From: Candidatus Deferrimicrobiaceae bacterium
GTDB taxonomy: Bacteria; Desulfobacterota; Deferrimicrobia; Deferrimicrobiales; Deferrimicrobiaceae
Direction: 5' to 3'
DNA: 64,000 bases
Assembly: GCA_036504035.1 (NCBI GenBank)
Contig: DASXVV010000006.1
Coordinates: 62,001-126,000, forward strand
In this document: positions 1-64,000 of the stretch, piece by piece
Position numbering within the stretch: the stretch's first letter is position 1
Layout of the letters: each line of letters opens with the position of its first letter
Program-made: the position numbers and the translations under genes
The notes under the pieces: model-generated
The model's database searches: none
What the model was told of the DNA's origin: nothing
Seen by the model: only the letters and a program-made list of their open reading frames with translations

Positions 1-1
1 T

Positions 2-211
2 GCCATCGGCGTGATCCTGACCGGAATGGGCGCGGACGGCGCGCGCGAGCTTGGGCTGATCCGGGAAGCGGGTGGCGTCACCATCGCCCAGGAGCGCGGC
101 AGCTGCGTCGTGCCGGGCATGCCGGGCGAAGCGATCCGGATGGGGTCGTCGACCTTCGAGCTCACGCCCGAGGCGATTCCGAGAAAGCTTTCCGCGCTGG
201 CGGCCGAATGA
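2..211 (+). CDS. cheB: CheB protein-glutamate methylesterase, C-terminal end (5' partial)
   Basis: The gene enters from the left edge, so only about 69 C-terminal residues are visible. They read [20 protein letters not shown], a stretch typical of the CheB methylesterase catalytic domain, where the Asp of GMGADG belongs to the catalytic triad. CheB removes methyl groups from chemoreceptor glutamates and works with CheR in chemotaxis-type pathways. The stop overlaps the ATG of the next response regulator (ATGA), which implies translational coupling in one signalling operon. The receiver domain expected at the N-terminus lies outside the window, so a CheB paralogue in a non-chemotaxis pathway is equally possible. 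Confidence 0.85.
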
Positions 212-876
212 CGACGCCCCCGGTCGATATCCTGCTCGTCGAGGACAGCCGGACGCAGGCCGCCCTGATCCGGCACGCGCTCGAGGAGGCCGGATACGGC
301 GTCCGGAACGCCCTCGACGGGAACCGTGCGCTTGCACTCATCCGGGAATCGGCGCCGACGCTCGTCGTCAGCGACATCATGATGCCCGGCCTCGACGGCC
401 ACGGCCTGTGCCGCGTCCTGAAGGCCGATCCCGCGACGGCCGGGATTCCCGTCATCCTCCTGACGACGCTTTCCGAGCCGGGCGACATCGCACGCGGCAT
501 CGAGTCCGGCGCCGACAGCTTTCTCTGCAAGCCGTTTTCCCCCGAAGTGTTGCTGGAACGCATCGACGAATTTCTGCAAAATGGGGAGTTGTCGAGAAGC
601 CGGATATTCGACCTGCTGGTGTCCGCCATCGACGAGGGGCGCAGGAAACACGAAGCGCTCGCGCGAAGTTACGGAGAGTTGTTGAAAAGCCGGGTGTCCC
701 GGAAGTCGCTCGACGAGACCATCCGGATCTGCGCACGTTGCAAGAAGGTGCAGGACGACCGCGGAGATTGGGTTCCGGTCGAAGAGTATTTCCGGCGGGT
801 GGCCGGGCTCTCCTTCACCCACGAGTTCTGCGCCGAATGCGGCGACGGCCTGCTGCGGAAGCAGTCCATCCCGTAA
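208..876 (+). CDS. Response regulator with C-terminal CxxC zinc-ribbon-like module
   Basis: A 222-residue protein. Residues 7-125 form a receiver domain: LLVEDS acidic pocket, phospho-acceptor Asp56 in [12 protein letters not shown], and conserved Lys in CKPF. A helical linker follows. The last 50 residues carry two Cys pairs (CARCKK and CAEC) separated by a WVPVEEYF segment, a probable metal-binding tail seen on many receiver and PAS proteins of deltaproteobacteria. There is no DNA-binding output domain, so it probably acts through protein contacts. It is coupled to cheB by an ATGA overlap and followed 51 bp later by another response regulator. The same tail is the part that has decayed in the PAS gene at 12697-13024. 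Confidence 0.85.
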
Positions 877-926
877 CGTTGCCGAACGACGACCCGGGCG
901 CCCGGGAAGAAAGGCACTCGAACGCG

Positions 927-2618
927 ATGACACCGGAACCGGAACAGGACGCACCCGCGACGATCCTCATCGTCGAGGACAGCCCGACGCAGGCCGAGCA
1001 ACTCCAGTTCCTGCTCTTCAAGCACGGGTTCCAGACCGACGTCGCCCTGAACGGACGCATCGCGATCGAAGCGATCCGGCTGCGCAAGCCCGACATCGTC
1101 ATCAGCGACATCGTCATGCCCGAGATGGACGGCTACGAACTGTGCGCAGCAATCCGGAGCGATTCCGGCCTCGACAGCATCCGCATCGTGCTGCTGACGT
1201 CGCTATCCGAGACCGACGAGGTGCTCCGGGCGCTCGAGAGCGGCGCCGACTATTTCATCACCAAGCCCTACGACGAACGATTCCTCGTCGAACGGATCCA
1301 GGGTATCCTGGCCCGGCGCAAGTCGTCCGACGATAACCCCGACAGCAACGAGATCGTCTACAACCACAAGCGTTATGCGATCCACACCGAGCGGCGCCGG
1401 ATCCTCGACCTGTTGCTGGCGACCTACGAGTCCACCATCAAGAAGAACGGGGAGCTGCGCCGGGCGCACGACGAGCTTCGGAACATGAACGACAAGCTCG
1501 AGCGCGCCGTGACCGAGCGGACCAAGGCGCTCGAATCCGAGACCTATCAGCGGCAGCGCGTCGAGGCGGTGCTCGAGAACCTCCGGCGCGCCGAAGAGGC
1601 GCTGGTCGAGCGTCACCGTGCGCTCTCGGTGCTCTACAAGATCACCACCGTGATCAGCGTCGCCCGCGACCCGCGCGAGATGTGCGTCGGCGTGTTGGAA
1701 GCCATTTCCGAGCTGAAGCTGTTCGGCTTCGAGACGCGCGGCCGGATCTTCAACGTCGAGAACGGACGATTCACGGACTGCTTCCCGCTCAAGGCCGAAG
1801 ACAACCCTCCCCCTCCCAGCCTCGCGGCGTGCGAGGAATGCCTCTGCGGTCTTGCAGCGCGCACCGGCGAGATCATCCTCTCCCGAGGTCCCGGGGAAGT
1901 CCCCCTCCATTCCGTCACCTGCGAATGCGATACGCACGGCCACGTCATCGTACCGCTCAAGACGCAGTCGGGCACCGTCGGCGTCCTTTGCCTTTGCGTC
2001 GACCCCGCGGGCGTGCCCGACATCGGGGAGGCCGGAGAACTGCTGCGGTCGCTGGGCGGCCAGATCGCCATCGGCATCGAGAACGCCCGCGTCTACGAGC
2101 AGACGCGCCACAGCTCGCTGCACGACCCGCTGACCGGACTGCCCAACCGGCGCAACATGGAGATCTTCTTCGAGAAGGCCTACGCGCAAGCCACACGCGG
2201 CGCGTCGCTCTCGGTGCTGCTGTTCGACATCGACCGATTCAAGAGCTACAACGACACCTACGGCCACGCCGCAGGCGACAAGGTGCTCGTCAGCGTCGGC
2301 AAGACGGCGTCCGAACAACTTCGCGACACCGACCTGATCGCCCGCTTCGGGGGCGAGGAGTTCCTGGTCATCTGCCTGGGCCTTGGGCTGACGGAATCGT
2401 ACAAGGTCGCCGAGCGGATCCGCGCCGCTATCGAGGCGAACACCGAGGTGACGGTCAGCATCGGCGTCGCCGCCTACAGCCACGGGGTCGGCGGCAAGGA
2501 AAAACTGATCGAGTGCGCCGACGCCGCCCTCTACGTCGCCAAGAACAACGGCCGCAACCGGGTCGAGGTTCACGTCCGGAAGGAGACCGCCCCCCCCCCT
2601 TTCTTGACGCGTTCTTGA
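927..2618 (+). CDS. Response regulator diguanylate cyclase (REC-coiled coil-GAF-GGDEF)
   Basis: A 563-residue protein. Residues 12-130 are a receiver domain (phospho-acceptor Asp61 in VISDIVMPEMDG, Lys in TKPYD). A long coiled coil follows (about 150-220), then a GAF-like region (about 225-400) and a GGDEF domain (about 400-555). The catalytic signature is GGEEF at residues 475-479. An RDTD inhibitory I-site lies five residues upstream, so the enzyme should make c-di-GMP and be feedback-inhibited by it. The ATG at 927 was chosen because the receiver fold begins directly after it. The gene ends with a run of ten C (2590-2599), and its last codons overlap the PHO-box-like repeats of pstS. Confidence 0.9.
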   Translation: MTPEPEQDAPATILIVEDSPTQAEQLQFLLFKHGFQTDVALNGRIAIEAIRLRKPDIVISDIVMPEMDGYELCAAIRSDSGLDSIRIVLLTSLSETDEVLRALESGADYFITKPYDERFLVERIQGILARRKSSDDNPDSNEIVYNHKRYAIHTERRRILDLLLATYESTIKKNGELRRAHDELRNMNDKLERAVTERTKALESETYQRQRVEAVLENLRRAEEALVERHRALSVLYKITTVISVARDPREMCVGVLEAISELKLFGFETRGRIFNVENGRFTDCFPLKAEDNPPPPSLAACEECLCGLAARTGEIILSRGPGEVPLHSVTCECDTHGHVIVPLKTQSGTVGVLCLCVDPAGVPDIGEAGELLRSLGGQIAIGIENARVYEQTRHSSLHDPLTGLPNRRNMEIFFEKAYAQATRGASLSVLLFDIDRFKSYNDTYGHAAGDKVLVSVGKTASEQLRDTDLIARFGGEEFLVICLGLGLTESYKVAERIRAAIEANTEVTVSIGVAAYSHGVGGKEKLIECADAALYVAKNNGRNRVEVHVRKETAPPPFLTRS

Positions 2619-2657
2619 CACGCCGCTCAACCCTCCTTCATCCGCGGTTTCCATAAT
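2601..2657 (+). promoter_or_regulatory. PHO-box-like promoter of pstS
   Basis: Four consecutive 11-bp units lie here: TTCTTGACGCG, TTCTTGACACG, CCGCTCAACCC and TCCTTCATCCG (2601-2644). Seven bases later comes a CATAAT -10 hexamer (2652-2657). PhoB-family regulators bind direct repeats with 11-bp periodicity that replace the -35 element. The same four-unit arrangement with the same 7-bp spacing precedes pstC. Assignment to PhoB is inferred from layout and context. Confidence 0.7.
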
Positions 2658-2704
2658 GCCTCCATAACGCGCGACAAGCGCCGATCAAAACGGAGGAAGC
2701 ATCC

Positions 2705-3757
2705 ATGAAAAAAAGATTCGGTTCGGCGGGCCGCCTGTTGCTGGCCACGCTCTGCCTGGCGATGGCCGGCACGGCGTTCGCGGGCGAGGTCACCGTGAAC
2801 GGGGCCGGGGCAACGTTTCCCTACCCGCTCTATTCCAAGTGGTTTTACGAGTATTCGAATGCCCACCCGGGCGTCAAGTTCAACTACCAGTCCATCGGGT
2901 CCGGCGGCGGGATCAAGCAGATCACGTCGGGCACGGTCGATTTCGGCGCCACCGACGCTCCGATGACCGCAGACGAGATGAAAAAGCTGCCGGGGCCGAT
3001 CTTCCACATACCCACCGCGATCGGCGCCGTCTCGGTCGTCTACAACATGGAAGGGGTCAAGAACGCGCTCAGGCTGTCGCCCGAAGTGCTGGCCGATATC
3101 TTCCTCGGGAAGATCGGCAAGTGGAACGATCCGAAGATCGCGGCGCTCAACAAGGAAGCGAGGCTCCCCGACATCGATATCGTCGTGTCGCACCGCTCCG
3201 ACGGCTCCGGCACCACCGATATCTTCACCAGCTACCTGGCCGCCGTCAGCCCGGGGTGGAACAAAACGGTCGGGCACGGCAAATCGGTCAACTGGCCGGT
3301 GGGCCTCGGCGGCAAGGGCAACGAGGGCGTCGCGGGCGTGGTCAAGCAGACGCCGGGGGCGATCGGCTACGTCGAGTTGGCGTTCGCCCAACAGACCAAG
3401 ATGAAGGACGCGGCACTCCGCAACCGGGAAGGAAAGTTCGTCTCTCCCTCGCTGGGGACCACTTCGGCCGCCGCCGCGGGCGCCGCGAAGACGATGCCGG
3501 CCGACTTCCGGATGTCGCTGGTCAACGCGCCCGGCAAGGACGCCTACCCGATCTGCGGACTGACCTGGCTGCTCGTCTACAAGGACCAGAAGGATGCCGT
3601 CAAGGGGAAGGCGATCGTCTCCTTCCTCAAGTGGGCGCTGCACGACGGCCAGAAGATGAACGCCCCGCTGCTCTACGCTCCGATTCCGAAGGCGGTGGCC
3701 GAGAAGGTCGACAAGACGGTGCGCGAGATCAGGTCGGGCGGCAAAAGCCTCTACTGA
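2705..3757 (+). CDS. pstS: Phosphate ABC transporter periplasmic binding protein PstS
   Basis: A 350-residue protein with a clear Sec signal peptide: Lys/Arg-rich start, hydrophobic core, AFA cleavage near residue 26. The mature part begins VTVNGAGATFPYPLYSKW and carries SIGSGGGIKQ and SHRSDGSGTTDIFT, the loops that hold the phosphate oxyanion in PstS. It captures periplasmic inorganic phosphate for PstCAB. The start has a good ribosome site (GGAGG) and lies downstream of PHO-box-like repeats. In most genomes pstC follows directly; here an unknown gene of 1.2 kb and a terminator-like hairpin lie between. Confidence 0.95.
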   Translation: MKKRFGSAGRLLLATLCLAMAGTAFAGEVTVNGAGATFPYPLYSKWFYEYSNAHPGVKFNYQSIGSGGGIKQITSGTVDFGATDAPMTADEMKKLPGPIFHIPTAIGAVSVVYNMEGVKNALRLSPEVLADIFLGKIGKWNDPKIAALNKEARLPDIDIVVSHRSDGSGTTDIFTSYLAAVSPGWNKTVGHGKSVNWPVGLGGKGNEGVAGVVKQTPGAIGYVELAFAQQTKMKDAALRNREGKFVSPSLGTTSAAAAGAAKTMPADFRMSLVNAPGKDAYPICGLTWLLVYKDQKDAVKGKAIVSFLKWALHDGQKMNAPLLYAPIPKAVAEKVDKTVREIRSGGKSLY

Positions 3758-3788
3758 CCGCCTGCCGTCCTGTTCGAACCTGCACGTC

Positions 3789-3830
3789 GCGGGGGAGGTG
3801 CCGTCCGGGCATTCTCCCCCGCCTTGTTTC
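3789..3830 (+). terminator. Probable terminator after pstS
   Basis: GCGGGGGAG (3789-3797) pairs with CTCCCCCGC (3814-3822) across a 16-nt loop, followed by a short T-containing tail. It would let pstS be expressed above or apart from the downstream genes. The large loop and weak T-tract keep confidence moderate. Confidence 0.5.
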
Positions 3831-3877
3831 CGTACGCGATCGCTTAGGCGGGCGTAACCGCAGATGATCGGGGACGG

Positions 3878-3883
3878 TATAAT
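3878..3883 (+). promoter_or_regulatory. Possible -10 element for the unknown gene at 3925
   Basis: A perfect TATAAT lies 41 bp upstream of the TTG start and after the pstS terminator. No convincing -35 hexamer is seen 16-18 bp upstream, so an activator may be needed or the match may be accidental. Confidence 0.35.
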
Positions 3884-3924
3884 AAACACTAATAACCCCC
3901 GGTCTTCCGGAAGAAAAAGGTCAT

Positions 3925-5127
3925 TTGTTGCCGCAAAAGCCGTTCCGCCGACGCATGGCGATTGTCGTTTCCCTGTTGCTCCTGTCGTTCTGCTTCCTGA
4001 CCCGCTTCGATTTCAAGGGACATCACGAGGGTCTCTTCCTGCTCAAGGGCAAGGGCTGGCGCCTGTTCGAGCTCAAGGACGACCTCTACCTGGGGGACGG
4101 CAGCCGCATCCTCCTCCACTTCGACACCGACCGGATCCGGGATCTTTACTCCAAGCGGGAGCGTCATCCCCATGGACGGGCTTATCTGGAGTACGTTTGG
4201 GACGCGGCCGACGGAAGCGGATACGTGGTGAACGTCTTTCCGGGAGGAGAACGGCTGATGACCAATTTCAGCCGGTTCATCGACGAGGACGGCAAGGCGG
4301 TGTTCGGGCTGTTCGTCGGGGGCGGGTTGCCGCTCTCGGTGCTCCCGGAAAGCGTCAACCGCGGGAACGACACCGGGATGGCCTGGTTCGACGGGACACG
4401 CTGGTTCCACGTCTGGTGCAACGTCAACGAGGGAATCGGGCCCTCCGGTTCTCCGGGGGCAATCCCTCCATCCCGCTGGAAGTTTCTGGGGAGCCGGATC
4501 CTTAACTACAGCGACAAGCGGCTTGTTCTTTCCAGCTGGCACGAAATCGAGGTCGAGGGCGTCCCGCTGCGGATCGATCGATACGCCTATTTCACGGCCG
4601 GAGATCCCTTCTTCCGGCTCGAGATCAGGATCACCAACATCGGCAGGCGCTCCGTGCGCGTCGCCTACAACTACGGGGACGACCCGTGGCTGGGCGATTT
4701 CGGCCGGGGCAAGGGAAACGTCGGATGGGTGAAGGACCGATTGATCCGCCACGAGGAACTGGTGGATTCGTCGGCGTATTCCTGGGCCGGGATGTACGAC
4801 CGGGGGAACGAGACCGCGGGAGATCCCCCCGGCATGGCCTACACTTATATCGCCAATTTCATCGAATGGCTGGGCCCGGATAAACCTGTGGTCTATTACG
4901 CCAACACCTTTCGGGGACCCCAGATGCCCATCCTCGGCAACGTTCCGCTGTCGAGCAACGAGCGGTTCATCGGCCTCCAGTGGGACCCCCTGGAGCTCGA
5001 CCCGGGAAAGGGGAAAAAGCTCTTCCTCGTGGTCGGGAAGGCGAACACGGCTCCCGACGGCGGCCTCCCTTCCATTCCGCCCGGGGCACTCGATGCTCCC
5101 CCGTCGGCCTCCACCCCGGTCCGCTGA
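3925..5127 (+). CDS. Membrane-anchored protein of unknown function inside the pst locus
   Basis: I do not recognise this 400-residue protein. It starts with TTG at 3925 or ATG at 3955. One hydrophobic segment (MAIVVSLLLLSFCFLTRF) follows, a probable signal anchor, so the rest should face the periplasm. The body is rich in aromatic and beta-type segments with many Trp, Gly and Asp residues (for example WFDGTRWFHVWCNVN and YNYGDDPWLGDFG), suggesting a large beta-sandwich of the kind found in carbohydrate-binding or mutarotase-like folds. That is only an impression. It sits between pstS and pstC on the same strand, after a terminator-like hairpin and before a second PHO-box-like site. No catalytic motif stands out. 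Confidence 0.75.
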   Translation: MLPQKPFRRRMAIVVSLLLLSFCFLTRFDFKGHHEGLFLLKGKGWRLFELKDDLYLGDGSRILLHFDTDRIRDLYSKRERHPHGRAYLEYVWDAADGSGYVVNVFPGGERLMTNFSRFIDEDGKAVFGLFVGGGLPLSVLPESVNRGNDTGMAWFDGTRWFHVWCNVNEGIGPSGSPGAIPPSRWKFLGSRILNYSDKRLVLSSWHEIEVEGVPLRIDRYAYFTAGDPFFRLEIRITNIGRRSVRVAYNYGDDPWLGDFGRGKGNVGWVKDRLIRHEELVDSSAYSWAGMYDRGNETAGDPPGMAYTYIANFIEWLGPDKPVVYYANTFRGPQMPILGNVPLSSNERFIGLQWDPLELDPGKGKKLFLVVGKANTAPDGGLPSIPPGALDAPPSASTPVR

Positions 5128-5140
5128 AAACCGCCCTCGC

Positions 5141-5197
5141 TTCTTAACGCGGTCTTAATACGCGGCCAATCCGCGCTTCATTCCCGCGCGAAAGAAT
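5141..5197 (+). promoter_or_regulatory. PHO-box-like promoter of pstCAB-phoU
   Basis: Four 11-bp units, TTCTTAACGCG, GTCTTAATACG, CGGCCAATCCG and CGCTTCATTCC (5141-5184), are followed after 7 bp by AAGAAT (5192-5197). Unit order and spacing match those before pstS. The hexamer ends only six bases before the pstC ATG, so transcription could begin at or next to the start codon. Confidence 0.7.
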
Positions 5198-5203
5198 GGG
5201 CTC

Positions 5204-6136
5204 ATGTCAGCCAGCCGCGGCAACGTGAAAGACATCCTTTTCGAGCGGGCGACCGCCCTGTTCGCCGGTTGCGTCCTGGGGCTGACGCTGTTGCTCCTCG
5301 GGCTGCTCGTACACGAGTCTCTGCCCGCCCTGAAGAAGTTCGGCTTCTCCTTCCTCACCGGCACGACCTGGGACCCGGTGGCCGAGACGTTCGGCGCCCT
5401 CCCCTTCATCTACGGAACGCTCGTCACCTCGACGATCGCCCTGCTCATCGCGGTGCCACTCAGCGTCGGCGCCGCCGTCTTCATCAACGAATTCGCTCCG
5501 CCGTGGCTCAAGGGCCCCGTCGCCTTCCTCGCCGAGCTGCTCGCCGCCATCCCCAGCGTCATTTACGGGCTATGGGGCATCTTCGTGCTGGTGCCGCTGC
5601 TGCGCGACCACCTCATGAAGCCCGTCGCGAAGTTCCTCGGCTGGATCCCCCTGTTCAAGGGCCCCGTCTACGGGCCGAGCATGCTCGCGGCCGGAGTCCT
5701 GCTCGCCATCATGATCGTCCCGTTCATCCTGTCGGTCAGCCGCGAAGTCATGGCGACCGTGCCGCAGCGCCAGAAGGAGGCGGTGCTGTCGCTGGGCGGC
5801 ACGCAGTGGGAGATGATCCGGATCGTCGTCGGCCAGCATTGCATCCCCGGGATCTTCGGCGCCACGATCCTGGGCCTCGGCCGCGCCATCGGCGAGACGA
5901 TGGCGGTCACCATGCTGATCGGAAACCGCCCCGACATCCTCTTCTCCATCTTCCAGCCCGGCTACTCGATGGCCGCCGTCATCGCCAACGAGTTCACCGA
6001 GGCGACAGGCGACCTCTACCTGTCCGCGCTGGTCGCCATCGGGCTCGTCCTCTTCCTCATCACGTTTGTCATCAACCTGGCCGCCCGCTGGATCCTCAAG
6101 CGGCTCGTCGCCCGGGCCTCCCGGGGGATCGCATGA
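5204..6136 (+). CDS. pstC: Phosphate ABC transporter permease PstC
   Basis: A 310-residue inner-membrane permease with about six hydrophobic segments. It carries the cytoplasmic coupling loop [20 protein letters not shown], an EAA-type motif that docks on the PstB ATPase. With PstA it forms the channel for phosphate uptake. Length and order are normal for the family. No Shine-Dalgarno sequence is visible before the ATG, and a -10-like hexamer ends six bases upstream, so the mRNA may be leaderless. The stop overlaps pstA (ATGA). Confidence 0.95.
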
Positions 6137-6981
6137 TCGCGTCGATCGCCCTCCGCCGACGACTGGCCGACCGGACCATGAAAACGCTGTTCGTCCTGGC
6201 CGCAATCCTCGTCGTCCTGCCGCTGTTCATGATCTTCGCCGACCTTCTCTGGAAGGGGGCGAAGGAGCTCAAGTGGTCGCTCCTGACCGATCTGCCCCGC
6301 CCCGTGGGCGAGCCCGGGGGAGGCATCGCCAACGGCATCCTCGGAACGCTGACGATCAGCGGGTTGGCCATGGCCGTCGGCATCCCGGTGGCGGTCATGA
6401 CCGGGATCTACCTTGCGGAATACGGCCGCGGCCGGTTCGCATCGATCGTCCGATTCTGCGTCGACACGCTGGCCGGCGTCCCGTCCATCATCATGGGAAT
6501 CTTCGGATACGTCCTTATCGTGCTGCCGATGAAGCGCTTTTCAGCGTATGCGGGGGCGGCGGCGCTCGCGATGATCTTCATCCCCATCGTCGTCCGCACG
6601 ACCGAGGAGATGCTGAAGACCGTCCCGCAGCCGGTGCGAGAAGCGGCGCTTGCGCTGGGAATCGAGCGCTGGAAAGCGACGCTGCATATCACGGTCCGGA
6701 CCGCCTGGTCCGGCATCGTCACCGGCATTTTGCTGGCGATGGCGCGCATCGTCGGCGAGACCGCCCCGCTGCTCTTCACCGCGCTCGGCAACCAGTTCTG
6801 GCAGTCGCGGCTCGACGGGCCGATCGCCGCCGTCCCGCTCCAGGTGTTCACCTACGCGATATCGCCCTACGAAGACTGGCACGACAAGGCGTGGGCCGGC
6901 GCTGTCGTCCTGATCCTGATCGTGCTCTGCATCAGCTTGACCGCGCGTTTTTTCACCCGGGAGAAGAAATGGAAACCGTAA
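6133..6981 (+). CDS. pstA: Phosphate ABC transporter permease PstA
   Basis: A 282-residue permease with about six membrane spans. It has the coupling-loop sequence [20 protein letters not shown], equivalent to that of PstC. The ATG at 6133 overlaps the pstC stop, and the 3' end overlaps pstB by 13 bases, so the three products are probably made in fixed ratio. It pairs with PstC as the membrane part of the high-affinity phosphate importer. Confidence 0.95.
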
Positions 6982-7742
6982 AGCAGGACATCCTCCGGAT
7001 CGAATCGCTGTCCGCCTGGTTCGGGGACAACCAGGTGCTCCGGAACATCTCGATGCCCATCGGGCGCAACACCGTCACCTCGATCATGGGTCCGTCGGGC
7101 TGCGGGAAAAGCACCTTCATCCGCTGCATCAACCGGATGCACGACCTGACGCCGGGCTTTCGCCTGTCGGGCGGAATCCTCTACGACGGGGCCGACATCT
7201 ACGCAGACCGGGTCGATTCCGTGGCCTTGCGGCGCAAGATCGGCATGGTGTTCCAGCAGCCGAACCCGTTCCCCCGCATGTCCATCTTCGAGAATGTTGC
7301 CGTGGGGCTCAAGCTCAACGGCGCGTCCAAGGGAAAGCGGGAAATCGCCGAGAAGGTCGAGAAATCGCTCCGCATGGCCGCGATCTGGAACGAGGTGAAA
7401 GACCATCTCTCGCGCCCCGGCATAAGCCTTTCCGGGGGGCAGCAGCAGCGGCTCTGCATCGCGCGGGCGCTTGCCGTCGAACCCGAGATCCTCCTGATGG
7501 ACGAGCCATGCTCCGCGCTCGACCCGGTGTCCACCGGCAAGATCGAGGAGCTGATCGAGGACCTCGGCGAGAAGTACACCATCGTCGTCGTCACCCACAA
7601 CATGCAGCAGGCGGCCCGCATCTCCGACTTCGTCGCCTTCTTCCTGATGGGCGACCTGGTCGAGCTCGACCGCAGCGCGAAGATCTTCACCAACCCGTCC
7701 GACAAACGGACGGAGGAATATATCACCGGCAGGTTCGGATGA
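6969..7742 (+). CDS. pstB: Phosphate ABC transporter ATP-binding protein PstB
   Basis: A 257-residue ATPase with all ABC motifs: Walker [11 protein letters not shown]-loop [16 protein letters not shown] (the PFPRMSI run is typical of PstB), signature LSGGQQQR, Walker [13 protein letters not shown] and switch His in THNMQQA. It powers phosphate import through PstCA and, with PhoU, reports phosphate status to the PhoR/PhoB pathway. No phoR or phoB is present in the window. Confidence 0.97.
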
Positions 7743-7762
7743 ACGAAGAAGGAGCGTAGAAG

Positions 7763-8431
7763 ATGACCGCAGCAAGGCATTATTCGGAAGCGCTCGGCGA
7801 GCTCAAGGAAATGGTGCTTCGGATGGGGGGGCTGGCCGAACGGATGGTCGACTGCGCCATCAACGCGCTGGTCGAGCGCAATGCCGGCCTCATGGACGAA
7901 GTGCGCGCCATGGAAAACCAGGTCAACCGGCTGCACGTCGATATCGACGAGGTCTGCCTCGAAACGATCGCCCTGCGCCAGCCTGCCGCCGGCGACCTTC
8001 GCTTCATCACAGCGGCGATGAAGATCAACACCGACCTGGAGCGGATCGGCGACCAGGCGACCAACATCTCCCAGCGCGCCGCATCCCTGCTGGCCGTCCC
8101 GCCGCTCAAGCCACTGATCGATATCCCGCGGATGGCGCAGATCGCCGATGGCATGCTCAAGAACGCGCTCGACGCGTTCGTGCACGGGGACGAGGCAATG
8201 GCCATGGAAACCATCGCGCTCGACGACGAGGTCGACCAGCTCAAGGACCAGGTGTTCCGGGAGCTGCTCACCTACATGATGAGCGACCCCACGACCATCC
8301 CGCGGGCGATGGACCTCATCCTGGTTTCCCGAAGCCTCGAGCGGATCGCCGACCACGCGACCAACATCTGCGAGGATGTCGTTTTCATGGTCAAGGGAAA
8401 GGATGTGCGCCACCAGGGGCCGCTGGCGTAA
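7763..8431 (+). CDS. phoU: Phosphate-specific transport system accessory protein PhoU
   Basis: A 222-residue, wholly helical protein with the two repeated PhoU three-helix units. Each repeat has the conserved metal-cluster segment (residues near DLRFITAAMKINTDLERIGDQATNI and the later LERIADHATNIC). PhoU dampens PstSCAB activity and keeps PhoR in its inactive state when phosphate is plentiful. It is the last gene of the classical pst block, 20 bp after pstB. The following ppx starts 28 bp later, so phosphate sensing and polyphosphate turnover are likely co-transcribed. Confidence 0.95.
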   Translation: MTAARHYSEALGELKEMVLRMGGLAERMVDCAINALVERNAGLMDEVRAMENQVNRLHVDIDEVCLETIALRQPAAGDLRFITAAMKINTDLERIGDQATNISQRAASLLAVPPLKPLIDIPRMAQIADGMLKNALDAFVHGDEAMAMETIALDDEVDQLKDQVFRELLTYMMSDPTTIPRAMDLILVSRSLERIADHATNICEDVVFMVKGKDVRHQGPLA

Positions 8432-8459
8432 AAAAGTCGACGCGGGTATCATCGGTTAC

Positions 8460-9995
8460 GTGAGCACGCTAGCCGCGATCGACATGGGCTCCAACGCCAT
8501 CCGCTTCTACGTGGTGGAGCCGACCGGCCCGGCGTCCTACCGGGTGATCGAGAATATCCGCGAGCCGATCCGGCTCGGCGGCGACGTGTTCCTGTCCGGC
8601 ACCATCCGCCCCGAAAACATCCGCAAGGCCGAGGAGGCGTTTCGCCGCTTCCGGCAGGCGCTGCAACGCTACCGCGCAAGGGTCGTTCGCGCCGTGGCGA
8701 CGGCCTCCATCCGCGAGGCGGTCAACGGGGAGCAGGTGATCGCGCGGATCGAGAAAGCCTCCGGGATCCGGGTCGAGGTGATTCCCGGCGACGAGGAGGC
8801 GCGGCTGGTCGCGCTGGCCGTCGGGAGCCGGATCCCGCTCAAGAAGCGGAACGCGCTCATCGTCGACCTGGGGGGCGGCTCGGTCGAGGTCAGCCGCATC
8901 GAGAACGGCCGCATCACGCTGGCCGAATCGCACAACTTCGGCGCGGTCCGGCTGCTCGACGTGCTCTCCTCCGCCGGCGACGACCCGGCGCGCGGCGGCG
9001 CCCTTCTCCGCGATTACATGGAGCTGATGGGGCGCAAGCTGCGGCGCAAGGGCGCAGAAAAAGCCGATATATTCATCGCGACGGGCGGAAACATGGAGAC
9101 GATCGCCTCCCTGTCGGACATCGGCGCCGTCCCACATCCCACATATCCCGGCACGCTCGTCCTTCGCACCTCGAAGCTGCGCACGGTGATGGAGACGCTC
9201 TCGGGCATGACCGTCAAGGCGCGCATCGCACGCTACGGCCTGCGGGAAGATCGCGCCGACGTCATCCTCCCCGCCTGCTTCGTCTACCACATGCTCGCGA
9301 AACTCAACGGCAGCGCCGAGATCCTCGTGCCGCGCGTCTCGCTCAAGGATGGCCTGATCCTCGATGCCCTGGCCCGCACGCGGGAAGTCGAGCACAGCGA
9401 CGACCTGCGCGCCCAGGTGCTCGTCTCCTGCCGCGAGCTGGGCGAGCGGTTCAAGATCGACCGCTCCCACGCCGAGAAGGTCGCGTTCCTCGCGACGCGG
9501 CTGTTCGACGGCACCGAAAAGGTCCACGGAATGCCCCCCGGCGACCGGCTGCGTCTCGAAGTCGCGGCGCTGCTGCACGACATCGGCTACTACATCAGCA
9601 TCCAGAAGCATCACAAGCACAGCTTTTACATCATCTCCAACGCCGAGATCGTCGGCTTCCCCCCGCAGGAGCGGTCGATCGCCGCCCATGTCGCCCGATA
9701 CCACCGGAAGGCGCTTCCCAAAAAAGAGCACGCCGAGTTCGAGGGTCTGCCCAAGAAGGAGCGCGTCGCCGTCCGGCGGCTCGCCGCCCTGCTTCGGCTG
9801 GCCGACGCCCTCGACAAGGAGCACCTGGGCGCGATCCGCGGGATCGACTGCCGGATGCGCGGGGGCGTTCTCCGGATCTCGGCGGCCAGCCGGAAGAGCT
9901 GCCGCCTCGAATCGCTCGGCTTCGAACGAAACGCCCAGATGTTCCGCGAGGTCTTCGGCATCGACGTCGCACTCGAGATCCGCAAGGAGGCATAG
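8460..9995 (+). CDS. ppx: Ppx/GppA-family exopolyphosphatase with C-terminal HD domain
   Basis: A 511-residue protein. The N-terminal ASKHA-type domain has AAIDMGSNAIRFYVVEP, VRAVATASIREAVNG and LIVDLGGGSVEV. The C-terminal half is HD-like, with LLHDIGYY near residues 378-384. Such enzymes hydrolyse terminal phosphates of polyphosphate or pppGpp. The GTG at 8460 was chosen because the fold begins immediately after it. No ribosome site is seen; TATCAT ends seven bases upstream, so a leaderless start is possible. Together with the CHAD gene downstream it points to polyphosphate metabolism. Confidence 0.9.
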   Translation: MSTLAAIDMGSNAIRFYVVEPTGPASYRVIENIREPIRLGGDVFLSGTIRPENIRKAEEAFRRFRQALQRYRARVVRAVATASIREAVNGEQVIARIEKASGIRVEVIPGDEEARLVALAVGSRIPLKKRNALIVDLGGGSVEVSRIENGRITLAESHNFGAVRLLDVLSSAGDDPARGGALLRDYMELMGRKLRRKGAEKADIFIATGGNMETIASLSDIGAVPHPTYPGTLVLRTSKLRTVMETLSGMTVKARIARYGLREDRADVILPACFVYHMLAKLNGSAEILVPRVSLKDGLILDALARTREVEHSDDLRAQVLVSCRELGERFKIDRSHAEKVAFLATRLFDGTEKVHGMPPGDRLRLEVAALLHDIGYYISIQKHHKHSFYIISNAEIVGFPPQERSIAAHVARYHRKALPKKEHAEFEGLPKKERVAVRRLAALLRLADALDKEHLGAIRGIDCRMRGGVLRISAASRKSCRLESLGFERNAQMFREVFGIDVALEIRKEA

Positions 9996-10001
9996 ACCCG
10001 C

Positions 10002-10703
10002 ATGGTCAACCGGATTCCCCGCACAGCGCGTGAGCCGCACGATTACCCTGGCAAGCTGATCGCCGTCGAAGGGCTCGACGGGTCGGGCAAATCGACGCAG
10101 ATCTACCTCGTCCGCCGGTGGCTCGAACTCGAGGGGTACAAAGTCTTTTTCACCGAGTGGAATTCGTCGGCGATCGTGAAGAACGCCACGAAGCGCGGGA
10201 AGAAGCGCAACCTGCTCACGCCGACCACTTTCTCGCTCATCCACTGCACCGACTTCGCAGATCGGTACGAGCGCAACATCCTGCCGATGCTCAAGGCCGG
10301 CTTCATCGTCCTTGCCGACCGCTACAAGTACACGGCGCTCGCCCGCGACACGGTCCGGGGCTGCCCCGAGCGGTGGGTCGAGAAGCTCTACAGCTTCGCG
10401 GCGCAGCCCGACATCACCTTCTATTTCCACCTGCCGCTCAAGACGGCGCTCGACCGCATCCTCGCCGGGAGGCCCGAGCTCAAGTACCACGAGGCGGGAA
10501 TGGACCTCGGACTTTCCCCTGACCCCGTCGAGAGCTTCAAGATCTTCCAGGGCCGCATCCACAAGTCCTACGAGGCGCTCTCGAAGAAGCACGGCTTTAC
10601 CCGCATCGCCTCGGACCGTCCGATCGAAACCATGCAGGAAGAGGTGCGCGACATCATCCGGGAGCGGATCGACCTCGCCCGGTTCAAGGTGGTGAGCCGA
10701 TGA
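10002..10703 (+). CDS. Thymidylate-kinase-like P-loop protein, first of a tandem pair
   Basis: A 233-residue protein with the thymidylate kinase fold signature: Walker A EGLDGSGKST, an LTPTTFSLIHCTDFADR segment, and LADRYKYT, equivalent to the DRY/DRF motif of TMK. It is only distantly like true TMK: it has a 20-residue N-terminal extension and a C-terminal half around KYHEAGMDLGLS that differs from TMK lid and substrate regions. It lies 6 bp after ppx and overlaps its own paralogue by 4 bp. Family-2 polyphosphate kinases share the P-loop kinase fold with TMK, so a polyphosphate-dependent nucleotide kinase role is conceivable, but that is inference. Confidence 0.8.
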   Translation: MVNRIPRTAREPHDYPGKLIAVEGLDGSGKSTQIYLVRRWLELEGYKVFFTEWNSSAIVKNATKRGKKRNLLTPTTFSLIHCTDFADRYERNILPMLKAGFIVLADRYKYTALARDTVRGCPERWVEKLYSFAAQPDITFYFHLPLKTALDRILAGRPELKYHEAGMDLGLSPDPVESFKIFQGRIHKSYEALSKKHGFTRIASDRPIETMQEEVRDIIRERIDLARFKVVSR

Positions 10704-11410
10704 GCGCGCCCAAGAGGTTCTACGGCGAAGGGCTGCCGGGCGTCGACCCGGCCTCCCTGCACGGGAAGCTGATCGTCATCGAAGGGGCGGACGGCTCGGG
10801 GCGCAGCACCCAGACGGCGATCCTGACCGACTGGCTCGAGCGCCGCGGCCACGCGGTCGCCCACGTCGGCCTGCGCCGCTCCGAGCTCGTCGGCGAAGAG
10901 CTGGCCGCCGCGAAAGACGGAAATGTCCTGTCTCCCCGAACGCTCTCCCTCTTCTACGCCACCGACTTCGCCGACCAGGTCGAGAACCGGATCATCCCGG
11001 CGCTGCGCGCCGGCTTCGTCGTCCTGGCCGACCGGTACATCTACACGCTCATGGCGCGCGACTTCGTCCGGGGCGCCGAGATCGACTGGCTCCGCTCCGT
11101 CTACAGCATCGCTCCCGTCCCCGACCTCGTGATGTACCTGCGCGTCCCGCCGCAACAGTTGCTCGAGCGGTTCATCTACCGCGGGAAAGAGCTCGACTAC
11201 TGGGAATCCGGGATGGACATCGGCTACAGCCGCGACTGGTTCGATTCCTTCATCCGGTACCAGACCGAGCTCAACCGCGTCTTCACGCGGCTCCAGCACG
11301 ATTACGGCTTCGAGATCATCAACGGCAACCGCTCCCGCCAGGCCGTAACCCGCGACCTGCAGGCGCGCATCGAGGCGTTCATCGAGTCCCCCGAGGAGAA
11401 AAAGCGATGA
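10700..11410 (+). CDS. Thymidylate-kinase-like paralogue with Arg in the Walker A motif
   Basis: A 236-residue paralogue of the preceding protein. The two align over most of their length: GKLI(A/V)(V/I)EG, (L/V)L(T/S)P.T.SL...TDFAD, AGF(I/V)VLADRY.YT..ARD and (K/D)Y.E(A/S)GMD. The key difference is Walker A: GADGSGRST, with Arg replacing the invariant catalytic Lys. This may lower or abolish phosphoryl transfer, so it could be a regulatory or pseudokinase partner in a heterodimer. The start overlaps the first paralogue's stop and the 3' end overlaps the next gene (ATGA), so all are translated together. Confidence 0.8.
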   Translation: MSAPKRFYGEGLPGVDPASLHGKLIVIEGADGSGRSTQTAILTDWLERRGHAVAHVGLRRSELVGEELAAAKDGNVLSPRTLSLFYATDFADQVENRIIPALRAGFVVLADRYIYTLMARDFVRGAEIDWLRSVYSIAPVPDLVMYLRVPPQQLLERFIYRGKELDYWESGMDIGYSRDWFDSFIRYQTELNRVFTRLQHDYGFEIINGNRSRQAVTRDLQARIEAFIESPEEKKR

Positions 11411-11832
11411 CCCGGAAGACACCCCCTCCTAAAAAGGCGGCCGCGAAGCCGGCTGCACGGCCCTCCGCCAAATCGGCGCCGGCGGAAGGGCCGGCCGCGA
11501 AAGGTTTCCCCGCGTCCGAAGGGAAGAAATCGGTGGCCAAGGCATTGACGCGCAAGCGGACGCCGCAGGTCGCCCGCGAGCTCCTTGTCGTCGAGATGCG
11601 GCGCGTCCGGGCCATCTTCGTCGAGATCGGCGAGCGTTACCTGGCCGACATCGAGGGGAGCATCGTGTCGATCATCGACGACCTTGCGCAGCGCAAGCTG
11701 CCTCCGGACCGCGTCGAACGGCTTCTCAAGGAGGTCCGGGAACTCGACGTCAAGCCGCGCAAGGGGCGCCGGAAAGATCTCGGCCGCATCGAAATGCTGG
11801 TCGACGATCTACGCAAGTCGCTCGAGGATTGA
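11407..11832 (+). CDS. Small protein with histone-H1-like Lys/Ala/Pro tail, unknown function
   Basis: A 141-residue protein of unrecognised family. Residues 1-60 are low-complexity Lys/Ala/Pro (KKAAAKPAARPSAKSAP), strongly basic and probably disordered, like polyanion-binding tails. Residues 60-141 are predicted helices with alternating charge (RVRAIFVEIGERYLADIEG and VERLLKEVRELDVK). It sits between the kinase-like pair and the CHAD gene with overlaps on both sides. A basic tail beside polyphosphate genes suggests binding to polyphosphate or nucleic acid; this is inferred from composition and context only. Confidence 0.7.
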   Translation: MTRKTPPPKKAAAKPAARPSAKSAPAEGPAAKGFPASEGKKSVAKALTRKRTPQVARELLVVEMRRVRAIFVEIGERYLADIEGSIVSIIDDLAQRKLPPDRVERLLKEVRELDVKPRKGRRKDLGRIEMLVDDLRKSLED

Positions 11833-12710
11833 CCCAAACGTTCCTCGCCAAGGCCGGCGAAAAACGGCTCGAACGCTTCCTGGCCGCCCACAGGGCCGCT
11901 TCCCGAAAACCGGGAGAGGAATCGGTGCACGATCTTCGCGTGGCGATCCGAAGGCTGCTCGCGTTCCTCGACATGGCCGCCCCGCTCGTCGGTCAAGGGA
12001 CTCCGTTTTCAGGAACGCTGCCCGAAACGCTGAACCGGCTGATGAAGCCGCTTGGACGGCTGCGCGACGCGCACGTCAAGACCCTGCGCATCCGGGCGAT
12101 GGTTCCCCTGGCCGACCCGGTTTCGTGGCAGTACGCGCTGGCGGTGCAAAGCGACACGGAAAAATGGGAAACCGTGGCCGATGCCGCGCTGCGGCGCACC
12201 CGGGCAAACCGCATCCGGGCGGCCTTCCGGGCGCTCCCTTTTTCGCGCCCGATCCCCGACGATCCCGAGGGGGCCATGCTCGACCGTCTCCGCGGGCTGG
12301 AAAAGGCGCTGGTCAGGGACGCAGGAGTCTTCCTTGCCGAGCCTTCCCCCGAATCGCTCCACGTGTTCCGCCTCGCCTTCAAGACCTACCGCTATTCCGC
12401 CGAAGTCGTCGGCGCGCTGCTTCCCGGGCGGGCCCCGGAAGCGGACGCGCGTCTCCACGATTTCCAGACGCTCCTGGGAGATATCCACGATCTCGATGTC
12501 ATGCTGGCCGAGGCGCGGCATTTCCGCGAAAAGGTCCTGGGGGAAAAAGGCGGCATGAGCGATGTCGAGCGCGCCGCCCGAAAAGCGCGCGCGGAATCCT
12601 TGCATCGTCTTTCCCGTATCTTGCACAATGAACGGGAGGTTGCGTCGCTGTTCCGCCGGGACGCGGCCGCCAATCGGACCGACAAACGGAGAATCGATGT
12701 CCCAGGCTAA
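11829..12710 (+). CDS. CHAD-domain protein (polyphosphate-associated helical domain)
   Basis: A 293-residue protein starting at a TTG that overlaps the previous stop. CHAD hallmarks are visible: VHDLRVAIRRLLAFL near residues 33-47, the matching second-half element LHVFRLAFKTYRYSAEV, and LGDIHDLDVML. CHAD domains are conserved-His, Arg/Lys-rich helical bundles known to bind inorganic polyphosphate and to occur near polyphosphate enzymes. Here it closes a run that begins with ppx, directly after pst-phoU. It probably binds polyphosphate granules or chains; no catalytic residues are evident. Confidence 0.88.
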   Translation: MTQTFLAKAGEKRLERFLAAHRAASRKPGEESVHDLRVAIRRLLAFLDMAAPLVGQGTPFSGTLPETLNRLMKPLGRLRDAHVKTLRIRAMVPLADPVSWQYALAVQSDTEKWETVADAALRRTRANRIRAAFRALPFSRPIPDDPEGAMLDRLRGLEKALVRDAGVFLAEPSPESLHVFRLAFKTYRYSAEVVGALLPGRAPEADARLHDFQTLLGDIHDLDVMLAEARHFREKVLGEKGGMSDVERAARKARAESLHRLSRILHNEREVASLFRRDAAANRTDKRRIDVPG

Positions 12711-13024
12711 CCCGACCCACGATTATTTCCAGGCGCTGTTCAACGCGATCCTTCGAGGGATGCGGGCACTCGGCCGAATGCTCCGAGTGCGTGATCCGGA
12801 ACTCGGTCGGAAAAGCGATCGCGGGAGAAGCGGTCACCCGGAGACGGATGCGGATGGAGCGCTCCGATGGTCGGGGGACGATCGAGACCTACCAGCTGGT
12901 CACCGCCATCCCGTTCGATTACGAAGACCGGCGCCTGGCGCTGTTGCAGCTCGAGGACATCGACGTCTCCCACGGGATCTGCGACGAGTGCCTCGAAAAG
13001 CAGCTTCGGGGGCTAAACAGGTAG
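12697..13024 (+). pseudogene. Decayed PAS-domain/CxxC signalling gene
   Basis: A ribosome site (GGAGAATCG) and ATG at 12697 open a reading frame whose first 17-18 residues (THDYFQALFNAI) look like a PAS N-terminus. From about 12755 the protein-like sequence moves to another frame: EGCGHSAECSECVIRNSVGKAIAGEAV, then YQLVTAIPFDYEDRRLALLQLEDI and SHGICDECLEKQLR. Intact relatives, as I remember the family, carry a PAS core of some 40-50 residues at the frame change and a further CxxCKK segment before SHGIC. Two internal deletions, one of them frameshifting, would explain both gaps. A sequencing error could explain only the frame change. It overlaps the 3' end of the CHAD gene. Confidence 0.65.
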
Positions 13025-13061
13025 ATAATAGACTTAGGAGAATGCCGTCAGGAGGGTTGCC

Positions 13062-13244
13062 ATGAGCGATGTCACGCACAAGAAATGCATCGTATGCGGC
13101 CTTGTCGAGCCCGAAGACGACTCCATCTGCATCCATTGCAAGGCGGTCATCCGGGGAGAAGCGGTCGAGCGGCACCAGCATGAAAAGAGGGACGTCGACG
13201 TCGCTCTCCACAAGGAGGGCAGCGGGGATATTCCAAAGCACTGA
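13062..13244 (+). CDS. Small two-CxxC zinc-ribbon-like protein
   Basis: A 60-residue protein with a strong ribosome site (AGGAGGG, 7 bp before ATG). Two Cys pairs, CIVC and CIHC, about 18 residues apart, are typical of a single zinc ribbon. The tail is charged and His-rich (EAVERHQHEKRD). It follows the decayed PAS gene and converges with fprA. Function is unknown; size and metal-site spacing suggest an adaptor or metal-binding protein. Confidence 0.65.
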   Translation: MSDVTHKKCIVCGLVEPEDDSICIHCKAVIRGEAVERHQHEKRDVDVALHKEGSGDIPKH

Positions 13245-13257
13245 CCCTGCGGAAGGT

Positions 13258-14460
13258 TCAGGGCGTGGCGAGTGCCGCAGCCGCGAACTGCCTGCCGAAT
13301 TCGAAGCATTGCGCGAGCTCGGCCTCGGAAGGCGTCATCTTGACCTTGATCGGCTCGACCGCCACCTTGAACCGCATCGCGGTGAGGATGTCGGACACCG
13401 CCTTGACGGCCTCGCCGCTCCAGCCGTAAGAACCGAACACCGACGCCGGTTTCCCCTTCATGTTGAGGACGACCAGGTTGCCGATCAGGTCGAGGATCGG
13501 GTGCGGCACGGTCCCGTTGAGCGTCGGGGTGCCGAAGAGGACGCCTGCCGCCTGCTCGAACGCGTCGATGATCGTGCCCATCGGCGTCTCGACAATATTG
13601 AAAAGCTCGGGCGTGACGCCGCCCGCCTTGAGCCCCTCGGCCACCTTGACCGCCATCGCAGCCGTGTTGCCGTAGGACGAGGCATAGACGACCGGCACCT
13701 TCTTTTCGGTGACGCGCGACAGGACCGAGGCGCGCTCCTCGTAGCGGGCGAGGAACTTCTTCGGATCCTTGCGCAGGATCGGCCCATGGGACGTGGCGAC
13801 CATCCGGATCGGCATGTCCTTGAGCCGAAGGGCCGCCTTGAGGACGTGCTCGCGGAACGGCCGCATGATGGTGCCGTAGTAGAACTCGAACGCGCGCCAG
13901 TGATCCTCGGGCTTCTTGATCTCGTCGTCGAAATATTCCGCGGAGCTGTAATGCGCCCCGAGGAAGTCGCACGAGAACAGGATGCCGTCCTCGGCCAGCC
14001 AGGTGAGCATCGTGTCGGGCCAGTGCAGGAACGGCGTGTTGAGGAAGGTCAGCGTCTTGCCGCCCAGCGGCAGCGTGTCGTTGTCGCCGACCACGAGCGA
14101 CTTGTACTCGCCGTTGACGATGTTGTCGACGAAGGTCTTGGCCGACCGGGAGAGCACGACCGTGACGCCCGGGTTCGCGGCGATCAGGTCGACGAGCGCG
14201 CCCGAATGGTCGGGCTCGGAGTGGTTGATCACGATGTAGTCGATCTTGACGACCTCCGCCACCTTGGCGATGTTCGCCAACCACTCGGCCGCGAAGGGGC
14301 GCTTGACGCTCTCGATGAGCGCGGTCTTCTCGGTTCCCTTGACGAGATAGGCGTTATAGGTGGTCCCGAACTCGGTCGGGATGACGATGTCGAAAACGGC
14401 CAGGCCGGGATCCTTGACCCCGACCGCGAACACGTTCGATGCCAGCGTAATCGGTGCCAT
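13258..14460 (-). CDS. fprA: FprA-type flavodiiron protein (O2/NO reductase)
   Basis: A 400-residue A-type flavoprotein. The N-terminal beta-lactamase-like domain has the di-iron ligand run HSEPDHSG plus SCDFLGAHYS and a later His in TSHGP. The C-terminal flavodoxin domain begins near residue 260 with VVYASSYGNTAAMA (FMN-binding loop). These enzymes reduce O2 to water or NO to N2O in anaerobes, taking electrons from rubredoxin. The gene for rubredoxin lies 23 bp upstream in the same operon. The ATG at 14460 was chosen for its GGAGAGG site eight bases upstream; an ATG at 14478 is the alternative. Confidence 0.93.
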   Translation of the reverse strand: MAPITLASNVFAVGVKDPGLAVFDIVIPTEFGTTYNAYLVKGTEKTALIESVKRPFAAEWLANIAKVAEVVKIDYIVINHSEPDHSGALVDLIAANPGVTVVLSRSAKTFVDNIVNGEYKSLVVGDNDTLPLGGKTLTFLNTPFLHWPDTMLTWLAEDGILFSCDFLGAHYSSAEYFDDEIKKPEDHWRAFEFYYGTIMRPFREHVLKAALRLKDMPIRMVATSHGPILRKDPKKFLARYEERASVLSRVTEKKVPVVYASSYGNTAAMAVKVAEGLKAGGVTPELFNIVETPMGTIIDAFEQAAGVLFGTPTLNGTVPHPILDLIGNLVVLNMKGKPASVFGSYGWSGEAVKAVSDILTAMRFKVAVEPIKVKMTPSEAELAQCFEFGRQFAAAALATP

Positions 14461-14483
14461 CTTCTGCGCCTCTCCCATCCGCT

Positions 14484-14648
14484 CTATTCGTCGGCCGGTT
14501 CGAATTCGGACTTGGACGCACCGCAAAGGGGGCAGGCCCAGTCATCGGGCAGGTTCTCGAACGGCGTGCCGGGCTCGACGCCGCTGTCGGGATCGCCGAC
14601 CGCGGGATCGTAGATGAAGCCGCACGGGATACAACGCCATTTTTTCAT
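14484..14648 (-). CDS. rub: Rubredoxin
   Basis: A 54-residue one-iron electron carrier. It has the two expected Cys motifs, [10 protein letters not shown] near the start and [11 protein letters not shown] near the end, the [19 protein letters not shown] middle, and the usual aromatic residues. An AGGAGG ribosome site precedes the ATG. As first gene of the pair, it should deliver electrons to the flavodiiron protein encoded just downstream, forming an oxygen or nitric oxide detoxification unit. Confidence 0.96.
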
Positions 14649-14739
14649 TGATCGATTCCTCCTGATGCTGGTTAAGTTGGTCAGGTCTTTAATAATATGC
14701 GAATCTCATCGGCCGCGATTCATGAAACTTGCGGCATTA

Positions 14740-14745
14740 TATAAT
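14740..14745 (+). promoter_or_regulatory. -10 element of the exonuclease gene
   Basis: A perfect TATAAT, 23 bp before the chosen ATG (14769), lies in the short divergent spacer between rubredoxin and the exonuclease. The -35 region is weak, so strength is uncertain. Confidence 0.5.
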
Positions 14746-14768
14746 CGATGGAGAAGGGAGAGGCGGGC

Positions 14769-15290
14769 ATGCAGGATTGGCTGGCCAGGTTGCGGGACGT
14801 CCCATACGTCGCGGCCGACGTCGAGACGACGGGGCTGTCACCCGATTCGGGCGACCGGATCTGCGAGGTCGGGATGGTCCGCTTCCTGCGCGGGTCCGCC
14901 CTCGATTCGTTCGTCTCGTTCGTCAACCCGCTGCGCCCCATCCCGTCCGGCGCCTCGGCCGTCAACGGCATCACCGACGCAATGGTGGCCGGCGCCCCGA
15001 CCTTCTCCGACCTTTACCCGCGGATCGTCGAATTCCTGGGCGACGACCCTCTCGTCTTCCACAACGCGCCGTTCGACCTGTCGTTCCTTCGCGCCGAGTC
15101 GCGCATCGCCGGTCTCGACTGGCCCGGCAACCCGGTCGTCGACACGCTGGCGCTCGCCCGCAACAGCGGCCGCTTCCGGTCGAACAACCTGGCGGCCGTC
15201 TGCCGCGAATTCGGCATCACCTCGTCGTTCCACCGGGCCGAGGCCGACGCCTGGGCCGCCGGCCGCCTCCTGCTCCACCTGCTGCCGTAA
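14769..15290 (+). CDS. DnaQ-like 3'-5' exonuclease (DEDDh family)
   Basis: A 173-residue protein with the three exonuclease motifs: ADVETTGLSPDSGDRICEVG (Exo I, DxE), HNAPFDLSFL (Exo II) and HRAEADAWA (Exo IIIepsilon, HxAxxD). It resembles the proofreading domain of DNA polymerase III epsilon as a stand-alone protein. Such proteins trim DNA or RNA 3' ends. The ATG at 14769 has GGGAGAGG upstream; an ATG at 14748 would add seven residues but has no such site. It converges on the CLC gene, 5 bp away. Confidence 0.9.
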   Translation: MQDWLARLRDVPYVAADVETTGLSPDSGDRICEVGMVRFLRGSALDSFVSFVNPLRPIPSGASAVNGITDAMVAGAPTFSDLYPRIVEFLGDDPLVFHNAPFDLSFLRAESRIAGLDWPGNPVVDTLALARNSGRFRSNNLAAVCREFGITSSFHRAEADAWAAGRLLLHLLP

Positions 15291-15295
15291 TCGAA

Positions 15296-16642
15296 TCACC
15301 GGGCCGACTTCCGTTTATTCCGCATGGCGGAATACCACGATGAAGGATCAAGGAATGCTTTCTTTGCGGCCATGACATCGCGAACGGAAATCCCGGTGGA
15401 GTCCGTTACCGGCATTCCCATCTTGTGGATAAATAGAACCTGGCTCGCGTACACGCTGCGATGGCCGGTGACCAGATAACTGACGATGCAGGCGACGGCG
15501 GCATACGGAGCGATCGCCGGCCCGAAAAACTCTATCGCCATGACGGATGCGGCGATCGGCGTGTTGGCAGCTCCCGCCAGGAGTGCAACCATCCCGATCG
15601 CGGTATAGGCTGCGATGTGCTCGTTCCCGCCGATCAGGTGGAATATGTTCCCCGCCGAGGCGCCGACGAAGAAGATGGGCGTCACGACGCCGCCGCTCCC
15701 TCCTGCCGCCAATGTAACGGATGTGGTGCCGATCTTCCAAAGGAACGCAGTGGGTGAAAGAGCCGCCCCGAATACGCCCGCCTCGATGAACCTGAGCCCC
15801 AATCCCAGATAATCTTTCGACACGAAGAAGCCGACCACGGCGACAAGCGTTCCACCAAGCAGCGGTTTAAGGACGGGAGGAATCGGGAGCGACTTGAAGC
15901 CTTTGTGCGTCAATGCCAGCCCTTCGATCAAAAGGATGGCGACCAGTCCGCACCAGATCCCCATCGGGATCATTTCGAGAAAGAAGGTCTCGCTGACGGC
16001 CGGGATGTTCGGGATAGTGCGGTAGAAAAAGGTTGCCCCAAGCATGTGAGACACGAAGAAGCCCGTTATTCCCGCGATGAACGAGGGGTACAGCACGTCG
16101 TACAGAATCCGCCCCAGGAACAGTACCTCGATGCCCATCAAGGCACCGCCGACAGGGGTCCCGAAGACGGATGCGAACCCGGCGCTGACCCCACAGATGA
16201 CCAGCTTGCGTCGATCGACATCGTCCAGACGGAGCAGACTCGCGAACGCCGAAGCAAGCCCTGAGCCGATCTGGGCGCAGGGGCCTTCCTTCCCCGCGGA
16301 TCCGCCTCCGGAGAGTGTGATCACCGTGGCGACCAGCTTCACGGGGATGACCGCCAGTGGAATCCTGCCCATCTTTTCGTGGATGGCGGCGATGACCCGC
16401 TCAGTGCCGTGTCCCTCGGCCTCCGGAGCCAGGCGGCGAACCAGTTCGCTGCTGGCAAGAAAGACCAGCGGCAACGCGAGGAGGGAATAGGGGTTCCGAC
16501 CAAAGAGCGCCGTCGCCCAAGCAAGGGACTTTAGGAACGCCGTCGTGCTCAGGCCTACCAATGCCCCGACGATCATCGAAAGAACCGTCCAGCGAAGCAT
16601 GTGGACGAAAAAGAGCGTTTTCACCTTGAGGCGTGCCTTCAT
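15296..16642 (-). CDS. CLC-family chloride channel/antiporter
   Basis: A 448-residue integral membrane protein with 10 or more hydrophobic segments. It contains GGGSAGKEGPCAQIG (residues 112-126), whose Glu119 matches the gating glutamate of CLC proteins, SAGFASVFGTPVGGALMGIEV, and AGGSGGVVTPIFFVGA near the second half of the ion path. CLC proteins move Cl- (sometimes F- or NO3-), often in exchange for protons. No cytoplasmic CBS domains are present. It overlaps the upstream MarR gene by four bases, suggesting ligand-controlled expression of the transporter. Confidence 0.92.
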   Translation of the reverse strand: MKARLKVKTLFFVHMLRWTVLSMIVGALVGLSTTAFLKSLAWATALFGRNPYSLLALPLVFLASSELVRRLAPEAEGHGTERVIAAIHEKMGRIPLAVIPVKLVATVITLSGGGSAGKEGPCAQIGSGLASAFASLLRLDDVDRRKLVICGVSAGFASVFGTPVGGALMGIEVLFLGRILYDVLYPSFIAGITGFFVSHMLGATFFYRTIPNIPAVSETFFLEMIPMGIWCGLVAILLIEGLALTHKGFKSLPIPPVLKPLLGGTLVAVVGFFVSKDYLGLGLRFIEAGVFGAALSPTAFLWKIGTTSVTLAAGGSGGVVTPIFFVGASAGNIFHLIGGNEHIAAYTAIGMVALLAGAANTPIAASVMAIEFFGPAIAPYAAVACIVSYLVTGHRSVYASQVLFIHKMGMPVTDSTGISVRDVMAAKKAFLDPSSWYSAMRNKRKSAR

Positions 16643-17190
16643 TTTTTGACCCGACGAGTCCTGGCGGCAGGGGCCTCTATTTCGCGCGGGGGAATTTCTT
16701 TTCTGATCCTGGGACGGTTGACCTCGGATGAGAAAAGCAGTTTCGGAGGGAGTTCCTGGGCTCCGAGCATCTTGACCAGAAGTTCCATCCCTTCCGCGAT
16801 CACCTGAAGGTCCGTTGCCTTGAGCGATTCGAGGCCCATCAGCAGGAGCACCTGCGCCACCTCCGGGGTTTTCTCCGCCGTCTCCCTGCCGTCTTCGGTC
16901 AAAGCGACTGCAATTTCGCGCCGGTCCGTTTTCGACCGCGTACGCGTGACATACCCCCGTGCCTCCAACCGGTCGACGATACCTACGAGGGTCGAGGGAT
17001 GCAGGTACATCTGCCTCGCCAGGTCGGACAACCTAAGCGGCCCGGCGTCATCGAGTACTTTCATCGCCCAAAGTTGAGGCGATGTCAGGCCGGCGACCCG
17101 TTCCGACCGCTTTGAATATTCGTGCGTGACCTGCACGACCCGGCGCAGGTTGTCCACGACTTCCGCGATCGTCTTCTTTCTGCTCGTCAC
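16639..17190 (-). CDS. MarR-family transcriptional regulator
   Basis: A 183-residue protein from the GTG at 17190, which has GGAGG seven bases upstream; an ATG at 17226 would add 12 residues. The winged-helix core runs LTSPQLWAMKVLDDAGPLRLSDLARQMYLHPSTLVGIVDRLEARGYVTRTRSKTDRREIAVALTEDG, read here in pieces: recognition helix near HPSTLVGIVDRLE and wing DRREI. The last 45 residues are a basic tail. It is the first gene of a two-gene operon with the CLC transporter. A palindrome in its promoter suggests autorepression. Confidence 0.9.
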   Translation of the reverse strand: MTSRKKTIAEVVDNLRRVVQVTHEYSKRSERVAGLTSPQLWAMKVLDDAGPLRLSDLARQMYLHPSTLVGIVDRLEARGYVTRTRSKTDRREIAVALTEDGRETAEKTPEVAQVLLLMGLESLKATDLQVIAEGMELLVKMLGAQELPPKLLFSSEVNRPRIRKEIPPREIEAPAARTRRVKK

Positions 17191-17228
17191 CTTCCCGCCT
17201 CCACGCTTCCTGTTGTAACCGCCCATGC

Positions 17229-17255
17229 ATTATATTACGATACCAATAGTTGGTA
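17229..17255 (-). promoter_or_regulatory. marR promoter with overlapping operator palindrome
   Basis: On the minus strand a TATAAT -10 (17234-17229) lies just upstream of marR. Directly behind it is the perfect inverted repeat TACCAA-TAG-TTGGTA (17241-17255). MarR dimers usually bind such 15-20 bp palindromes over their own promoters, so this is a good autoregulatory operator candidate. Confidence 0.6.
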
Positions 17256-17318
17256 CACAAACTATCAACCGGTCAAGGTCGGGTCCACCCCTTCCTTTGG
17301 CTGGCACAGGGGGGGCTT

Positions 17319-17975
17319 ATGGAAAAGGCGACTCGTTTTTCGACCGCAATGGCAATGCTGGTAATTCTGAGTGTCGCTACGTTCGGGTGCGCGAAGAAGC
17401 AGACGATCCGGGCGAACGACACCACGTTGCCGAAGGCACCCGGGCAAACGACCGCGACGATGAACACACCGGGGGTGTCCACGAGAACTCCAGAAGGCGT
17501 CATCACCTCCGAGACGATTCGGCCGGGCAAGAACACACCCAATGCCAGTGCGGCGGTTCGGAAAGAACCGCCTTCCACGACCGCCAGTTCCACCACATCT
17601 ACCGTTTCCGGGGTGGCGGGTGCCGCCCTTACCCGGGAACAAGCATCTATCTTCAAGGATATCCACTTCGACTTCGATCAGTCGCTCATCCGCGAGGAGG
17701 ATAGACCCATCCTCCTCGGCATCGTCGAATATCTCCGGAAGACCTCGGGAGCCCGTCTCCTGATCGAAGGCCATTGCGACGAGCGGGGGACGGCCGAATA
17801 CAACATGGCGCTTGGGGAACGGCGGGCGACCAGCGCCCGGAAATACTTCGTCGCCTTGGGCATTCATGAAAACCTCCTTACGACGGTGAGCTTCGGGAAA
17901 GAAAAGCCGCTGGACTCCGGACACGATGAGGCCGCATGGGCGAAGAATCGCCGGGATCATTTTATCCGGAGATGA
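17319..17975 (+). CDS. pal: OmpA/Pal-type peptidoglycan-associated lipoprotein
   Basis: A 218-residue lipoprotein. The signal peptide ends in a lipobox-like VATFGC (Cys24). Then comes a Thr/Pro/Ser-rich linker (about 30-105) and an OmpA-like domain: IHFDFDQSLIREEDRPIL, LIEGHCDERGTAEYNMALGERRA and AWAKNRRDHF. These residues bind the diaminopimelate of peptidoglycan and tether the outer membrane. No tolB or tolQR is nearby, so it may be an extra copy rather than the Tol-Pal one. The long linker is unusual. Confidence 0.88.
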   Translation: MEKATRFSTAMAMLVILSVATFGCAKKQTIRANDTTLPKAPGQTTATMNTPGVSTRTPEGVITSETIRPGKNTPNASAAVRKEPPSTTASSTTSTVSGVAGAALTREQASIFKDIHFDFDQSLIREEDRPILLGIVEYLRKTSGARLLIEGHCDERGTAEYNMALGERRATSARKYFVALGIHENLLTTVSFGKEKPLDSGHDEAAWAKNRRDHFIRR

Positions 17976-18012
17976 CGGCGGGAATTCAGGGATTCAGACC
18001 GGGGGTGACGAA

Positions 18013-18222
18013 TTGAGAGCGACACTCGTCGTACGTGGGGTGATGTTCCTTTGCATGGTGATTACCAGTCTGTTCGGCCAAGGGCGGATCAACGAACGGG
18101 AGATGCTGCGGAAGTATGTGCGAACCCATTCCCTTCGATTTCGGAGAAGACCTCCCGTACCTTCTGCGATTGAGGAACAGACGGCGTACCGGAACACCAT
18201 CGCGCGGCGAACAGGCGAGTGA
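18013..18222 (+). CDS. Possible small membrane protein
   Basis: This open frame of about 69 residues starts at a TTG with a GGGGGTGA site before it. It shows one hydrophobic stretch (VRGVMFLCMVITSLFG) followed by a basic segment (LRKYVRTHSLRFRRRPP). It fills most of the 295-bp space between pal and the hydrolase. I recognise no family, and the frame may be fortuitous. Confidence 0.3.
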   Translation: MRATLVVRGVMFLCMVITSLFGQGRINEREMLRKYVRTHSLRFRRRPPVPSAIEEQTAYRNTIARRTGE

Positions 18223-18270
18223 TGCGACTGGAACCGGATTTTACAAGCCTTGAACCCTGGGAACAGAGAA

Positions 18271-20403
18271 ATGCAGCATCCTGAAACATCGGGGACCATC
18301 GGTTCGCAAAGGCGGGTTCGTTCCCACGGTCTGGAGCTGTTTGTCGGATTGGTTTCGCTCGGCCTGGTCGCCATCCTTCAACCCGAATACGCAGTCGGGC
18401 AAAGCATATTCATGAAATTGCTTTTCGCCCTGCTCTATCTGCCGCTCCTGGCCGCCATTGCCTTCGGAGTCCTCCGGATCGCCGGCAAACTTCCGACGTT
18501 GACCGCTTCGGTCATCCTCGGATCCTGGATCACGATCTCATGGTGCTTCTTCGGCCTGTTGTCAACGTTCCCGATCGAACCGTTCGGAACGAATCTTCCG
18601 ATAACCATTGCCGCATCCATGGCCGCCGGCGCTCTTGTATCCGCCGCTGTCTCCCTTGCAGGAAAGGCCACCCTGATGTTCCCGATGATCATGGCGATCA
18701 CTTTTCTGGGCATGGCGGCGCTGTTGAATGTCTCGTATTGGGTCTACAAAGCATTTGCGGGGAATCAGGAAGCGGCAATAGTCGAAATCCTCAGGGAGAA
18801 GCAAGCGGTCCCGGGGGTGCCGTTTCCGGGAGACCCGGGGAGTTACCCGGTCAAGACCCTGACCTACGGAACCGGCACCGACCGACACCGACCTGAATAT
18901 GGAGCCGGGGTCTCGATCCGTACCCGGACGGTCAGTGGCTCTCCTTTCGTTCCTGCCCAGTGGTCCATCGCACGAACCGGCTACTGGGGATTCGATGAGA
19001 CGGCGCTCCCGATCAATGGGAGAGTCTGGTACCCCGAGGGCAAGGGACCCTTCCCGCTGGTCCTGATCGTTCACGGGATGTGCGGCATGACCACCTTCTC
19101 GGATGGCGGGTTCGCATACCTTGGCGAGTTGCTCGCAAGTCGGGGCTATATCGTCGCTTCCGTCGACGAGAATTTCCTGAACCCGGGCGGGTACCGGTAC
19201 GGGGAGTTTTCGGAATCGGACATCGACGCCAGGGGATGGCTCCTGCTTCAGCATCTCAAGGTTTGGGAGCTGTGGAACCGGGACCCGGGAAGCGGGTTCC
19301 ACGGCAAGGTCGACATGGATCGGATTGCGCTGATCGGGCACTCCCGCGGGGGCGAGGCGATCGCGGCTGCCGCGGCTTTCAACCGAATGGGCAGGTACCC
19401 GCGGAACGGCAATATCCCCTTCGATTTCCACTTCGGGATTCGCACGCTGATCGCGTTCGCACCGAGCGACATCACGCAATCCCGTTATGAACGATCGACC
19501 CCGTCGAAGATCGAGAACGTGAACTACCTGCTTCTCGAAGGAACGCACGACAGGCAGGTTCCAAGCGTCATCGGGGCCAGGGTTTTCCAAAGAGTCCGGT
19601 TCACCGATCCCGACCGGCACTACATGAAGTCGGCTCTCTATATCGGCGGCGCCAACCACAGCCAGTTCAATTCCGACTGGGGAATCTACGATCTCTCCTT
19701 CCCGACGCGGGTGCTCACCGACATGAGCGCACAACTGGGCGCGTCCGACCAGCGTGACATCGCGAAAACCTGCGTCTCGGCTTTTCTCGATGCGACCCTT
19801 AAAGGGGATGAACGTTACATCCCGCTGTTTCGGGATTATCGCCTGATGCAGGGTTGGCTTCCCAAGACCACATACGTCAGCCGGTACGAGGATTCGGGAT
19901 TTCGCCCCATCGCGGATTTCGACGAGGATATCGATCTATCGACAACCACTATCCCCGGCGGGACGATCAGCGGCGAGGGACTGACTCAATGGCGGGAACA
20001 GGACATCGATCTTCGCGGGACGCGCAACATCGTGGAGGGGATGATGCCTTCCGATCGCCTGATGTTTTCGATCGCGTTTCCGGACACGACCACCAGCCCT
20101 GAAATCAGCGTAATTCTTACCGATCGAAACGGACAAAGCGCGAGTCTGCCATTGTCGAGGATATTCCCGGTCAAACCCGCTCAGCGTTACTCGTTGACCC
20201 GCCTCGGCTTCCTCGAAAAGCCCTCGCAAGTGCTGATCCTTCAGACGGTTTCGATCCCGCTGGCACGGTTCATGATGTCCAATCCCCGCCTGGATCTCGC
20301 CTGCATCCAGAGGATCGATTTCAAGCTGGACCCGAACCATCGCGGGAGAATCCTGTTGGACGATATCGGCGTCGACATCGGGAAGGACATTCCCGCCGCA
20401 TGA
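18271..20403 (+). CDS. Membrane-anchored alpha/beta hydrolase of unknown substrate
   Basis: A 710-residue protein. The N-terminal 180 residues hold four to five hydrophobic segments (for example LELFVGLVSLGLVAIL and FPMIMAITFLGMAALLN). The rest is an alpha/beta hydrolase: PLVLIVHGMCGM (oxyanion region), nucleophile elbow GHSRGGE, and a late GGANHSQF His. This resembles cutinase/PET-hydrolase or chlorophyllase-like lipases fused to a membrane domain, followed by a C-terminal beta-rich region of about 200 residues. The substrate is unknown; ester or acyl groups are likely. The ATG at 18271 was preferred over a TTG at 18250. Confidence 0.75.
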   Translation: MQHPETSGTIGSQRRVRSHGLELFVGLVSLGLVAILQPEYAVGQSIFMKLLFALLYLPLLAAIAFGVLRIAGKLPTLTASVILGSWITISWCFFGLLSTFPIEPFGTNLPITIAASMAAGALVSAAVSLAGKATLMFPMIMAITFLGMAALLNVSYWVYKAFAGNQEAAIVEILREKQAVPGVPFPGDPGSYPVKTLTYGTGTDRHRPEYGAGVSIRTRTVSGSPFVPAQWSIARTGYWGFDETALPINGRVWYPEGKGPFPLVLIVHGMCGMTTFSDGGFAYLGELLASRGYIVASVDENFLNPGGYRYGEFSESDIDARGWLLLQHLKVWELWNRDPGSGFHGKVDMDRIALIGHSRGGEAIAAAAAFNRMGRYPRNGNIPFDFHFGIRTLIAFAPSDITQSRYERSTPSKIENVNYLLLEGTHDRQVPSVIGARVFQRVRFTDPDRHYMKSALYIGGANHSQFNSDWGIYDLSFPTRVLTDMSAQLGASDQRDIAKTCVSAFLDATLKGDERYIPLFRDYRLMQGWLPKTTYVSRYEDSGFRPIADFDEDIDLSTTTIPGGTISGEGLTQWREQDIDLRGTRNIVEGMMPSDRLMFSIAFPDTTTSPEISVILTDRNGQSASLPLSRIFPVKPAQRYSLTRLGFLEKPSQVLILQTVSIPLARFMMSNPRLDLACIQRIDFKLDPNHRGRILLDDIGVDIGKDIPAA

Positions 20404-20424
20404 CAGGATTTTTCCCTGGAAAGG

Positions 20425-20462
20425 AAAAGGCCGGGGGGCGAACGCCCTTCCGGCCTTTTTCG
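20425..20462. terminator. Bidirectional rho-independent terminator
   Basis: AAAAGGCCGG (20425-20434) pairs with CCGGCCTTTTT (20450-20460), giving a GC-rich stem flanked by A and T runs. It lies between the convergent hydrolase and deoxyhypusine-synthase-like genes and can end both. Confidence 0.85.
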
Positions 20463-20482
20463 TTCGTCGTCGCGTGTGCGTC

Positions 20483-21592
20483 TTACTTCTTCTTCGCCTT
20501 TTTCGCCTCGCGCGACAGGTAGGCCTTCTGCAGCGCCAGATAGAGCTCTTCGCGCTGGTCGTAGAGCCGCTTCAAGGGCCGCTTCTTGGAGCGCGTCAAC
20601 ACGTAGGCCGTGAGCAGCGGCAGCGCGATGGTCGTGTCGAGGTAGCACACGACGGCGTCGGGGAGGTTGTCGGGGTCGACCTTGCCCCACGACACCGCCT
20701 CGGACGGCGTCGCGCCCGAGAGGCCGCCTGTGTCGGGACGGGCGTCGGTAACTTGGAGGAAGTAGTCGTGCCCCTTCTCGTCGAGGCCGAGCACCTCTTG
20801 AATCTGCGGCTCGGTCTGAAGCATGAAGTTCTTGGGAGATCCGCCGCCCAAGATAAAGACTGCGCTCTTGCCCTTCTTTTTCGCCGCGTAGACGATCGCC
20901 GCGGTCTCGTTGACATCGCGGGAGACGTCGATCTTGACGCCCTTGCCCTTGAGCGCCATCGCCGCGACGTTCATGCCGATGGAGGAGTCGCCCGGCGACG
21001 AGGTGTAGACCGGCACGCCGTAGCGATATGCCGCGGCCAGCACGCTGACCTCGCCCAACCCCAGCGCCTTCTCTCGCTCGGCCAGGTACCTCCCCATACG
21101 GTGGTGGAACTCGGCGGTGCCCATCTCGGCCTGGAACTCGTCGGCCTCGAGCACCTTCCGGAAGAAGGCGTCGGTGTCGAGCAGCACCTCATAGGAAAAC
21201 AGGATGTCGTAGATGCGGACGACGCCCTCGTCGCGCAGCACCCGGTCGTCGGTGAAGGGCGACCCGGCGTGGAGCTGCATGCCGAGCGCGAAGTGCGCGT
21301 CGTGGTACAGATTGGCGCCGGTGGAGATGATCCAGTCGAGCGCGCCCGCCTTGATGAGCGGCACCACGCACGAGGCGCCGAGCCCCGCGGGCGTCAGCGC
21401 GCCGGTCAGCGACACGCCGACGGTCACGTCGGGGCGAAGCATCTTCTGCGTGAGCAGCCGCGCCCCTTCGCGCAGACGTCCCGCGTTATAGGCGAGGAAA
21501 AAGGTGTCGATCAGGTCGGCGGCCTTCTCCCCCGCACCGATCGGCGGCGGCAGGATGCGCGCGCCCTTCAAATACTTCGACGTCTTGGCCAT
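20483..21592 (-). CDS. Deoxyhypusine-synthase-like protein
   Basis: A 369-residue protein of the deoxyhypusine synthase family. It has [42 protein letters not shown] and the [11 protein letters not shown] segment. In the eukaryotic enzyme the Lys of SWGK forms the covalent intermediate with the aminobutyl group of spermidine; here it is Lys304. Bacteria lack eIF5A, so the substrate is unclear: a homospermidine-type synthesis or another polyamine transfer is likely. The C-terminal Lys-rich tail (REAKKAKKK) is odd. It is probably the last gene after the lipoprotein, 44 bp apart. Confidence 0.85.
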
Positions 21593-21635
21593 TACGTTCG
21601 TTACCCTCCCGATCGGGTGCCTCTTGCGGCGCCCC

Positions 21636-22664
21636 TTAGTCTTCCGGTACCAGCAGGAACTTGGCGGCGATCTCTTCGGACAGCGTGGCGCCGTCGAAGG
21701 AAGCGGTCGCCGTGTAGGTCACCCGGCTGTCGGTCTGGATCTCGCGCCCGGAGATGATGTCGACGGCGCTGCGGAAGTTGCCGGCTGCGCTCGTCTTCGA
21801 GGTGTACTGCCCGGGCAGCTTGACGCCGAAATCCTCGAGCCGCTCGGTCAGAAGCTCGGGCGAGAGCCGGGACTCGCCGGCATATTTCCCGGCCGCGTTG
21901 AGGAAATGCTTCCCGTGGCTCACTTCGAATCCTTCATAGGCCAGCTCGGTCTTGACCTGCATGGGGCCCAGGTCGACGCTGGGGCCGACGAAGGGCAGCA
22001 GGAAATCCTTCTCCTCGATGGCCCGGTATTCCCTGGTGAGTTTCCGGCCCGCCAGCCGCGTAAACGGCTTGGTGTAGAGATCCTGCATCTGCGCCAGGTA
22101 GCCCTCGAGCCGGAACGTCTTGCCGAGGATGTCGCCCGCGGGGCTGTCCTTGACCGTCGCCATCCAGTCGCGCCAGGCCTTGGCCATCTCGGTGCAATCG
22201 GCCTTCCCGGTATTCGTGTCGAGCGTGAAATAGAAGGTCTCGGGCGGGGAGAGCCGGCGGAACGGCGCGTCGACGAACTTGCCGTCCTGCAGGATCTTCG
22301 CGGCGGACTCGCGGATCTCGATCCGGGCGATGCCGTCCTTGACGCTCTTGACGGTCTGGACCGCCGTGAGCTCGAGCCCCAGCGAACGGTTCCGGACGGT
22401 CTCCTTGCCGTCGGCCGCGCGCAGCGTCCGACGGACCTCGCCCGTGGAGACGAATCGGCCCTTCCACGAGTTGCCTTCTTCCAGATGGAGCGTGACCCCG
22501 ATCTCGGTCGGCAGCTCTCCCTTGCCGTGCTTCGCCGCTTTCGCGGCGTTGTCGCAGGCGGCGCCCTTGTGGCGCATGCAGGCACATCCCGACGCGAGCA
22601 GCGACATTCCGGCGATCAACGACACCAACACCGTCGATACGGAAAACGGACGAACGTTGCGCAT
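21636..22664 (-). CDS. Lipoprotein of unknown function
   Basis: A 342-residue lipoprotein with a good lipobox (LLASGC, Cys27) and a second Cys-rich start ([13 protein letters not shown]). The mature part is mixed alpha/beta with repeated basic strands (for example [23 protein letters not shown]). No family is recognised. It is divergent from the NifA-like regulator across 60 bp and precedes the deoxyhypusine-synthase-like gene on the same strand. Confidence 0.8.
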
Positions 22665-22688
22665 GCGGCACCTCCGGGCGTTTCGAGT

Positions 22689-22718
22689 TTGACCGCATTA
22701 TATAACGCAGGCCATAAT
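22689..22718 (+). promoter_or_regulatory. Sigma-70-type promoter of the NifA-like activator
   Basis: TTGACC (22689-22694) and CATAAT (22713-22718) are 18 bp apart. The ATG follows six bases after the -10, and no ribosome site is visible, so a leaderless transcript is expected. Confidence 0.55.
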
Positions 22719-22724
22719 CACGGG

Positions 22725-24347
22725 ATGAACGATTACCGATTTACCGCCAGCGCCGATCTCACCGCCATCCACGAAGTCGCCAAGTTGCTCGCATCCACCC
22801 GGAACCTGGAGCGCGCCCTCGGGACGACGCTGCGCACCCTCCAGAGTCTCCTCGGGTTCGACCGGGCCGCTCTCCTTTTCCCCGACCCCGCGACGCGCGA
22901 GCTCCGCATGGAGGCGAGCGTCGGCTATTCCCGCGAGGAAGCCGAACGCGCGCATTACGTCTGGGGCGAAGGGATCGTCGGCAAAACGGTCAAGACCGGA
23001 AGCCCCATCGTCATCCCCGACGTGCGCCAGGAGCCGATGTTCCTCGACAAGACAGGCGTTCACGCCGATTCTCCCGAGCCGGTCGCCTACCTCTCGGTTC
23101 CCATCAAGATCGGCAACGAGGTGCTGGGCGTTCTTACCGCCACCCGCATCGGCCGCCTGGGGACGCAGGCGCTCGAGGGCGATACGCGCACGCTGGTGAT
23201 CGTCGGCTACCTCATCGGGCAGGCGATGAAGCTGAACACCGCCTTCGAGCGGCTGCAGGAGGAGTTCCAGCGGCAGCGGCAGGAGTTCGAGAAGACCATC
23301 CGCAAGACCTACCGGATCGAGAACATCATCGGGCAGAGCAAGCGGATGCAGGAGGTGTTCGCCTCGGTCGTCAGCGTCGCGGCCTCCCGCGCCACGGTGC
23401 TGCTCCGGGGCGAGAGCGGCACGGGCAAGGAGATGATCGCCCGCGCGATCCACCTGGCGGGCAAGCGCGCCGAGCGACCGATGATCACCGTCAACTGCGC
23501 CGCGCTGCCCGAGACGCTGCTCGAGTCCGAGCTGTTCGGCCACAAAAAGGGCGCGTTCACGGGCGCGGTCGAGGAACGCAAGGGGCGTTTCGAGGAAGCC
23601 TCCGGCGGAACCATCTTCCTTGACGAGATCGGCGACATCCCGGTGCCCACGCAGGTCAAGCTGTTGCGCGTCCTCCAGGAACGCAAGTTCGAGCGGCTGG
23701 GCGAGAACCGCACGATCGCCGTCGACGTGCGCATCATCGCGGCCACCAACGCCGACCTCGAGAAGATGGTCGAGGAGGGGCGTTTCCGGGAAGACCTCTA
23801 CTACCGGCTCAACGTCATCCCGCTGTTCCTGCCGCCGCTGCGCGACCGGCGCGAGGACATCCTCCCTTTGCTCGAGCATTTCATCGAGCGCTTCAACCGG
23901 GAGCACGGGAAGAACATCTCTTTCTCGCCCGACGCCATCGAGCTGCTGCTCGACTACCGGTGGCCGGGCAACGTCCGCGAGCTCGAGAACCTCGTCGAGC
24001 GCACGGTGGTCATGGCCCGCGCCCCCGTCGTCCAGGCGGCGGATCTTCCGCGCGGGGTCCGGACCTATCGGGCCGGCACGATCCTAACGACCATTGCGCC
24101 GCCGCCCGAGGCCGCCACCGAAGCCGCGCAGGCGGGAACGGCCGCCCAGGCCCCGAAGGGCCACCCGCCCGCCTCGCGCGCCGCTTATCTGAAGGATATG
24201 GAAAAGGAAGAGTTGCGCCAGGCGCTCGACAACGCCGGCTGGGTCATCGCCCGCGCCGCGAAGCTGCTCGGCTGGACGCCGCGACAAGTGGGCTACAAGA
24301 TGAAGAAGCACGCCCTCGCCTCGCCCTGGAAAAAGCCGGGCGACTAG
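22725..24347 (+). CDS. NifA-like sigma-54 activator (GAF-AAA+-HTH)
   Basis: A 540-residue enhancer-binding protein. It has a GAF sensor (about 10-185), a coiled linker, and an AAA+ domain with Walker A GESGTGKE and the sigma-54 contact loop GAFTGA (about 276-281), WPGNVRELENL, then an Ala/Pro linker. The C-terminal helix-turn-helix, AKLLGWTPRQVGYKMKKHAL, matches the NifA type (TPRQVGY). NifA proteins bind TGT-N10-ACA. Exactly such a site, with a -24/-12 promoter, lies 2.4 kb downstream before porin-amtB-glnB, so control of ammonium uptake is likely. No nif genes are visible. NifA itself is assigned by HTH similarity only. Confidence 0.88.
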   Translation: MNDYRFTASADLTAIHEVAKLLASTRNLERALGTTLRTLQSLLGFDRAALLFPDPATRELRMEASVGYSREEAERAHYVWGEGIVGKTVKTGSPIVIPDVRQEPMFLDKTGVHADSPEPVAYLSVPIKIGNEVLGVLTATRIGRLGTQALEGDTRTLVIVGYLIGQAMKLNTAFERLQEEFQRQRQEFEKTIRKTYRIENIIGQSKRMQEVFASVVSVAASRATVLLRGESGTGKEMIARAIHLAGKRAERPMITVNCAALPETLLESELFGHKKGAFTGAVEERKGRFEEASGGTIFLDEIGDIPVPTQVKLLRVLQERKFERLGENRTIAVDVRIIAATNADLEKMVEEGRFREDLYYRLNVIPLFLPPLRDRREDILPLLEHFIERFNREHGKNISFSPDAIELLLDYRWPGNVRELENLVERTVVMARAPVVQAADLPRGVRTYRAGTILTTIAPPPEAATEAAQAGTAAQAPKGHPPASRAAYLKDMEKEELRQALDNAGWVIARAAKLLGWTPRQVGYKMKKHALASPWKKPGD

Positions 24348-26761
24348 GGCGACACGATCCCCATCGCCTCGCGGATCTTCCGGACCAGCGCCGCGGGCCG
24401 GAACGGCTTCTGGAGATACCCCCGCCCCTTTCCCATCGCCCCCTGCTGCGCGACCGACTCCTCGGTGTAGCCCGACATCAGCACGATCCCGACGCCCGGG
24501 CACATCTCCTCGATCCGGTCGGCCATCTCGCAGCCGCCCAGCCGCGGCATCACGATATCGGACAGGACGAGGCGGATCTCTCCGAGGTGCTGCTTCGCGA
24601 GCTCGACCCCCTCGACGCCGTCCGCCGCCACGAGTACCCGGTACCCGGCCTGCTCGAGCGATTCGCGCACCAGCCGGCGGACCGCTTCCTCGTCCTCGAC
24701 GACAAGCAGCAGCTCACCACGGACGGGCATCGCCTCGGCCGGTTTCTCGATTTTTCCGACGCCGACGTCCCCCGTGACCGAAGGCAGGTAGATCCGGAAG
24801 GTCGCCCCGTTCCCGGGTGAGCTCTCGACGAGGACGTGCCCTCCGCTCTGCTGGACGATCCCGTAGGTCGTCGACAGCCCCAGCCCGGTTCCTTTTCCCT
24901 TTTCCTTGGTCGTGAAGAAGGGTTCGAAGATGTGCTCGCGGGTCTCGTCGTCCATGCCGATCCCGGTGTCGGACACGCTGAGGAGCACGGCGGGGAGCGG
25001 CATCCCGATACCGGATTCCAGCAGGCCGGCATGGTCCTCGACGCCCACGGCCGAGGTCTCGACGATGAGGCGCCCCCCGTCGGGCATCGCGTCGCGCGCA
25101 TTGACCGCCAGGTTCACGAGCACCTGCTCCAGCTGACCCGGATCGATCAGGATGTTCGGGATGCCGGCCTGCGTGCGCGTCTCGAGCTCGATATCCTCCC
25201 CGATCAGCCGCTGGAGCATCTTGTCCATGTCGCGCACGACGTCGTTCAGGTTGACCACCCTGGGCTGGAGCATCTGCCTGCGGCTGAAGGCCAGGAGCTG
25301 CCCGGTCAGCGACGCGGCGCGCTCGCCCGCCTTGTTGATCTCCTCGATATCGTGCCGGTTCGGGTTGCGCGGGTCGAGGCGGCCGAGCAGAAGCTCGCAA
25401 TAACCGAGGATCGCCGTCAGCAGGTTGTTGAAATCGTGGGCGACGCCGCCGGCCAATCGTCCGACCGCCTCCATCTTCTGGGCCTGGAGAAGCTGATCCT
25501 CAAGTCGCTTGCGCGCGGTCAGGTCGGTCAGCGATCCGGCGATACGGACCGGTTGCCCCGCCTCGTCGAACAGGCAGGTCCCCCGCCCCTGGACCCAGCG
25601 GTAACTGCCGTCCTTGTGCAACAGGCGATACTCGGTGTCGATGTGACGGTTACGGCCGCCCGTCAGGTCGGCCAGCGCCGCGGTGACGCGGTCGAAATCG
25701 TCGGGGTGGATCCGGCTCGACCACGCATCGACGTTGTATTCGACCTCGCGCTCGGCGTACCCCATCATCTCGAGGCAACGCTCGGAGAAATGCATCTCGC
25801 CCGTGCGGACGTTCCAGTCCCAGATGCCGTCGTTCGAACCACGAACCGCCAGCGCATAACGCTCTTCACTTTCGCGTAGCGCCTCGTCGGACCGCAGGCG
25901 GTCGGCCAGTGCGCGGTGCTCGGTCTCGGTGAGTTGCCGAGCGATCGCCTCCCGGGCCGTCTCCAGCCGGGCGACGATCTCCTGGTCGAAGATCCGCAGG
26001 ATGCCCACCACGGCCCAGGCCATGACGACGGCAAAAAACGTGCGGAACAGGTGGACGGGCACGTGCATCTGAACCAGAAAAGTATCGACATTCAGCAGGT
26101 TCGCTGGGAAAAAAGCCGCATTGGCCCGGATGCAGCCGCAGAAGAAAGCCCAGGCCAACGTTGCGCCGGCCGCGCCCAGGAAATACCTACGGCTGCCGAG
26201 CGGTTGGAGTTCCGTGCGATTCGCCAGGTAATAGCGGTAGAAGCCGGCCGCCGACAGCACCCCGCCCGGGAAGCGGACCAGGTAGCCGACGAGGACATTC
26301 GAAGTGACCCAGGGAAACGCCGACGGGACGGATAAGGCGGCGATCGCCGCGAAGAGCAGCGGCATCAGCCAGGCCGGCAGCGTGCGCCCCACGAGTCCCA
26401 GCAGGCGGCGGCCGAATTCGAACAGGAAGGCGTAGGAGACGTAGGTGAGGAGCTGCGCAACGCGGAAGAGCGCTTCGTTCCGGCCGTGGATGACGGTCCA
26501 CATGTCGATGAAATCGGCCGGCGCGTGGATGAGCGCGTAAGCGACGTAGAGCCACAGGACGCCGGCAAGCGAGTGGCGGCTGCCCTTGTGCGGTTGGACC
26601 CAGATCGCGATGCCCATGATGGCGAACGCCATCCCGTACACAAGGTACACCAACTCGGGATTTCGGCCGACCCAATCATAGAACGGATTCACGCTGCCTC
26701 CGAAGTCCTCTCGGGCCTCATATTCCTCATCGGAATAATAAACGATTTCCTTCAGCAACAT
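24344..26761 (-). CDS. Membrane hybrid histidine kinase (multi-TM-PAS-HisKA-HATPase-REC)
   Basis: An 805-residue protein. The N-terminal 260 residues hold about seven hydrophobic helices (for example [18 protein letters not shown] and [18 protein letters not shown]). A coiled segment and a PAS domain with PAC follow (about 300-430, [17 protein letters not shown]). HisKA has VAHDFNNLL with phospho-His442, then HATPase boxes ([26 protein letters not shown]) and a C-terminal receiver (LVLSDIVMP). It likely phosphorylates its own receiver, with another output protein. It converges with the NifA-like gene (4-bp overlap), so the two may belong to one pathway. The ATG at 26761 lacks a clear ribosome site. 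Confidence 0.88.
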
Positions 26762-26870
26762 ATCGCACGACGGAAGCGGCCGGCCTGGACGCGCCCAAAT
26801 TGTCGATATTGCGACAATCGTGGGACCGGCCGGGACCACCCCTCGCGTGCGACTGACACGTCCTCCTCAT
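26727..26870 (-). CDS. Possible 47-codon upstream reading frame before the kinase gene
   Basis: On the minus strand a strong ribosome site (GGAAGGAG, 5-6 bp before ATG) opens a 47-codon frame, MRRTCQSHARGGPGRS..., that runs past the kinase start codon and ends 35 bp inside the kinase gene. The kinase's own start has no ribosome site. It could be a leader peptide that couples translation, or a chance frame. It resembles no known protein. Confidence 0.3.
   Translation of the reverse strand: MRRTCQSHARGGPGRSHDCRNIDNLGASRPAASVVRYVAEGNRLLFR
26799..26818. promoter_or_regulatory. NifA-type enhancer palindrome TGT-N10-ACA
   Basis: ATTGTCG-ATATTG-CGACAAT is a 7-bp-arm palindrome containing TGT (26801-26803), ten bases, then ACA (26814-26816). 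That is the NifA upstream activating sequence. It lies about 120 bp upstream of the -24 element at 26928, the normal enhancer distance. It also lies 38 bp upstream of the divergent kinase start, which it could influence. Confidence 0.65.
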
Positions 26871-26925
26871 AAAAATCTCCTTCCATAATGACCACTTGCG
26901 GCGTCGCATTCCCCGGAGCGGCGAT

Positions 26926-26941
26926 TCGGCACGCATACTGC
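26926..26941 (+). promoter_or_regulatory. Sigma-54 (-24/-12) promoter of porin-amtB-glnB
   Basis: TCGGCACGCATACTGC holds GG (26928-26929), exactly ten bases, then GC (26940-26941), with the preferred GGCACG at -24. The ATG of the porin gene lies 36 bp downstream with AAGGAGG before it. Confidence 0.75.
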
Positions 26942-26977
26942 GTTGTCTACCGGCAACAACATTTCAAGGAGGCAAAG

Positions 26978-27763
26978 ATGTCGAACCGCTCCCTGCTCCG
27001 GAACCTTTCCCTTGCCGCCGTCGCGCTCTGCGCGCTCACGGGCACCGCGCTGGCCACCCCTTCGACGCAGATCTGGATCCCGTCGACCGACGTCCAGGCC
27101 TTCAAGACCGTTCACCTGAACGTCGACAGCTACATCCGGACGAGCAACAACCCCGACGGCACCCGGTCGAACCCGCTCTACGTCATCGGACCGACCTTCG
27201 GCGTCTCGCCGTTCGAGAAAGTGCAAGCCGAGGTCGGCTTCGACCTGATGTACTCGGGCGCCACGGCGACCGGCCCCGACGGCAACACCGTCAACCTCGA
27301 CAGCAACCCGCTCTATGGGCACGCCAAGATCGGAACGCCGGAAGACGCACTATTCAAGGGCTCGCCCGCCCTCGCGGCCGGCATTTACAACGCCGGGACG
27401 CGACGCAAGGTGACCGATCAGAACATCGCCTACGCCGAGGCGGCGAAGACGATCCCGGTGCTCGGACGCATCTCCGCCGGTTGGTTCGTGGGCAACAGCT
27501 ACCTGCTGAACGACGCACAGGGCAACAACGACGCGAGCGGCGTGCTGCTGTCTTGGGACCGCACGATGACCGAGATCTCCGACAAGCTGTGGCTGGGCGT
27601 CGACTACCAGGGCACGAAGAGCGCGATGGGCGCACTGTCCTTCGGCGCCTCCTGGGCGTTTGCGAAGAATGTCAGCGTGATCCTCGGCTACGACATCTAC
27701 AACAGCAAGGCCACGGGCGGCCAGAACACGGCGACCGTGCAGGTCGACATCAACTTCCCGTAG
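26978..27763 (+). CDS. Secreted beta-barrel (porin-like) protein of the ammonium operon
   Basis: A 261-residue protein with a Sec signal peptide (cleavage near ALA, residue 26) and alternating amphipathic strands. It ends in VDINFP, with a strand-final aromatic residue near the C-terminus, typical of outer-membrane barrels. The strand order (YVIGPTFGVSP..., FDLMYSG, AGWFVGNSYLL, LWLGVDYQG, VSVILGYDIY) fits about 10-12 strands. It is the first gene of the sigma-54 operon with amtB and glnB, so it may admit ammonium or nitrogen compounds through the outer membrane. The assignment is structural and contextual, not by a named family. Confidence 0.7.
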   Translation: MSNRSLLRNLSLAAVALCALTGTALATPSTQIWIPSTDVQAFKTVHLNVDSYIRTSNNPDGTRSNPLYVIGPTFGVSPFEKVQAEVGFDLMYSGATATGPDGNTVNLDSNPLYGHAKIGTPEDALFKGSPALAAGIYNAGTRRKVTDQNIAYAEAAKTIPVLGRISAGWFVGNSYLLNDAQGNNDASGVLLSWDRTMTEISDKLWLGVDYQGTKSAMGALSFGASWAFAKNVSVILGYDIYNSKATGGQNTATVQVDINFP

Positions 27764-27801
27764 GGGACATCCCGACTACGCGAGCCGTTCTGAAAAAAAG
27801 T

Positions 27802-27818
27802 CCCGTTCCATGAACGGG
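27802..27818 (+). other. Small hairpin between porin and amtB
   Basis: CCCGTT (27802-27807) and AACGGG (27813-27818) form a perfect 6-bp stem with a 5-nt loop, 19 bp before the amtB ATG. It could be an mRNA processing or stability element that tunes expression between porin and transporter. Confidence 0.35.
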
Positions 27819-27836
27819 TAGACGAGGAGACGCAAG

Positions 27837-29883
<2,047 letters not shown>

Positions 29884-29897
29884 ATCGTCACGACGAC

Positions 29898-29948
29898 GGG
29901 AGTTCCCCGCGGCGGCTCCGGCTGCCGCGGGGGGCTCCCGCCCTTTTT
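29898..29948 (+). terminator. Rho-independent terminator after glnB
   Basis: An imperfect GC-rich inverted repeat (GGGAGTTCCCCGCGGC with GCCGCGGGGGGCTCCC) is followed by CCCTTTTTGTG. It ends the ammonium operon. Confidence 0.75.
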
Positions 29949-30013
29949 GTGTTCGCATCCGCAATCCACCGTAATATCCTTGGGGCAAGGCACACCGAAA
30001 CGGAGGTTTCCCC

Positions 30014-30844
30014 ATGAAAATCCTCTACCCGCTGCCCACCCCGGGCTCCCCCCCCGACGCGCTCGAGATGGCCATCGACATCGCTCGCGCCCACGGGGGA
30101 AAGATCCGCATCCTGTCCATCGTCGACACCGAACGCATCCGCAGCATCGAAGCGGGGGCGACGCCGGGCGCGATCGAGATCGCCCACGACGTCGTCGAGG
30201 AGATCACCGCGCGCGAGCGGGACATCGCGGCCGAGTCTCTGAAGGCCGCGCTTCGCCGGTGCGGAGAGGCCGGCGTCCCCACCGACGGGAAGATGGTCGA
30301 GGGCGATCCGCGCGAGGAGCTCGTCCTGGCCTCGGTCGACGCAGACCTGCTGGTTGCGGGAATCAACGCCCATTTCGCTTTCGGCGGCGAGGACAAGCCC
30401 GCGGGACTCGCCCTCTCGCTCATGAAGGACCGCACCGTGCCCGTCCTGTTGTGCGCTTCACCCTGGCGGGCCGTACGGACGTTGGCCGTCGGGTGCGGCG
30501 GCGGGGAGCGGACGCTGCGGGCCGTCGGCGCGATGGCGCGGATGGGGCTCTGGAAGTCCGGGGTCCGCACCGTCCTGCTCGCGGTCGACGACGACTCCGA
30601 GCGTGCGGAGCGGAAGATCGCCGGCCCCAAGGAAGTCCTCGAGGAAGACGGTTATACCGGTCTCGAATCGGTGATCGCCCCGATGCCCAAGATCGAGAAC
30701 TTTCTCGCGGCGTGCAAGCGGGAGCAGGTCGATGCCGTGGTCCTGGGCGGCTTCGGCGAGCATCGCTGGAACGACGTCTTCGGCTTTTCGATCACCGGCC
30801 GGATGATCCGCGAGGCGCAGCATCATCTCTTTCTGTTCATGTAG
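30014..30844 (+). CDS. Tandem universal-stress-protein-like protein
   Basis: A 276-residue protein made of two Usp-like halves. Each has a beta-alpha Rossmann-like pattern (MKILYPLPTPGSP...ALEMAIDIARAHGGKIRILSIVD; second half from VRTLAVGCGGGERTLRAVG). The glycine-rich ATP-binding loop is poorly conserved. Such proteins regulate transport or stress physiology. It starts 130 bp after glnB with a GGAGG site and leads into an antiporter gene 12 bp downstream, so it may adjust that transporter. Confidence 0.8.
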   Translation: MKILYPLPTPGSPPDALEMAIDIARAHGGKIRILSIVDTERIRSIEAGATPGAIEIAHDVVEEITARERDIAAESLKAALRRCGEAGVPTDGKMVEGDPREELVLASVDADLLVAGINAHFAFGGEDKPAGLALSLMKDRTVPVLLCASPWRAVRTLAVGCGGGERTLRAVGAMARMGLWKSGVRTVLLAVDDDSERAERKIAGPKEVLEEDGYTGLESVIAPMPKIENFLAACKREQVDAVVLGGFGEHRWNDVFGFSITGRMIREAQHHLFLFM

Positions 30845-30856
30845 CGCGAGGACCCG

Positions 30857-32104
30857 TTGACCGAATCCGCCTCCCACGCCCTAGGCCTGTCGCTGCCGCT
30901 CTGGTCCGTGCTGCCGTTCGCGGGCTTCCTGCTGTCGCTTGCCGTCGTCCCGCTTCTCGCGTCCGAATTCTGGTCGCGGCACTACAACAAGGTCGCGGCC
31001 GCCTTCGGCCTGCCCGTCGCCGCGGCATTCCTTTTCTTCGGGCCGCACGAGCTGCTGACGACCGCGCTCGACTACGCCTCGTTCATCATCCTCCTGGGCT
31101 CCCTGTTCACGATCTCGGGCGGCATCCTGGTTCGCGGGGCATTTCGCGCGACTCCGGCCGTCAACGCCGCGTTCCTGCTCTGCGGTAGCCTCCTCTCGAA
31201 CGTGCTGGGGACCACCGGCGCCTCGATGCTGCTGCTCCGGCCGCTCCTGAGGGCCAACGCCCACCGGAAGCGACGTGCCCACGTCGTCGTCTTCTTCATC
31301 TTCACCGTGGCGAACATCGGCGGTGCGCTGACGCCGATCGGCGATCCCCCCCTGTTCCTCGGCTTCCTCAAGGGAGTCCCGTTCTTCTGGCCCCTGCGGG
31401 CGCTCTGGCCTGTCTGGCTGTTCACGCTCGGGACGGTCGTCGGCGTTTTCCTTCTCGTCGACCGGCGGATCCGGAAAACTGACGGCGCGGCGGCAGATGC
31501 CGGTGGGGAAAAGACCCCGATCAAGATCGACGGAACGGTCAACTTCCTGCTGCTGGCGCCTGTGATCGGCGCGGTCTTCCTGCCGGCCCCTTATCGGGAG
31601 GCCGCGATGGCGGGCGCCGCCGGGCTGTCGATGTGGCTCACCCCGCGCGCCGTACGCGAAGAAAACGGCTTCACGTGGCACCCGATCCGGGAGGTGGCGA
31701 TCCTGTTCGCCACCATCTTCGCGACGATGATCCCCGCCCTGCTGCTCTTGCAGGCACGCGGCGGCGCGTTGGGCGTCTCGCAACCCTGGCAGCTCTTCTG
31801 GGCTTCAGGGTCGTTGTCGAGCTTCCTCGACAACGCGCCGACCTACCTCACCTTCTTCTCGCTCGCCCAGGGCATGGGGAACGGCTCCGGCGTTGCGGGT
31901 GTCTCCCCCGCGCTCCTCGCCGCGATCAGCGCCGGAGCGGTCTTCATGGGCGCCAACAGCTACATCGGAAACGCCCCCAACTTCATGGTCAAGGCCATCG
32001 CCGAGGAATCCGGCGTCCGGATGCCCTCGTTCTTCGGCTACATGGCGTGGTCGTGCGCAATCCTCATTCCCACGTTCATCCTGGTGACGCTGATCTTCTT
32101 CTGA
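30857..32104 (+). CDS. NhaD-like ion transporter (Na+/H+ antiporter family)
   Basis: A 415-residue membrane protein with about 11-12 spans. The family-typical hairpin motifs are GALTPIGDPPLFLGFL in the first half and FLDNAPTYLTFF with ANSYIGNAPNFM in the second. This matches NhaD-type Na+/H+ antiporters of the ion-transporter superfamily. It is next to lutABC, so it could also carry an organic acid such as lactate with Na+, but the motifs favour the antiporter. The TTG start follows a GCGAGGA site. Confidence 0.85.
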   Translation: MTESASHALGLSLPLWSVLPFAGFLLSLAVVPLLASEFWSRHYNKVAAAFGLPVAAAFLFFGPHELLTTALDYASFIILLGSLFTISGGILVRGAFRATPAVNAAFLLCGSLLSNVLGTTGASMLLLRPLLRANAHRKRRAHVVVFFIFTVANIGGALTPIGDPPLFLGFLKGVPFFWPLRALWPVWLFTLGTVVGVFLLVDRRIRKTDGAAADAGGEKTPIKIDGTVNFLLLAPVIGAVFLPAPYREAAMAGAAGLSMWLTPRAVREENGFTWHPIREVAILFATIFATMIPALLLLQARGGALGVSQPWQLFWASGSLSSFLDNAPTYLTFFSLAQGMGNGSGVAGVSPALLAAISAGAVFMGANSYIGNAPNFMVKAIAEESGVRMPSFFGYMAWSCAILIPTFILVTLIFF

Positions 32105-32123
32105 CCGGTTGTATACTGTCCCC

Positions 32124-32882
32124 ATGCCCCCTTCCCCCCCCGTCACCGCGTCGCTGTTCTTCACCTGCATGGCCGACGCCCTCTACCCGAACGTGGCGAT
32201 GGCCGCCGCGACCGTACTCGAGCGGTTCGGCGTCACGGTGCGCGTGCCGCCGGCGCAGACGTGCTGCGGCCAGCCGGCCTTCAACTCCGGCCACCGGAAG
32301 GAAGCTCGGAAGATGGCAGCCGGATTCCTCCGGGCGTTCGACGGCGAGGGGTACATCGTGACCCCCTCGGGCTCGTGCGCCGTGATGGTCAAGGAGATGT
32401 ACCCGGTGCTGTTCCGCAACGAGCCGCGGATGCTCGACCTCGCCTGCGCCGTCGGCGAGCGCGTCTACGAGCTGTCGCAGTTCCTCGTCGACGTCCTGGG
32501 CGTCACCGACCCGAAATCGGCTTTCAAGGGCAAGGTCACGCTCCACGACTCCTGCCATCTGCTGCGGGGGCTGGGCGTCCGCGAACAGCCCCGCACGCTG
32601 CTGCGCGCCATTCCCGGCGTCGAGCTGGTCGAGATGGAGCAAAGCGACCGCTGCTGCGGATTCGGCGGCGTCTTCTCGGTGAAGAACCCGCTCGTCTCCT
32701 GCGCGATGGTCGATAAGAAGATCGAGCGGATCCTGGCGACCGGCGCGCAGTACGTCGCCTCCGGCGACCTGGGATGCCTCATGAACATCGGGGGCGCCGT
32801 TTCCCGGTCGGGCTACCCGGTCAAGCCGATCCACCTGGCGGAGATCCTGGCCGGCCCGCCGGCCGATGGGAACGCCCCGTGA
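32124..32882 (+). CDS. lutA: Lactate utilisation protein LutA (CCG-domain iron-sulfur subunit)
   Basis: A 252-residue protein with two cysteine-rich CCG units: TCCGQPAFNSGH and RCCGFGGVFSVKN, each preceded by Cys-containing loops (SLFFTCMADAL, HDSCHLLRGL). These bind the iron-sulfur cofactor in heterodisulfide-reductase- and LutA-type proteins. With LutB and LutC it oxidises L-lactate to pyruvate. No ribosome site precedes the ATG; TATACT ends six bases upstream, suggesting a possible leaderless start or coupling. It ends GTGA, overlapping lutB. Confidence 0.92.
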   Translation: MPPSPPVTASLFFTCMADALYPNVAMAAATVLERFGVTVRVPPAQTCCGQPAFNSGHRKEARKMAAGFLRAFDGEGYIVTPSGSCAVMVKEMYPVLFRNEPRMLDLACAVGERVYELSQFLVDVLGVTDPKSAFKGKVTLHDSCHLLRGLGVREQPRTLLRAIPGVELVEMEQSDRCCGFGGVFSVKNPLVSCAMVDKKIERILATGAQYVASGDLGCLMNIGGAVSRSGYPVKPIHLAEILAGPPADGNAP

Positions 32883-34303
32883 TCCCGCGCTGCCACGATT
32901 TCACCCGCAACGTCGCCCGCGCACTGTCGAACCGGAATCTCCAGTCCGCCATCTCCCGAACGACCGACCGCTTCCTGTCGCACCGCGACGCGGCCGTCCG
33001 GTCGTTCCCGGGCGATTTCGAGGCGGCGCGCGAGGCGGCCTCGCAGCTGAAGCTTTCGGTCCTGCGCGATCTCGACGTCCACCTGTCGCGCTTCATCGAA
33101 GAAGCCGAGCGGCGGGGAGCATCGGTCCACGTCGCGCACGACGCCGCCGAGGCGCGCGAGATCGCCGTCCGGATCGCGCAGGAAGAAGGGGTCAAGCTCG
33201 CCGTCAAGTCCAAGTCGATGGCCACCGAGGAGATCGCGCTCAACGAGGCGCTCGAATCGGCCGGCGTCGAGGCGGTCGAGACCGACCTGGGCGAATACAT
33301 CATCCAGCTCGCGCACGAGGCGCCCTCGCACCTGATCGCACCCGCCGTCCACAAGACGCGCGAGGAAGTGTCGCAATTGTTCGTCGACAGGTTGGGGGAA
33401 CCGTATACAGAGGAAATCCCCGAGCTGGTCGCGATCGCCCGCAGGCATCTTCGCGACAAGTTCCTCTCGGCCGGGATGGGCATCAGCGGCGCCAACTTTC
33501 TCGTGGCCGAGACCGGGTCGATCGCGATCGTCTCCAACGAAGCCAATGCCCGGATGGTCACGACGCTGCCGCGCGTTCACCTCGCGGTCGCCTCGATCGA
33601 GAAGGTGATCCCGAAGCTTTCCGACCTGCCGGCGATGCTGCGGCTGCTGACGCGCAGCGCAACCGGGCAGCCGATCTCCTCGTACGTCTCCGTGTTGACC
33701 GGCGTCCGCCGCCCCGGCGACCTCGAGGGGCCCTCGAAGCTGCACATCCTGCTGGTCGACAACGGCCGCAGCGCGATCCTGAAAGGCAAGTACCGCGAAA
33801 TCCTCAAGTGCCTCCGATGCGGCGCCTGCCTCAACATCTGCCCGGTCTACCAGACCATCGGCGGGCACGCTTACGGATGGGTCTACCCCGGCCCGATGGG
33901 CTCGGTACTGTCGCCGCTGCTGCTGGGGCTCCGGGAAGCATCGGCGCTGCCCGACGCCAGCACGCTGTGCGGCGCCTGCGCCGACGTCTGTCCCGTCAAG
34001 ATTCCGCTGCCCGACCTGCTGCTCGAGCTGCGCGGCGACGCGCGGGCGCAGGGGCACCGGACGCCGGGCGAGGTGGCCGGGATGAAGGGATTCGCCGCGA
34101 TGATGGGACGAGCAGGCCTCCTCGAGGCATTCGAGCGGATCGCCGGGGTCGTGTCGCAGCTCCTGTGCAAGGACGGGAAGATCCCATGGCTGCCGTTCGG
34201 GCTGTCGGGCTGGACCGACCGGCGCGACTTTCCCGCGCCCGCCGTTCAACCGTTCCGGAAGCTCTGGAAGATCAAGCGGGGGATCGCGCCGTGGAACCGC
34301 TAG
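32879..34303 (+). CDS. lutB: Lactate utilisation protein LutB (LUD domain, 2x[4Fe-4S])
   Basis: A 474-residue protein. The N-terminal LUD domain (about 60-290) includes VKSKSMATEEIALNEALE and AETGSIAIVSNEANARMV. The C-terminal ferredoxin part has CLRCGACLNICPVYQTIGG and CGACADVCPVKIPLPDLL, two 4Fe-4S sites. It is the electron-carrying subunit of the LutABC L-lactate dehydrogenase. The GTG start overlaps lutA's stop, and lutC begins 13 bases before its end. Confidence 0.95.
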   Translation: MIPRCHDFTRNVARALSNRNLQSAISRTTDRFLSHRDAAVRSFPGDFEAAREAASQLKLSVLRDLDVHLSRFIEEAERRGASVHVAHDAAEAREIAVRIAQEEGVKLAVKSKSMATEEIALNEALESAGVEAVETDLGEYIIQLAHEAPSHLIAPAVHKTREEVSQLFVDRLGEPYTEEIPELVAIARRHLRDKFLSAGMGISGANFLVAETGSIAIVSNEANARMVTTLPRVHLAVASIEKVIPKLSDLPAMLRLLTRSATGQPISSYVSVLTGVRRPGDLEGPSKLHILLVDNGRSAILKGKYREILKCLRCGACLNICPVYQTIGGHAYGWVYPGPMGSVLSPLLLGLREASALPDASTLCGACADVCPVKIPLPDLLLELRGDARAQGHRTPGEVAGMKGFAAMMGRAGLLEAFERIAGVVSQLLCKDGKIPWLPFGLSGWTDRRDFPAPAVQPFRKLWKIKRGIAPWNR

Positions 34304-34971
34304 GCCGCAAGGATGCGCTGCTGCGCCGGCTGCGCGTCGCCCTGCACGGTCACGACGAAGCGCGCCCGGCCCCGCCCGCTCCGGAACTGCGCGAGGCAAG
34401 GCCCGCGACGCCCGCCGAGCGCGCGGCCCGCTTCTCGGGCGCGCTCCGCGCCGCCGCGGGCACGGTCCTGTCCGGATCCGCCTACGCCGTGCTACCGGCG
34501 CTCGGCGAAGCGCTCCGGGGCGCCGGTGTCAGCGCGCTGCTCGTGCCCGAAGGCGACCCCGCCGCGCGCGCGCTGGCCGATGCGCTGCTGCCGCTGGGCC
34601 CGTTCCGGCTGGCGTCGACCTCCGAGTTGCTGCACGGGAAGTCGCCGGTCACCGCCGGGATCCAGTCGGCCGAATTCGCGATCGCCGAGAGCGGCACCGT
34701 CGTCCAGACCGGCCGCCAGGGCCGGACGCTCTTGCCCGGGCTCGTCACCGACGTTCACGTCTCGCTCGTATCGCCCGATATTCTCGTCGACCGGATGGAG
34801 GACGTTTTGGCGACGCTCGCCGCCGACCCGCCCCGCACGATCGCGTTCATCACCGGGCCCAGCCGCACCGGCGACATCGAGCAGACACTCACCCTGGGTG
34901 CGCACGGGCCTAGGGCGCTGATCGCGGTCCTCGCCGAAGCGGATTACTTCCCGGTCGCCTTGACGAGGTAG
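34291..34971 (+). CDS. lutC: Lactate utilisation protein LutC (LUD domain)
   Basis: A 226-residue protein whose LUD fold is seen in VTAGIQSAEFAIAESGTVVQTG, LVTDVHVSLVSPDILVDRM and TGPSRTGDIEQTLTLGAHGPRAL. The N-terminal 60 residues are a less conserved Ala/Arg-rich stretch. The GTG start at 34291 has GGGGGA upstream and overlaps lutB. It completes the L-lactate oxidising set. Its last 28 bases overlap the convergent small cytochrome gene. Confidence 0.92.
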   Translation: MEPLGRKDALLRRLRVALHGHDEARPAPPAPELREARPATPAERAARFSGALRAAAGTVLSGSAYAVLPALGEALRGAGVSALLVPEGDPAARALADALLPLGPFRLASTSELLHGKSPVTAGIQSAEFAIAESGTVVQTGRQGRTLLPGLVTDVHVSLVSPDILVDRMEDVLATLAADPPRTIAFITGPSRTGDIEQTLTLGAHGPRALIAVLAEADYFPVALTR

Positions 34972-35204
34972 CTGGCGATCGCCTGCGCCTCGGGATCGGT
35001 GACCCGGGCACCTTTGTCCTTCATCCGCGCAATCGTCGCTTCCCACTCCGCCTTGTCCTTGGACGCCGACAGCGCCCGGCTCGCGGCGTGGCACAGCGTG
35101 CACTTAGACTCGAACAGCGCCTTGCCGTCCTCGGCCGCAAAGGCCGCGGACAGGGCGAGGCACAGGACGGCTGAAACCGGTACGGCCCATCGCATCTTTC
35201 TCAT
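34944..35204 (-). CDS. Small monohaem cytochrome c
   Basis: An 86-residue secreted protein: signal peptide (cleavage near AFA, residue 23), one haem site CTLCH, and a downstream Met in ARMKDKGARVTDP that may be the sixth iron ligand. The short class-I fold should carry electrons in the periplasm. It is convergent with lutC (28-bp overlap) and lies beside a related lipoprotein cytochrome on the same strand; the pair may receive electrons from lactate oxidation. Confidence 0.9.
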   Translation of the reverse strand: MRKMRWAVPVSAVLCLALSAAFAAEDGKALFESKCTLCHAASRALSASKDKAEWEATIARMKDKGARVTDPEAQAIASYLVKATGK

Positions 35205-35227
35205 CGGCGATCCTCCCTCTGCCCCGG

Positions 35228-35587
35228 CTACTTCTTGCCGTGTTCTGCGGTCAGGAAGTCGACGATCCTGGTGGCGTCGTCGTCGCTGATCGACCCGGGC
35301 TGCTTGGCCTGCATCTTCTTGACGAGAGCGACCCATGCCTCGCGCGTTTCCTTGCGGGAGGTCGCGCGTTCGACCGTGTGGCAGATGGAGCACTTCTGCT
35401 CGAAGAGCGCCTTGGGCTCCGCGGGCGCGGCAGCCGTAGCGGCCGGGGCGGCAGGCGCGACGGCCGGGGCGGCGGCAGGCGCGGCGGGCGCCTCGGTCTT
35501 GGGCGCTTCCTGCTTGGAGCAGGCGACCAGGGTAGCGACGGAGACGGCGGCGATCAACGACAGGGCAATACGCTTGTTGGGCTTCAC
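35228..35587 (-). CDS. Lipoprotein monohaem cytochrome c with Ala/Pro linker
   Basis: A 119-residue lipoprotein: lipobox near ATLVAC (Cys23), a 35-residue Ala/Pro tether (APAAPAAAPAVAPAAPAA), then one haem motif CSICH with KKMQAKQPGSISDDDATRIVDFL, a Met-containing C-terminal part parallel to the downstream cytochrome. It should sit on a membrane and reach into the periplasm. The GTG start at 35587 has AGGAGGG upstream. The two cytochromes look like products of a duplication. Confidence 0.88.
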   Translation of the reverse strand: MKPNKRIALSLIAAVSVATLVACSKQEAPKTEAPAAPAAAPAVAPAAPAATAAAPAEPKALFEQKCSICHTVERATSRKETREAWVALVKKMQAKQPGSISDDDATRIVDFLTAEHGKK

Positions 35588-35664
35588 GGGATCGATCCCT
35601 CCTTTTGGTGGTGGTCCTGTTGATGGTGGTCCTGCGGCATACCTGCAATGGTACAATGATGCGC

Positions 35665-35862
35665 ATGATCTGTGTCCGGATTCCCCAAAAAAACAGGATG
35701 CTGGAAATTCCCGGCCCCCGCCTCGTCAAGGACATCCTCCTCGAGACCGGCCATCGTCCCGCCACCGTCATCGTCACGATGGGCAAGCGGCTGCTGACGC
35801 GCGACCACCGGGTCGACGACGGCGAGACGATCGATATCGTCTCCGTCGTTTCCGGAGGATGA
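35665..35862 (+). CDS. TtuB/MoaD/ThiS-like sulfur carrier
   Basis: A 65-residue beta-grasp protein that ends in the diglycine VVSGG needed for thiocarboxylation. The ATG at 35665 lets the first strand (MICVRIPQKNRML) open the fold as in MoaD and ThiS; ATGs at 35656 and 35659 are alternatives. No ribosome site is seen, and TACAAT ends seven bases upstream, so the mRNA may be leaderless. It precedes a TtuA-like thiolase by 10 bp, the arrangement expected for a TtuB-type sulfur donor. MoaD or ThiS roles are less likely, as no molybdopterin or thiamine genes are nearby. Confidence 0.8.
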   Translation: MICVRIPQKNRMLEIPGPRLVKDILLETGHRPATVIVTMGKRLLTRDHRVDDGETIDIVSVVSGG

Positions 35863-35872
35863 GTCCCCTCTC

Positions 35873-36835
35873 ATGAAGTGCAAGCGGTGCCGCAAGGCGA
35901 CCGCGGCCGTCGAGCTTCGCAGCCACAACGCCGCGTTCTGCCCCGAATGCTTCTTTCTCTTCTTCCGCCGCCAGGTCGAGGAGGGGATCCGCAAGCAAGG
36001 CCTCCTCGCGCACAACGACCGCGTGCTCGTCTGCGTCTCGGGGGGCAAGGACAGCCTCGTCCTGTGGGACGAGCTGCTCGAGATGGGCTACGACGCCGAG
36101 GGGCTCTATATCGGCCTCGGCATCCCCGGCTACTCCGACCGCTCGAAGGAAAAGGTGCTCGCGTTCGCCGAGGCGCGCGGGAAGAAGCCGATCGTCGTCG
36201 ACCTGCGCGACGAGGGGGTCCCTATTCCCGAGGCGGCGCGCGCCAACAAGAAGCACGAATGCTCGGTCTGCGGCGTGGTCAAGCGCTACTTCTTCAACCG
36301 CGTGGCGGCCGAGGGCAACTTCACGGTCGTGGCCACCGGGCACAATCTCGACGACGAGTCGGGGCGCCTGCTCGGCAACCTCCTCCACTGGCAGAAGAGC
36401 CACATCGCCCGGCAGCACCCTTTGCTTCCGGCCGACACCGACGGGCTCGTCCGCAAGGTCAAGCCGCTGTGGCGCCTCTCCGAGCTCGAGACCGCGTCCT
36501 ACGCCTTCCTCAAGGGGATCGATTTCGTAATCGAGGAATGTCCGATGAGCACGGATGCGACGTCGCTCGTCTACAAGGAAGCGCTCTCGCTGATCGAGGA
36601 CAAGATGCCGGGCAGCCGCTTCGCCTTCTACGCGGGCTTCCTCGACCGCGCCAACCCGGTGCGCGAGGCGATGGCAACGGCCGCAGCGATCGAGGCCGCG
36701 AGCTTCGTCCCCGGCGCGGCGCCTGCCGCACCGCGCGGGACTTGCGACGCCTGCGGGGCGCCGACGCTGTCTTCCACCTGCGGCTACTGCCGGATGAAAG
36801 CAAAAACCAAGGCTTCCCACAAGGAGAACACGTGA
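35873..36835 (+). CDS. ttuA: TtuA-like tRNA 2-thiouridine synthetase
   Basis: A 320-residue PP-loop ATPase. The N-terminal zinc site has CKRC and CPEC (Cys3/6/23/26). The ATP-pyrophosphatase loop SGGKDS is at 56-61. Cys130 and Cys133 (CSVCG), with Cys223 (EECPM), correspond to the 4Fe-4S ligands of TtuA. A second zinc site lies near the C-terminus (CDACGAPTLSSTCGYC). TtuA thiolates C2 of U54/T54 in the tRNA T-loop, using a TtuB-type carrier. A Ncs6/TtcA-type role (other positions) cannot be excluded. The GTG of the methyltransferase overlaps its stop. Confidence 0.85.
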   Translation: MKCKRCRKATAAVELRSHNAAFCPECFFLFFRRQVEEGIRKQGLLAHNDRVLVCVSGGKDSLVLWDELLEMGYDAEGLYIGLGIPGYSDRSKEKVLAFAEARGKKPIVVDLRDEGVPIPEAARANKKHECSVCGVVKRYFFNRVAAEGNFTVVATGHNLDDESGRLLGNLLHWQKSHIARQHPLLPADTDGLVRKVKPLWRLSELETASYAFLKGIDFVIEECPMSTDATSLVYKEALSLIEDKMPGSRFAFYAGFLDRANPVREAMATAAAIEAASFVPGAAPAAPRGTCDACGAPTLSSTCGYCRMKAKTKASHKENT

Positions 36836-37623
36836 GCGTCCGCAACCCGAAAGGCCCGATGCGTGCCGGCGAAGACGTGATCATCGTCGATCCGAAGGGC
36901 GAGGAAAAAATGCTGGTGCTCGTCCCGGGCAAGGTCCACGGGACGCACAAGGGGAACCTTCAGCACGACGATATCATCGGGAAGCCCGACGCCGGCCGGG
37001 CCTGGACCCAGATGGGCGCCGAGTACCGCTATTTCCGCCCCACCTACATCCAATACGTCATGAACCAGAAGCGGCACGCGCAGATCATCTACCCGAAGGA
37101 CACCGGGCCGATCCTTTTGTGGGCCGACATCTTCCCCGGCGCCACGGTGGTCGAGGCGGGCATCGGCTGGGGCGCGTTGTCCGTCAAGCTGCTCGAGGCG
37201 ATCGGGCCCGGCGGCAAGCTGGTCACTTACGAAATCCGGGAGGATTTTGCGGAGAGCGGCGCGAAGACCGTCGCGCGGTTCCTGGGGGACTGCCCGAACC
37301 ACACCGTCAAGGTGGGCGACATCTACCAGGGGATCGCCGAGCGGGAAGTCGACCGGATCGTCCTCGACCTGCCCGAGCCGTGGCACGTCGTGCCGCACGC
37401 GGCGGAAGCGCTCGTTCCCGGCGGAATCATGCTCGTCTACCTGCCCTCCACGGTCCAGATCAAGCAGTTCGCCGATGCGGTCGTGGCGCACGGCGGCTTC
37501 ACCGACCCCGACACCTTCGAGGTGATCCACCGGCCCTGGCACGTCAAGGGGCTGTCCGTGCGTCCCGTCCAGTGGATGTTCTCCCACTCCGCATTCCTGG
37601 TGAGCTGCCGAAAGCTGTCCTGA
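36832..37623 (+). CDS. trmI: TrmI-like tRNA (adenine-58-N1) methyltransferase
   Basis: A 263-residue methyltransferase of the TrmI/Trm61 type. The N-terminal small beta domain has a pattern of short strands (VIIVDPKGEEKMLVLV...), followed by a SAM Rossmann core with VVEAGIGWGALSVKLLEAIGPGGKLVTYEIRE (motif I) and VDRIVLDLPEPW (motif IV-like). TrmI methylates N1 of A58 in the tRNA T-loop. In Thermus, m1A58 favours thiolation of T54 by the Ttu system, which fits this operon order. The start GTG follows AAGGAG. Confidence 0.88.
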   Translation: MSVRNPKGPMRAGEDVIIVDPKGEEKMLVLVPGKVHGTHKGNLQHDDIIGKPDAGRAWTQMGAEYRYFRPTYIQYVMNQKRHAQIIYPKDTGPILLWADIFPGATVVEAGIGWGALSVKLLEAIGPGGKLVTYEIREDFAESGAKTVARFLGDCPNHTVKVGDIYQGIAEREVDRIVLDLPEPWHVVPHAAEALVPGGIMLVYLPSTVQIKQFADAVVAHGGFTDPDTFEVIHRPWHVKGLSVRPVQWMFSHSAFLVSCRKLS

Positions 37624-37760
37624 TCCCGTTTCCCCTAACGATCCTGTGACATCCGCCTCCCCTTATCGCTAAAGTTCCATTCAACGATAACCGATAACCT
37701 AATAAACGCAGGAATGCAGGGGATTCAAGGCACCCAACGGTTATTGGAAAGGAGATTTGC

Positions 37761-40079
37761 ATGAAGCAGCGGTTGTATCTTGCAGCGGGCGCGCTCGCAT
37801 TGCTTTCGCTCGTCGGCTTGGGAACGGGTTGCAACAGCGCCAGCTCAAGCGACCCCGCCGCCCCATCCGACACCCTAACGGGCTCGGCGGCCTACCTCGC
37901 CGACATCAGCGCCGGCAACGGCAACGACAATGCGTCATCGACCGGCCTGGGCGGCAACGGCGGCAACGGCGCCAACGGCGCCAACGGAGTCTTCCTCGAA
38001 AGCTACGGCGTCCGCGGCATCCAGACGCTCGCGAGCGGGAAGGCCAACGCGACGTTCACGCTGAACATCCCGGCGTTCACGCCCGAATTCGGCGCCGGCG
38101 GCAAGACGATCGCAGCCAATACGACCATCTCCTTCGACTTCCCCGCCGACGGTGTCAACCAGGTCTTCTTCACGACATTGGACAACACCCAACTGATGTA
38201 CAAGAACGCCGACAACACGCTTTCGGTCGTCTCCGGCCTCCGCGTCAACCCGGGCGTCACAGTCACCGTGCAGGGAGGCAACGCAGGTACCGATGCCGCC
38301 TCCATCGATCTGACGAACGACGTCGAGGTGTTCGGCACGATTCGGTCGGAGGTCGGCGCAAGCGCCCAGACCTCCCTCACGATCCGGACCGGCGGCGGCT
38401 TCTTCATCCGCACCTCGGGCGTCGTCTCCACGGCCGGAGCCGCGGACAACGCTGCCGGGACGCTGACGATCTCCAGCCTGAACAGCACCAGGAACGGCGG
38501 GCTGATCCTGAACCAAGGCACGATCGACTGCTCGGGCGGCAACTCGGCTGAAGCCTCCGGGTACGACGGAGGATACTTCTCGCTCCGCTCCGACGGATAC
38601 CTGATCAACACCGGGTCGATCAAGGCCAATGGCGGCGACGGCGCCATCAACGGCGGTAACGCCCCCTACGGCGGCCAGGTCGTCGCCAACTCATACCTCT
38701 ACAACACCGGGACGATCCAGGCCAAGGGCGGCAAGGGCACGTCGGCCCAAGGCGGCAACGGCGCCGGCTACAGCAACTGGCTCAATGTCTATTCCAATTA
38801 TGCCAGCACCTACAACTCGGGCGTCATCGACATCTCCGGCGGCAACGGCGGCACCAACGGCGGGCACGGCGGCGATCTGTTGCTCTATAACAACGCAGCC
38901 GGCAACACTCTCAACTCGGGCGACATCGCGGGGAACGGCGGCAACGCCACCGACAACGTGGCCGCGGTCCGCGGTGGCGATGGCGGCACCATCGAGATCG
39001 ACAACTACGGCGGCAACCTGGCCACCTCGGGCAACCTCTCGGTCAATGGCGGCGCCGCGCCGACGGCAGTCTCGTCTGTATACGGCGGCAACGGCGGCAA
39101 TATCCAGTTCTATAGCATCTACGGATACGACAACTACGGCGGCGGCCCAGGCTTCACCGTCGCCGCCGACTGGATGGACATCTCCGGCAACCTGTCCGCC
39201 AGGGGCGGCAACGGCTACAACGGCGGAGCCGGCGGCTACCTCTCCGCCAGCTACGGCGCGAGCGATACCAACTCCTACGGCCCGAACGCGTCCAACACCG
39301 GCGGGATCCGTTTCCTCGGATACCGGAAATTCGCGTGCAACGGCGGCTCCGGGACGGTCGGCGGCAGGGGCGCCGGCATCACCTACCGCACCTTGTCTGA
39401 CACCTGGGGCTACATCCAGGTCCCGGCGGGCGGCATCGCCAATGAGGCGATGCTCGAAAGCAAAGGCGGTGCGGGCAGCGCGGGCAACGGCGGCAACGGC
39501 GGCTCCCTCGACCTCCGTACCGACGACAGCACCTCCAGCCTGACCTCGGCCCCCGGCTTTCCGGTCGCCAACATCGTCAACAGCGGCTCCCTATCCACCC
39601 AGGGCGGGGACGGGACCACCGACGGCGGGAGCGGCGGCTCCATCTACTTGTGGGGCTACGACGGGCTCGCCAGCAACGCCGCAATAAACGCCTTCGGTGG
39701 CGCCAACACGTACGACAACAACTTCCGCGGCGGAAACGGCGGCGGGATCGACCTGTACGCCACGAACGGCGATGTCGCCTTCTCGGGCACCGTCAACGCA
39801 AACGGCGGCAACGGGGGCGCCCTCGGCGGCAACGGCGGCCATTTCGACATCGGGTCGCTCGTCACCACCGTCACAGGCAACGTGGCGGTCAACGGCGGCG
39901 ACGCCGCCAGTACGCTGGCGGGCGCCAACGCAGGCAGCGGCGGCTACATCGATCTCTGGAGCTACCGTGCCCCGACGACCGTCGCCGGCACGCTGACCGT
40001 GACCAAAGGAACCGGCGGCAGCATCGGACTGTCGGCCACCGACGGCTATTACCACGTCGATGGCGTGGCCCTCTTCTAG
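37761..40079 (+). CDS. Repetitive Gly/Asn-rich beta-helix-like surface lipoprotein
   Basis: A 772-residue lipoprotein: signal peptide with lipobox-like GLGTGC (Cys24), a disordered segment, then about 720 residues with recurring GGNGG, NGG and short strand motifs (for example NTGSIKANGGDG and NSGVIDISGGNGG). Many repeats have the form (N/S)(T/S)G.I...GGxGG, as in right-handed beta-helices where Asn stacks inside turns. No catalytic motif is seen. A large surface fibre, adhesin or ice-like binding protein is possible; none of these is shown. It has a good GGAAAGGAG ribosome site and ends just before a strong terminator. Confidence 0.75.
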   Translation: MKQRLYLAAGALALLSLVGLGTGCNSASSSDPAAPSDTLTGSAAYLADISAGNGNDNASSTGLGGNGGNGANGANGVFLESYGVRGIQTLASGKANATFTLNIPAFTPEFGAGGKTIAANTTISFDFPADGVNQVFFTTLDNTQLMYKNADNTLSVVSGLRVNPGVTVTVQGGNAGTDAASIDLTNDVEVFGTIRSEVGASAQTSLTIRTGGGFFIRTSGVVSTAGAADNAAGTLTISSLNSTRNGGLILNQGTIDCSGGNSAEASGYDGGYFSLRSDGYLINTGSIKANGGDGAINGGNAPYGGQVVANSYLYNTGTIQAKGGKGTSAQGGNGAGYSNWLNVYSNYASTYNSGVIDISGGNGGTNGGHGGDLLLYNNAAGNTLNSGDIAGNGGNATDNVAAVRGGDGGTIEIDNYGGNLATSGNLSVNGGAAPTAVSSVYGGNGGNIQFYSIYGYDNYGGGPGFTVAADWMDISGNLSARGGNGYNGGAGGYLSASYGASDTNSYGPNASNTGGIRFLGYRKFACNGGSGTVGGRGAGITYRTLSDTWGYIQVPAGGIANEAMLESKGGAGSAGNGGNGGSLDLRTDDSTSSLTSAPGFPVANIVNSGSLSTQGGDGTTDGGSGGSIYLWGYDGLASNAAINAFGGANTYDNNFRGGNGGGIDLYATNGDVAFSGTVNANGGNGGALGGNGGHFDIGSLVTTVTGNVAVNGGDAASTLAGANAGSGGYIDLWSYRAPTTVAGTLTVTKGTGGSIGLSATDGYYHVDGVALF

Positions 40080-40128
40080 GGCAACAGCCAGATCCGCCAC
40101 TGGCTGCCCGTTCAAGACGGGCATGTCC

Positions 40129-40175
40129 AAACACGACGGCCGGGAGGGGAAACCCTTCCGGCCGTCGTGTTTCCT
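40129..40175. terminator. Strong bidirectional rho-independent terminator
   Basis: A perfect 15-bp stem, AAACACGACGGCCGG (40129-40143) with CCGGCCGTCGTGTTT (40158-40172), and a 14-nt loop. It separates the plus-strand lipoprotein from the minus-strand sugar operon and fits termination from both sides. Confidence 0.9.
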
Positions 40176-40205
40176 ATTCGTCCCGTCGGAACGGAATCGC
40201 GTGTC

Positions 40206-40781
40206 CTACTTCCGAGGGTTCGGATCCGGCGCGCGGACCGCGATGTCGGGAAACTTCTTCAGATCCGGCAACGTCTTCCGGCCGCTCCGGATGTCGGCGC
40301 GCTCCTTCTCGCGATTCGCCGCGCGCGCCTCGTGCTCTTTCCTGACCTTTTCATCCTGTGCCCCCCGGGCCGCTTCCTGCGCCTGGCGCTCCTGTTCGGC
40401 CCGTTCGAACGCGGGAAGCCTCCCCTCGGCCTCGGCGGCGTGGCGGCGATACCGGGTCATCTCCTCTCGGTACGCCTCGATCGACGCCTTCGTCGGAACG
40501 GCGGGCGGCTTTGGAGGGGGGCCAATCTTCGCCACGACGGCTGCGGAAGGGGAACCCGCGCCGGCGGATGACGGAGATTGCAAGGCGCCCGATTCCCCGG
40601 GCGCCGCGACGCCCGGCATCAACGCGCCCCCTGGACCCGGCCGGTTGACCCCCACCGGCGCCTTGCCGCCGAAGAGCACGGCCGGTCCGGGCTCGTCTCC
40701 CCGCATCCTGCCGATTCCGAAAGCCAGCCCCCCGGCAACCGCTCCCGCCGCGATCAGGCCATACACCATCTTTCTCGACAT
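40206..40781 (-). CDS. Pro/Ala-rich anchored coiled-coil protein of unknown function
   Basis: A 191-residue protein. A signal anchor (MVYGLIAAGAVAGGLAFGIG) is followed by a Gly/Pro-rich linker (about 30-95) and a long charged coiled coil (EAYREEMTRYRRHAAEAEGRL through AANREKERADIRSGR). It is the last gene of the nucleotide-sugar operon, and its start has AAGGAAC upstream. A periplasmic scaffold role is conceivable from the coiled coil; no family is recognised. Confidence 0.7.
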   Translation of the reverse strand: MSRKMVYGLIAAGAVAGGLAFGIGRMRGDEPGPAVLFGGKAPVGVNRPGPGGALMPGVAAPGESGALQSPSSAGAGSPSAAVVAKIGPPPKPPAVPTKASIEAYREEMTRYRRHAAEAEGRLPAFERAEQERQAQEAARGAQDEKVRKEHEARAANREKERADIRSGRKTLPDLKKFPDIAVRAPDPNPRK

Positions 40782-40792
40782 GAACGTTCCTT

Positions 40793-41740
40793 TCAGCCGA
40801 TCGACCGGTAGTAGTCCATCGCCCGGGCCAGCCCCTCCGAGAAACGCACCCGCGGGGCGTAGCCCAGAAGTTGCTGCGCCAGCGAGATGTCGGCCAGCGA
40901 GTCGCGCACGTCGCCCGCGCGCGGCGGCTCGAACCTCGGCGCCACCCGCTTCCCGGCCAACGCATAGATCGCCTCGAGGATGTCGAGAAGCGAAACGCGC
41001 TCGCCGCACGCGATGTTGAATACCTTCCCGCACGCTTCGGCAGGCGCCGAGCAGGCCAGAAGGTTGGCCTGGACCACGTTCTCGACGAAGGTGAAATCGC
41101 GCGTCTGCCCGCCGTCGCCGTGGACGACCGGCGCGGTTCCGGAAAGCACGGCCGTGACGAAGGCGGGGATGACCGCGGCGTAGGTCGACTTCGGAGCCTG
41201 CCGTGGCCCGAAAACGTTGAAATACCGCAGCGCCACCGTCTCGAGTCCGTAGACCGCATGAAAGATGCGCAGGTAGTGCTCGCCCGCCAGCTTCTGGGCA
41301 GCGTATGGACTCTTCGGGTTGGGGGTCATCGACTCGCGCTTGGGCAGCTCGGGGGTGTCGCCGTAGGCCGAGGAGGAGGCCGCGAACACGACGCGCCGGA
41401 CGCCCGCGTCGCGCGCGGCGACCAGGACGTTGAGCGTGCCGTCGACGTTGATCGCGTTCGTCAACAGCGGGTCGGCCACCGAGCGGGGGACCGACGGGAG
41501 CGCCCCCTGGTGCAGCACGTAGGAGACGCCCTCGACCGCCCCGCGGACGGCATCGAGATCGCGCAGGTCGCCCTCGACCAGTTCGAACGCATCGCCGTAG
41601 GCTTCCGGGAACCCGGCCAGGTTCTCCCGGCGCCCGGTGAGGAAGTTGTCGAAGACACGGACGCGCGCGCCCTTCGACAGGAGCGCCTCGGCCAAGTTGG
41701 AGCCGATGAAGCCCGCGCCACCGGTCACGAGATAGGTCAC
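40793..41740 (-). CDS. NAD-dependent sugar-nucleotide epimerase (SDR)
   Basis: A 315-residue extended SDR enzyme. It has [11 protein letters not shown] (NAD loop), [21 protein letters not shown] (catalytic YxxxK) and [11 protein letters not shown]. The set resembles WbpP/TviC-type UDP-GlcNAc 4-epimerases. It follows a UDP-sugar 6-dehydrogenase gene, so the pair may make a UDP-GlcNAcA/UDP-GalNAcA type sugar as in the Vi-antigen pathway. Exact substrate is not determined from sequence. GTG start with GGAGG eight bases before it. Confidence 0.85.
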
Positions 41741-41753
41741 TGGTGGTTCCTCC

Positions 41754-43070
41754 TCACAGCTTGACGATGTTCTTGCCCGGGAATCCCTTCATCGCGTTGC
41801 GTGTATCGACGACGACCTTCGAATGGCGGGACACGAGCGCGTAATCGAACGCGGCGTGGTTGGTCACGATCACGACGCAATCGGCCTTGCGAAGCGTATC
41901 TGCGGTGAACGGCACGCCCTTCATCCGCTTCCCGCCGTCCTGGAGCGTGGCCACGTGGGGGTCGCAATAGGAGAGAACGGCGCCCTTCTTCTGCAGCAGG
42001 TGGATGATGTCGAGCGCCGGCGACTCGCGCACGTCGTCGATGTCCTTCTTGTACGCCACGCCGAGCACCAGAACCTTGGCGCCGTTGACCGATTTCCTGA
42101 ACCGGTTGAGCGCGTCGCCCACCTTGTCGACCGCGTAGTGCGGCATCTGCCCGTTGACGACGCCCGCCAGCTCGATGAACCGCGATTCGAAGCCGAACTG
42201 CTTCGCCTTCCAGGAAAGGTAGAACGGGTCTAGCGGGATGCAATGCCCGCCGATGCCGGGACCGGGGTAGAACGGCATGAAGCCGAACGGCTTCGTCTTG
42301 GCCGCGTCGATGACCTCCCAGACGTCGAGCCCCATCCGGTCGCACATCAGCGCCATCTCGTTGACCAGCCCGATGTTGACCGAGCGGAAGGTGTTTTCGA
42401 GCAGCTTGACCATCTCGGCGACGGCGGCCCTGGAGACGGGGTGCACGTTTTCGAGGAAGGCGCCGTAGAACGCGGCAGCCACCTTCGAGCAGGCGGGCGT
42501 CACGCCCCCGACCACCTTGGGAATGTTCCTCGTGGTGAACTTCTCGTTGCCGGGATCGACCCGCTCTGGGGAAAACGCGAAGAAGACGTCGCGTCCGACG
42601 GTCAGCCCCTTGCGCTCGGCCATCGGCACCATCACCTCTTCCGTCGTGCCGGGATAGGTCGTGCTCTCGAGGATCACGAGCATGCCCTTGTGGAGGTGCT
42701 TCTCGATCTGCTCCGCCGCGGCGACGATGTAGGAGAGGTCGGGATCCTTGGTCTTGCGCAGCGGCGTGGGAACGCAGACGTTGACCGTGTCGAGCTTTGC
42801 GATCGCCGTAAAGTCGGTGGTCGCGGAAAAGAGCCCCGCATCGACGGCCCGCTTCACCGTGGCCGACGGGATGTCGCCGATGTAGGAACCGCCGGCGTTG
42901 AGCTTCCGGACCTTGCTCTCGTCGACGTCGATGCCGACGACCGGGACGCCGGCCTCGACCAGCTCCATCGCCAGCGGCAACCCGACGTAGCCCAGGCCGA
43001 TGACGCCGGCCTTGAACTTCCGAACCTTCAGGCGCTGCAGCAGATCGGGGGACGACTTGGGTGACGCCAT
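41754..43070 (-). CDS. UDP-N-acetyl-hexosamine 6-dehydrogenase (WbpO/TviB/WecC family)
   Basis: A 438-residue nucleotide-sugar dehydrogenase. It starts with the NAD loop [13 protein letters not shown], has [11 protein letters not shown] and [10 protein letters not shown] typical of the UDP-HexNAc branch, and the active-site Cys in [12 protein letters not shown]. These enzymes oxidise the C6 hydroxyl of UDP-sugar to the uronate in two steps. The next gene is an epimerase. WecC, WbpA and WbpO cannot be separated by eye, so no gene symbol is assigned. Confidence 0.9.
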
Positions 43071-43085
43071 GGGAGGAACCTCCGG

Positions 43086-44060
43086 TCAGGTCTGTTGGGT
43101 CTTGTCCAATGCGGCAAGGATCCCGGGGATCGCCTTGAACAGGTCGGACACCAGCCCGTAGTCGGCGACCTGGAAGATCGGCGCCTCGGGATCCTTGTTG
43201 ATCGCGACGATGGTCTTCGAATCCTTCATGCCTGCGAGGTGCTGGAGCGCCCCCGAGATGCCGAGTGCGATGTAGAGCTCGGGCGCGACGACCTTGCCCG
43301 TCTGTCCCACCTGCCGGTCGTTAGGCACCCAGCCCGCGTCGACCGCCGCCCGCGATGCGCCCACGGCCGCACCCAGCCGGTCGGCAAGCTGCTCGACCAG
43401 CGAGAATCCCTCGACCGATCCCAGGCCCCGCCCCCCCGAGACGACGACACGCGCTTCGGTCAGCTCGGGCCGGGCGGACTTCGTCTCCTTGCGGCCGACG
43501 AACACGGTCCCGTCGGATTCGACCGAGAGCGCGACCGGTACGATCGGGGCGGTCGGGCCGGACGGCGAAGCCGCATCGAACGCCGTCTGCCGTACGGTGA
43601 ACATCAAGGGGCTTCCCGTCATCAAGACGGCGGCGATCGCGTTGCCCGCGTACATCGGGCGCCGGACGCGCAATTCCCCCGCCTCGAGCGTCAGGCCGAC
43701 GATGTCGCTCGCCAGCGGCGCGTCGAGCAGCCCCGCCAGTCGCGGCATGAAATCTTTCCCGAACGTGCTCGCGGGCGTCATCACCGCGCCGTAGCCGTGT
43801 TCGCGGACGACCTGCGCGCAGGCGGTGGCGAGGGGATGCGCCAAGCCGTGCGCGAAGACAGCCGCGTCCCCGTGCAGCACGCGCCGGACGCCGCACCCCG
43901 CGGCCGTTACGGCCACCGCGGCGGCACCCTCGCCCAGCACCAGTGCGTCGATCGCACCGCCGACCAGCGCGGACAATCGCCTGGCGGCAGTGATCGCCGA
44001 CAGCGTCGACTTGCGGAACGCGCCTTCCTGGTGCTCGACGACGACCAGGATGTCGACCAT
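43086..44060 (-). CDS. etfA: Electron transfer flavoprotein alpha subunit
   Basis: A 324-residue ETF alpha subunit. The FAD-binding C-terminal domain has [14 protein letters not shown] and [27 protein letters not shown], the classical signature. With EtfB it shuttles electrons between a dehydrogenase and the quinone pool. It overlaps etfB by one base. The unusual point is location: inside a nucleotide-sugar operon with no acyl-CoA dehydrogenase nearby. Confidence 0.95.
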
Positions 44061-44818
44061 CAGCCGATCACCCGGGCTTCCTCGCGCAGCAGCCGGACCA
44101 GCTCGGCGGCATCGGCAACGATTCGCCCCCCCTTGCGCGCTCTCGGCGCCTCGAAGGAGAGAACCCGAACCTTCGGCGTCAGGTCGATCCCGAGCGTCGC
44201 GGCGTCGACGACGCGCACCTCTTTCTGCCTGGCCTTCATGATCCCGGGCAACGAGGCGTAGCGGGGCTCGTTGAGACGAAGGTCGGCCGTCACCACCGCG
44301 GGAAGCGGCAGCTCGACCGTTTCGATCCCGGCATCGGTTTCGCGGTCGACCCGGATGCGCTTCCCGTCATCGAGGAATTCGATCCGGGAGGCGAAGGTGG
44401 CCTGCGGCCACGACAACAGCGCGGCCAGCGTCTGCCCGACCTGGTTGTTGTCGTCGTCGACGGCCTGCTTGCCGAGCAGCACCAGGACCGGCGACTCCTC
44501 TTCAACCACCTTGCGGAGCAGTCCTGCGATCACCAACGCGTCGGCCGCGCCTTCGAGCCGGACGAGCACCCCCCGGTCGGCCCCCATCGCCAGCGCCGTG
44601 CGGAGCTGTGCATCGGCCGCGAGCGGCCCGACCGTGACGACGACCACCTCGGAAGTCCCCAACCGCTCCCGAATGCGCAGCGCCTCCTCGACGGCGATCT
44701 CGCAGAAAGGGTTGACGATGGTCTTGACGCCGTCGAGCACGAGTCGCAGCCCGTCGGCGGAGATCCTCACCCGCTCGTCGGGATTGGGCACCGGCTTGAT
44801 GGCGACCAGGATCTTCAC
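44060..44818 (-). CDS. etfB: Electron transfer flavoprotein beta subunit
   Basis: A 252-residue ETF beta subunit. It begins VKILVAIKPVPNPDERVRI and has the AMP-type site KQAVDDDNNQVGQTLAALL and NEPRYASLPGIMKARQKEV, as in classical group I ETF. The GTG start lies 4 bp inside the vanZ-like gene's end. It forms a heterodimer with EtfA, encoded next. Confidence 0.95.
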   Translation of the reverse strand: MKILVAIKPVPNPDERVRISADGLRLVLDGVKTIVNPFCEIAVEEALRIRERLGTSEVVVVTVGPLAADAQLRTALAMGADRGVLVRLEGAADALVIAGLLRKVVEEESPVLVLLGKQAVDDDNNQVGQTLAALLSWPQATFASRIEFLDDGKRIRVDRETDAGIETVELPLPAVVTADLRLNEPRYASLPGIMKARQKEVRVVDAATLGIDLTPKVRVLSFEAPRARKGGRIVADAAELVRLLREEARVIG

Positions 44819-45198
44819 TGGCGCTTCGTCACCAGAAACGGGAACACGGCCGGGAAGATCCCCGATGAGAGCGAGCCGATCCCGCCCCCCGCCATGTCGG
44901 CAAGCCAGTCGTTGAATTCCATCGACCTTCCCGGGATGAACGACTGGTGCCCCTCGTCGAGGGCGCCGAGAACGACGATGAACAGGACAGCGACCAGGAT
45001 GGACCGCGGGACGGGATCGGAGGCCTCCCGCCGCCACAATGCGAACAGGAAACCCATGACCCCGTAGAAGCCGAGATGCGCGAGCTTGTCGGCATGGGGA
45101 AGATCGACGGGCGTTTCCAGGTTCGGGATCGAGGTCAGGGTGATCGTCAGCGCGACCCAGCCGACCAGCATCCAGAAATAGAGACGCCTGCGGCCCAA
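44815..45198 (-). CDS. VanZ-like membrane protein
   Basis: A 127-residue protein with about four hydrophobic segments. The VanZ-type residues are visible: HADKLAHLGFYGVMGF, LDEGHQSFIPGR and FNDWLADMAGGGIG. VanZ-like proteins are small integral membrane proteins of unsettled function, often near cell-wall or polysaccharide genes. It starts with TTG, 4 bp after rmlB. Confidence 0.8.
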   Translation of the reverse strand: MGRRRLYFWMLVGWVALTITLTSIPNLETPVDLPHADKLAHLGFYGVMGFLFALWRREASDPVPRSILVAVLFIVVLGALDEGHQSFIPGRSMEFNDWLADMAGGGIGSLSSGIFPAVFPFLVTKRQ

Positions 45199-45202
45199 CG
45201 TC

Positions 45203-46276
45203 TCAGCGCCCCTTGCCGGTGTACCACCGGTCGAAGAACGACCGGTATTCGCCCGATTTCACCGACCGCCACCACGGCTCGTTGTCGAGGTACCAACGCA
45301 CGGTTGCGCGCAGCCCCTCGTCGAACGGCACCTGCGGGACGATCCCCAGCTCGGTGCGGATCCGGGTGTCGTCGATCGCGTAGCGCCGGTCGTGCCCCGG
45401 GCGGTCCTGAACGTATTTCATCGCGGATTCGTCGCGCCCCATGAGCCCGGTCAGCAGCTTCGTGATCTCGATGTTGGTCCGTTCGTTCCCGCCGCCGACG
45501 TTGTAGACCTCACCCGGCGTGCCCCGCAGGAGCACCCCCTCGACCGCCCGCGAGTGGTCGTCGACGTGGATCCAGTCGCGCACGTTCATGCCGTCGCCGT
45601 AGACCGGCACCTGCTGCCCCTCGTGCAGGAGCGTCACGAAGAAGGGGATCAGCTTCTCGGGGAACTGGTAGGGCCCGTAGTTGTTCGAGCAGCGCGTGGT
45701 CAGCGTGGGCAGGCCGTAGGTCTTGAAGTAGGCGCGCACCAGCAGGTCGGCCGCGGTCTTGCTGGCGGCGTAGGGGCTGTTGGGCCGAAGCGGCGAGCTC
45801 TCGGTGAATCGGCCGGTGGCGCCCAGCGACCCGTAGACCTCGTCGGTGGAGATCTGCAGGTACCGGGCGACGCCGGACCGGCGCGCCGCGTCTAGCAACA
45901 CCTGCGTCCCGAGGATGTTGGTCTTGAGGAAGAGGCCGGGATCGTCGATGCTGCGGTCGACGTGCGTCTCGGCGGCGAAATTGACCACGGCGTCGGGCTT
46001 CTCATCGTCGAAGACCCGGGCGATGGCCGCCGCGTCGCAAATGTCGGCGCGGACGAAGCGATACCGGCGGTCGGCCTCGGCGTCGCGCCCGGCGACATCC
46101 GACAGGTTGGCCAGGTTTCCCGCGTAGGTCAGCGCATCGACGTTGACGATGCGCCAGCCGGGCTGCGCACCGTAGATGTAGCGGACGAAGTTGGAGCCGA
46201 TGAAGCCGGCCCCGCCGGTCACCAGAAGCGTGAGTCCGCCGTCCGGGAGCCCCGTGTGCGTCGTCGCGTCGGTCAC
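45203..46276 (-). CDS. rmlB: dTDP-glucose 4,6-dehydratase
   Basis: A 357-residue extended SDR enzyme with [51 protein letters not shown] (catalytic YxxxK) and TRCSNNYGPYQFPEKLIP, all standard RmlB signatures. It converts dTDP-glucose to dTDP-4-keto-6-deoxyglucose, precursor of rhamnose and other deoxysugars. rmlA and rmlD are not in the window; a cupin epimerase gene is adjacent upstream. Confidence 0.96.
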   Translation of the reverse strand: MTDATTHTGLPDGGLTLLVTGGAGFIGSNFVRYIYGAQPGWRIVNVDALTYAGNLANLSDVAGRDAEADRRYRFVRADICDAAAIARVFDDEKPDAVVNFAAETHVDRSIDDPGLFLKTNILGTQVLLDAARRSGVARYLQISTDEVYGSLGATGRFTESSPLRPNSPYAASKTAADLLVRAYFKTYGLPTLTTRCSNNYGPYQFPEKLIPFFVTLLHEGQQVPVYGDGMNVRDWIHVDDHSRAVEGVLLRGTPGEVYNVGGGNERTNIEITKLLTGLMGRDESAMKYVQDRPGHDRRYAIDDTRIRTELGIVPQVPFDEGLRATVRWYLDNEPWWRSVKSGEYRSFFDRWYTGKGR

Positions 46277-46280
46277 CGCG

Positions 46281-46736
46281 TCACCCGTCCTTCCGGGCCC
46301 AGTCGTACGGGATGTCGTTGTCGTGAGGGGGGAACCGGTATTCGTCGGGCGCCTCGGGCTTGTACGTCTCGGTGCACATGTTGATCAGCAGCGCTTCCTC
46401 GCCCGAGATCGTCTTGAAGCCGTGGAAGACGAGCGGCGGGATCCGGAGCAGGATCGGCCGGTGCTCGCCAAGGAAGTATTCGTTGACCTCGCCCTTGGTC
46501 GAGGACCCCTCGCGGCTGTCGTAGAGCACGACCTTCATCATGCCCTTCAGCACGCAGAAGTGGTCGTACTGGATCTTGTGGTAGTGCCACGCCTTGACCA
46601 CTCCGGGATAGCCGGTGGTCATGTAGACCTGGCCGAATTTCAGGAACAGCGCATCGTCGGCGCGCAGGATCTCCATGAGGCGCCCCCGCTCGTCGGGAAT
46701 GACCTTGAGTTGCTTGATGGCGACGCCGTCGATCAT
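46281..46736 (-). CDS. RmlC-like cupin sugar epimerase/isomerase
   Basis: A 151-residue cupin. It shows the RmlC-type order KVIPDERGRLMEILRADD, GVVKAWHYHKIQYDHFCVLKG and PLVFHGFKTISGEEALLINM. The first His in WHYHK is conserved, but family-diagnostic residues are too few to separate 3,5-epimerase from 3,4-ketoisomerase or another sugar cupin. It lies 4 bp before rmlB and after ugd, so a deoxysugar function is certain only in outline. Confidence 0.75.
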   Translation of the reverse strand: MIDGVAIKQLKVIPDERGRLMEILRADDALFLKFGQVYMTTGYPGVVKAWHYHKIQYDHFCVLKGMMKVVLYDSREGSSTKGEVNEYFLGEHRPILLRIPPLVFHGFKTISGEEALLINMCTETYKPEAPDEYRFPPHDNDIPYDWARKDG

Positions 46737-46761
46737 CGAAAAATCCTCCCGGGGCTCTTTT

Positions 46762-48114
46762 TCAGTAAAGGATCGGTTCGTGGTGCTCGATCGCCTTGCG
46801 GCCGATCGAGTGGTAGAAGAAGCCGTGTTCCCGCATCTTCCGGGGATCGTAGATATTGCGGCCGTCGAAGATCACCGGGCGCTTCATCACGCTCTTCATC
46901 AGACCCAGGTCGGGCTTTCGGAACTCGTTCCACTCGGTGACGACGATGAGCGCATCGACGCCCTGCAGCGCCCCGTAGGGCGACTCGGCGTATCGGATTT
47001 TATCGCCGTAGCGTTGCCGCGCTCCCTCCATCGCCTCGGGGTCGAAGACCGTGACCTCGGCCCCTCCCGCCAGCAGCCGGTCGACGATGTAGAACACGGG
47101 CGCCTCGCGAGTGTCGTCGGTGTTGGGCTTGAAGGCAACCCCCCAGACGGCGACTTGAAGCCCCGACAGCTTCTCGTGGAAGTGCAGCTCGAATTTCCGG
47201 AAGAAACGCTTGCGCTGTTCCTGGTTGATCGTCTCGACCGCTTGCAGGATTGCCAGCGGCGCCCCGGCGTCGGACGCCGTCTTGAGCAGCGCCTTCACGT
47301 CCTTGGGCAGGCAGGAGCCGCCGTAGCCCAGGCCCGGAAACAGGAACTTCTTTCCGATGCGGGAGTCGGACCCGATCCCGTCGCGCACCTTCTCGATGTC
47401 GGCGCCCACGGCGTCGCAGAAGTTGGCCAGGTCGTTCATGTAGGAGATCTTCATCGCCAGGAAAGCGTTGGCCGCGTACTTGGTCACCTCGGCGCTCTTC
47501 ACGTCCATCACCTGCACCGGGTTGCCGGGGGGCAGGAACGGTTCATAAAGGTCGGAGAGGAGGGCGATCGACTTCGGTGAGGAGGCGCCGATCACCACCC
47601 GCTCGGGCCGGAGAAAGTCCTCGACCGCGAAGCCTTCGCGCAGGAATTCCGGATTGGAGACGACGTCGAACGCGTCCCGGCCGGCGAGATGTTGCGCGAT
47701 CGCCGCGGTCACCTTGTCGCTCGTGCCGACGGGCACCGTGCTCTTGTCGACGATCACCTTGTAGCCGGCATCCGGATTGGCCGCGAGGATCTTCCCGATG
47801 TCGTCGGCCACCTGGAGGATGTATTTCAGGTCGGCCGACCCGTCCTCGCCGGGCGGCGTCGGAAGGCAAAGGAAGACGACGTCGGATGCGAGCAGCGCGG
47901 CGGCCAGGTCGCCGCCGAATGTGATGCGCCCCCGGCGCAGGTTGCGCAGGAAGATCTCCTCGAGCCCCGGTTCGTAGATCGTCACCTCGCCCGAATTGAG
48001 CTTGCCGACGATGGCCGGGTTGTTGTCGACGCAATGGACCGTATTCCCGCGTTCGGCAAGACAGACACCGGTGACGAGCCCGACGTATCCCGTACCCACG
48101 ATGGCGATGTTCAT
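46762..48114 (-). CDS. ugd: UDP-glucose 6-dehydrogenase
   Basis: A 450-residue enzyme. It has NAD loop IAIVGTGYVGLVTGVCLAE, STVPVGTSDKV, NPEFLREGFAVEDFLRP and the active-site Cys in GYGGSCLPKDVKAL. This is the UDP-Glc/ManNAc dehydrogenase family's Ugd branch, making UDP-glucuronate for acidic polysaccharide. It is the first gene of the minus-strand operon, with an AGGAG site. A sigma-54-like element lies about 36 bp upstream. Confidence 0.95.
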   Translation of the reverse strand: MNIAIVGTGYVGLVTGVCLAERGNTVHCVDNNPAIVGKLNSGEVTIYEPGLEEIFLRNLRRGRITFGGDLAAALLASDVVFLCLPTPPGEDGSADLKYILQVADDIGKILAANPDAGYKVIVDKSTVPVGTSDKVTAAIAQHLAGRDAFDVVSNPEFLREGFAVEDFLRPERVVIGASSPKSIALLSDLYEPFLPPGNPVQVMDVKSAEVTKYAANAFLAMKISYMNDLANFCDAVGADIEKVRDGIGSDSRIGKKFLFPGLGYGGSCLPKDVKALLKTASDAGAPLAILQAVETINQEQRKRFFRKFELHFHEKLSGLQVAVWGVAFKPNTDDTREAPVFYIVDRLLAGGAEVTVFDPEAMEGARQRYGDKIRYAESPYGALQGVDALIVVTEWNEFRKPDLGLMKSVMKRPVIFDGRNIYDPRKMREHGFFYHSIGRKAIEHHEPILY

Positions 48115-48149
48115 TTCCAGTGCTCCTGATAGTCCTGTTGGAATTGACC

Positions 48150-48168
48150 GGGCGGAAACCGTACCAAT
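48150..48168 (-). promoter_or_regulatory. Sigma-54-like promoter of the ugd operon
   Basis: On the minus strand TTGGTACGGTTTCCGCC has GG and GC separated by exactly ten bases. The -24 half (TTGGTACG) equals that of the oxidase promoter; the -12 half (CCGC) is weaker than the usual TTGC. It lies about 36 bp from the ATG. Confidence 0.45.
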
Positions 48169-48278
48169 TTACCGCAAAACGGGTCGAATGGGCAGGGGTA
48201 GGTGAAACCATGCGGCCCTTCGTGAATCGAACGACAAAATTGAAACGAAGTTTTTTTTGATGCAATCCCGCCAAAGGG

Positions 48279-48317
48279 TTGGTAGTAATAATTGCAACCG
48301 AGAACCATTACCACCAA
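48279..48317. repeat. Long inverted repeat between the divergent promoters
   Basis: TTGGTAGTAAT (48279-48289) and ATTACCACCAA (48307-48317) match as an inverted repeat at 10 of 11 positions with a 17-bp spacer. It lies about 115 bp from the ugd element and about 135 bp from the oxidase promoter, normal for an enhancer of a sigma-54 activator. It differs from the NifA-type site. Confidence 0.5.
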
Positions 48318-48450
48318 AAAATGCCGGGCCGGTTTCGCAATTCCTCCATCCCCGGCTTGCAATATTTCGAATTCCATTCCCATGGGGGTGCACGTCGGAA
48401 AAGCCGACACGATAACCATTGCTATTTGCTCATGTTTTTTGGGGAGCGCC

Positions 48451-48467
48451 TTGGTACGCCCCTTGCT
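48451..48467 (+). promoter_or_regulatory. Sigma-54 (-24/-12) promoter of the multicopper oxidase
   Basis: TTGGTACGCCCCTTGCT contains GG (48453-48454), ten bases, then GC (48465-48466), with the consensus TTGC at -12. The ATG at 48527 is about 60 bp downstream, after AAGGAGG. Confidence 0.75.
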
Positions 48468-48526
48468 CCATACAGATGAACGCAGGAAACGTTAACCCGC
48501 ACCACACACACTAGAAGGAGGTAAAA

Positions 48527-51500
48527 ATGAACAGGCGAAAAATGATGCCCGTATTTTTCCTGGCATTGATCGCTGCCGTTTTCTCCTGGAGCGCGTCTCC
48601 AGGATCGGCAGCCGTCGGCCCGAACCCGGCCGTCAACTACAACGTCCCCAACTACGCCGCCAGCCCGCTCCCGACGGTCGACAACGTCGGCAACGTTGCG
48701 CCCGGCACCGGCATCCGGAAATTCATCGACTCGTTGCCGGGGCTAAACGCCGCGAACAACCTGGGGCAGAAGATCCCGGTCGCGATCGCCGACAACACCA
48801 CGTTCAATGGCTCGGACTACTACGAGATCGCGCTGGTCGACTACACCGAGAAGATGCACACCGACCTCCCCGCGACCCGACTCCGGGGATACGTCCAGCT
48901 TGAAACGCCGTTCAACGCCGGCGTCAGCGCCCACATCGCCCTGAAATATCTCGACAACACCGCCATCCTCATCGGCGGCCTCCAGGCCTATGCCGTCGAC
49001 AACGTGCACTACCTGGGCCCGCTGATCCTCGCCCAGAAGGGCCGCCCGACGCGTATCAAGTTCTACAACCTGCTGGCCAAGAGCGCCAACGGCGGCAACC
49101 TGTTCCTGCCGGTCGACACCACCTTCATGGGCGCCGGAGACGGCCCCAAGCAGATCGGCGTCGACAATACGGGCATGCCGATCTACGAACAGTACACCGA
49201 GAACCGCGCCACCCTCCACTTGCACGGCGGCAACACGCCGTGGATCAGCGACGGCACGCCCCACCAGTGGATCACCCCCGCGGGGGAAGTCACTTCCTAC
49301 ACCAAGGGCGCGAGCCAGCAGAACGTGCCCGACATGCCGCTGCCGGCCGACGGTTCCGCGACTTTCTACTACACGAACGATCAGAGCGGCCGCCTCATGT
49401 TCTACCACGACCACGCCTACGGCATGACGCGCCTCAACGTCTATGCCGGCGAGGCCGCGGGATACCTGTTACAGGATTCCACCGAAGCGGCGCTGGTCAG
49501 CTCGGGGGTCATCCCCGCCGACCAGATTCCGCTGGTCATCCAGGACAAGACGTTCGTCCCCGACAACGTGACCGCCACCGACCCGCTTTGGGACGTCGCC
49601 AAGTGGGGCGGCAAGGGCAATCTCTGGTTCCCGCACGTCTACATGCCGAACCAGGACCCGACTTCGATCACGGGCGCGAGCGACTTCGGCCGGTGGGATT
49701 ACGGCCCCTGGTTCTGGCCCGTGTTCCCCGTGGCCAACGACCTGCCGGCGCTGTCCGCCGTTCCCGAGTCGTTCATGGACACGCCGATCGTCAACGGCAC
49801 CGCCTACCCGTTCCTCGACGTGCAGCCCAAGAGCTACCGGCTGCGCATCCTGAACGCCTGCAACGACCGCATGCTTAACCTGTCGCTGTTCCAGGCCGAC
49901 AACACGATTCTCACCGGCAATGGCGTCAACAAGGAAGTCAAGATGGTTCCCGCCATGCCCGGCACCATCGGCTTCCCGGCCACCTGGCCGGTCGATGCGC
50001 GTGACGGCGGCGTCCCCGATCCGGCGCTTGCCGGTCCGTCCTGGATCCAGATCGGGTCCGAGGGCGGCTTGCTGCCCAAGGCGGCGGTCGTCCCGCCCAA
50101 CCCGACCAACTATGAGTACAACCGCCGCAACATCGTCGTGCTCAACGTCACGAACCACTCGCTCTTCATGGGTCCCGCCGAACGCGCCGACGTCATCGTC
50201 GACTTCTCCGCGTACGCCGGCAAGACGCTGATCCTCTACAACGACTCGCCCGCGCCGGTTCCCGCATCCGACCCGCGCAACGACTACTACACGGGCGACC
50301 CCGACCAGACCGCCTTCGGCGGCGCGCCGACCACGGTTCCGGGCTACGGCCCCAACACCCGCACCATCATGCAGATCCGGGTCGCCAACACGGCGCCTGC
50401 AGCCGCCTTCAACAAGGCCGCGCTCGACAACGCGCTCCCGGCCGCCTTTGCGGCGAGCCAGCCCGCGCCCCTCGTCGCGGACAACGTCTACGTGCGCATT
50501 TCCGACACCTCGCTCAACATGTCCGGCCTGCCCCAGGCGGTCGGCAGCATCCACGTCGCGGCCGGCGGCACGGGCTATACCTCCGCGCCAAAGGTCACGC
50601 TGATCGGTGGCGGCGGCACGGGCGCCGTCCTCACGGCGACCATCGCCGGCGGGGCAGTCACCGCCATCAACGTCACGAACGGCGGTTCCGGCTACGTGTC
50701 GAACCCCACCATCACCATCACGGGCGGCGGCGGCGTCGGCGCGGTGGCATCGGTCAACCTTGTGGGCTCGACCCCGATGCAGCCCAAGGCCATCCAGGAA
50801 CTGTTCGACCCGTACGGCCGCATGAACTCCACGCTGGGCGTCGAGCTTCCCTTCACGAGCGCGCTGACCCAGACCACGATTCCGCTGGGCTATATCGACC
50901 CGACCACGGAGTCGTTCAAGGACAACGAAATCCAGCTCTGGAAGATCACCCACAACGGCGTCGACACGCACGCCATCCACTTCCACCTGTTCAACGTCCA
51001 GGTGATCAACCGCGTCGGCTGGGATGGCGCGATCCGGCCGATAGACAACAACGAGCACGGATGGAAGGAAACCGTCCGGATGAACCCGCTCGAGGACATC
51101 GTCGTCGCGATGCAGGCGAAGTCGCAGACGCTGCCCTTCAAACTCCCCGACAGCGTCCGCCCCCTCGACGTGACGAAACCGCTCGGCTCCACGATGGGCT
51201 TCACGGGCGTCGATCCGCTCACGGGCAGCCCGATCACCGTCACCAACGACAACACCAACTTCGGTTGGGAATACGTCTGGCACTGCCACCTGCTGGGCCA
51301 TGAAGAAAACGACATGATGCGACCGGTCGTGCTGCAGGTCGCACCGGCCGCACCTTCGGGCCTGACGGCGGCGAGCACGACCATTCCGCCCCAGGTCACA
51401 CTTTCCTGGACCAACAACGCCACCACCCCGGCCGCTACGTCCATCACCCTTCAGCGGGCGACCGACAACGCCTTCGCGACCGGCCTGACCACCTTCACGC

Positions 51501-52510
51501 TCGCCAGCACCGCCACGGGCTACATCGACAACTCGGTCGTTCTCGGAACCTACTTCTACCGCGTCCGGGCCGAGAACGCGAAGGGCCTTTCGCCTTGGAC
51601 AGCTCCCGCCTCGGCGACCCTCGCCGTCACGCTGAACGCCAGTCCCGCGAGCCCGCAACCCCGGGGCACGCAGATCCTGTTTACGGCGGGAGGCGGCGCA
51701 TTCCAGTTCCAGTTCCGTGCGCTCCAGCCAGGTTCGTCGACCTGGGTCGTAGCCCGCGGGTACTCGACCACCACCACCTGGACCTGGAACAGCAACGGAG
51801 TGGCCCTCGGCACCTACCAGTTCCAGGTTTACGCACGGCGCGTAGGGTCGGTAGCGGCATTTGAAGCCGTGAGCCCGATCGTGCCCTACGTGATTACCGA
51901 TCCCCTCGCCGCCACCGCGGCCACCATCGGCGCCGCACCGGCGTCGCCGCAACCCGCGGGAACCTCCGTGCTCTTCACCGGCGGCGCGAGCGGAGGCCCC
52001 GGTCCCTTCCAGTTCCAGTTCCGGGCCCTCCAGCCGGGGCAATCGACCTGGGTCGTGGCCCGCGCCTACAGCACGACCAGCACCTGGAGCTGGAACAGCA
52101 CCGGGGTGCCCTTCGGGACCTACCAGTTCCAGGTCTACGCCCGACGCGTGGGTTCCACGGCCGCATTCGAGGCGGCCAGCCCCATCCTGCCCTACGTGAT
52201 CTTCGACAACCTCGCCGCGACCGGCGCCACGCTGGCCCCGACGACCGCGACAGTCACCGCAGGCACCCCCGTGGGCTTCACGGCCACCGGCAGCGGCGGA
52301 CCCGGCCCCTACCAGTACCAGTTCCTCGGCCGGGCCGTCGGATCCACCACCTGGCTCGTTGCCCGGGCCTATAGCACGGTCAACACCTTCACCTGGGCCA
52401 CCACCGGAGTCCAGCCCGGCGGGTACGAGTTCATGGTGAACGTGCGGCGGGTCGGATCGGTCGCGCCGTTCGAGGCGCAATCGACGATCAGCACCATCAC
52501 GGTCCAGTAA
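48527..52510 (+). CDS. Giant multicopper oxidase with FnIII and three tandem C-terminal repeats
   Basis: A 1327-residue secreted protein. A signal peptide (cleavage near GSA, about residue 29) leads to the oxidase part. Copper motifs: LHLHGG (about 229), MFYHDHAYG (about 291), HAIHFHLF (about 815) and [14 protein letters not shown] (about 918-931), matching the four Cu-ligand groups of cupredoxin oxidases. An insert of about 60 residues ([21 protein letters not shown] and a second copy) is rich in Gly. An FnIII-like domain follows (about 945-1035), then three 90-residue repeats ([11 protein letters not shown]...[12 protein letters not shown]). Geobacter OmpB/OmpC-like surface oxidases are the closest memory. 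It may oxidise metals (Mn, Fe, Cu) outside the cell. Confidence 0.9.
51630..52510 (+). repeat. Three tandem C-terminal protein repeats in the oxidase
   Basis: Three copies of about 90 codons lie at roughly 51630-51900, 51920-52205 and 52225-52510. Copies 1 and 2 share [31 protein letters not shown] and AAFEA; copy 3 has diverged ([19 protein letters not shown]). The order of divergence suggests recent duplication of the first two. Confidence 0.85.
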
Positions 52511-52526
52511 CAGGCATACGTCCGTC

Positions 52527-52560
52527 GGGCGGAGCTCCCTTCGGGGGCTCCGCCCCTTTC
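52527..52560 (+). terminator. Rho-independent terminator after the oxidase
   Basis: GGGCGGAGC (52527-52535) pairs with GCTCCGCCC (52547-52555), the loop region also pairs in part (TCCC-TTCG-GGGG), and CCTTTC follows. It separates the oxidase from the isomerase gene. Confidence 0.7.
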
Positions 52561-52584
52561 ATTCCACCGACCTGGAGAATCCGC

Positions 52585-53277
52585 ATGAAAATGATTACGG
52601 CTATCGCCTCGGTCACCCTCGTCCTGATTTCCCGTGTCTGCCCGGCCGGAGAAGTCGTCGTTCCGCAGTCCGAGAAGGACCGGATCAACTACAGCGTCGG
52701 CTACCAGATCGGAGGAGATTTCAAGAAGCAGGGCGTGGAGATCTCGCCCGAGATGCTTATCCAGGGCATCCGGGACGCCATCGACGAAACTGCGTCCCGG
52801 ATGAGTCCAAAGGACATGCGACAGACGCTCGTGACGCTCAAGGCAAGCATTACCGCCGCCGAGCGCAAGCGGAAGGGCGGCGTTGGGGCTCCGGTCGATC
52901 CTCGGGCCGAGCAGACGTTCCTCGACCTGAACGGGAAGAAGGCCGGCGTCGTCATCCTCCCGAGCGGGCTGCAGTACAAGGTCATCCAGGAAGGGACCGG
53001 CGCGACACCGACGGCCAGCGACAACGTCACGGTCAACTACCGGGGAACGCTGGTCGCAGGCAACGATTTCTACGATTCGAAGAAGGTCGGCAAGCCGGCG
53101 GAGCTTGCCGTCGGCGCGCTGATTCCCGGCCTTCAGGAGGCGCTGACGCGGATGAAGGAAGGGGCTCTCTGGCAGATCGTCATACCCCCGAGTCTGGGAT
53201 ACCGGGAAGGGAGTCCTCTCGTAGGGAAAACGGTCATTGTCGATCTCGAACTGATTCGGGTCAACCCCGCGAAATAG
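52585..53277 (+). CDS. Periplasmic FKBP-type peptidyl-prolyl isomerase
   Basis: A 230-residue protein with a signal peptide (about residues 1-22), a Mip/FkpA-like helical N-terminal dimerisation part (INYSVGYQIGGDFKKQGVEISPEML) and a C-terminal FKBP domain (VNYRGTLVAGNDFYDS, GLQEALTRMKEGALWQIVIPPSLGY). It speeds proline isomerisation in exported proteins. Its location after the giant surface oxidase suggests help with folding of secreted proteins. The FKBP active-site aromatics are largely kept. Confidence 0.92.
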   Translation: MKMITAIASVTLVLISRVCPAGEVVVPQSEKDRINYSVGYQIGGDFKKQGVEISPEMLIQGIRDAIDETASRMSPKDMRQTLVTLKASITAAERKRKGGVGAPVDPRAEQTFLDLNGKKAGVVILPSGLQYKVIQEGTGATPTASDNVTVNYRGTLVAGNDFYDSKKVGKPAELAVGALIPGLQEALTRMKEGALWQIVIPPSLGYREGSPLVGKTVIVDLELIRVNPAK

Positions 53278-53295
53278 ATCGACTGGATCGCCTTT

Positions 53296-54990
53296 CTACA
53301 ATCCTTTCAGCCCCAGGGAAACGAGCGCGGCCAACAGGCTTGTGGCGATCACGAAGTTCCGCCTCGGCTGCTTCCGCACCAGGATCTTGAGCGCCAGCAG
53401 CAGCGGGATCGATTCGAGGCAGGCCATCAGCAGGGCATTCCGGACATTCTCCCCCATCCCGACGGCCGGTACCAGGACCGTCGGCACGAAGATCGTGACG
53501 CCGATCAGCAGCGCCTCGAATCCAGATATCAGCATGATTTTCTTGTGCCCCGCCTGCAACTTCATGATCGACAGCACCCAGATCAGGACGATCCCGCAGA
53601 GGGCGGACAGGTAGTTATCGAGCCATACCGGAGCCGACGGCAGGAAATGGAGGATTCCAAGCAGGCAGACGCAAGCAACGTAGATGATGCCGAAGCAGAT
53701 TCCGGAGTCGACTCGTTGGGAACGCCAGGGAAACAAAGCCATCATGAACGCCGCGATGCCGAATGCGACGACACCCGCCCGCCCCGGGACCCCGAATACG
53801 GCCAGCGCCGGCAGCAGCAGCCCCAGCGCGATCACCCAGGACATGCAGGGGACGGTCTTGCCCATCACGACCGCGATCCAAGCGGTCGTCTTTCCCCCGG
53901 CCCCCCGCGTCCCGAACCCGGCATCGGCTGCATTCCGTCTCCAATGCAGCCTTTGAGCCAGGAACACGGTGCCGTAGATTGCCCCCCCGAACGCGAGAAT
54001 GGCAAGGAGTTGCAACGGCTCGGGCTGTTCCCGCATCGCCCACGAGATCAGCCCGAAAGAGGCCATCGCGCCATAGAGGACCGGGACCACGGCGCCGTGC
54101 GGCAGGCCGAGGGTCAACAATCGGTGATGGAGATGTGTCTTGTCGGGGAGGAACGGGTTCTGGCGGTGCCAAAACCTGCGTGCCATCACCAGCAGCGTGT
54201 CGAGGATGGGAAGGGCAAGCACGCCGGCGACGGTCACCGGATCCAGCGGAACGGCACCGCCCGGATGCACGCCGGCGACGGCGAGGCAGGCGAGCGAGTA
54301 GCCCAGGAGGAGACTCCCCGAATCGCCCATGAACAACCGGGCGGGAAAAGTGTTGTAGCGGAGGAAGCCGATCAGGGCGCCGAGCAACGCCACCGAGACG
54401 AGGAGCCCGTCGCCGTCGCGGCTGAGGAGGGCGAACAGCCCGAAGAAGACGCAGGCGATCGCGGCGATCCCCCCCGCCAGGCCATCGAGCCCGTCGGACA
54501 GGTTGAGGGCATTCATCACCCCGACCATGCAGAACACGGTGAAGGCGGGGGCGAAAATTCCCGTCTCGATCGGGCCGAAGCCGAACAGGTTCCCGACCGA
54601 CTCCAGCTCGAAACCGCCCAGCCGGACGAAAAGCGTCGCGGCGATCACCTGCCCGAGGAACTTGACCACCGGACGCAGGATGTAGAGATCGTCCAGGAAT
54701 CCGACGGCCACCACGGCGACCGCTCCGGCCCCGAATGCAATCAGCGTCCACGACCCATGGCGCGCCATGAGCAGCGCTCCCAGGAGGGCGGCGGCGATCG
54801 CCATGCCGCCCAAACGCGGGATGGCGCGCGAGTGGATCTTGCGGGCGTGGTCCGGCGAGTCGACCGCGCCGAGGAATCTCGCCAGCCAAGCGGTGCGGGG
54901 CGTGATAAAGAGCGACACAAGGAGCGACACGAAGAACAGCAGCGCCGCCTCCCGGTAGACGGCAGGATCGTTGGTGATCGGAATCTGCAT
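53296..54990 (-). CDS. Undecaprenyl-phosphate sugar-1-phosphate transferase (WecA/TagO type), extended
   Basis: A 564-residue membrane enzyme of the polyprenyl-phosphate glycosyl-1-phosphotransferase family. It has HARKIHSRAIPRLGGMAI, the Asp motif VGFLDD (Mg2+ site), NALNLSDGLDGLAGG and RLFMGDSGSLLLGY, the WecA/TagO/MraY signatures. WecA-like enzymes transfer sugar-1-phosphate to undecaprenyl phosphate to start O-antigen or wall polymers. Usual length is about 350-400; here a second hydrophobic part of about 180 residues is appended, with no motif I can name. It begins 7 bp after the stop of the glycosyltransferase upstream. Confidence 0.92.
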   Translation of the reverse strand: MQIPITNDPAVYREAALLFFVSLLVSLFITPRTAWLARFLGAVDSPDHARKIHSRAIPRLGGMAIAAALLGALLMARHGSWTLIAFGAGAVAVVAVGFLDDLYILRPVVKFLGQVIAATLFVRLGGFELESVGNLFGFGPIETGIFAPAFTVFCMVGVMNALNLSDGLDGLAGGIAAIACVFFGLFALLSRDGDGLLVSVALLGALIGFLRYNTFPARLFMGDSGSLLLGYSLACLAVAGVHPGGAVPLDPVTVAGVLALPILDTLLVMARRFWHRQNPFLPDKTHLHHRLLTLGLPHGAVVPVLYGAMASFGLISWAMREQPEPLQLLAILAFGGAIYGTVFLAQRLHWRRNAADAGFGTRGAGGKTTAWIAVVMGKTVPCMSWVIALGLLLPALAVFGVPGRAGVVAFGIAAFMMALFPWRSQRVDSGICFGIIYVACVCLLGILHFLPSAPVWLDNYLSALCGIVLIWVLSIMKLQAGHKKIMLISGFEALLIGVTIFVPTVLVPAVGMGENVRNALLMACLESIPLLLALKILVRKQPRRNFVIATSLLAALVSLGLKGL

Positions 54991-54997
54991 TGGATAC

Positions 54998-55762
54998 TCA
55001 GTATACCGGGGGGGGAGAGGCGAAGTACTGATGGATTTTCCGCAATGGCTTGCACAGCAACGTCCAGGGGCGCGGCGACATTCCGTTGACGGTCCAGGCG
55101 CGACGATCCATCCGGTTGGCCGCGATCCGGCTGAGCAGGCCGGCGTTACTGGCGCCGCCGATGCGCATCCGGACCAGCACCTCCGGGATGTAGGTCGTGC
55201 AAAGGCCGTGCTTCAGGAGAAATCGGAGCATCAACTCGTAGTCCGCTGCGGAGCCCAACGAGAGATCGAACCCGCCCAGCCTCCCATAGACCGCTCTTCT
55301 GACGAAGAACGTGGGATGGGGCGGCATCCAGCCCCGATAGAATCCGGCGGGGGAAAGGCTCCCGGCCTTCCAGTACCGGAAGACGCGGTCCTTCGGGGCC
55401 GCGACGTAGACGAGGTCTCCGTAGCACGCCTCGATCTCGGGATTCTCGAACACCCGTGCGACCTTCTCCAGGACGTGTTCATGCGCATAGCGGTCGTCGC
55501 TGTTGAGGAGGCCGACGACCTCGCCGGTCGCCAGGGCGATCCCCTTGTTCATGGCGTCGTATATGCCCTGGTCCGGCTCGGAGAGAATCAGGGCAGCGGG
55601 GGAAAGTTGCCGGACGATCTCGAGCGTCCGGTCGGTCGAGCAGCCGTCGATCACGATGTGCTCGACCCGGACCGTCTGCGCGCGAAGGCTCTCGAGGGAA
55701 TCGGCGATCGTCGCGGCGCCGTTCCGAACGGCGGTCACGATGGAAAGCGACGGCCGGGTCAT
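54998..55762 (-). CDS. Family 2 glycosyltransferase
   Basis: A 254-residue GT-A enzyme. The typical order is LSIVTAVRNGAATIADSLESL, IVIDGCSTDRTLEIV, DQGIYDAMNKGIALATGEVVGLLNSDDRY (the DxD-type motif is NSDD). It adds a sugar to a lipid-linked polysaccharide precursor; the donor is unknown. The ATG overlaps the carbamoyltransferase stop by four bases. Confidence 0.92.
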   Translation of the reverse strand: MTRPSLSIVTAVRNGAATIADSLESLRAQTVRVEHIVIDGCSTDRTLEIVRQLSPAALILSEPDQGIYDAMNKGIALATGEVVGLLNSDDRYAHEHVLEKVARVFENPEIEACYGDLVYVAAPKDRVFRYWKAGSLSPAGFYRGWMPPHPTFFVRRAVYGRLGGFDLSLGSAADYELMLRFLLKHGLCTTYIPEVLVRMRIGGASNAGLLSRIAANRMDRRAWTVNGMSPRPWTLLCKPLRKIHQYFASPPPVY

Positions 55763-57513
55763 CCCGCCCGCTCGACGAACCACTCGCCCAGCACCAGCAC
55801 GTCCATCCGGGTGCGCAGGAAGCAGTCGAGCGCCTCCTCGGGGCGGCACACCACGGGTTCGTTCTCGTTGAACGACGTGTTGAGCAAGAGCGGCACGCCG
55901 GTGAGCTCCCGGAACGCCTCGATGAGCCGGTGGTATCTTGGGTTCTGCCCCTTCGTCACGCTCTGGAGCCGCCCCGATCCGTTCACGTGCGTCACGGCCG
56001 GAACAAGGGCGCGCTTCTCTTCCCGGATCGGGTAGACCTGGAGCATGAAGGGGACGTCGTAGTCGGTCTCGAACCATTCCCCCACGGCCTCGCGAAGGAT
56101 GGAGGGGGCGAACGGCCGGAACGACTCGCGCCGCTTGATCTTGAGGTTGAGGGTTTCCTTCATGTCGGCCCGCCGGGGATCGCCGAGGATCGACCGATTG
56201 CCGAGCGCGCGCGGTCCCCACTCCATCCTGCCCTGGAACCAGCCGATCACCTTGCCTTCCGCGATGCGTTCAGCGGTCCGGCGACACAGCGCGTCCTCAT
56301 TGTCGATCCGGGACACGCGGCAGTTCTCCGCGTCGAGCTCGGATCGCCGCGCCTTGAGGAGGTCGCCGATCGCTTCCGTCGTGAAGCCCGGGCCGAGGTA
56401 GGCGTGATCCATCACGAAGCCGCGCGGGTTCCCCATCTCCTGGTTCCAGACGTAGAAAGCCGCGCCGATCGCGCCCCCGCCGTCTCCGGCCGCCGACTGG
56501 ATGTAGAGATCGCGGAAGGGACTCCGGTCGAACACCTTGCCGTTGGCCACCGAGTTCATCGCGCATCCGCCCGACAGGCAGAGGTTGGGGCTCCCCGTCT
56601 CTTCGTGCACGTGCGCCAGGATGTGGAAGAACGCCTCCTCGTACATCGCCTGGAGCGAGGCGGCCAGGTCCCTGTGGTCGTCGGTCAGCGGCTCCCCTTT
56701 CGCCCGAGGAGGCCCGAGCAGCTCGGTCATTCCCTCGGAGAAGACGGTGCCGATGACCGGTTCCCCGTTCTCCCAGACCATGGACACGCCTTCCGAATGG
56801 TGCCGGAAGCAGTCGAGGTCTAGCTCGAAACGGCCCCCTTTCCTCAGCCGGACGATCCGGCGCATCTGTTCCATCTTTGTAGGAGAGCCGTAGGGCGCCA
56901 GCCCCATGACCTTGTATTCGTCGCCGTAATGGGGGAAGCCGAGGAACTGCGTCAGCGCCAGGTAGAAGAGCCCGAGGGAGTGCGGGAACGTCACCTGGCC
57001 GGACACCGCGATCTTGTTGCCGCCTCCCTGCCCCCACATCGTGCTGACGAAGTCGCCGAAGCCGTCGACCGAGACCACGGCGGCCGAATCGAAAGGCGAG
57101 ACGAAGAAGGAACTCGCCAGGTGCGCCCGGTGGTGCTCGACGGCGTGGAGTACCGCCCGCACCGATCCAGCGTCGACCCCGAGCGACCGGCAAAGCTCTC
57201 CGCGGATGTCCCGCACCCGCCCGGCGTTGGCCAACCGGTCCCGCACGGCGGAAAGACCAGGGCGTTTCGAGAAGGCGAAGAGCGCCTTCCTGAACAGGTT
57301 CGCACCGGGGTTCCGGTTGATGGCGATGTGGTCGACCTCGTCGATGTCGACGCCCGCCTCCGAGAGGCAGTAGCGGATCGACTCGGATGGAAATCCCGCC
57401 CAGTGCTTGATGCGCCGGAAACGCTCCTCCTCGGCCGCCGCGACGAGTTGCCCGTCGACGAGGATGCAGGCGGACGAATCGCCGTGGAATGCGTTGATGC
57501 CGAGAATGGTCAT
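55759..57513 (-). CDS. NodU/CmcH-family carbamoyltransferase
   Basis: A 584-residue enzyme of the NodU/CmcH family. The N-terminal ASKHA-like half has ILGINAFHGDSSACILVDGQ and HRAHLASSFFVSPFDSAAVVSVDGFGD, the iron/phosphate-binding type His-containing part. The C-terminal half has the YrdC-like carbamoyl-adenylate region (ESFRPFAPSIL, FRELTGVPLLLNTSFNENEP). It transfers a carbamoyl group from carbamoyl phosphate to a sugar or antibiotic. In this operon it should decorate a polysaccharide sugar. Confidence 0.92.
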   Translation of the reverse strand: MTILGINAFHGDSSACILVDGQLVAAAEEERFRRIKHWAGFPSESIRYCLSEAGVDIDEVDHIAINRNPGANLFRKALFAFSKRPGLSAVRDRLANAGRVRDIRGELCRSLGVDAGSVRAVLHAVEHHRAHLASSFFVSPFDSAAVVSVDGFGDFVSTMWGQGGGNKIAVSGQVTFPHSLGLFYLALTQFLGFPHYGDEYKVMGLAPYGSPTKMEQMRRIVRLRKGGRFELDLDCFRHHSEGVSMVWENGEPVIGTVFSEGMTELLGPPRAKGEPLTDDHRDLAASLQAMYEEAFFHILAHVHEETGSPNLCLSGGCAMNSVANGKVFDRSPFRDLYIQSAAGDGGGAIGAAFYVWNQEMGNPRGFVMDHAYLGPGFTTEAIGDLLKARRSELDAENCRVSRIDNEDALCRRTAERIAEGKVIGWFQGRMEWGPRALGNRSILGDPRRADMKETLNLKIKRRESFRPFAPSILREAVGEWFETDYDVPFMLQVYPIREEKRALVPAVTHVNGSGRLQSVTKGQNPRYHRLIEAFRELTGVPLLLNTSFNENEPVVCRPEEALDCFLRTRMDVLVLGEWFVERAG

Positions 57514-58739
57514 GGGTTTCCTCCAGGACGGGGCGTCCCGGCATGCGCGCCGCTTCTGTTGGTCGATCGCAGGGCGCCTTCGACGATCCCGTCGACCGCC
57601 CTCGCAAGGGAATAGCGCCCGATTCGGGACGGGACCCGCGACTTCCGTTCCTCGAGGCCGTCCAGCACTTTCCCGATGGCGGAAGCCAGGGCAACCGGAT
57701 CACCGGCGGAAAAGGACTCCCCGATCCCCTCGACCAGGTCGGGCCCGCAGCCGACGCGATCGCTCACGACCGGGACGCAGCCGAAATGCATGGCCTCGTT
57801 GACGACCAGCCCCCAGGTTTCGTCGCCTCCGGAAGGCAGGCAGACGATATCCGCTACGGCATAGATGTCCGGCAATCCGGATTGGTTCACGAAACCGGCA
57901 AAATGGACGGACAAGCCCGGCACCCCCGACACGGCCGCCTTCATGGGCTCCAGAAGATCGCCCGCTCCCGCCACCAGCAGCGACACCTCGCGTCTTTCCG
58001 AGAGACGGCACATCGCCTCTGCCAAGTCCATCGGCCGCTTCTTTTCGATGAGCTTTCCGCAGAACAGCACGACGGGACGCGCGGGAGGGAGGCCGAACCC
58101 CTCCCGGATCCGGTCCCGTTCCGGCCGCCTGCGGGACGCCGCCTCTTCCCAGTACGGCGTGTCCACGTTGTGCGGGGAAGAAACGATCCTGTCCGGCGGC
58201 GCCCCGAGATCCATCGTGTACTCCCGGACGAGCTTGCCGACCGAAAGGACCATGACGCCGTTGCGAAACAGCGGTCCCAGGATCATCCGCTTCCAGCTTC
58301 TCCACCCCGGGCTTTCGTGCAGGAGCGTCGAGTCGCCCCGGTAAAGGACCGGGATGCCCCGCGCCATGCAGGCATAGAAGAAAAGCAGCGCCCCGGGCGA
58401 ATTGTAATCGTTCCGGAGAAAGACGTCGGCCGTCCCCGCCAACGCCTTCTTGATCGGCTCAAGACTCATGCGGTGTCGGAGGCTGCCCGGCGACGTCCCC
58501 TCGGCCCCCGGTAGCAACTCCCAGCGATACCCCTGATCGAGGGGAACATCCCATTGGAACGTGTGCCCGAACCCAGCGTCGAACCCCGGACGCCGCCCGT
58601 GGTCTGAAAGATAATAGACGGTCAGGTCGATTTCCTCGCGCTTCGCTAGTTCGCGCCAAATGGGCGCCTGGTACTGGATAAAATGGCTGGCGATGACGCC
58701 AAGGCGTGGCCTCTCCGGTTTCCGGGGGGACCTCGTCAT
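57510..58739 (-). CDS. Family 4 glycosyltransferase
   Basis: A 409-residue GT-B glycosyltransferase. It has the family-4 C-terminal pattern VVLFCGKLIEKKRPMDLAEAM, IYAVADIVCLPSGGDETWGLVVNEAMHFG (EX7E-type site) and VSDRVGCGPDLVEG. The N-terminal acceptor domain is less conserved. It overlaps its neighbours by four bases on both sides. Donor and acceptor are unknown. Confidence 0.9.
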   Translation of the reverse strand: MTRSPRKPERPRLGVIASHFIQYQAPIWRELAKREEIDLTVYYLSDHGRRPGFDAGFGHTFQWDVPLDQGYRWELLPGAEGTSPGSLRHRMSLEPIKKALAGTADVFLRNDYNSPGALLFFYACMARGIPVLYRGDSTLLHESPGWRSWKRMILGPLFRNGVMVLSVGKLVREYTMDLGAPPDRIVSSPHNVDTPYWEEAASRRRPERDRIREGFGLPPARPVVLFCGKLIEKKRPMDLAEAMCRLSERREVSLLVAGAGDLLEPMKAAVSGVPGLSVHFAGFVNQSGLPDIYAVADIVCLPSGGDETWGLVVNEAMHFGCVPVVSDRVGCGPDLVEGIGESFSAGDPVALASAIGKVLDGLEERKSRVPSRIGRYSLARAVDGIVEGALRSTNRSGAHAGTPRPGGNP

Positions 58740-59542
58740 CCCCTGCGCCGCCTGGGCGAGCAGGATTCGAGGATCGCCGCTGTCTCGCGGTCCTCCCCGG
58801 GGACGAGCACCGCCTCGTCGGAAAACGTTCCCGCATCCAGCGGCTGCCCGTCTAGGCCGAGGACGCGATATCCGAAACCGGCGGCCGACGGGAACAGGCG
58901 GCCATACAGATCTCCCGAATGAAGCGACATGAAGATGACGGGCCGGCCCTTGGCCAGCACCTCGCGAGCGCCCTTCAACATGTCGATCTCGGCCCCCTCG
59001 ATGTCGACCTTCATGACGTTCGGCACGATCCCGAGCGTCCGGGATATCTCGTCGATCGTCGTGACCTCGACGGTCAGCGATCCCCCTTCCGCCAGGCGAC
59101 TCGTCGCAGGCCCGTCGACCGCAAAGGTCGCCGTGCCCACGCGGTCCGAAACCGCCTTTCCGACGATCGCGACGTTATCGATCCCGTTCATCGCGACATG
59201 ACGACGGATATACGCGAGATTCCTCGGCAGTGGCTCGATGGCGACCACCCTGCCCCCCGGCCCCGAAAGGACGGAGGCGAAAAGGGAGTAAAAACCCGTG
59301 TTGGCCCCCACGTCGAAGAAAACGTCGCCCACCCGGATGCATCGCATCATGCTCATCTGCTTGTCGATCTCGTAGGATCCCAGCCAAACCCCGTGGGTGT
59401 GTGCCCCCGTGATCCACTTTTTCCCGCGAAGCGGCCCCTGGAGGATCGGGACGGCCACCCCGTCGGGAATCAGGCCGAGGAGCGCGCGAAGCCCCTTCCC
59501 CAACCAATTCCCCATCGGGATATCCCCGAAACGCATCACCAT
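58736..59542 (-). CDS. FkbM-family methyltransferase
   Basis: A 268-residue protein from the ATG at 59542 (GGAGG ten bases upstream); an ATG at 59581 would add 13 residues. It has a SAM motif VGDVFFDVGANTGFYSLFAS, then VVAIEPLPRNLAYIRRHVAMN and VMKVDIEGAEIDMLKGA, the FkbM hallmarks. It should O-methylate a sugar hydroxyl of the polysaccharide. Another FkbM gene lies 3 kb upstream in the same operon. Confidence 0.88.
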   Translation of the reverse strand: MVMRFGDIPMGNWLGKGLRALLGLIPDGVAVPILQGPLRGKKWITGAHTHGVWLGSYEIDKQMSMMRCIRVGDVFFDVGANTGFYSLFASVLSGPGGRVVAIEPLPRNLAYIRRHVAMNGIDNVAIVGKAVSDRVGTATFAVDGPATSRLAEGGSLTVEVTTIDEISRTLGIVPNVMKVDIEGAEIDMLKGAREVLAKGRPVIFMSLHSGDLYGRLFPSAAGFGYRVLGLDGQPLDAGTFSDEAVLVPGEDRETAAILESCSPRRRRG

Positions 59543-60051
59543 GATTTTCCCGCCTCCGCGTCCTTGTGCCTGCTTTCGCATCTTCCCAGGACATCCCCGA
59601 TCATCTTTACCAGCGGCGGCTCACTCCCCTGCACCCGGCCGGCCGCCTGTTGCCTTAGCGCTTCCTCGACCGCGCATACCAACTGGTCGGGGCCTTCCGC
59701 GAGGACGACCTTCCCCGTGTCGGCCAACACACGCCCGAACTCGACCTGGTGGTCGTCGAGGTGTTCGCCAAACTCCTTGCGCCTGGGCATGACGACCGGA
59801 ATCTTTCCCGCCCGGAGGGCGTGGATCACGGATCCCGCGCCCGCATGAAGGATCAGCAGATCCGCGCTCGCGAGAAGTTCTCCGAATTCCGCCATGCCCA
59901 GGAAAGGCCTCGCATCAAAGCCGGGGGCGCCGAACCGGGTGTGGCCGTGCTGGACGATCACCGGCTGCGGCAACGAAGGCAGGCGCAGGATCGCCTCTAG
60001 AAGCCGATCGAACGGCTGGGTCGCGTTCCCCACCGAGACGAAGGTCGTCAA
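59536..60051 (-). CDS. PssE/Alg13-like glycosyltransferase subunit
   Basis: A 171-residue catalytic half of a split GT-B enzyme: VTTFVSVGNATQPFDRLL, LLILHAGAGSVIHALRAGKIPVVMPRRKEFGEHLDDHQVEFGRVLA, the UDP-sugar binding part. It starts at a TTG that overlaps the PssD stop (TTGA), so both halves are made together. The pair corresponds to Alg13/Alg14 and PssE/PssD, which act as a membrane-bound heterodimer adding glucuronate or another sugar. Confidence 0.88.
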   Translation of the reverse strand: MTTFVSVGNATQPFDRLLEAILRLPSLPQPVIVQHGHTRFGAPGFDARPFLGMAEFGELLASADLLILHAGAGSVIHALRAGKIPVVMPRRKEFGEHLDDHQVEFGRVLADTGKVVLAEGPDQLVCAVEEALRQQAAGRVQGSEPPLVKMIGDVLGRCESRHKDAEAGKSW

Positions 60052-60491
60052 AGAAGCGGCCCCCCGAACCGGCCCTTCGGAAAGAACCGCCGCAGGCTTT
60101 CCCACTGATAGAAGAAGTCGTGCGCCAACCGGTACATGATGCGACCCGTGAGCGACGGCGCATGGATCCGGGTGATCGTCTCGACGAAGACCACCCGGAT
60201 CCCGAAGAGGAAGCGGCCGACTAGCGCGAAGGGCACCGCCGGACCGGCCCCCGTGCTCAGGATGACCGCGGGGCGCTCCTCCCACAGGATACGGAACGCC
60301 TCCCACAGGTTCAGGAGGAACTTCCAGTCGCGCTCGGAGTGGGCGATGAACCGGGTCTTGCCTTCCATATCCGGCGGCAGCATCGCCCGGTCGTTGATCA
60401 CGTAGAAATGATCGTAGCCCGCATACGCGGGCATCAGGCAGCGCACCTCCGTCAGGTGACCGCCGCACGACGAGACGATGCAGACCTTCAC
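60048..60491 (-). CDS. PssD/Alg14-like glycosyltransferase subunit
   Basis: A 147-residue protein, start MKVCIVSSCGGHLTEVRCLMPAY (SSxGGH nucleotide loop of the Alg14 type). A hydrophobic middle (IRVVFVETITRIH, FALVGRFLFGI) anchors the partner at the membrane. It pairs with the PssE-like protein encoded next. In Rhizobium, PssD/PssE transfer glucuronic acid; ugd here supplies UDP-glucuronate, which fits but does not prove that donor. Confidence 0.88.
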   Translation of the reverse strand: MKVCIVSSCGGHLTEVRCLMPAYAGYDHFYVINDRAMLPPDMEGKTRFIAHSERDWKFLLNLWEAFRILWEERPAVILSTGAGPAVPFALVGRFLFGIRVVFVETITRIHAPSLTGRIMYRLAHDFFYQWESLRRFFPKGRFGGPLL

Positions 60492-60501
60492 GCCCCCACC
60501 T

Positions 60502-61143
60502 TCAATCTTTCCTGGCCACTGCTACCATGGATTTCGCGAATGCGGGAATCCGCCCGACACTACGGAACGCGACCTCGCCGAATCGGGCTTCCCGAAGCAG
60601 GGTCCCCAGTGTCTCCTTCGACCAGAACTTGATGTGGCCGAAGTCCCACAGAGCGGTGAAATGCGTGTCCATCTTCCCCGACAGGGCCATCGCCAGATTC
60701 TTCCAGTAGCCGTGGTACGGCGTGGAGACGATCGCGACACCTCCGGGTTCGAGCAGGTCGTGGAGCGCCGCCGCAAATTTCCTTGGGTAGTACAGATGCT
60801 CCACCACCTCCAGGCTGACCACCGCGGGGAAGGTTCCATATTGTCCCGCAAGGTCGTCGTATGCTGAACCCGTTGCAAGCTTCAACCACGGATAGACCCG
60901 GTTCGCGTGCGCAATTCCCTCCGTGGAAGGATCGATCCCGGTCATCTCATACCCTTCCTTCGAAAGGGCATCTGCGACCGACCCGTTCCCGCAGCCCAAT
61001 TCGAAAACCCGGAGAACCCTTCCGGAGCGCGCCTGCCGCCCCAGCGTCTCTAGGACGACGGGGAGCAGGTGCCGGTGTAAAGGATTGAGTCCCGCGTCGC
61101 GGAATCTGTAACCGTATGCGTCATTCGAGGGTTTGTCAGTCAC
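60502..61143 (-). CDS. SAM-dependent methyltransferase
   Basis: A 213-residue class I methyltransferase. It has motif I RVFELGCGNGSVADALS, GIDPSTEGIAHA, and SLEVVEHLYYPRKFAAALHDLLEPGGVAIVSTPYHGYWKN, a UbiG/methionine-biosynthesis-type pattern. In this operon it may methylate a sugar or a lipid carrier. The GTG start overlaps the stop of the upstream glycosyltransferase. Confidence 0.88.
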   Translation of the reverse strand: MTDKPSNDAYGYRFRDAGLNPLHRHLLPVVLETLGRQARSGRVLRVFELGCGNGSVADALSKEGYEMTGIDPSTEGIAHANRVYPWLKLATGSAYDDLAGQYGTFPAVVSLEVVEHLYYPRKFAAALHDLLEPGGVAIVSTPYHGYWKNLAMALSGKMDTHFTALWDFGHIKFWSKETLGTLLREARFGEVAFRSVGRIPAFAKSMVAVARKD

Positions 61144-62300
61144 CCCGGGCTCCCTTCAGGCCGCGTGCCGGCCGCCTTTTTGTAGACATCGAGCATGGAA
61201 GCCGCGATCGCGCGCCAACCGTAGCCTCTCGCCATCCATTCCCGCCCCCGTTTTCCCATTTCGGCAAGATCGCCCATCTGGATTACACGGACCGCATCCG
61301 CCAGTGAAGCGGGGTCGTTATCGACCCACAGGCCGCAGCCGCGGCTTTCCATCTCCGCCCAAGGCGTTCCCCGGCTCGCGATCACCGGCACGCCGTGGGC
61401 CAGCGCCTCGGCGACCACCATCCCGAAGTTCTCGGTGAAGGACGGCACGACGCAAACGTCGGCATGCATGAAGGCGGCCGTCCTGTCGTCGCCGTCCACA
61501 TGCCCAAGGAAACGGACGCGGTCGCCGAGACCGAGCTCGGAGGACAGCCGCCGAAGCGCGTTCTCGTAGTCCGATTCGCCGCTCCCGGCGATCGACAGCG
61601 AGAGCGGCATCCCCTCGATCGACCGGATCGCGCGCATCAGGTTCTCGATCCCCTTGATCGGGTGGAACCGCCCGATGAACAGAAGGCGGAGCATTCCCCT
61701 TGGCCGCCAGTCGCGCGCGGGAAGCGAATCGGGGATGTCGACGCCATTGGGCACGATGGCGATTTCCGCCTTCGGAATCCGGCGCCGGCTGTCCCTTTCC
61801 TCCTCGCGGGACGTCACATGGAGCACGGACCGGCCTGGTGCCAGCAGAGCATTGCAGATTCGCTCCCAGACCGACTTGGTCCATGCCTTGGTCGTGCCTT
61901 CCCAGCGCTGCAGCGATCCTCTTGGGGACCAGACCACCGGCTTGCCGGCAAGACGGCACAGCGCCAGCGTCGGCAGGGTCGGGGCGGAATAGACTGCCGT
62001 CAGGTGCACCACGTCCGCCCAGCGGATCATCGGCCAGAGCAACCGGAGCATCCCCGGGGAAAAATCCGCCCCCGACCTCCGGCGGCAGAAATAGACTTCG
62101 TATCCGCCAGGAAAGGTCACGGGAAATCCCGATACCGGGACGGTATCGGAAAGCCGGGGGCTCGCCGCATCCGTCGTGAGTACCCGGAGGTCCACTCCCG
62201 GCAATCCGGCCAACGCGTTGCACAACCCGTGAAGGGAATGGATCGGGCCGCCCCAGTAGGTGGCCGGAAAGAATGTCGGCACGACGTGGAGCACCTTCAT
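61140..62300 (-). CDS. Family 4 glycosyltransferase
   Basis: A 386-residue GT-B glycosyltransferase: MKVLHVVPTFFPATYWGGPIHSLHGLCNAL opens the acceptor domain, and LLFIGRFHPIKGIENLMRAI with FMHADVCVVPSFTENFGMVVAEALAHGVPVIAS is the donor domain (E-x7-E: ENFGMVVAE). It adds a hexose-type residue; the donor is unknown. Four-base overlaps join it to the methyltransferase and FkbM genes. Confidence 0.92.
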   Translation of the reverse strand: MKVLHVVPTFFPATYWGGPIHSLHGLCNALAGLPGVDLRVLTTDAASPRLSDTVPVSGFPVTFPGGYEVYFCRRRSGADFSPGMLRLLWPMIRWADVVHLTAVYSAPTLPTLALCRLAGKPVVWSPRGSLQRWEGTTKAWTKSVWERICNALLAPGRSVLHVTSREEERDSRRRIPKAEIAIVPNGVDIPDSLPARDWRPRGMLRLLFIGRFHPIKGIENLMRAIRSIEGMPLSLSIAGSGESDYENALRRLSSELGLGDRVRFLGHVDGDDRTAAFMHADVCVVPSFTENFGMVVAEALAHGVPVIASRGTPWAEMESRGCGLWVDNDPASLADAVRVIQMGDLAEMGKRGREWMARGYGWRAIAASMLDVYKKAAGTRPEGSPG

Positions 62301-63151
62301 CGGCGAGCGGCACCCCGGGCGTAAAGGTAGAAATCGGATCGCGCCGGATCGGCCATCTCCTCCGGCCGGATCCGCCCCCCACCCGTATCCGATGCCTCCA
62401 CCTCGAATCCCCGGGATTCGAGCAGTTTCCGGAACGCGACGACATCACCGAACCGCGGGTGGATCTCCATGGCGATGAAGCCGACCGAATCGAGCCACTC
62501 CCCCGCGGAGGCGAACAGGTCGAACTCCGATCCCTCGATGTCCATCTTGAGAAAGTCGATCCCGTCGAACCCGTTTTTCTCGAGGAGCGATGCCATCGAC
62601 AGGACCGGCGGGGTCTCGAACCAGTGCGAGCAGCGCTTCTTCCCGTCTTCGCCGCTCAAGACGCCCGTGCCTGCCCCGATAAGTCCGAACTCGATCGAGA
62701 CGCGGTCGCGCACGCCGTTTCGCTCGAGGTTTTTCCCGATCTCCGGGATGAACCCCGACTGCCCCTCGACGGCGATCACCCGGGCACCGGCCGAGGCCGC
62801 GAGCAGGGAAAAGAGGCCGACGTTCGCCCCGAGGTCGACGACCCGGTCGCCGGGCTTGATCGTCGCCTTCCATTGCCGGAGATACACGTTCCGGCAGTAC
62901 ATTTCCCGCACGCCGGGCCAGTGCGCCCCGTCGACCAGGATTTCCGTGCCGAGGGGGCGGACTTTCAGGATCCCCTTCCCCATCCGGCGATCCGCCGGGA
63001 CGAGGGTGCCCGACTTCAGGATCTCGGGGATGCTGGCGATCACGCAGGCCGAGTATCGCGCGAGCGTCGCCGGGCCGCAGACCCGCCCGATGCCCGACAG
63101 TTCTACGACAAGCCGTTTAAATCCTGCTCCCATGTCCTTCCTTTCGCTCAC
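62297..63151 (-). CDS. FkbM-family methyltransferase (second copy)
   Basis: A 284-residue FkbM enzyme. It has GDRVVDLGANVGLFSLLAASAGARVIAVEGQSG, the SAM site, and IDFLKMDIEGSEFDLF, the family Asp-Glu motif, after a 70-residue N-terminal part. Like the other FkbM protein it should O-methylate a polysaccharide sugar, probably at a different position since sequences differ considerably. Its stop and start overlap neighbours by four bases. Confidence 0.87.
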   Translation of the reverse strand: MSERKDMGAGFKRLVVELSGIGRVCGPATLARYSACVIASIPEILKSGTLVPADRRMGKGILKVRPLGTEILVDGAHWPGVREMYCRNVYLRQWKATIKPGDRVVDLGANVGLFSLLAASAGARVIAVEGQSGFIPEIGKNLERNGVRDRVSIEFGLIGAGTGVLSGEDGKKRCSHWFETPPVLSMASLLEKNGFDGIDFLKMDIEGSEFDLFASAGEWLDSVGFIAMEIHPRFGDVVAFRKLLESRGFEVEASDTGGGRIRPEEMADPARSDFYLYARGAARR

Positions 63152-64000
63152 GCCGTGTCGCCTGCGGGATCAGCAGGCGCTCTCAGCACCAGGTACTGGA
63201 TCGCCAGGCCGATCGCCCCCATCCTGATGATCTCGATGATCACGGAATAAAAGACGCTGTCGACCAGCGTCGTCCCCCGGAACAGGAAAAGGAAGACGAT
63301 CAGTCCGCCTCCCCCCGCGGGTATGAATACATCTGCCAACTGGCGCTGCGCCATACCGATGAAGAAGAATCCCGCGACGACGGCCGCCGCTCCCCCCGCG
63401 AAGTAGAGGTAGGTAAACGGGCTCATCCCGACGGAAGTGTCCCCCGCCTCGATCCCCATCACCTCGCGCACGTACCAGAGCCCGTGCCGGGACATCTCCT
63501 TGGATTGCCACAACGCCCGGGGGACGACCGCGTAGACCGGCGCCAGGAGGATGTCCGCCATGAACCGGGGCGAGCCGGGAGGCAGCGGCGTCTCGTCGGC
63601 GAACGCCACGCCCAGGGAGGCGATCTGGGTCATGCTGACCCGGGCCAGGAATGCCACCCCCGTACCTGCGGATTCCTCGATGTCCTCAGCGGTATAGCTG
63701 TCCCGCTCGGTGAAGGCCGCCTTGATCATCGTGTCCGCGATCGAGCCCACGTCCCTTCCCACGAATGCATCATCCGAGTAGCGGGCAATCCGGAACGGTT
63801 CGATGACCGCGTAGGCGACGACGATCGCCAGGGGAACGACCGCGACGATCCGCCAGGGGATCGTTCCCCGCATCAGATAGTGGCCGATGCCGACGATCAC
63901 GAAGGGCATGGCCACGTTGCCCTTGAACCCGGACAGGAAACCGAACAGCACCTCGACGGTCAGCACGGCAACCAGCAGGCGGCCCTGCCTTCCCCCCCCG
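63148..64000 (-). CDS. Wzy-like polysaccharide polymerase or related membrane protein (5' partial)
   Basis: The gene runs off the right edge; the 5' end is missing, and 284 residues are visible. They contain about six to seven hydrophobic segments and a large loop (FRIARYSDDAFVGRDVGSIADTMIKAAFTERDSYTAEDIEES through ADETPLPPGSPRF). The early GFKGNVAMPFVIVGI run and the SPFTYLYFAGG loop are reminiscent of O-antigen polymerases (Wzy), which lack strong motifs. The operon context supports it, but a flippase or other membrane protein is possible. Confidence 0.6.
   Translation of the reverse strand, partial: GGGRQGRLLVAVLTVEVLFGFLSGFKGNVAMPFVIVGIGHYLMRGTIPWRIVAVVPLAIVVAYAVIEPFRIARYSDDAFVGRDVGSIADTMIKAAFTERDSYTAEDIEESAGTGVAFLARVSMTQIASLGVAFADETPLPPGSPRFMADILLAPVYAVVPRALWQSKEMSRHGLWYVREVMGIEAGDTSVGMSPFTYLYFAGGAAAVVAGFFFIGMAQRQLADVFIPAGGGGLIVFLFLFRGTTLVDSVFYSVIIEIIRMGAIGLAIQYLVLRAPADPAGDTA

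Follow-up and report, generated by a model that had tools for sequence, protein, structure and literature searches.

The gap at positions 48115-48526 of the window (the whole 64,000-nucleotide stretch that was analysed) separates ugd, on the minus strand, from the gene of a multicopper oxidase (MCO), on the plus strand, which raises the question of what controls the oxidase and whether this control extends to the nucleotide-sugar genes on the other side. The MCO gene (48527..52510, plus strand) encodes an OmpB/MofA-like secreted protein of 1327 amino acids with all four copper motifs, namely, HLHG at 231, HDH at 294, HAIHFH at 815 and a 12-letter motif at 919. Homologues at 80 named genome loci are up to 57% identical, with the homology covering the cupredoxin part, and these homologues, the architecture of the protein and the published description (PMC5566968) place the MCO with Geobacter OmpB and Leptothrix MofA. 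The gene of an FKBP-type peptidyl-prolyl isomerase (52585..53277, plus strand) is probably co-transcribed with the MCO gene. Isomerase genes of this type adjoin OmpB-like MCO genes, on either side, in many genomes (window 52585-53277 and loci L157, L159, L167 and L169), and the isomerase is perhaps a dedicated folding factor for the oxidase. On the opposite strand, ugd (46762..48114), which encodes a UDP-glucose/GDP-mannose dehydrogenase, heads a conserved nucleotide-sugar operon that extends to about 40793 and includes, besides ugd, rmlC-like, rmlB-like and vanZ-like genes, an electron-transfer-flavoprotein-like pair, a second nucleotide-sugar dehydrogenase and an epimerase. The flavoprotein-like pair (43086-44818, minus strand) is embedded in this operon in an order that is conserved family-wide. 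The operon is kept across the family with a variable gene upstream, and in the family comparison, an MCO gene is the neighbour of ugd in this genome only.

The predicted control of the MCO gene by sigma-54 is well supported. A -24/-12 promoter element, TTGGTACGCCCCTTGCT, is located at 48451..48467 on the plus strand, 76 bp before the ATG, and its GG-N10-GC fits the YTGGCACGNNNNTTGCW consensus. With 17.4 bits (a relative score only, because the weight matrix is an approximation of the published consensus), this perfect site is the maximum of the 64 kb, followed by a site at 14.0 inside a gene; of the 4000 shuffles made of the region with dinucleotides preserved, one matched its score. The bare GG-N10-GC pattern is found twice on one strand of the region and three times on the other, with 1.8 expected; the strict pattern TGGYACGNNNNTTGC, traced through the 3.17 Mb of this genome (all genome-wide tests were pattern and model searches), occurs four times, once at the MCO promoter, compared with two occurrences of the reversed control. 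The genome encodes rpoN and about 21 intact sigma-54 activators. The sigma-54 promoter that the sequence-only reading had proposed for the MCO gene holds up. The second MCO gene of this genome is likewise preceded by a sigma-54 site, and intergenic sites of this kind lie upstream of MCO units in the same-family genomes G002, G004 (a weak one), G005, G008, G009, G010 and G015 (two). Outside the family, a good sigma-54 site is absent from most of the OmpB-like homologues, so the idea that OmpB-like genes are linked with sigma-54 in general was rejected. Elsewhere in this genome, further near-perfect sigma-54 promoters lie 53-67 bp before genes, at L175:6131 and 4636 (C9), L174:8008 (C6) and L150:14994 (C9), and two of these precede paralogous genes starting MNSGDTAWILISAALVM and MQSGDTAWLLVSAALVM.

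Upstream of the MCO promoter lies what is likely to be a real enhancer for this gene. An unsupervised motif search upstream of MCO-type promoters yielded a pair of 20-bp boxes in the same orientation, each approximating GGAAaTcGAAaAATTtCcA. In the window, the predicted element at 48334..48375 (minus strand) consists of the tandem boxes GGAATTCGAAATATTGCAAG (48375-48356) and GGGGATGGAGGAATTGCGAA (48353-48334), which follow each other at a pitch of 22 bp; the MCO promoter lies 75 bp further downstream. The pitch is sharply defined: a tandem model with a pitch of 21-23 has an LL of 157.6, against 83-98 for other pitches. When the window was excluded, the model from eight relatives had an LL of 142.9, compared with 54.5-66.4 in ten dinucleotide shuffles; within the window, this hold-out model scored 34.0 at 48334-48375 and 14.3 at the next independent match, and it also recovered the site of G008, which was excluded from training. 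Over the 3.17 Mb, a sequence model made from other genomes only finds 48334-48375 as the sole match at E<=10 (E 0.07), and the model that includes all ten sites finds the two MCO promoters (E 1.5e-5 and 2.7e-4, both in training), with the next match at 2.1. The gap between the element and the -24/-12 site is 74-91 bp in nearly all cases and 114 bp in the paralogue of this genome. A conserved, repeated site upstream of a sigma-54 promoter, at an expected distance of roughly 80-150 bp, is what defines an NtrC-type enhancer, and this is the arrangement found here.

The element is also specific in its distribution. The search of 24 family genomes produced 14 matches at E<=0.05, in 11 genomes, all of them adjoining either an MCO gene or a member of one clade of activators, with a sigma-54 site downstream. 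Four matches outside the training set (G016:C29, G019:C181, G014:C173 and G005:C12) are beside a member of this clade or an MCO gene, 78-83 bp from the sigma-54 site, and the single non-family match in the phylum sample, in G215, is again beside a clade member, with a sigma-54 site at a distance of about 83 bp. The 1.01 Mb of named MCO loci contain one match with a score of at least 24, on the family contig L091.

The candidate activator is an NtrC-family response regulator encoded at C14:360914-362299, the single member of this clade in the genome. The protein combines a receiver domain, a sigma-54 AAA+ domain (PF00158) and a Fis-type HTH, and the gene of a PAS histidine kinase directly precedes its own. 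It aligns over its full length (residues 6-457) with the NCBIfam model of ntrC, below the cut-off, and therefore has no named equivalog. In a maximum-likelihood tree, it falls in a fully supported clade of 17 (100/100), where its nearest kin are G010_C97, G015_C20 and G019_C269; in each of these three cases, the region just downstream of the activator gene contains the element and, at a distance of 80-82 bp, a sigma-54 promoter. Proteins at least 59% identical to it are present in ten family genomes, each of which carries the element. Clade and element thus occur together in 10 of the 24 family genomes, and 13 have neither; the only element-bearing family genome with no detected clade member, G002, is a fragmented draft. 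The Fisher exact probability of this co-occurrence is 5.6e-6, a value that ignores relatedness, as the 24 related genomes are not independent events. The recognition helix NHHTFRYRRKKL is common to the clade, and of the activators of this genome that were aligned, only the C14 protein has it. It is on account of the adjacency of clade members to the element, the co-occurrence, the tree and the recognition helix that the C14 protein is predicted to be, most likely, the activator of the MCO gene. The main weakness of this assignment is the position of the C14 gene, which is distant from both MCO genes, with only a degenerate element (15.9) in the region downstream of it.

Some other activator of the region is an improbable alternative to the C14 protein, examples of candidates being PrsR, the regulator of PEP-CTERM and exopolysaccharide genes, and the NifA of the window. 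Both are encoded in this genome, PrsR at about C13:145.1-146.5 kb (TIGR02915, 578.9 bits versus a cut-off of 502.6) and NifA at window 22725-24347, on the plus strand (TIGR01817, 561.4 bits versus a cut-off of 528.85), and PrsR is known to tie sigma-54 to surface proteins (PMC1569441). However, neither the TTTACA/TGTAAA motif of PrsR nor the TGT-N10-ACA motif of NifA is present in 48115-48526, and the tandem element tracks an activator clade to which neither protein belongs, so both candidates were rejected. Independently of the MCO locus, the NifA orthologue at 22725-24347 indicates that nitrogen-fixation control may be encoded in the window, and PrsR (L144:15129-16493, on C13 of this genome) together with the adjacent GAF histidine kinase (L144:16497-18482) forms a PEP-CTERM regulatory pair, distinct from the activator predicted for the MCO gene. 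It is still harder to maintain that the promoter- and enhancer-like sequences are chance occurrences or remnants, with the MCO gene transcribed from another promoter. The simplicity of the consensus scan, which is sequence-based, leaves some room for this reading, but it would have to account for the hold-out results (34.0 versus 14.3, and the sole genome match at E 0.07), for the single match of at least 24 across the other MCO loci (1.01 Mb), itself on a family contig, and for the constant spacing between element and promoter.

Whether the same enhancer also fires a sigma-54 promoter at 48151-48167 that would serve ugd, leading to co-production of the MCO and polysaccharide precursors, is a separate matter. 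The -24 sequence that had been reported as common to the two promoters, with exact GG-N10-GC spacing, is present as described and at the same coordinates, and TTGGTACG occurs in the 64 kb only at the MCO-side and ugd-side sites. The site facing ugd, TTGGTACGGTTTCCGCC (48167-48151, minus strand), lies 53 bp before the ATG, a distance typical of sigma-54 sites in this genome, and 169 bp from the enhancer, which is within looping range. However, this site is weak: the -12 element is CCGC rather than TTGC, the score of 10.5 ranks eighth in the window, and 197 of the 4000 shuffles (5%) reach it. An ugd orthologue, whole or partial, was found in 17 same-family genomes besides this one, 15 of them, two from the same genus (86-88% identity), with a readable upstream region, and no sigma-54-like site above 8.0 is present in the 500 bp upstream of ugd in any of the 15. 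What the relatives have in common is GGTAnnnT followed by GTTT, which would fit a sigma-70 -10 box. In the window, the GGTAnnnT element is retained as GGTAAATT; the putative -24/-12 site shares bases with it, including the conserved, -10-like TAAATT. A simple sigma-70 scan of the region found no consensus promoter and no consensus -35, so the sigma-70 reading derives from conservation alone. A conserved sigma-54 promoter for ugd was rejected on account of the poor -12 and the lack of a counterpart in relatives, and the ugd operon is probably driven mainly from an ancestral sigma-70-type promoter, with at most a secondary effect of the MCO control. The two-way switch at this locus is thus unlikely, if distinctly less so than the rival activators.

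The activator site that the sequence-only reading had placed between the two promoters is the inverted repeat TTGGTAGTAAT (48279-48289) / ATTACCACCAA (48307-48317), unstranded and spanning 48279..48317. This repeat does exist, with 10 of 11 positions paired, but an equally good one appears in 37 of 300 shuffles, and neither the rest of the window nor ten related promoter loci contain a further copy of the half-sites. Being at chance level and not conserved, the repeat was rejected as an operator; the probable activator site between the genes is the tandem element at 48334-48375, on the MCO side, and the switching of the ugd operon from one such site is not supported by the relatives.

Bidirectional switching as such has a genuine precedent in the family. 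In G005, a single element is flanked by divergent sigma-54 promoters, one of an MCO operon with FKBP and the other of an FKBP-CapD polysaccharide operon, and it is this true divergent pair with one enhancer that makes a shared switch a reasonable idea: a bidirectional MCO-polysaccharide switch is plausible, and for ugd it is unproven. In both G005 and G008, MCO, FKBP and polysaccharide genes are near one another; in G008, the MCO end, FKBP and a CapD-like gene are on one strand, some kilobases before ugd. The clade loci of other genomes show a recurrent order, with a histidine kinase, an NtrC-type activator, a lone receiver and then the MCO in G004, G010 and G015; the sigma-54 site falls in the gap that separates the activator gene from that of the receiver. 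G015 has activator, element with promoter, receiver, MCO, FKBP and type II secretion ATPase in succession, and G008 has a further copy of the element ahead of a receiver gene and several consecutive type II secretion genes. At the clade loci L158 (G015:C30) and L234 (G008:C76), the type II secretion ATPase, F protein and pseudopilins adjoin the lone receiver, which suggests a dedicated secretion system for the oxidase; the secretion genes at these G015 and G008 loci fit the export of Geobacter OmpB through a type II system, reported by Mehta 2006 as cited in PMC10599522. In the genome under study, the closest (orthologous) secretion operon, C6:226000-245900, has neither a sigma-54 site nor the enhancer, and type II secretion genes were rejected as members of the regulon here. 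The proposal that an oxidase and components of the cell exterior are jointly controlled accordingly finds parallels in the polysaccharide and secretion neighbourhoods of G005, G008 and G015, but the specific coupling of MCO and ugd does not.

Among the closest known systems is that of Pseudomonas putida GB-1, where MnxS1/MnxS2-MnxR controls mnxG and mcoA; a related Pseudomonas strain loses Mn oxidation when rpoN is mutated (PMC11409713, PMC11930936). Sigma-54 control of MCO genes by way of a response regulator is already known from this case and is the point of likeness; the bacteria and the oxidase types are different. IHF sites are predicted at mnxG and mcoA of GB-1, whereas here, the spacers that separate enhancer from promoter show no consistent match, with IHF-like sites in 3 of 10 and none in that of the window, and a bending site for IHF was rejected. 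PrsK/PrsR, whose PEP-CTERM regulon is linked with exopolysaccharide loci, resembles the present case in that an upstream activator motif and a -24/-12 site were found by comparison, and an NtrC-like regulator by its matching phylogenetic profile (PMC1569441). It differs in the regulator, this genome's own PrsR being a separate protein, and in the reported TTTACA motif, which is missing here. Geobacter sulfurreducens OmpB, which is required for the reduction of insoluble Fe(III) oxide (PMC5566968), and Leptothrix MofA are homologous large secreted multicopper oxidases. Unlike the MCO units described here, the Geobacter-group homologues examined have no comparable tandem element, and a good sigma-54 site is lacking in most of them. 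It has been proposed that sigma-54 is broadly linked with the bacterial exterior (PMC3162934). The open-access literature yielded no description of the tandem element or of the activator clade, nor any account of the regulation of OmpB/MofA-type genes, and the regulon formed by element and clade appears to be new.

From the promoter and the enhancer, their conservation and the co-occurrence with the clade, all of which can be read in the sequence, we infer that 48115-48526 serves to control the MCO(-FKBP) unit. The sigma-54 RNA polymerase would bind at 48451-48467 and would be activated by an NtrC-family response regulator on the tandem enhancer at 48334-48375; the regulator would be the protein of C14:360914-362299, with the PAS histidine kinase encoded before it as the partner. 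The regulon would be small in this genome, with two detectable targets, the two OmpB-type MCO genes. This reading of the control of the MCO(-FKBP) unit, by sigma-54 and the C14 activator via the tandem enhancer, is given a probability of about 0.77. A wider generalization is offered only tentatively, namely, that an NtrC-type regulon, present in one family and at least one other, uses a tandem enhancer with the 22-bp pitch to control MCO genes, in certain members along with type II secretion genes, and acts in both directions in certain lineages, so that polysaccharide genes are switched on as well.

OmpB/MofA-type oxidases are proposed cell-surface metal-redox enzymes, and with a named promoter, a named enhancer and one candidate activator, the regulation of such an MCO becomes testable. 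The neighbours of the oxidase in the relatives, that is, the receiver, type II secretion genes, FKBP and CapD, suggest joint control of its making, folding and export.
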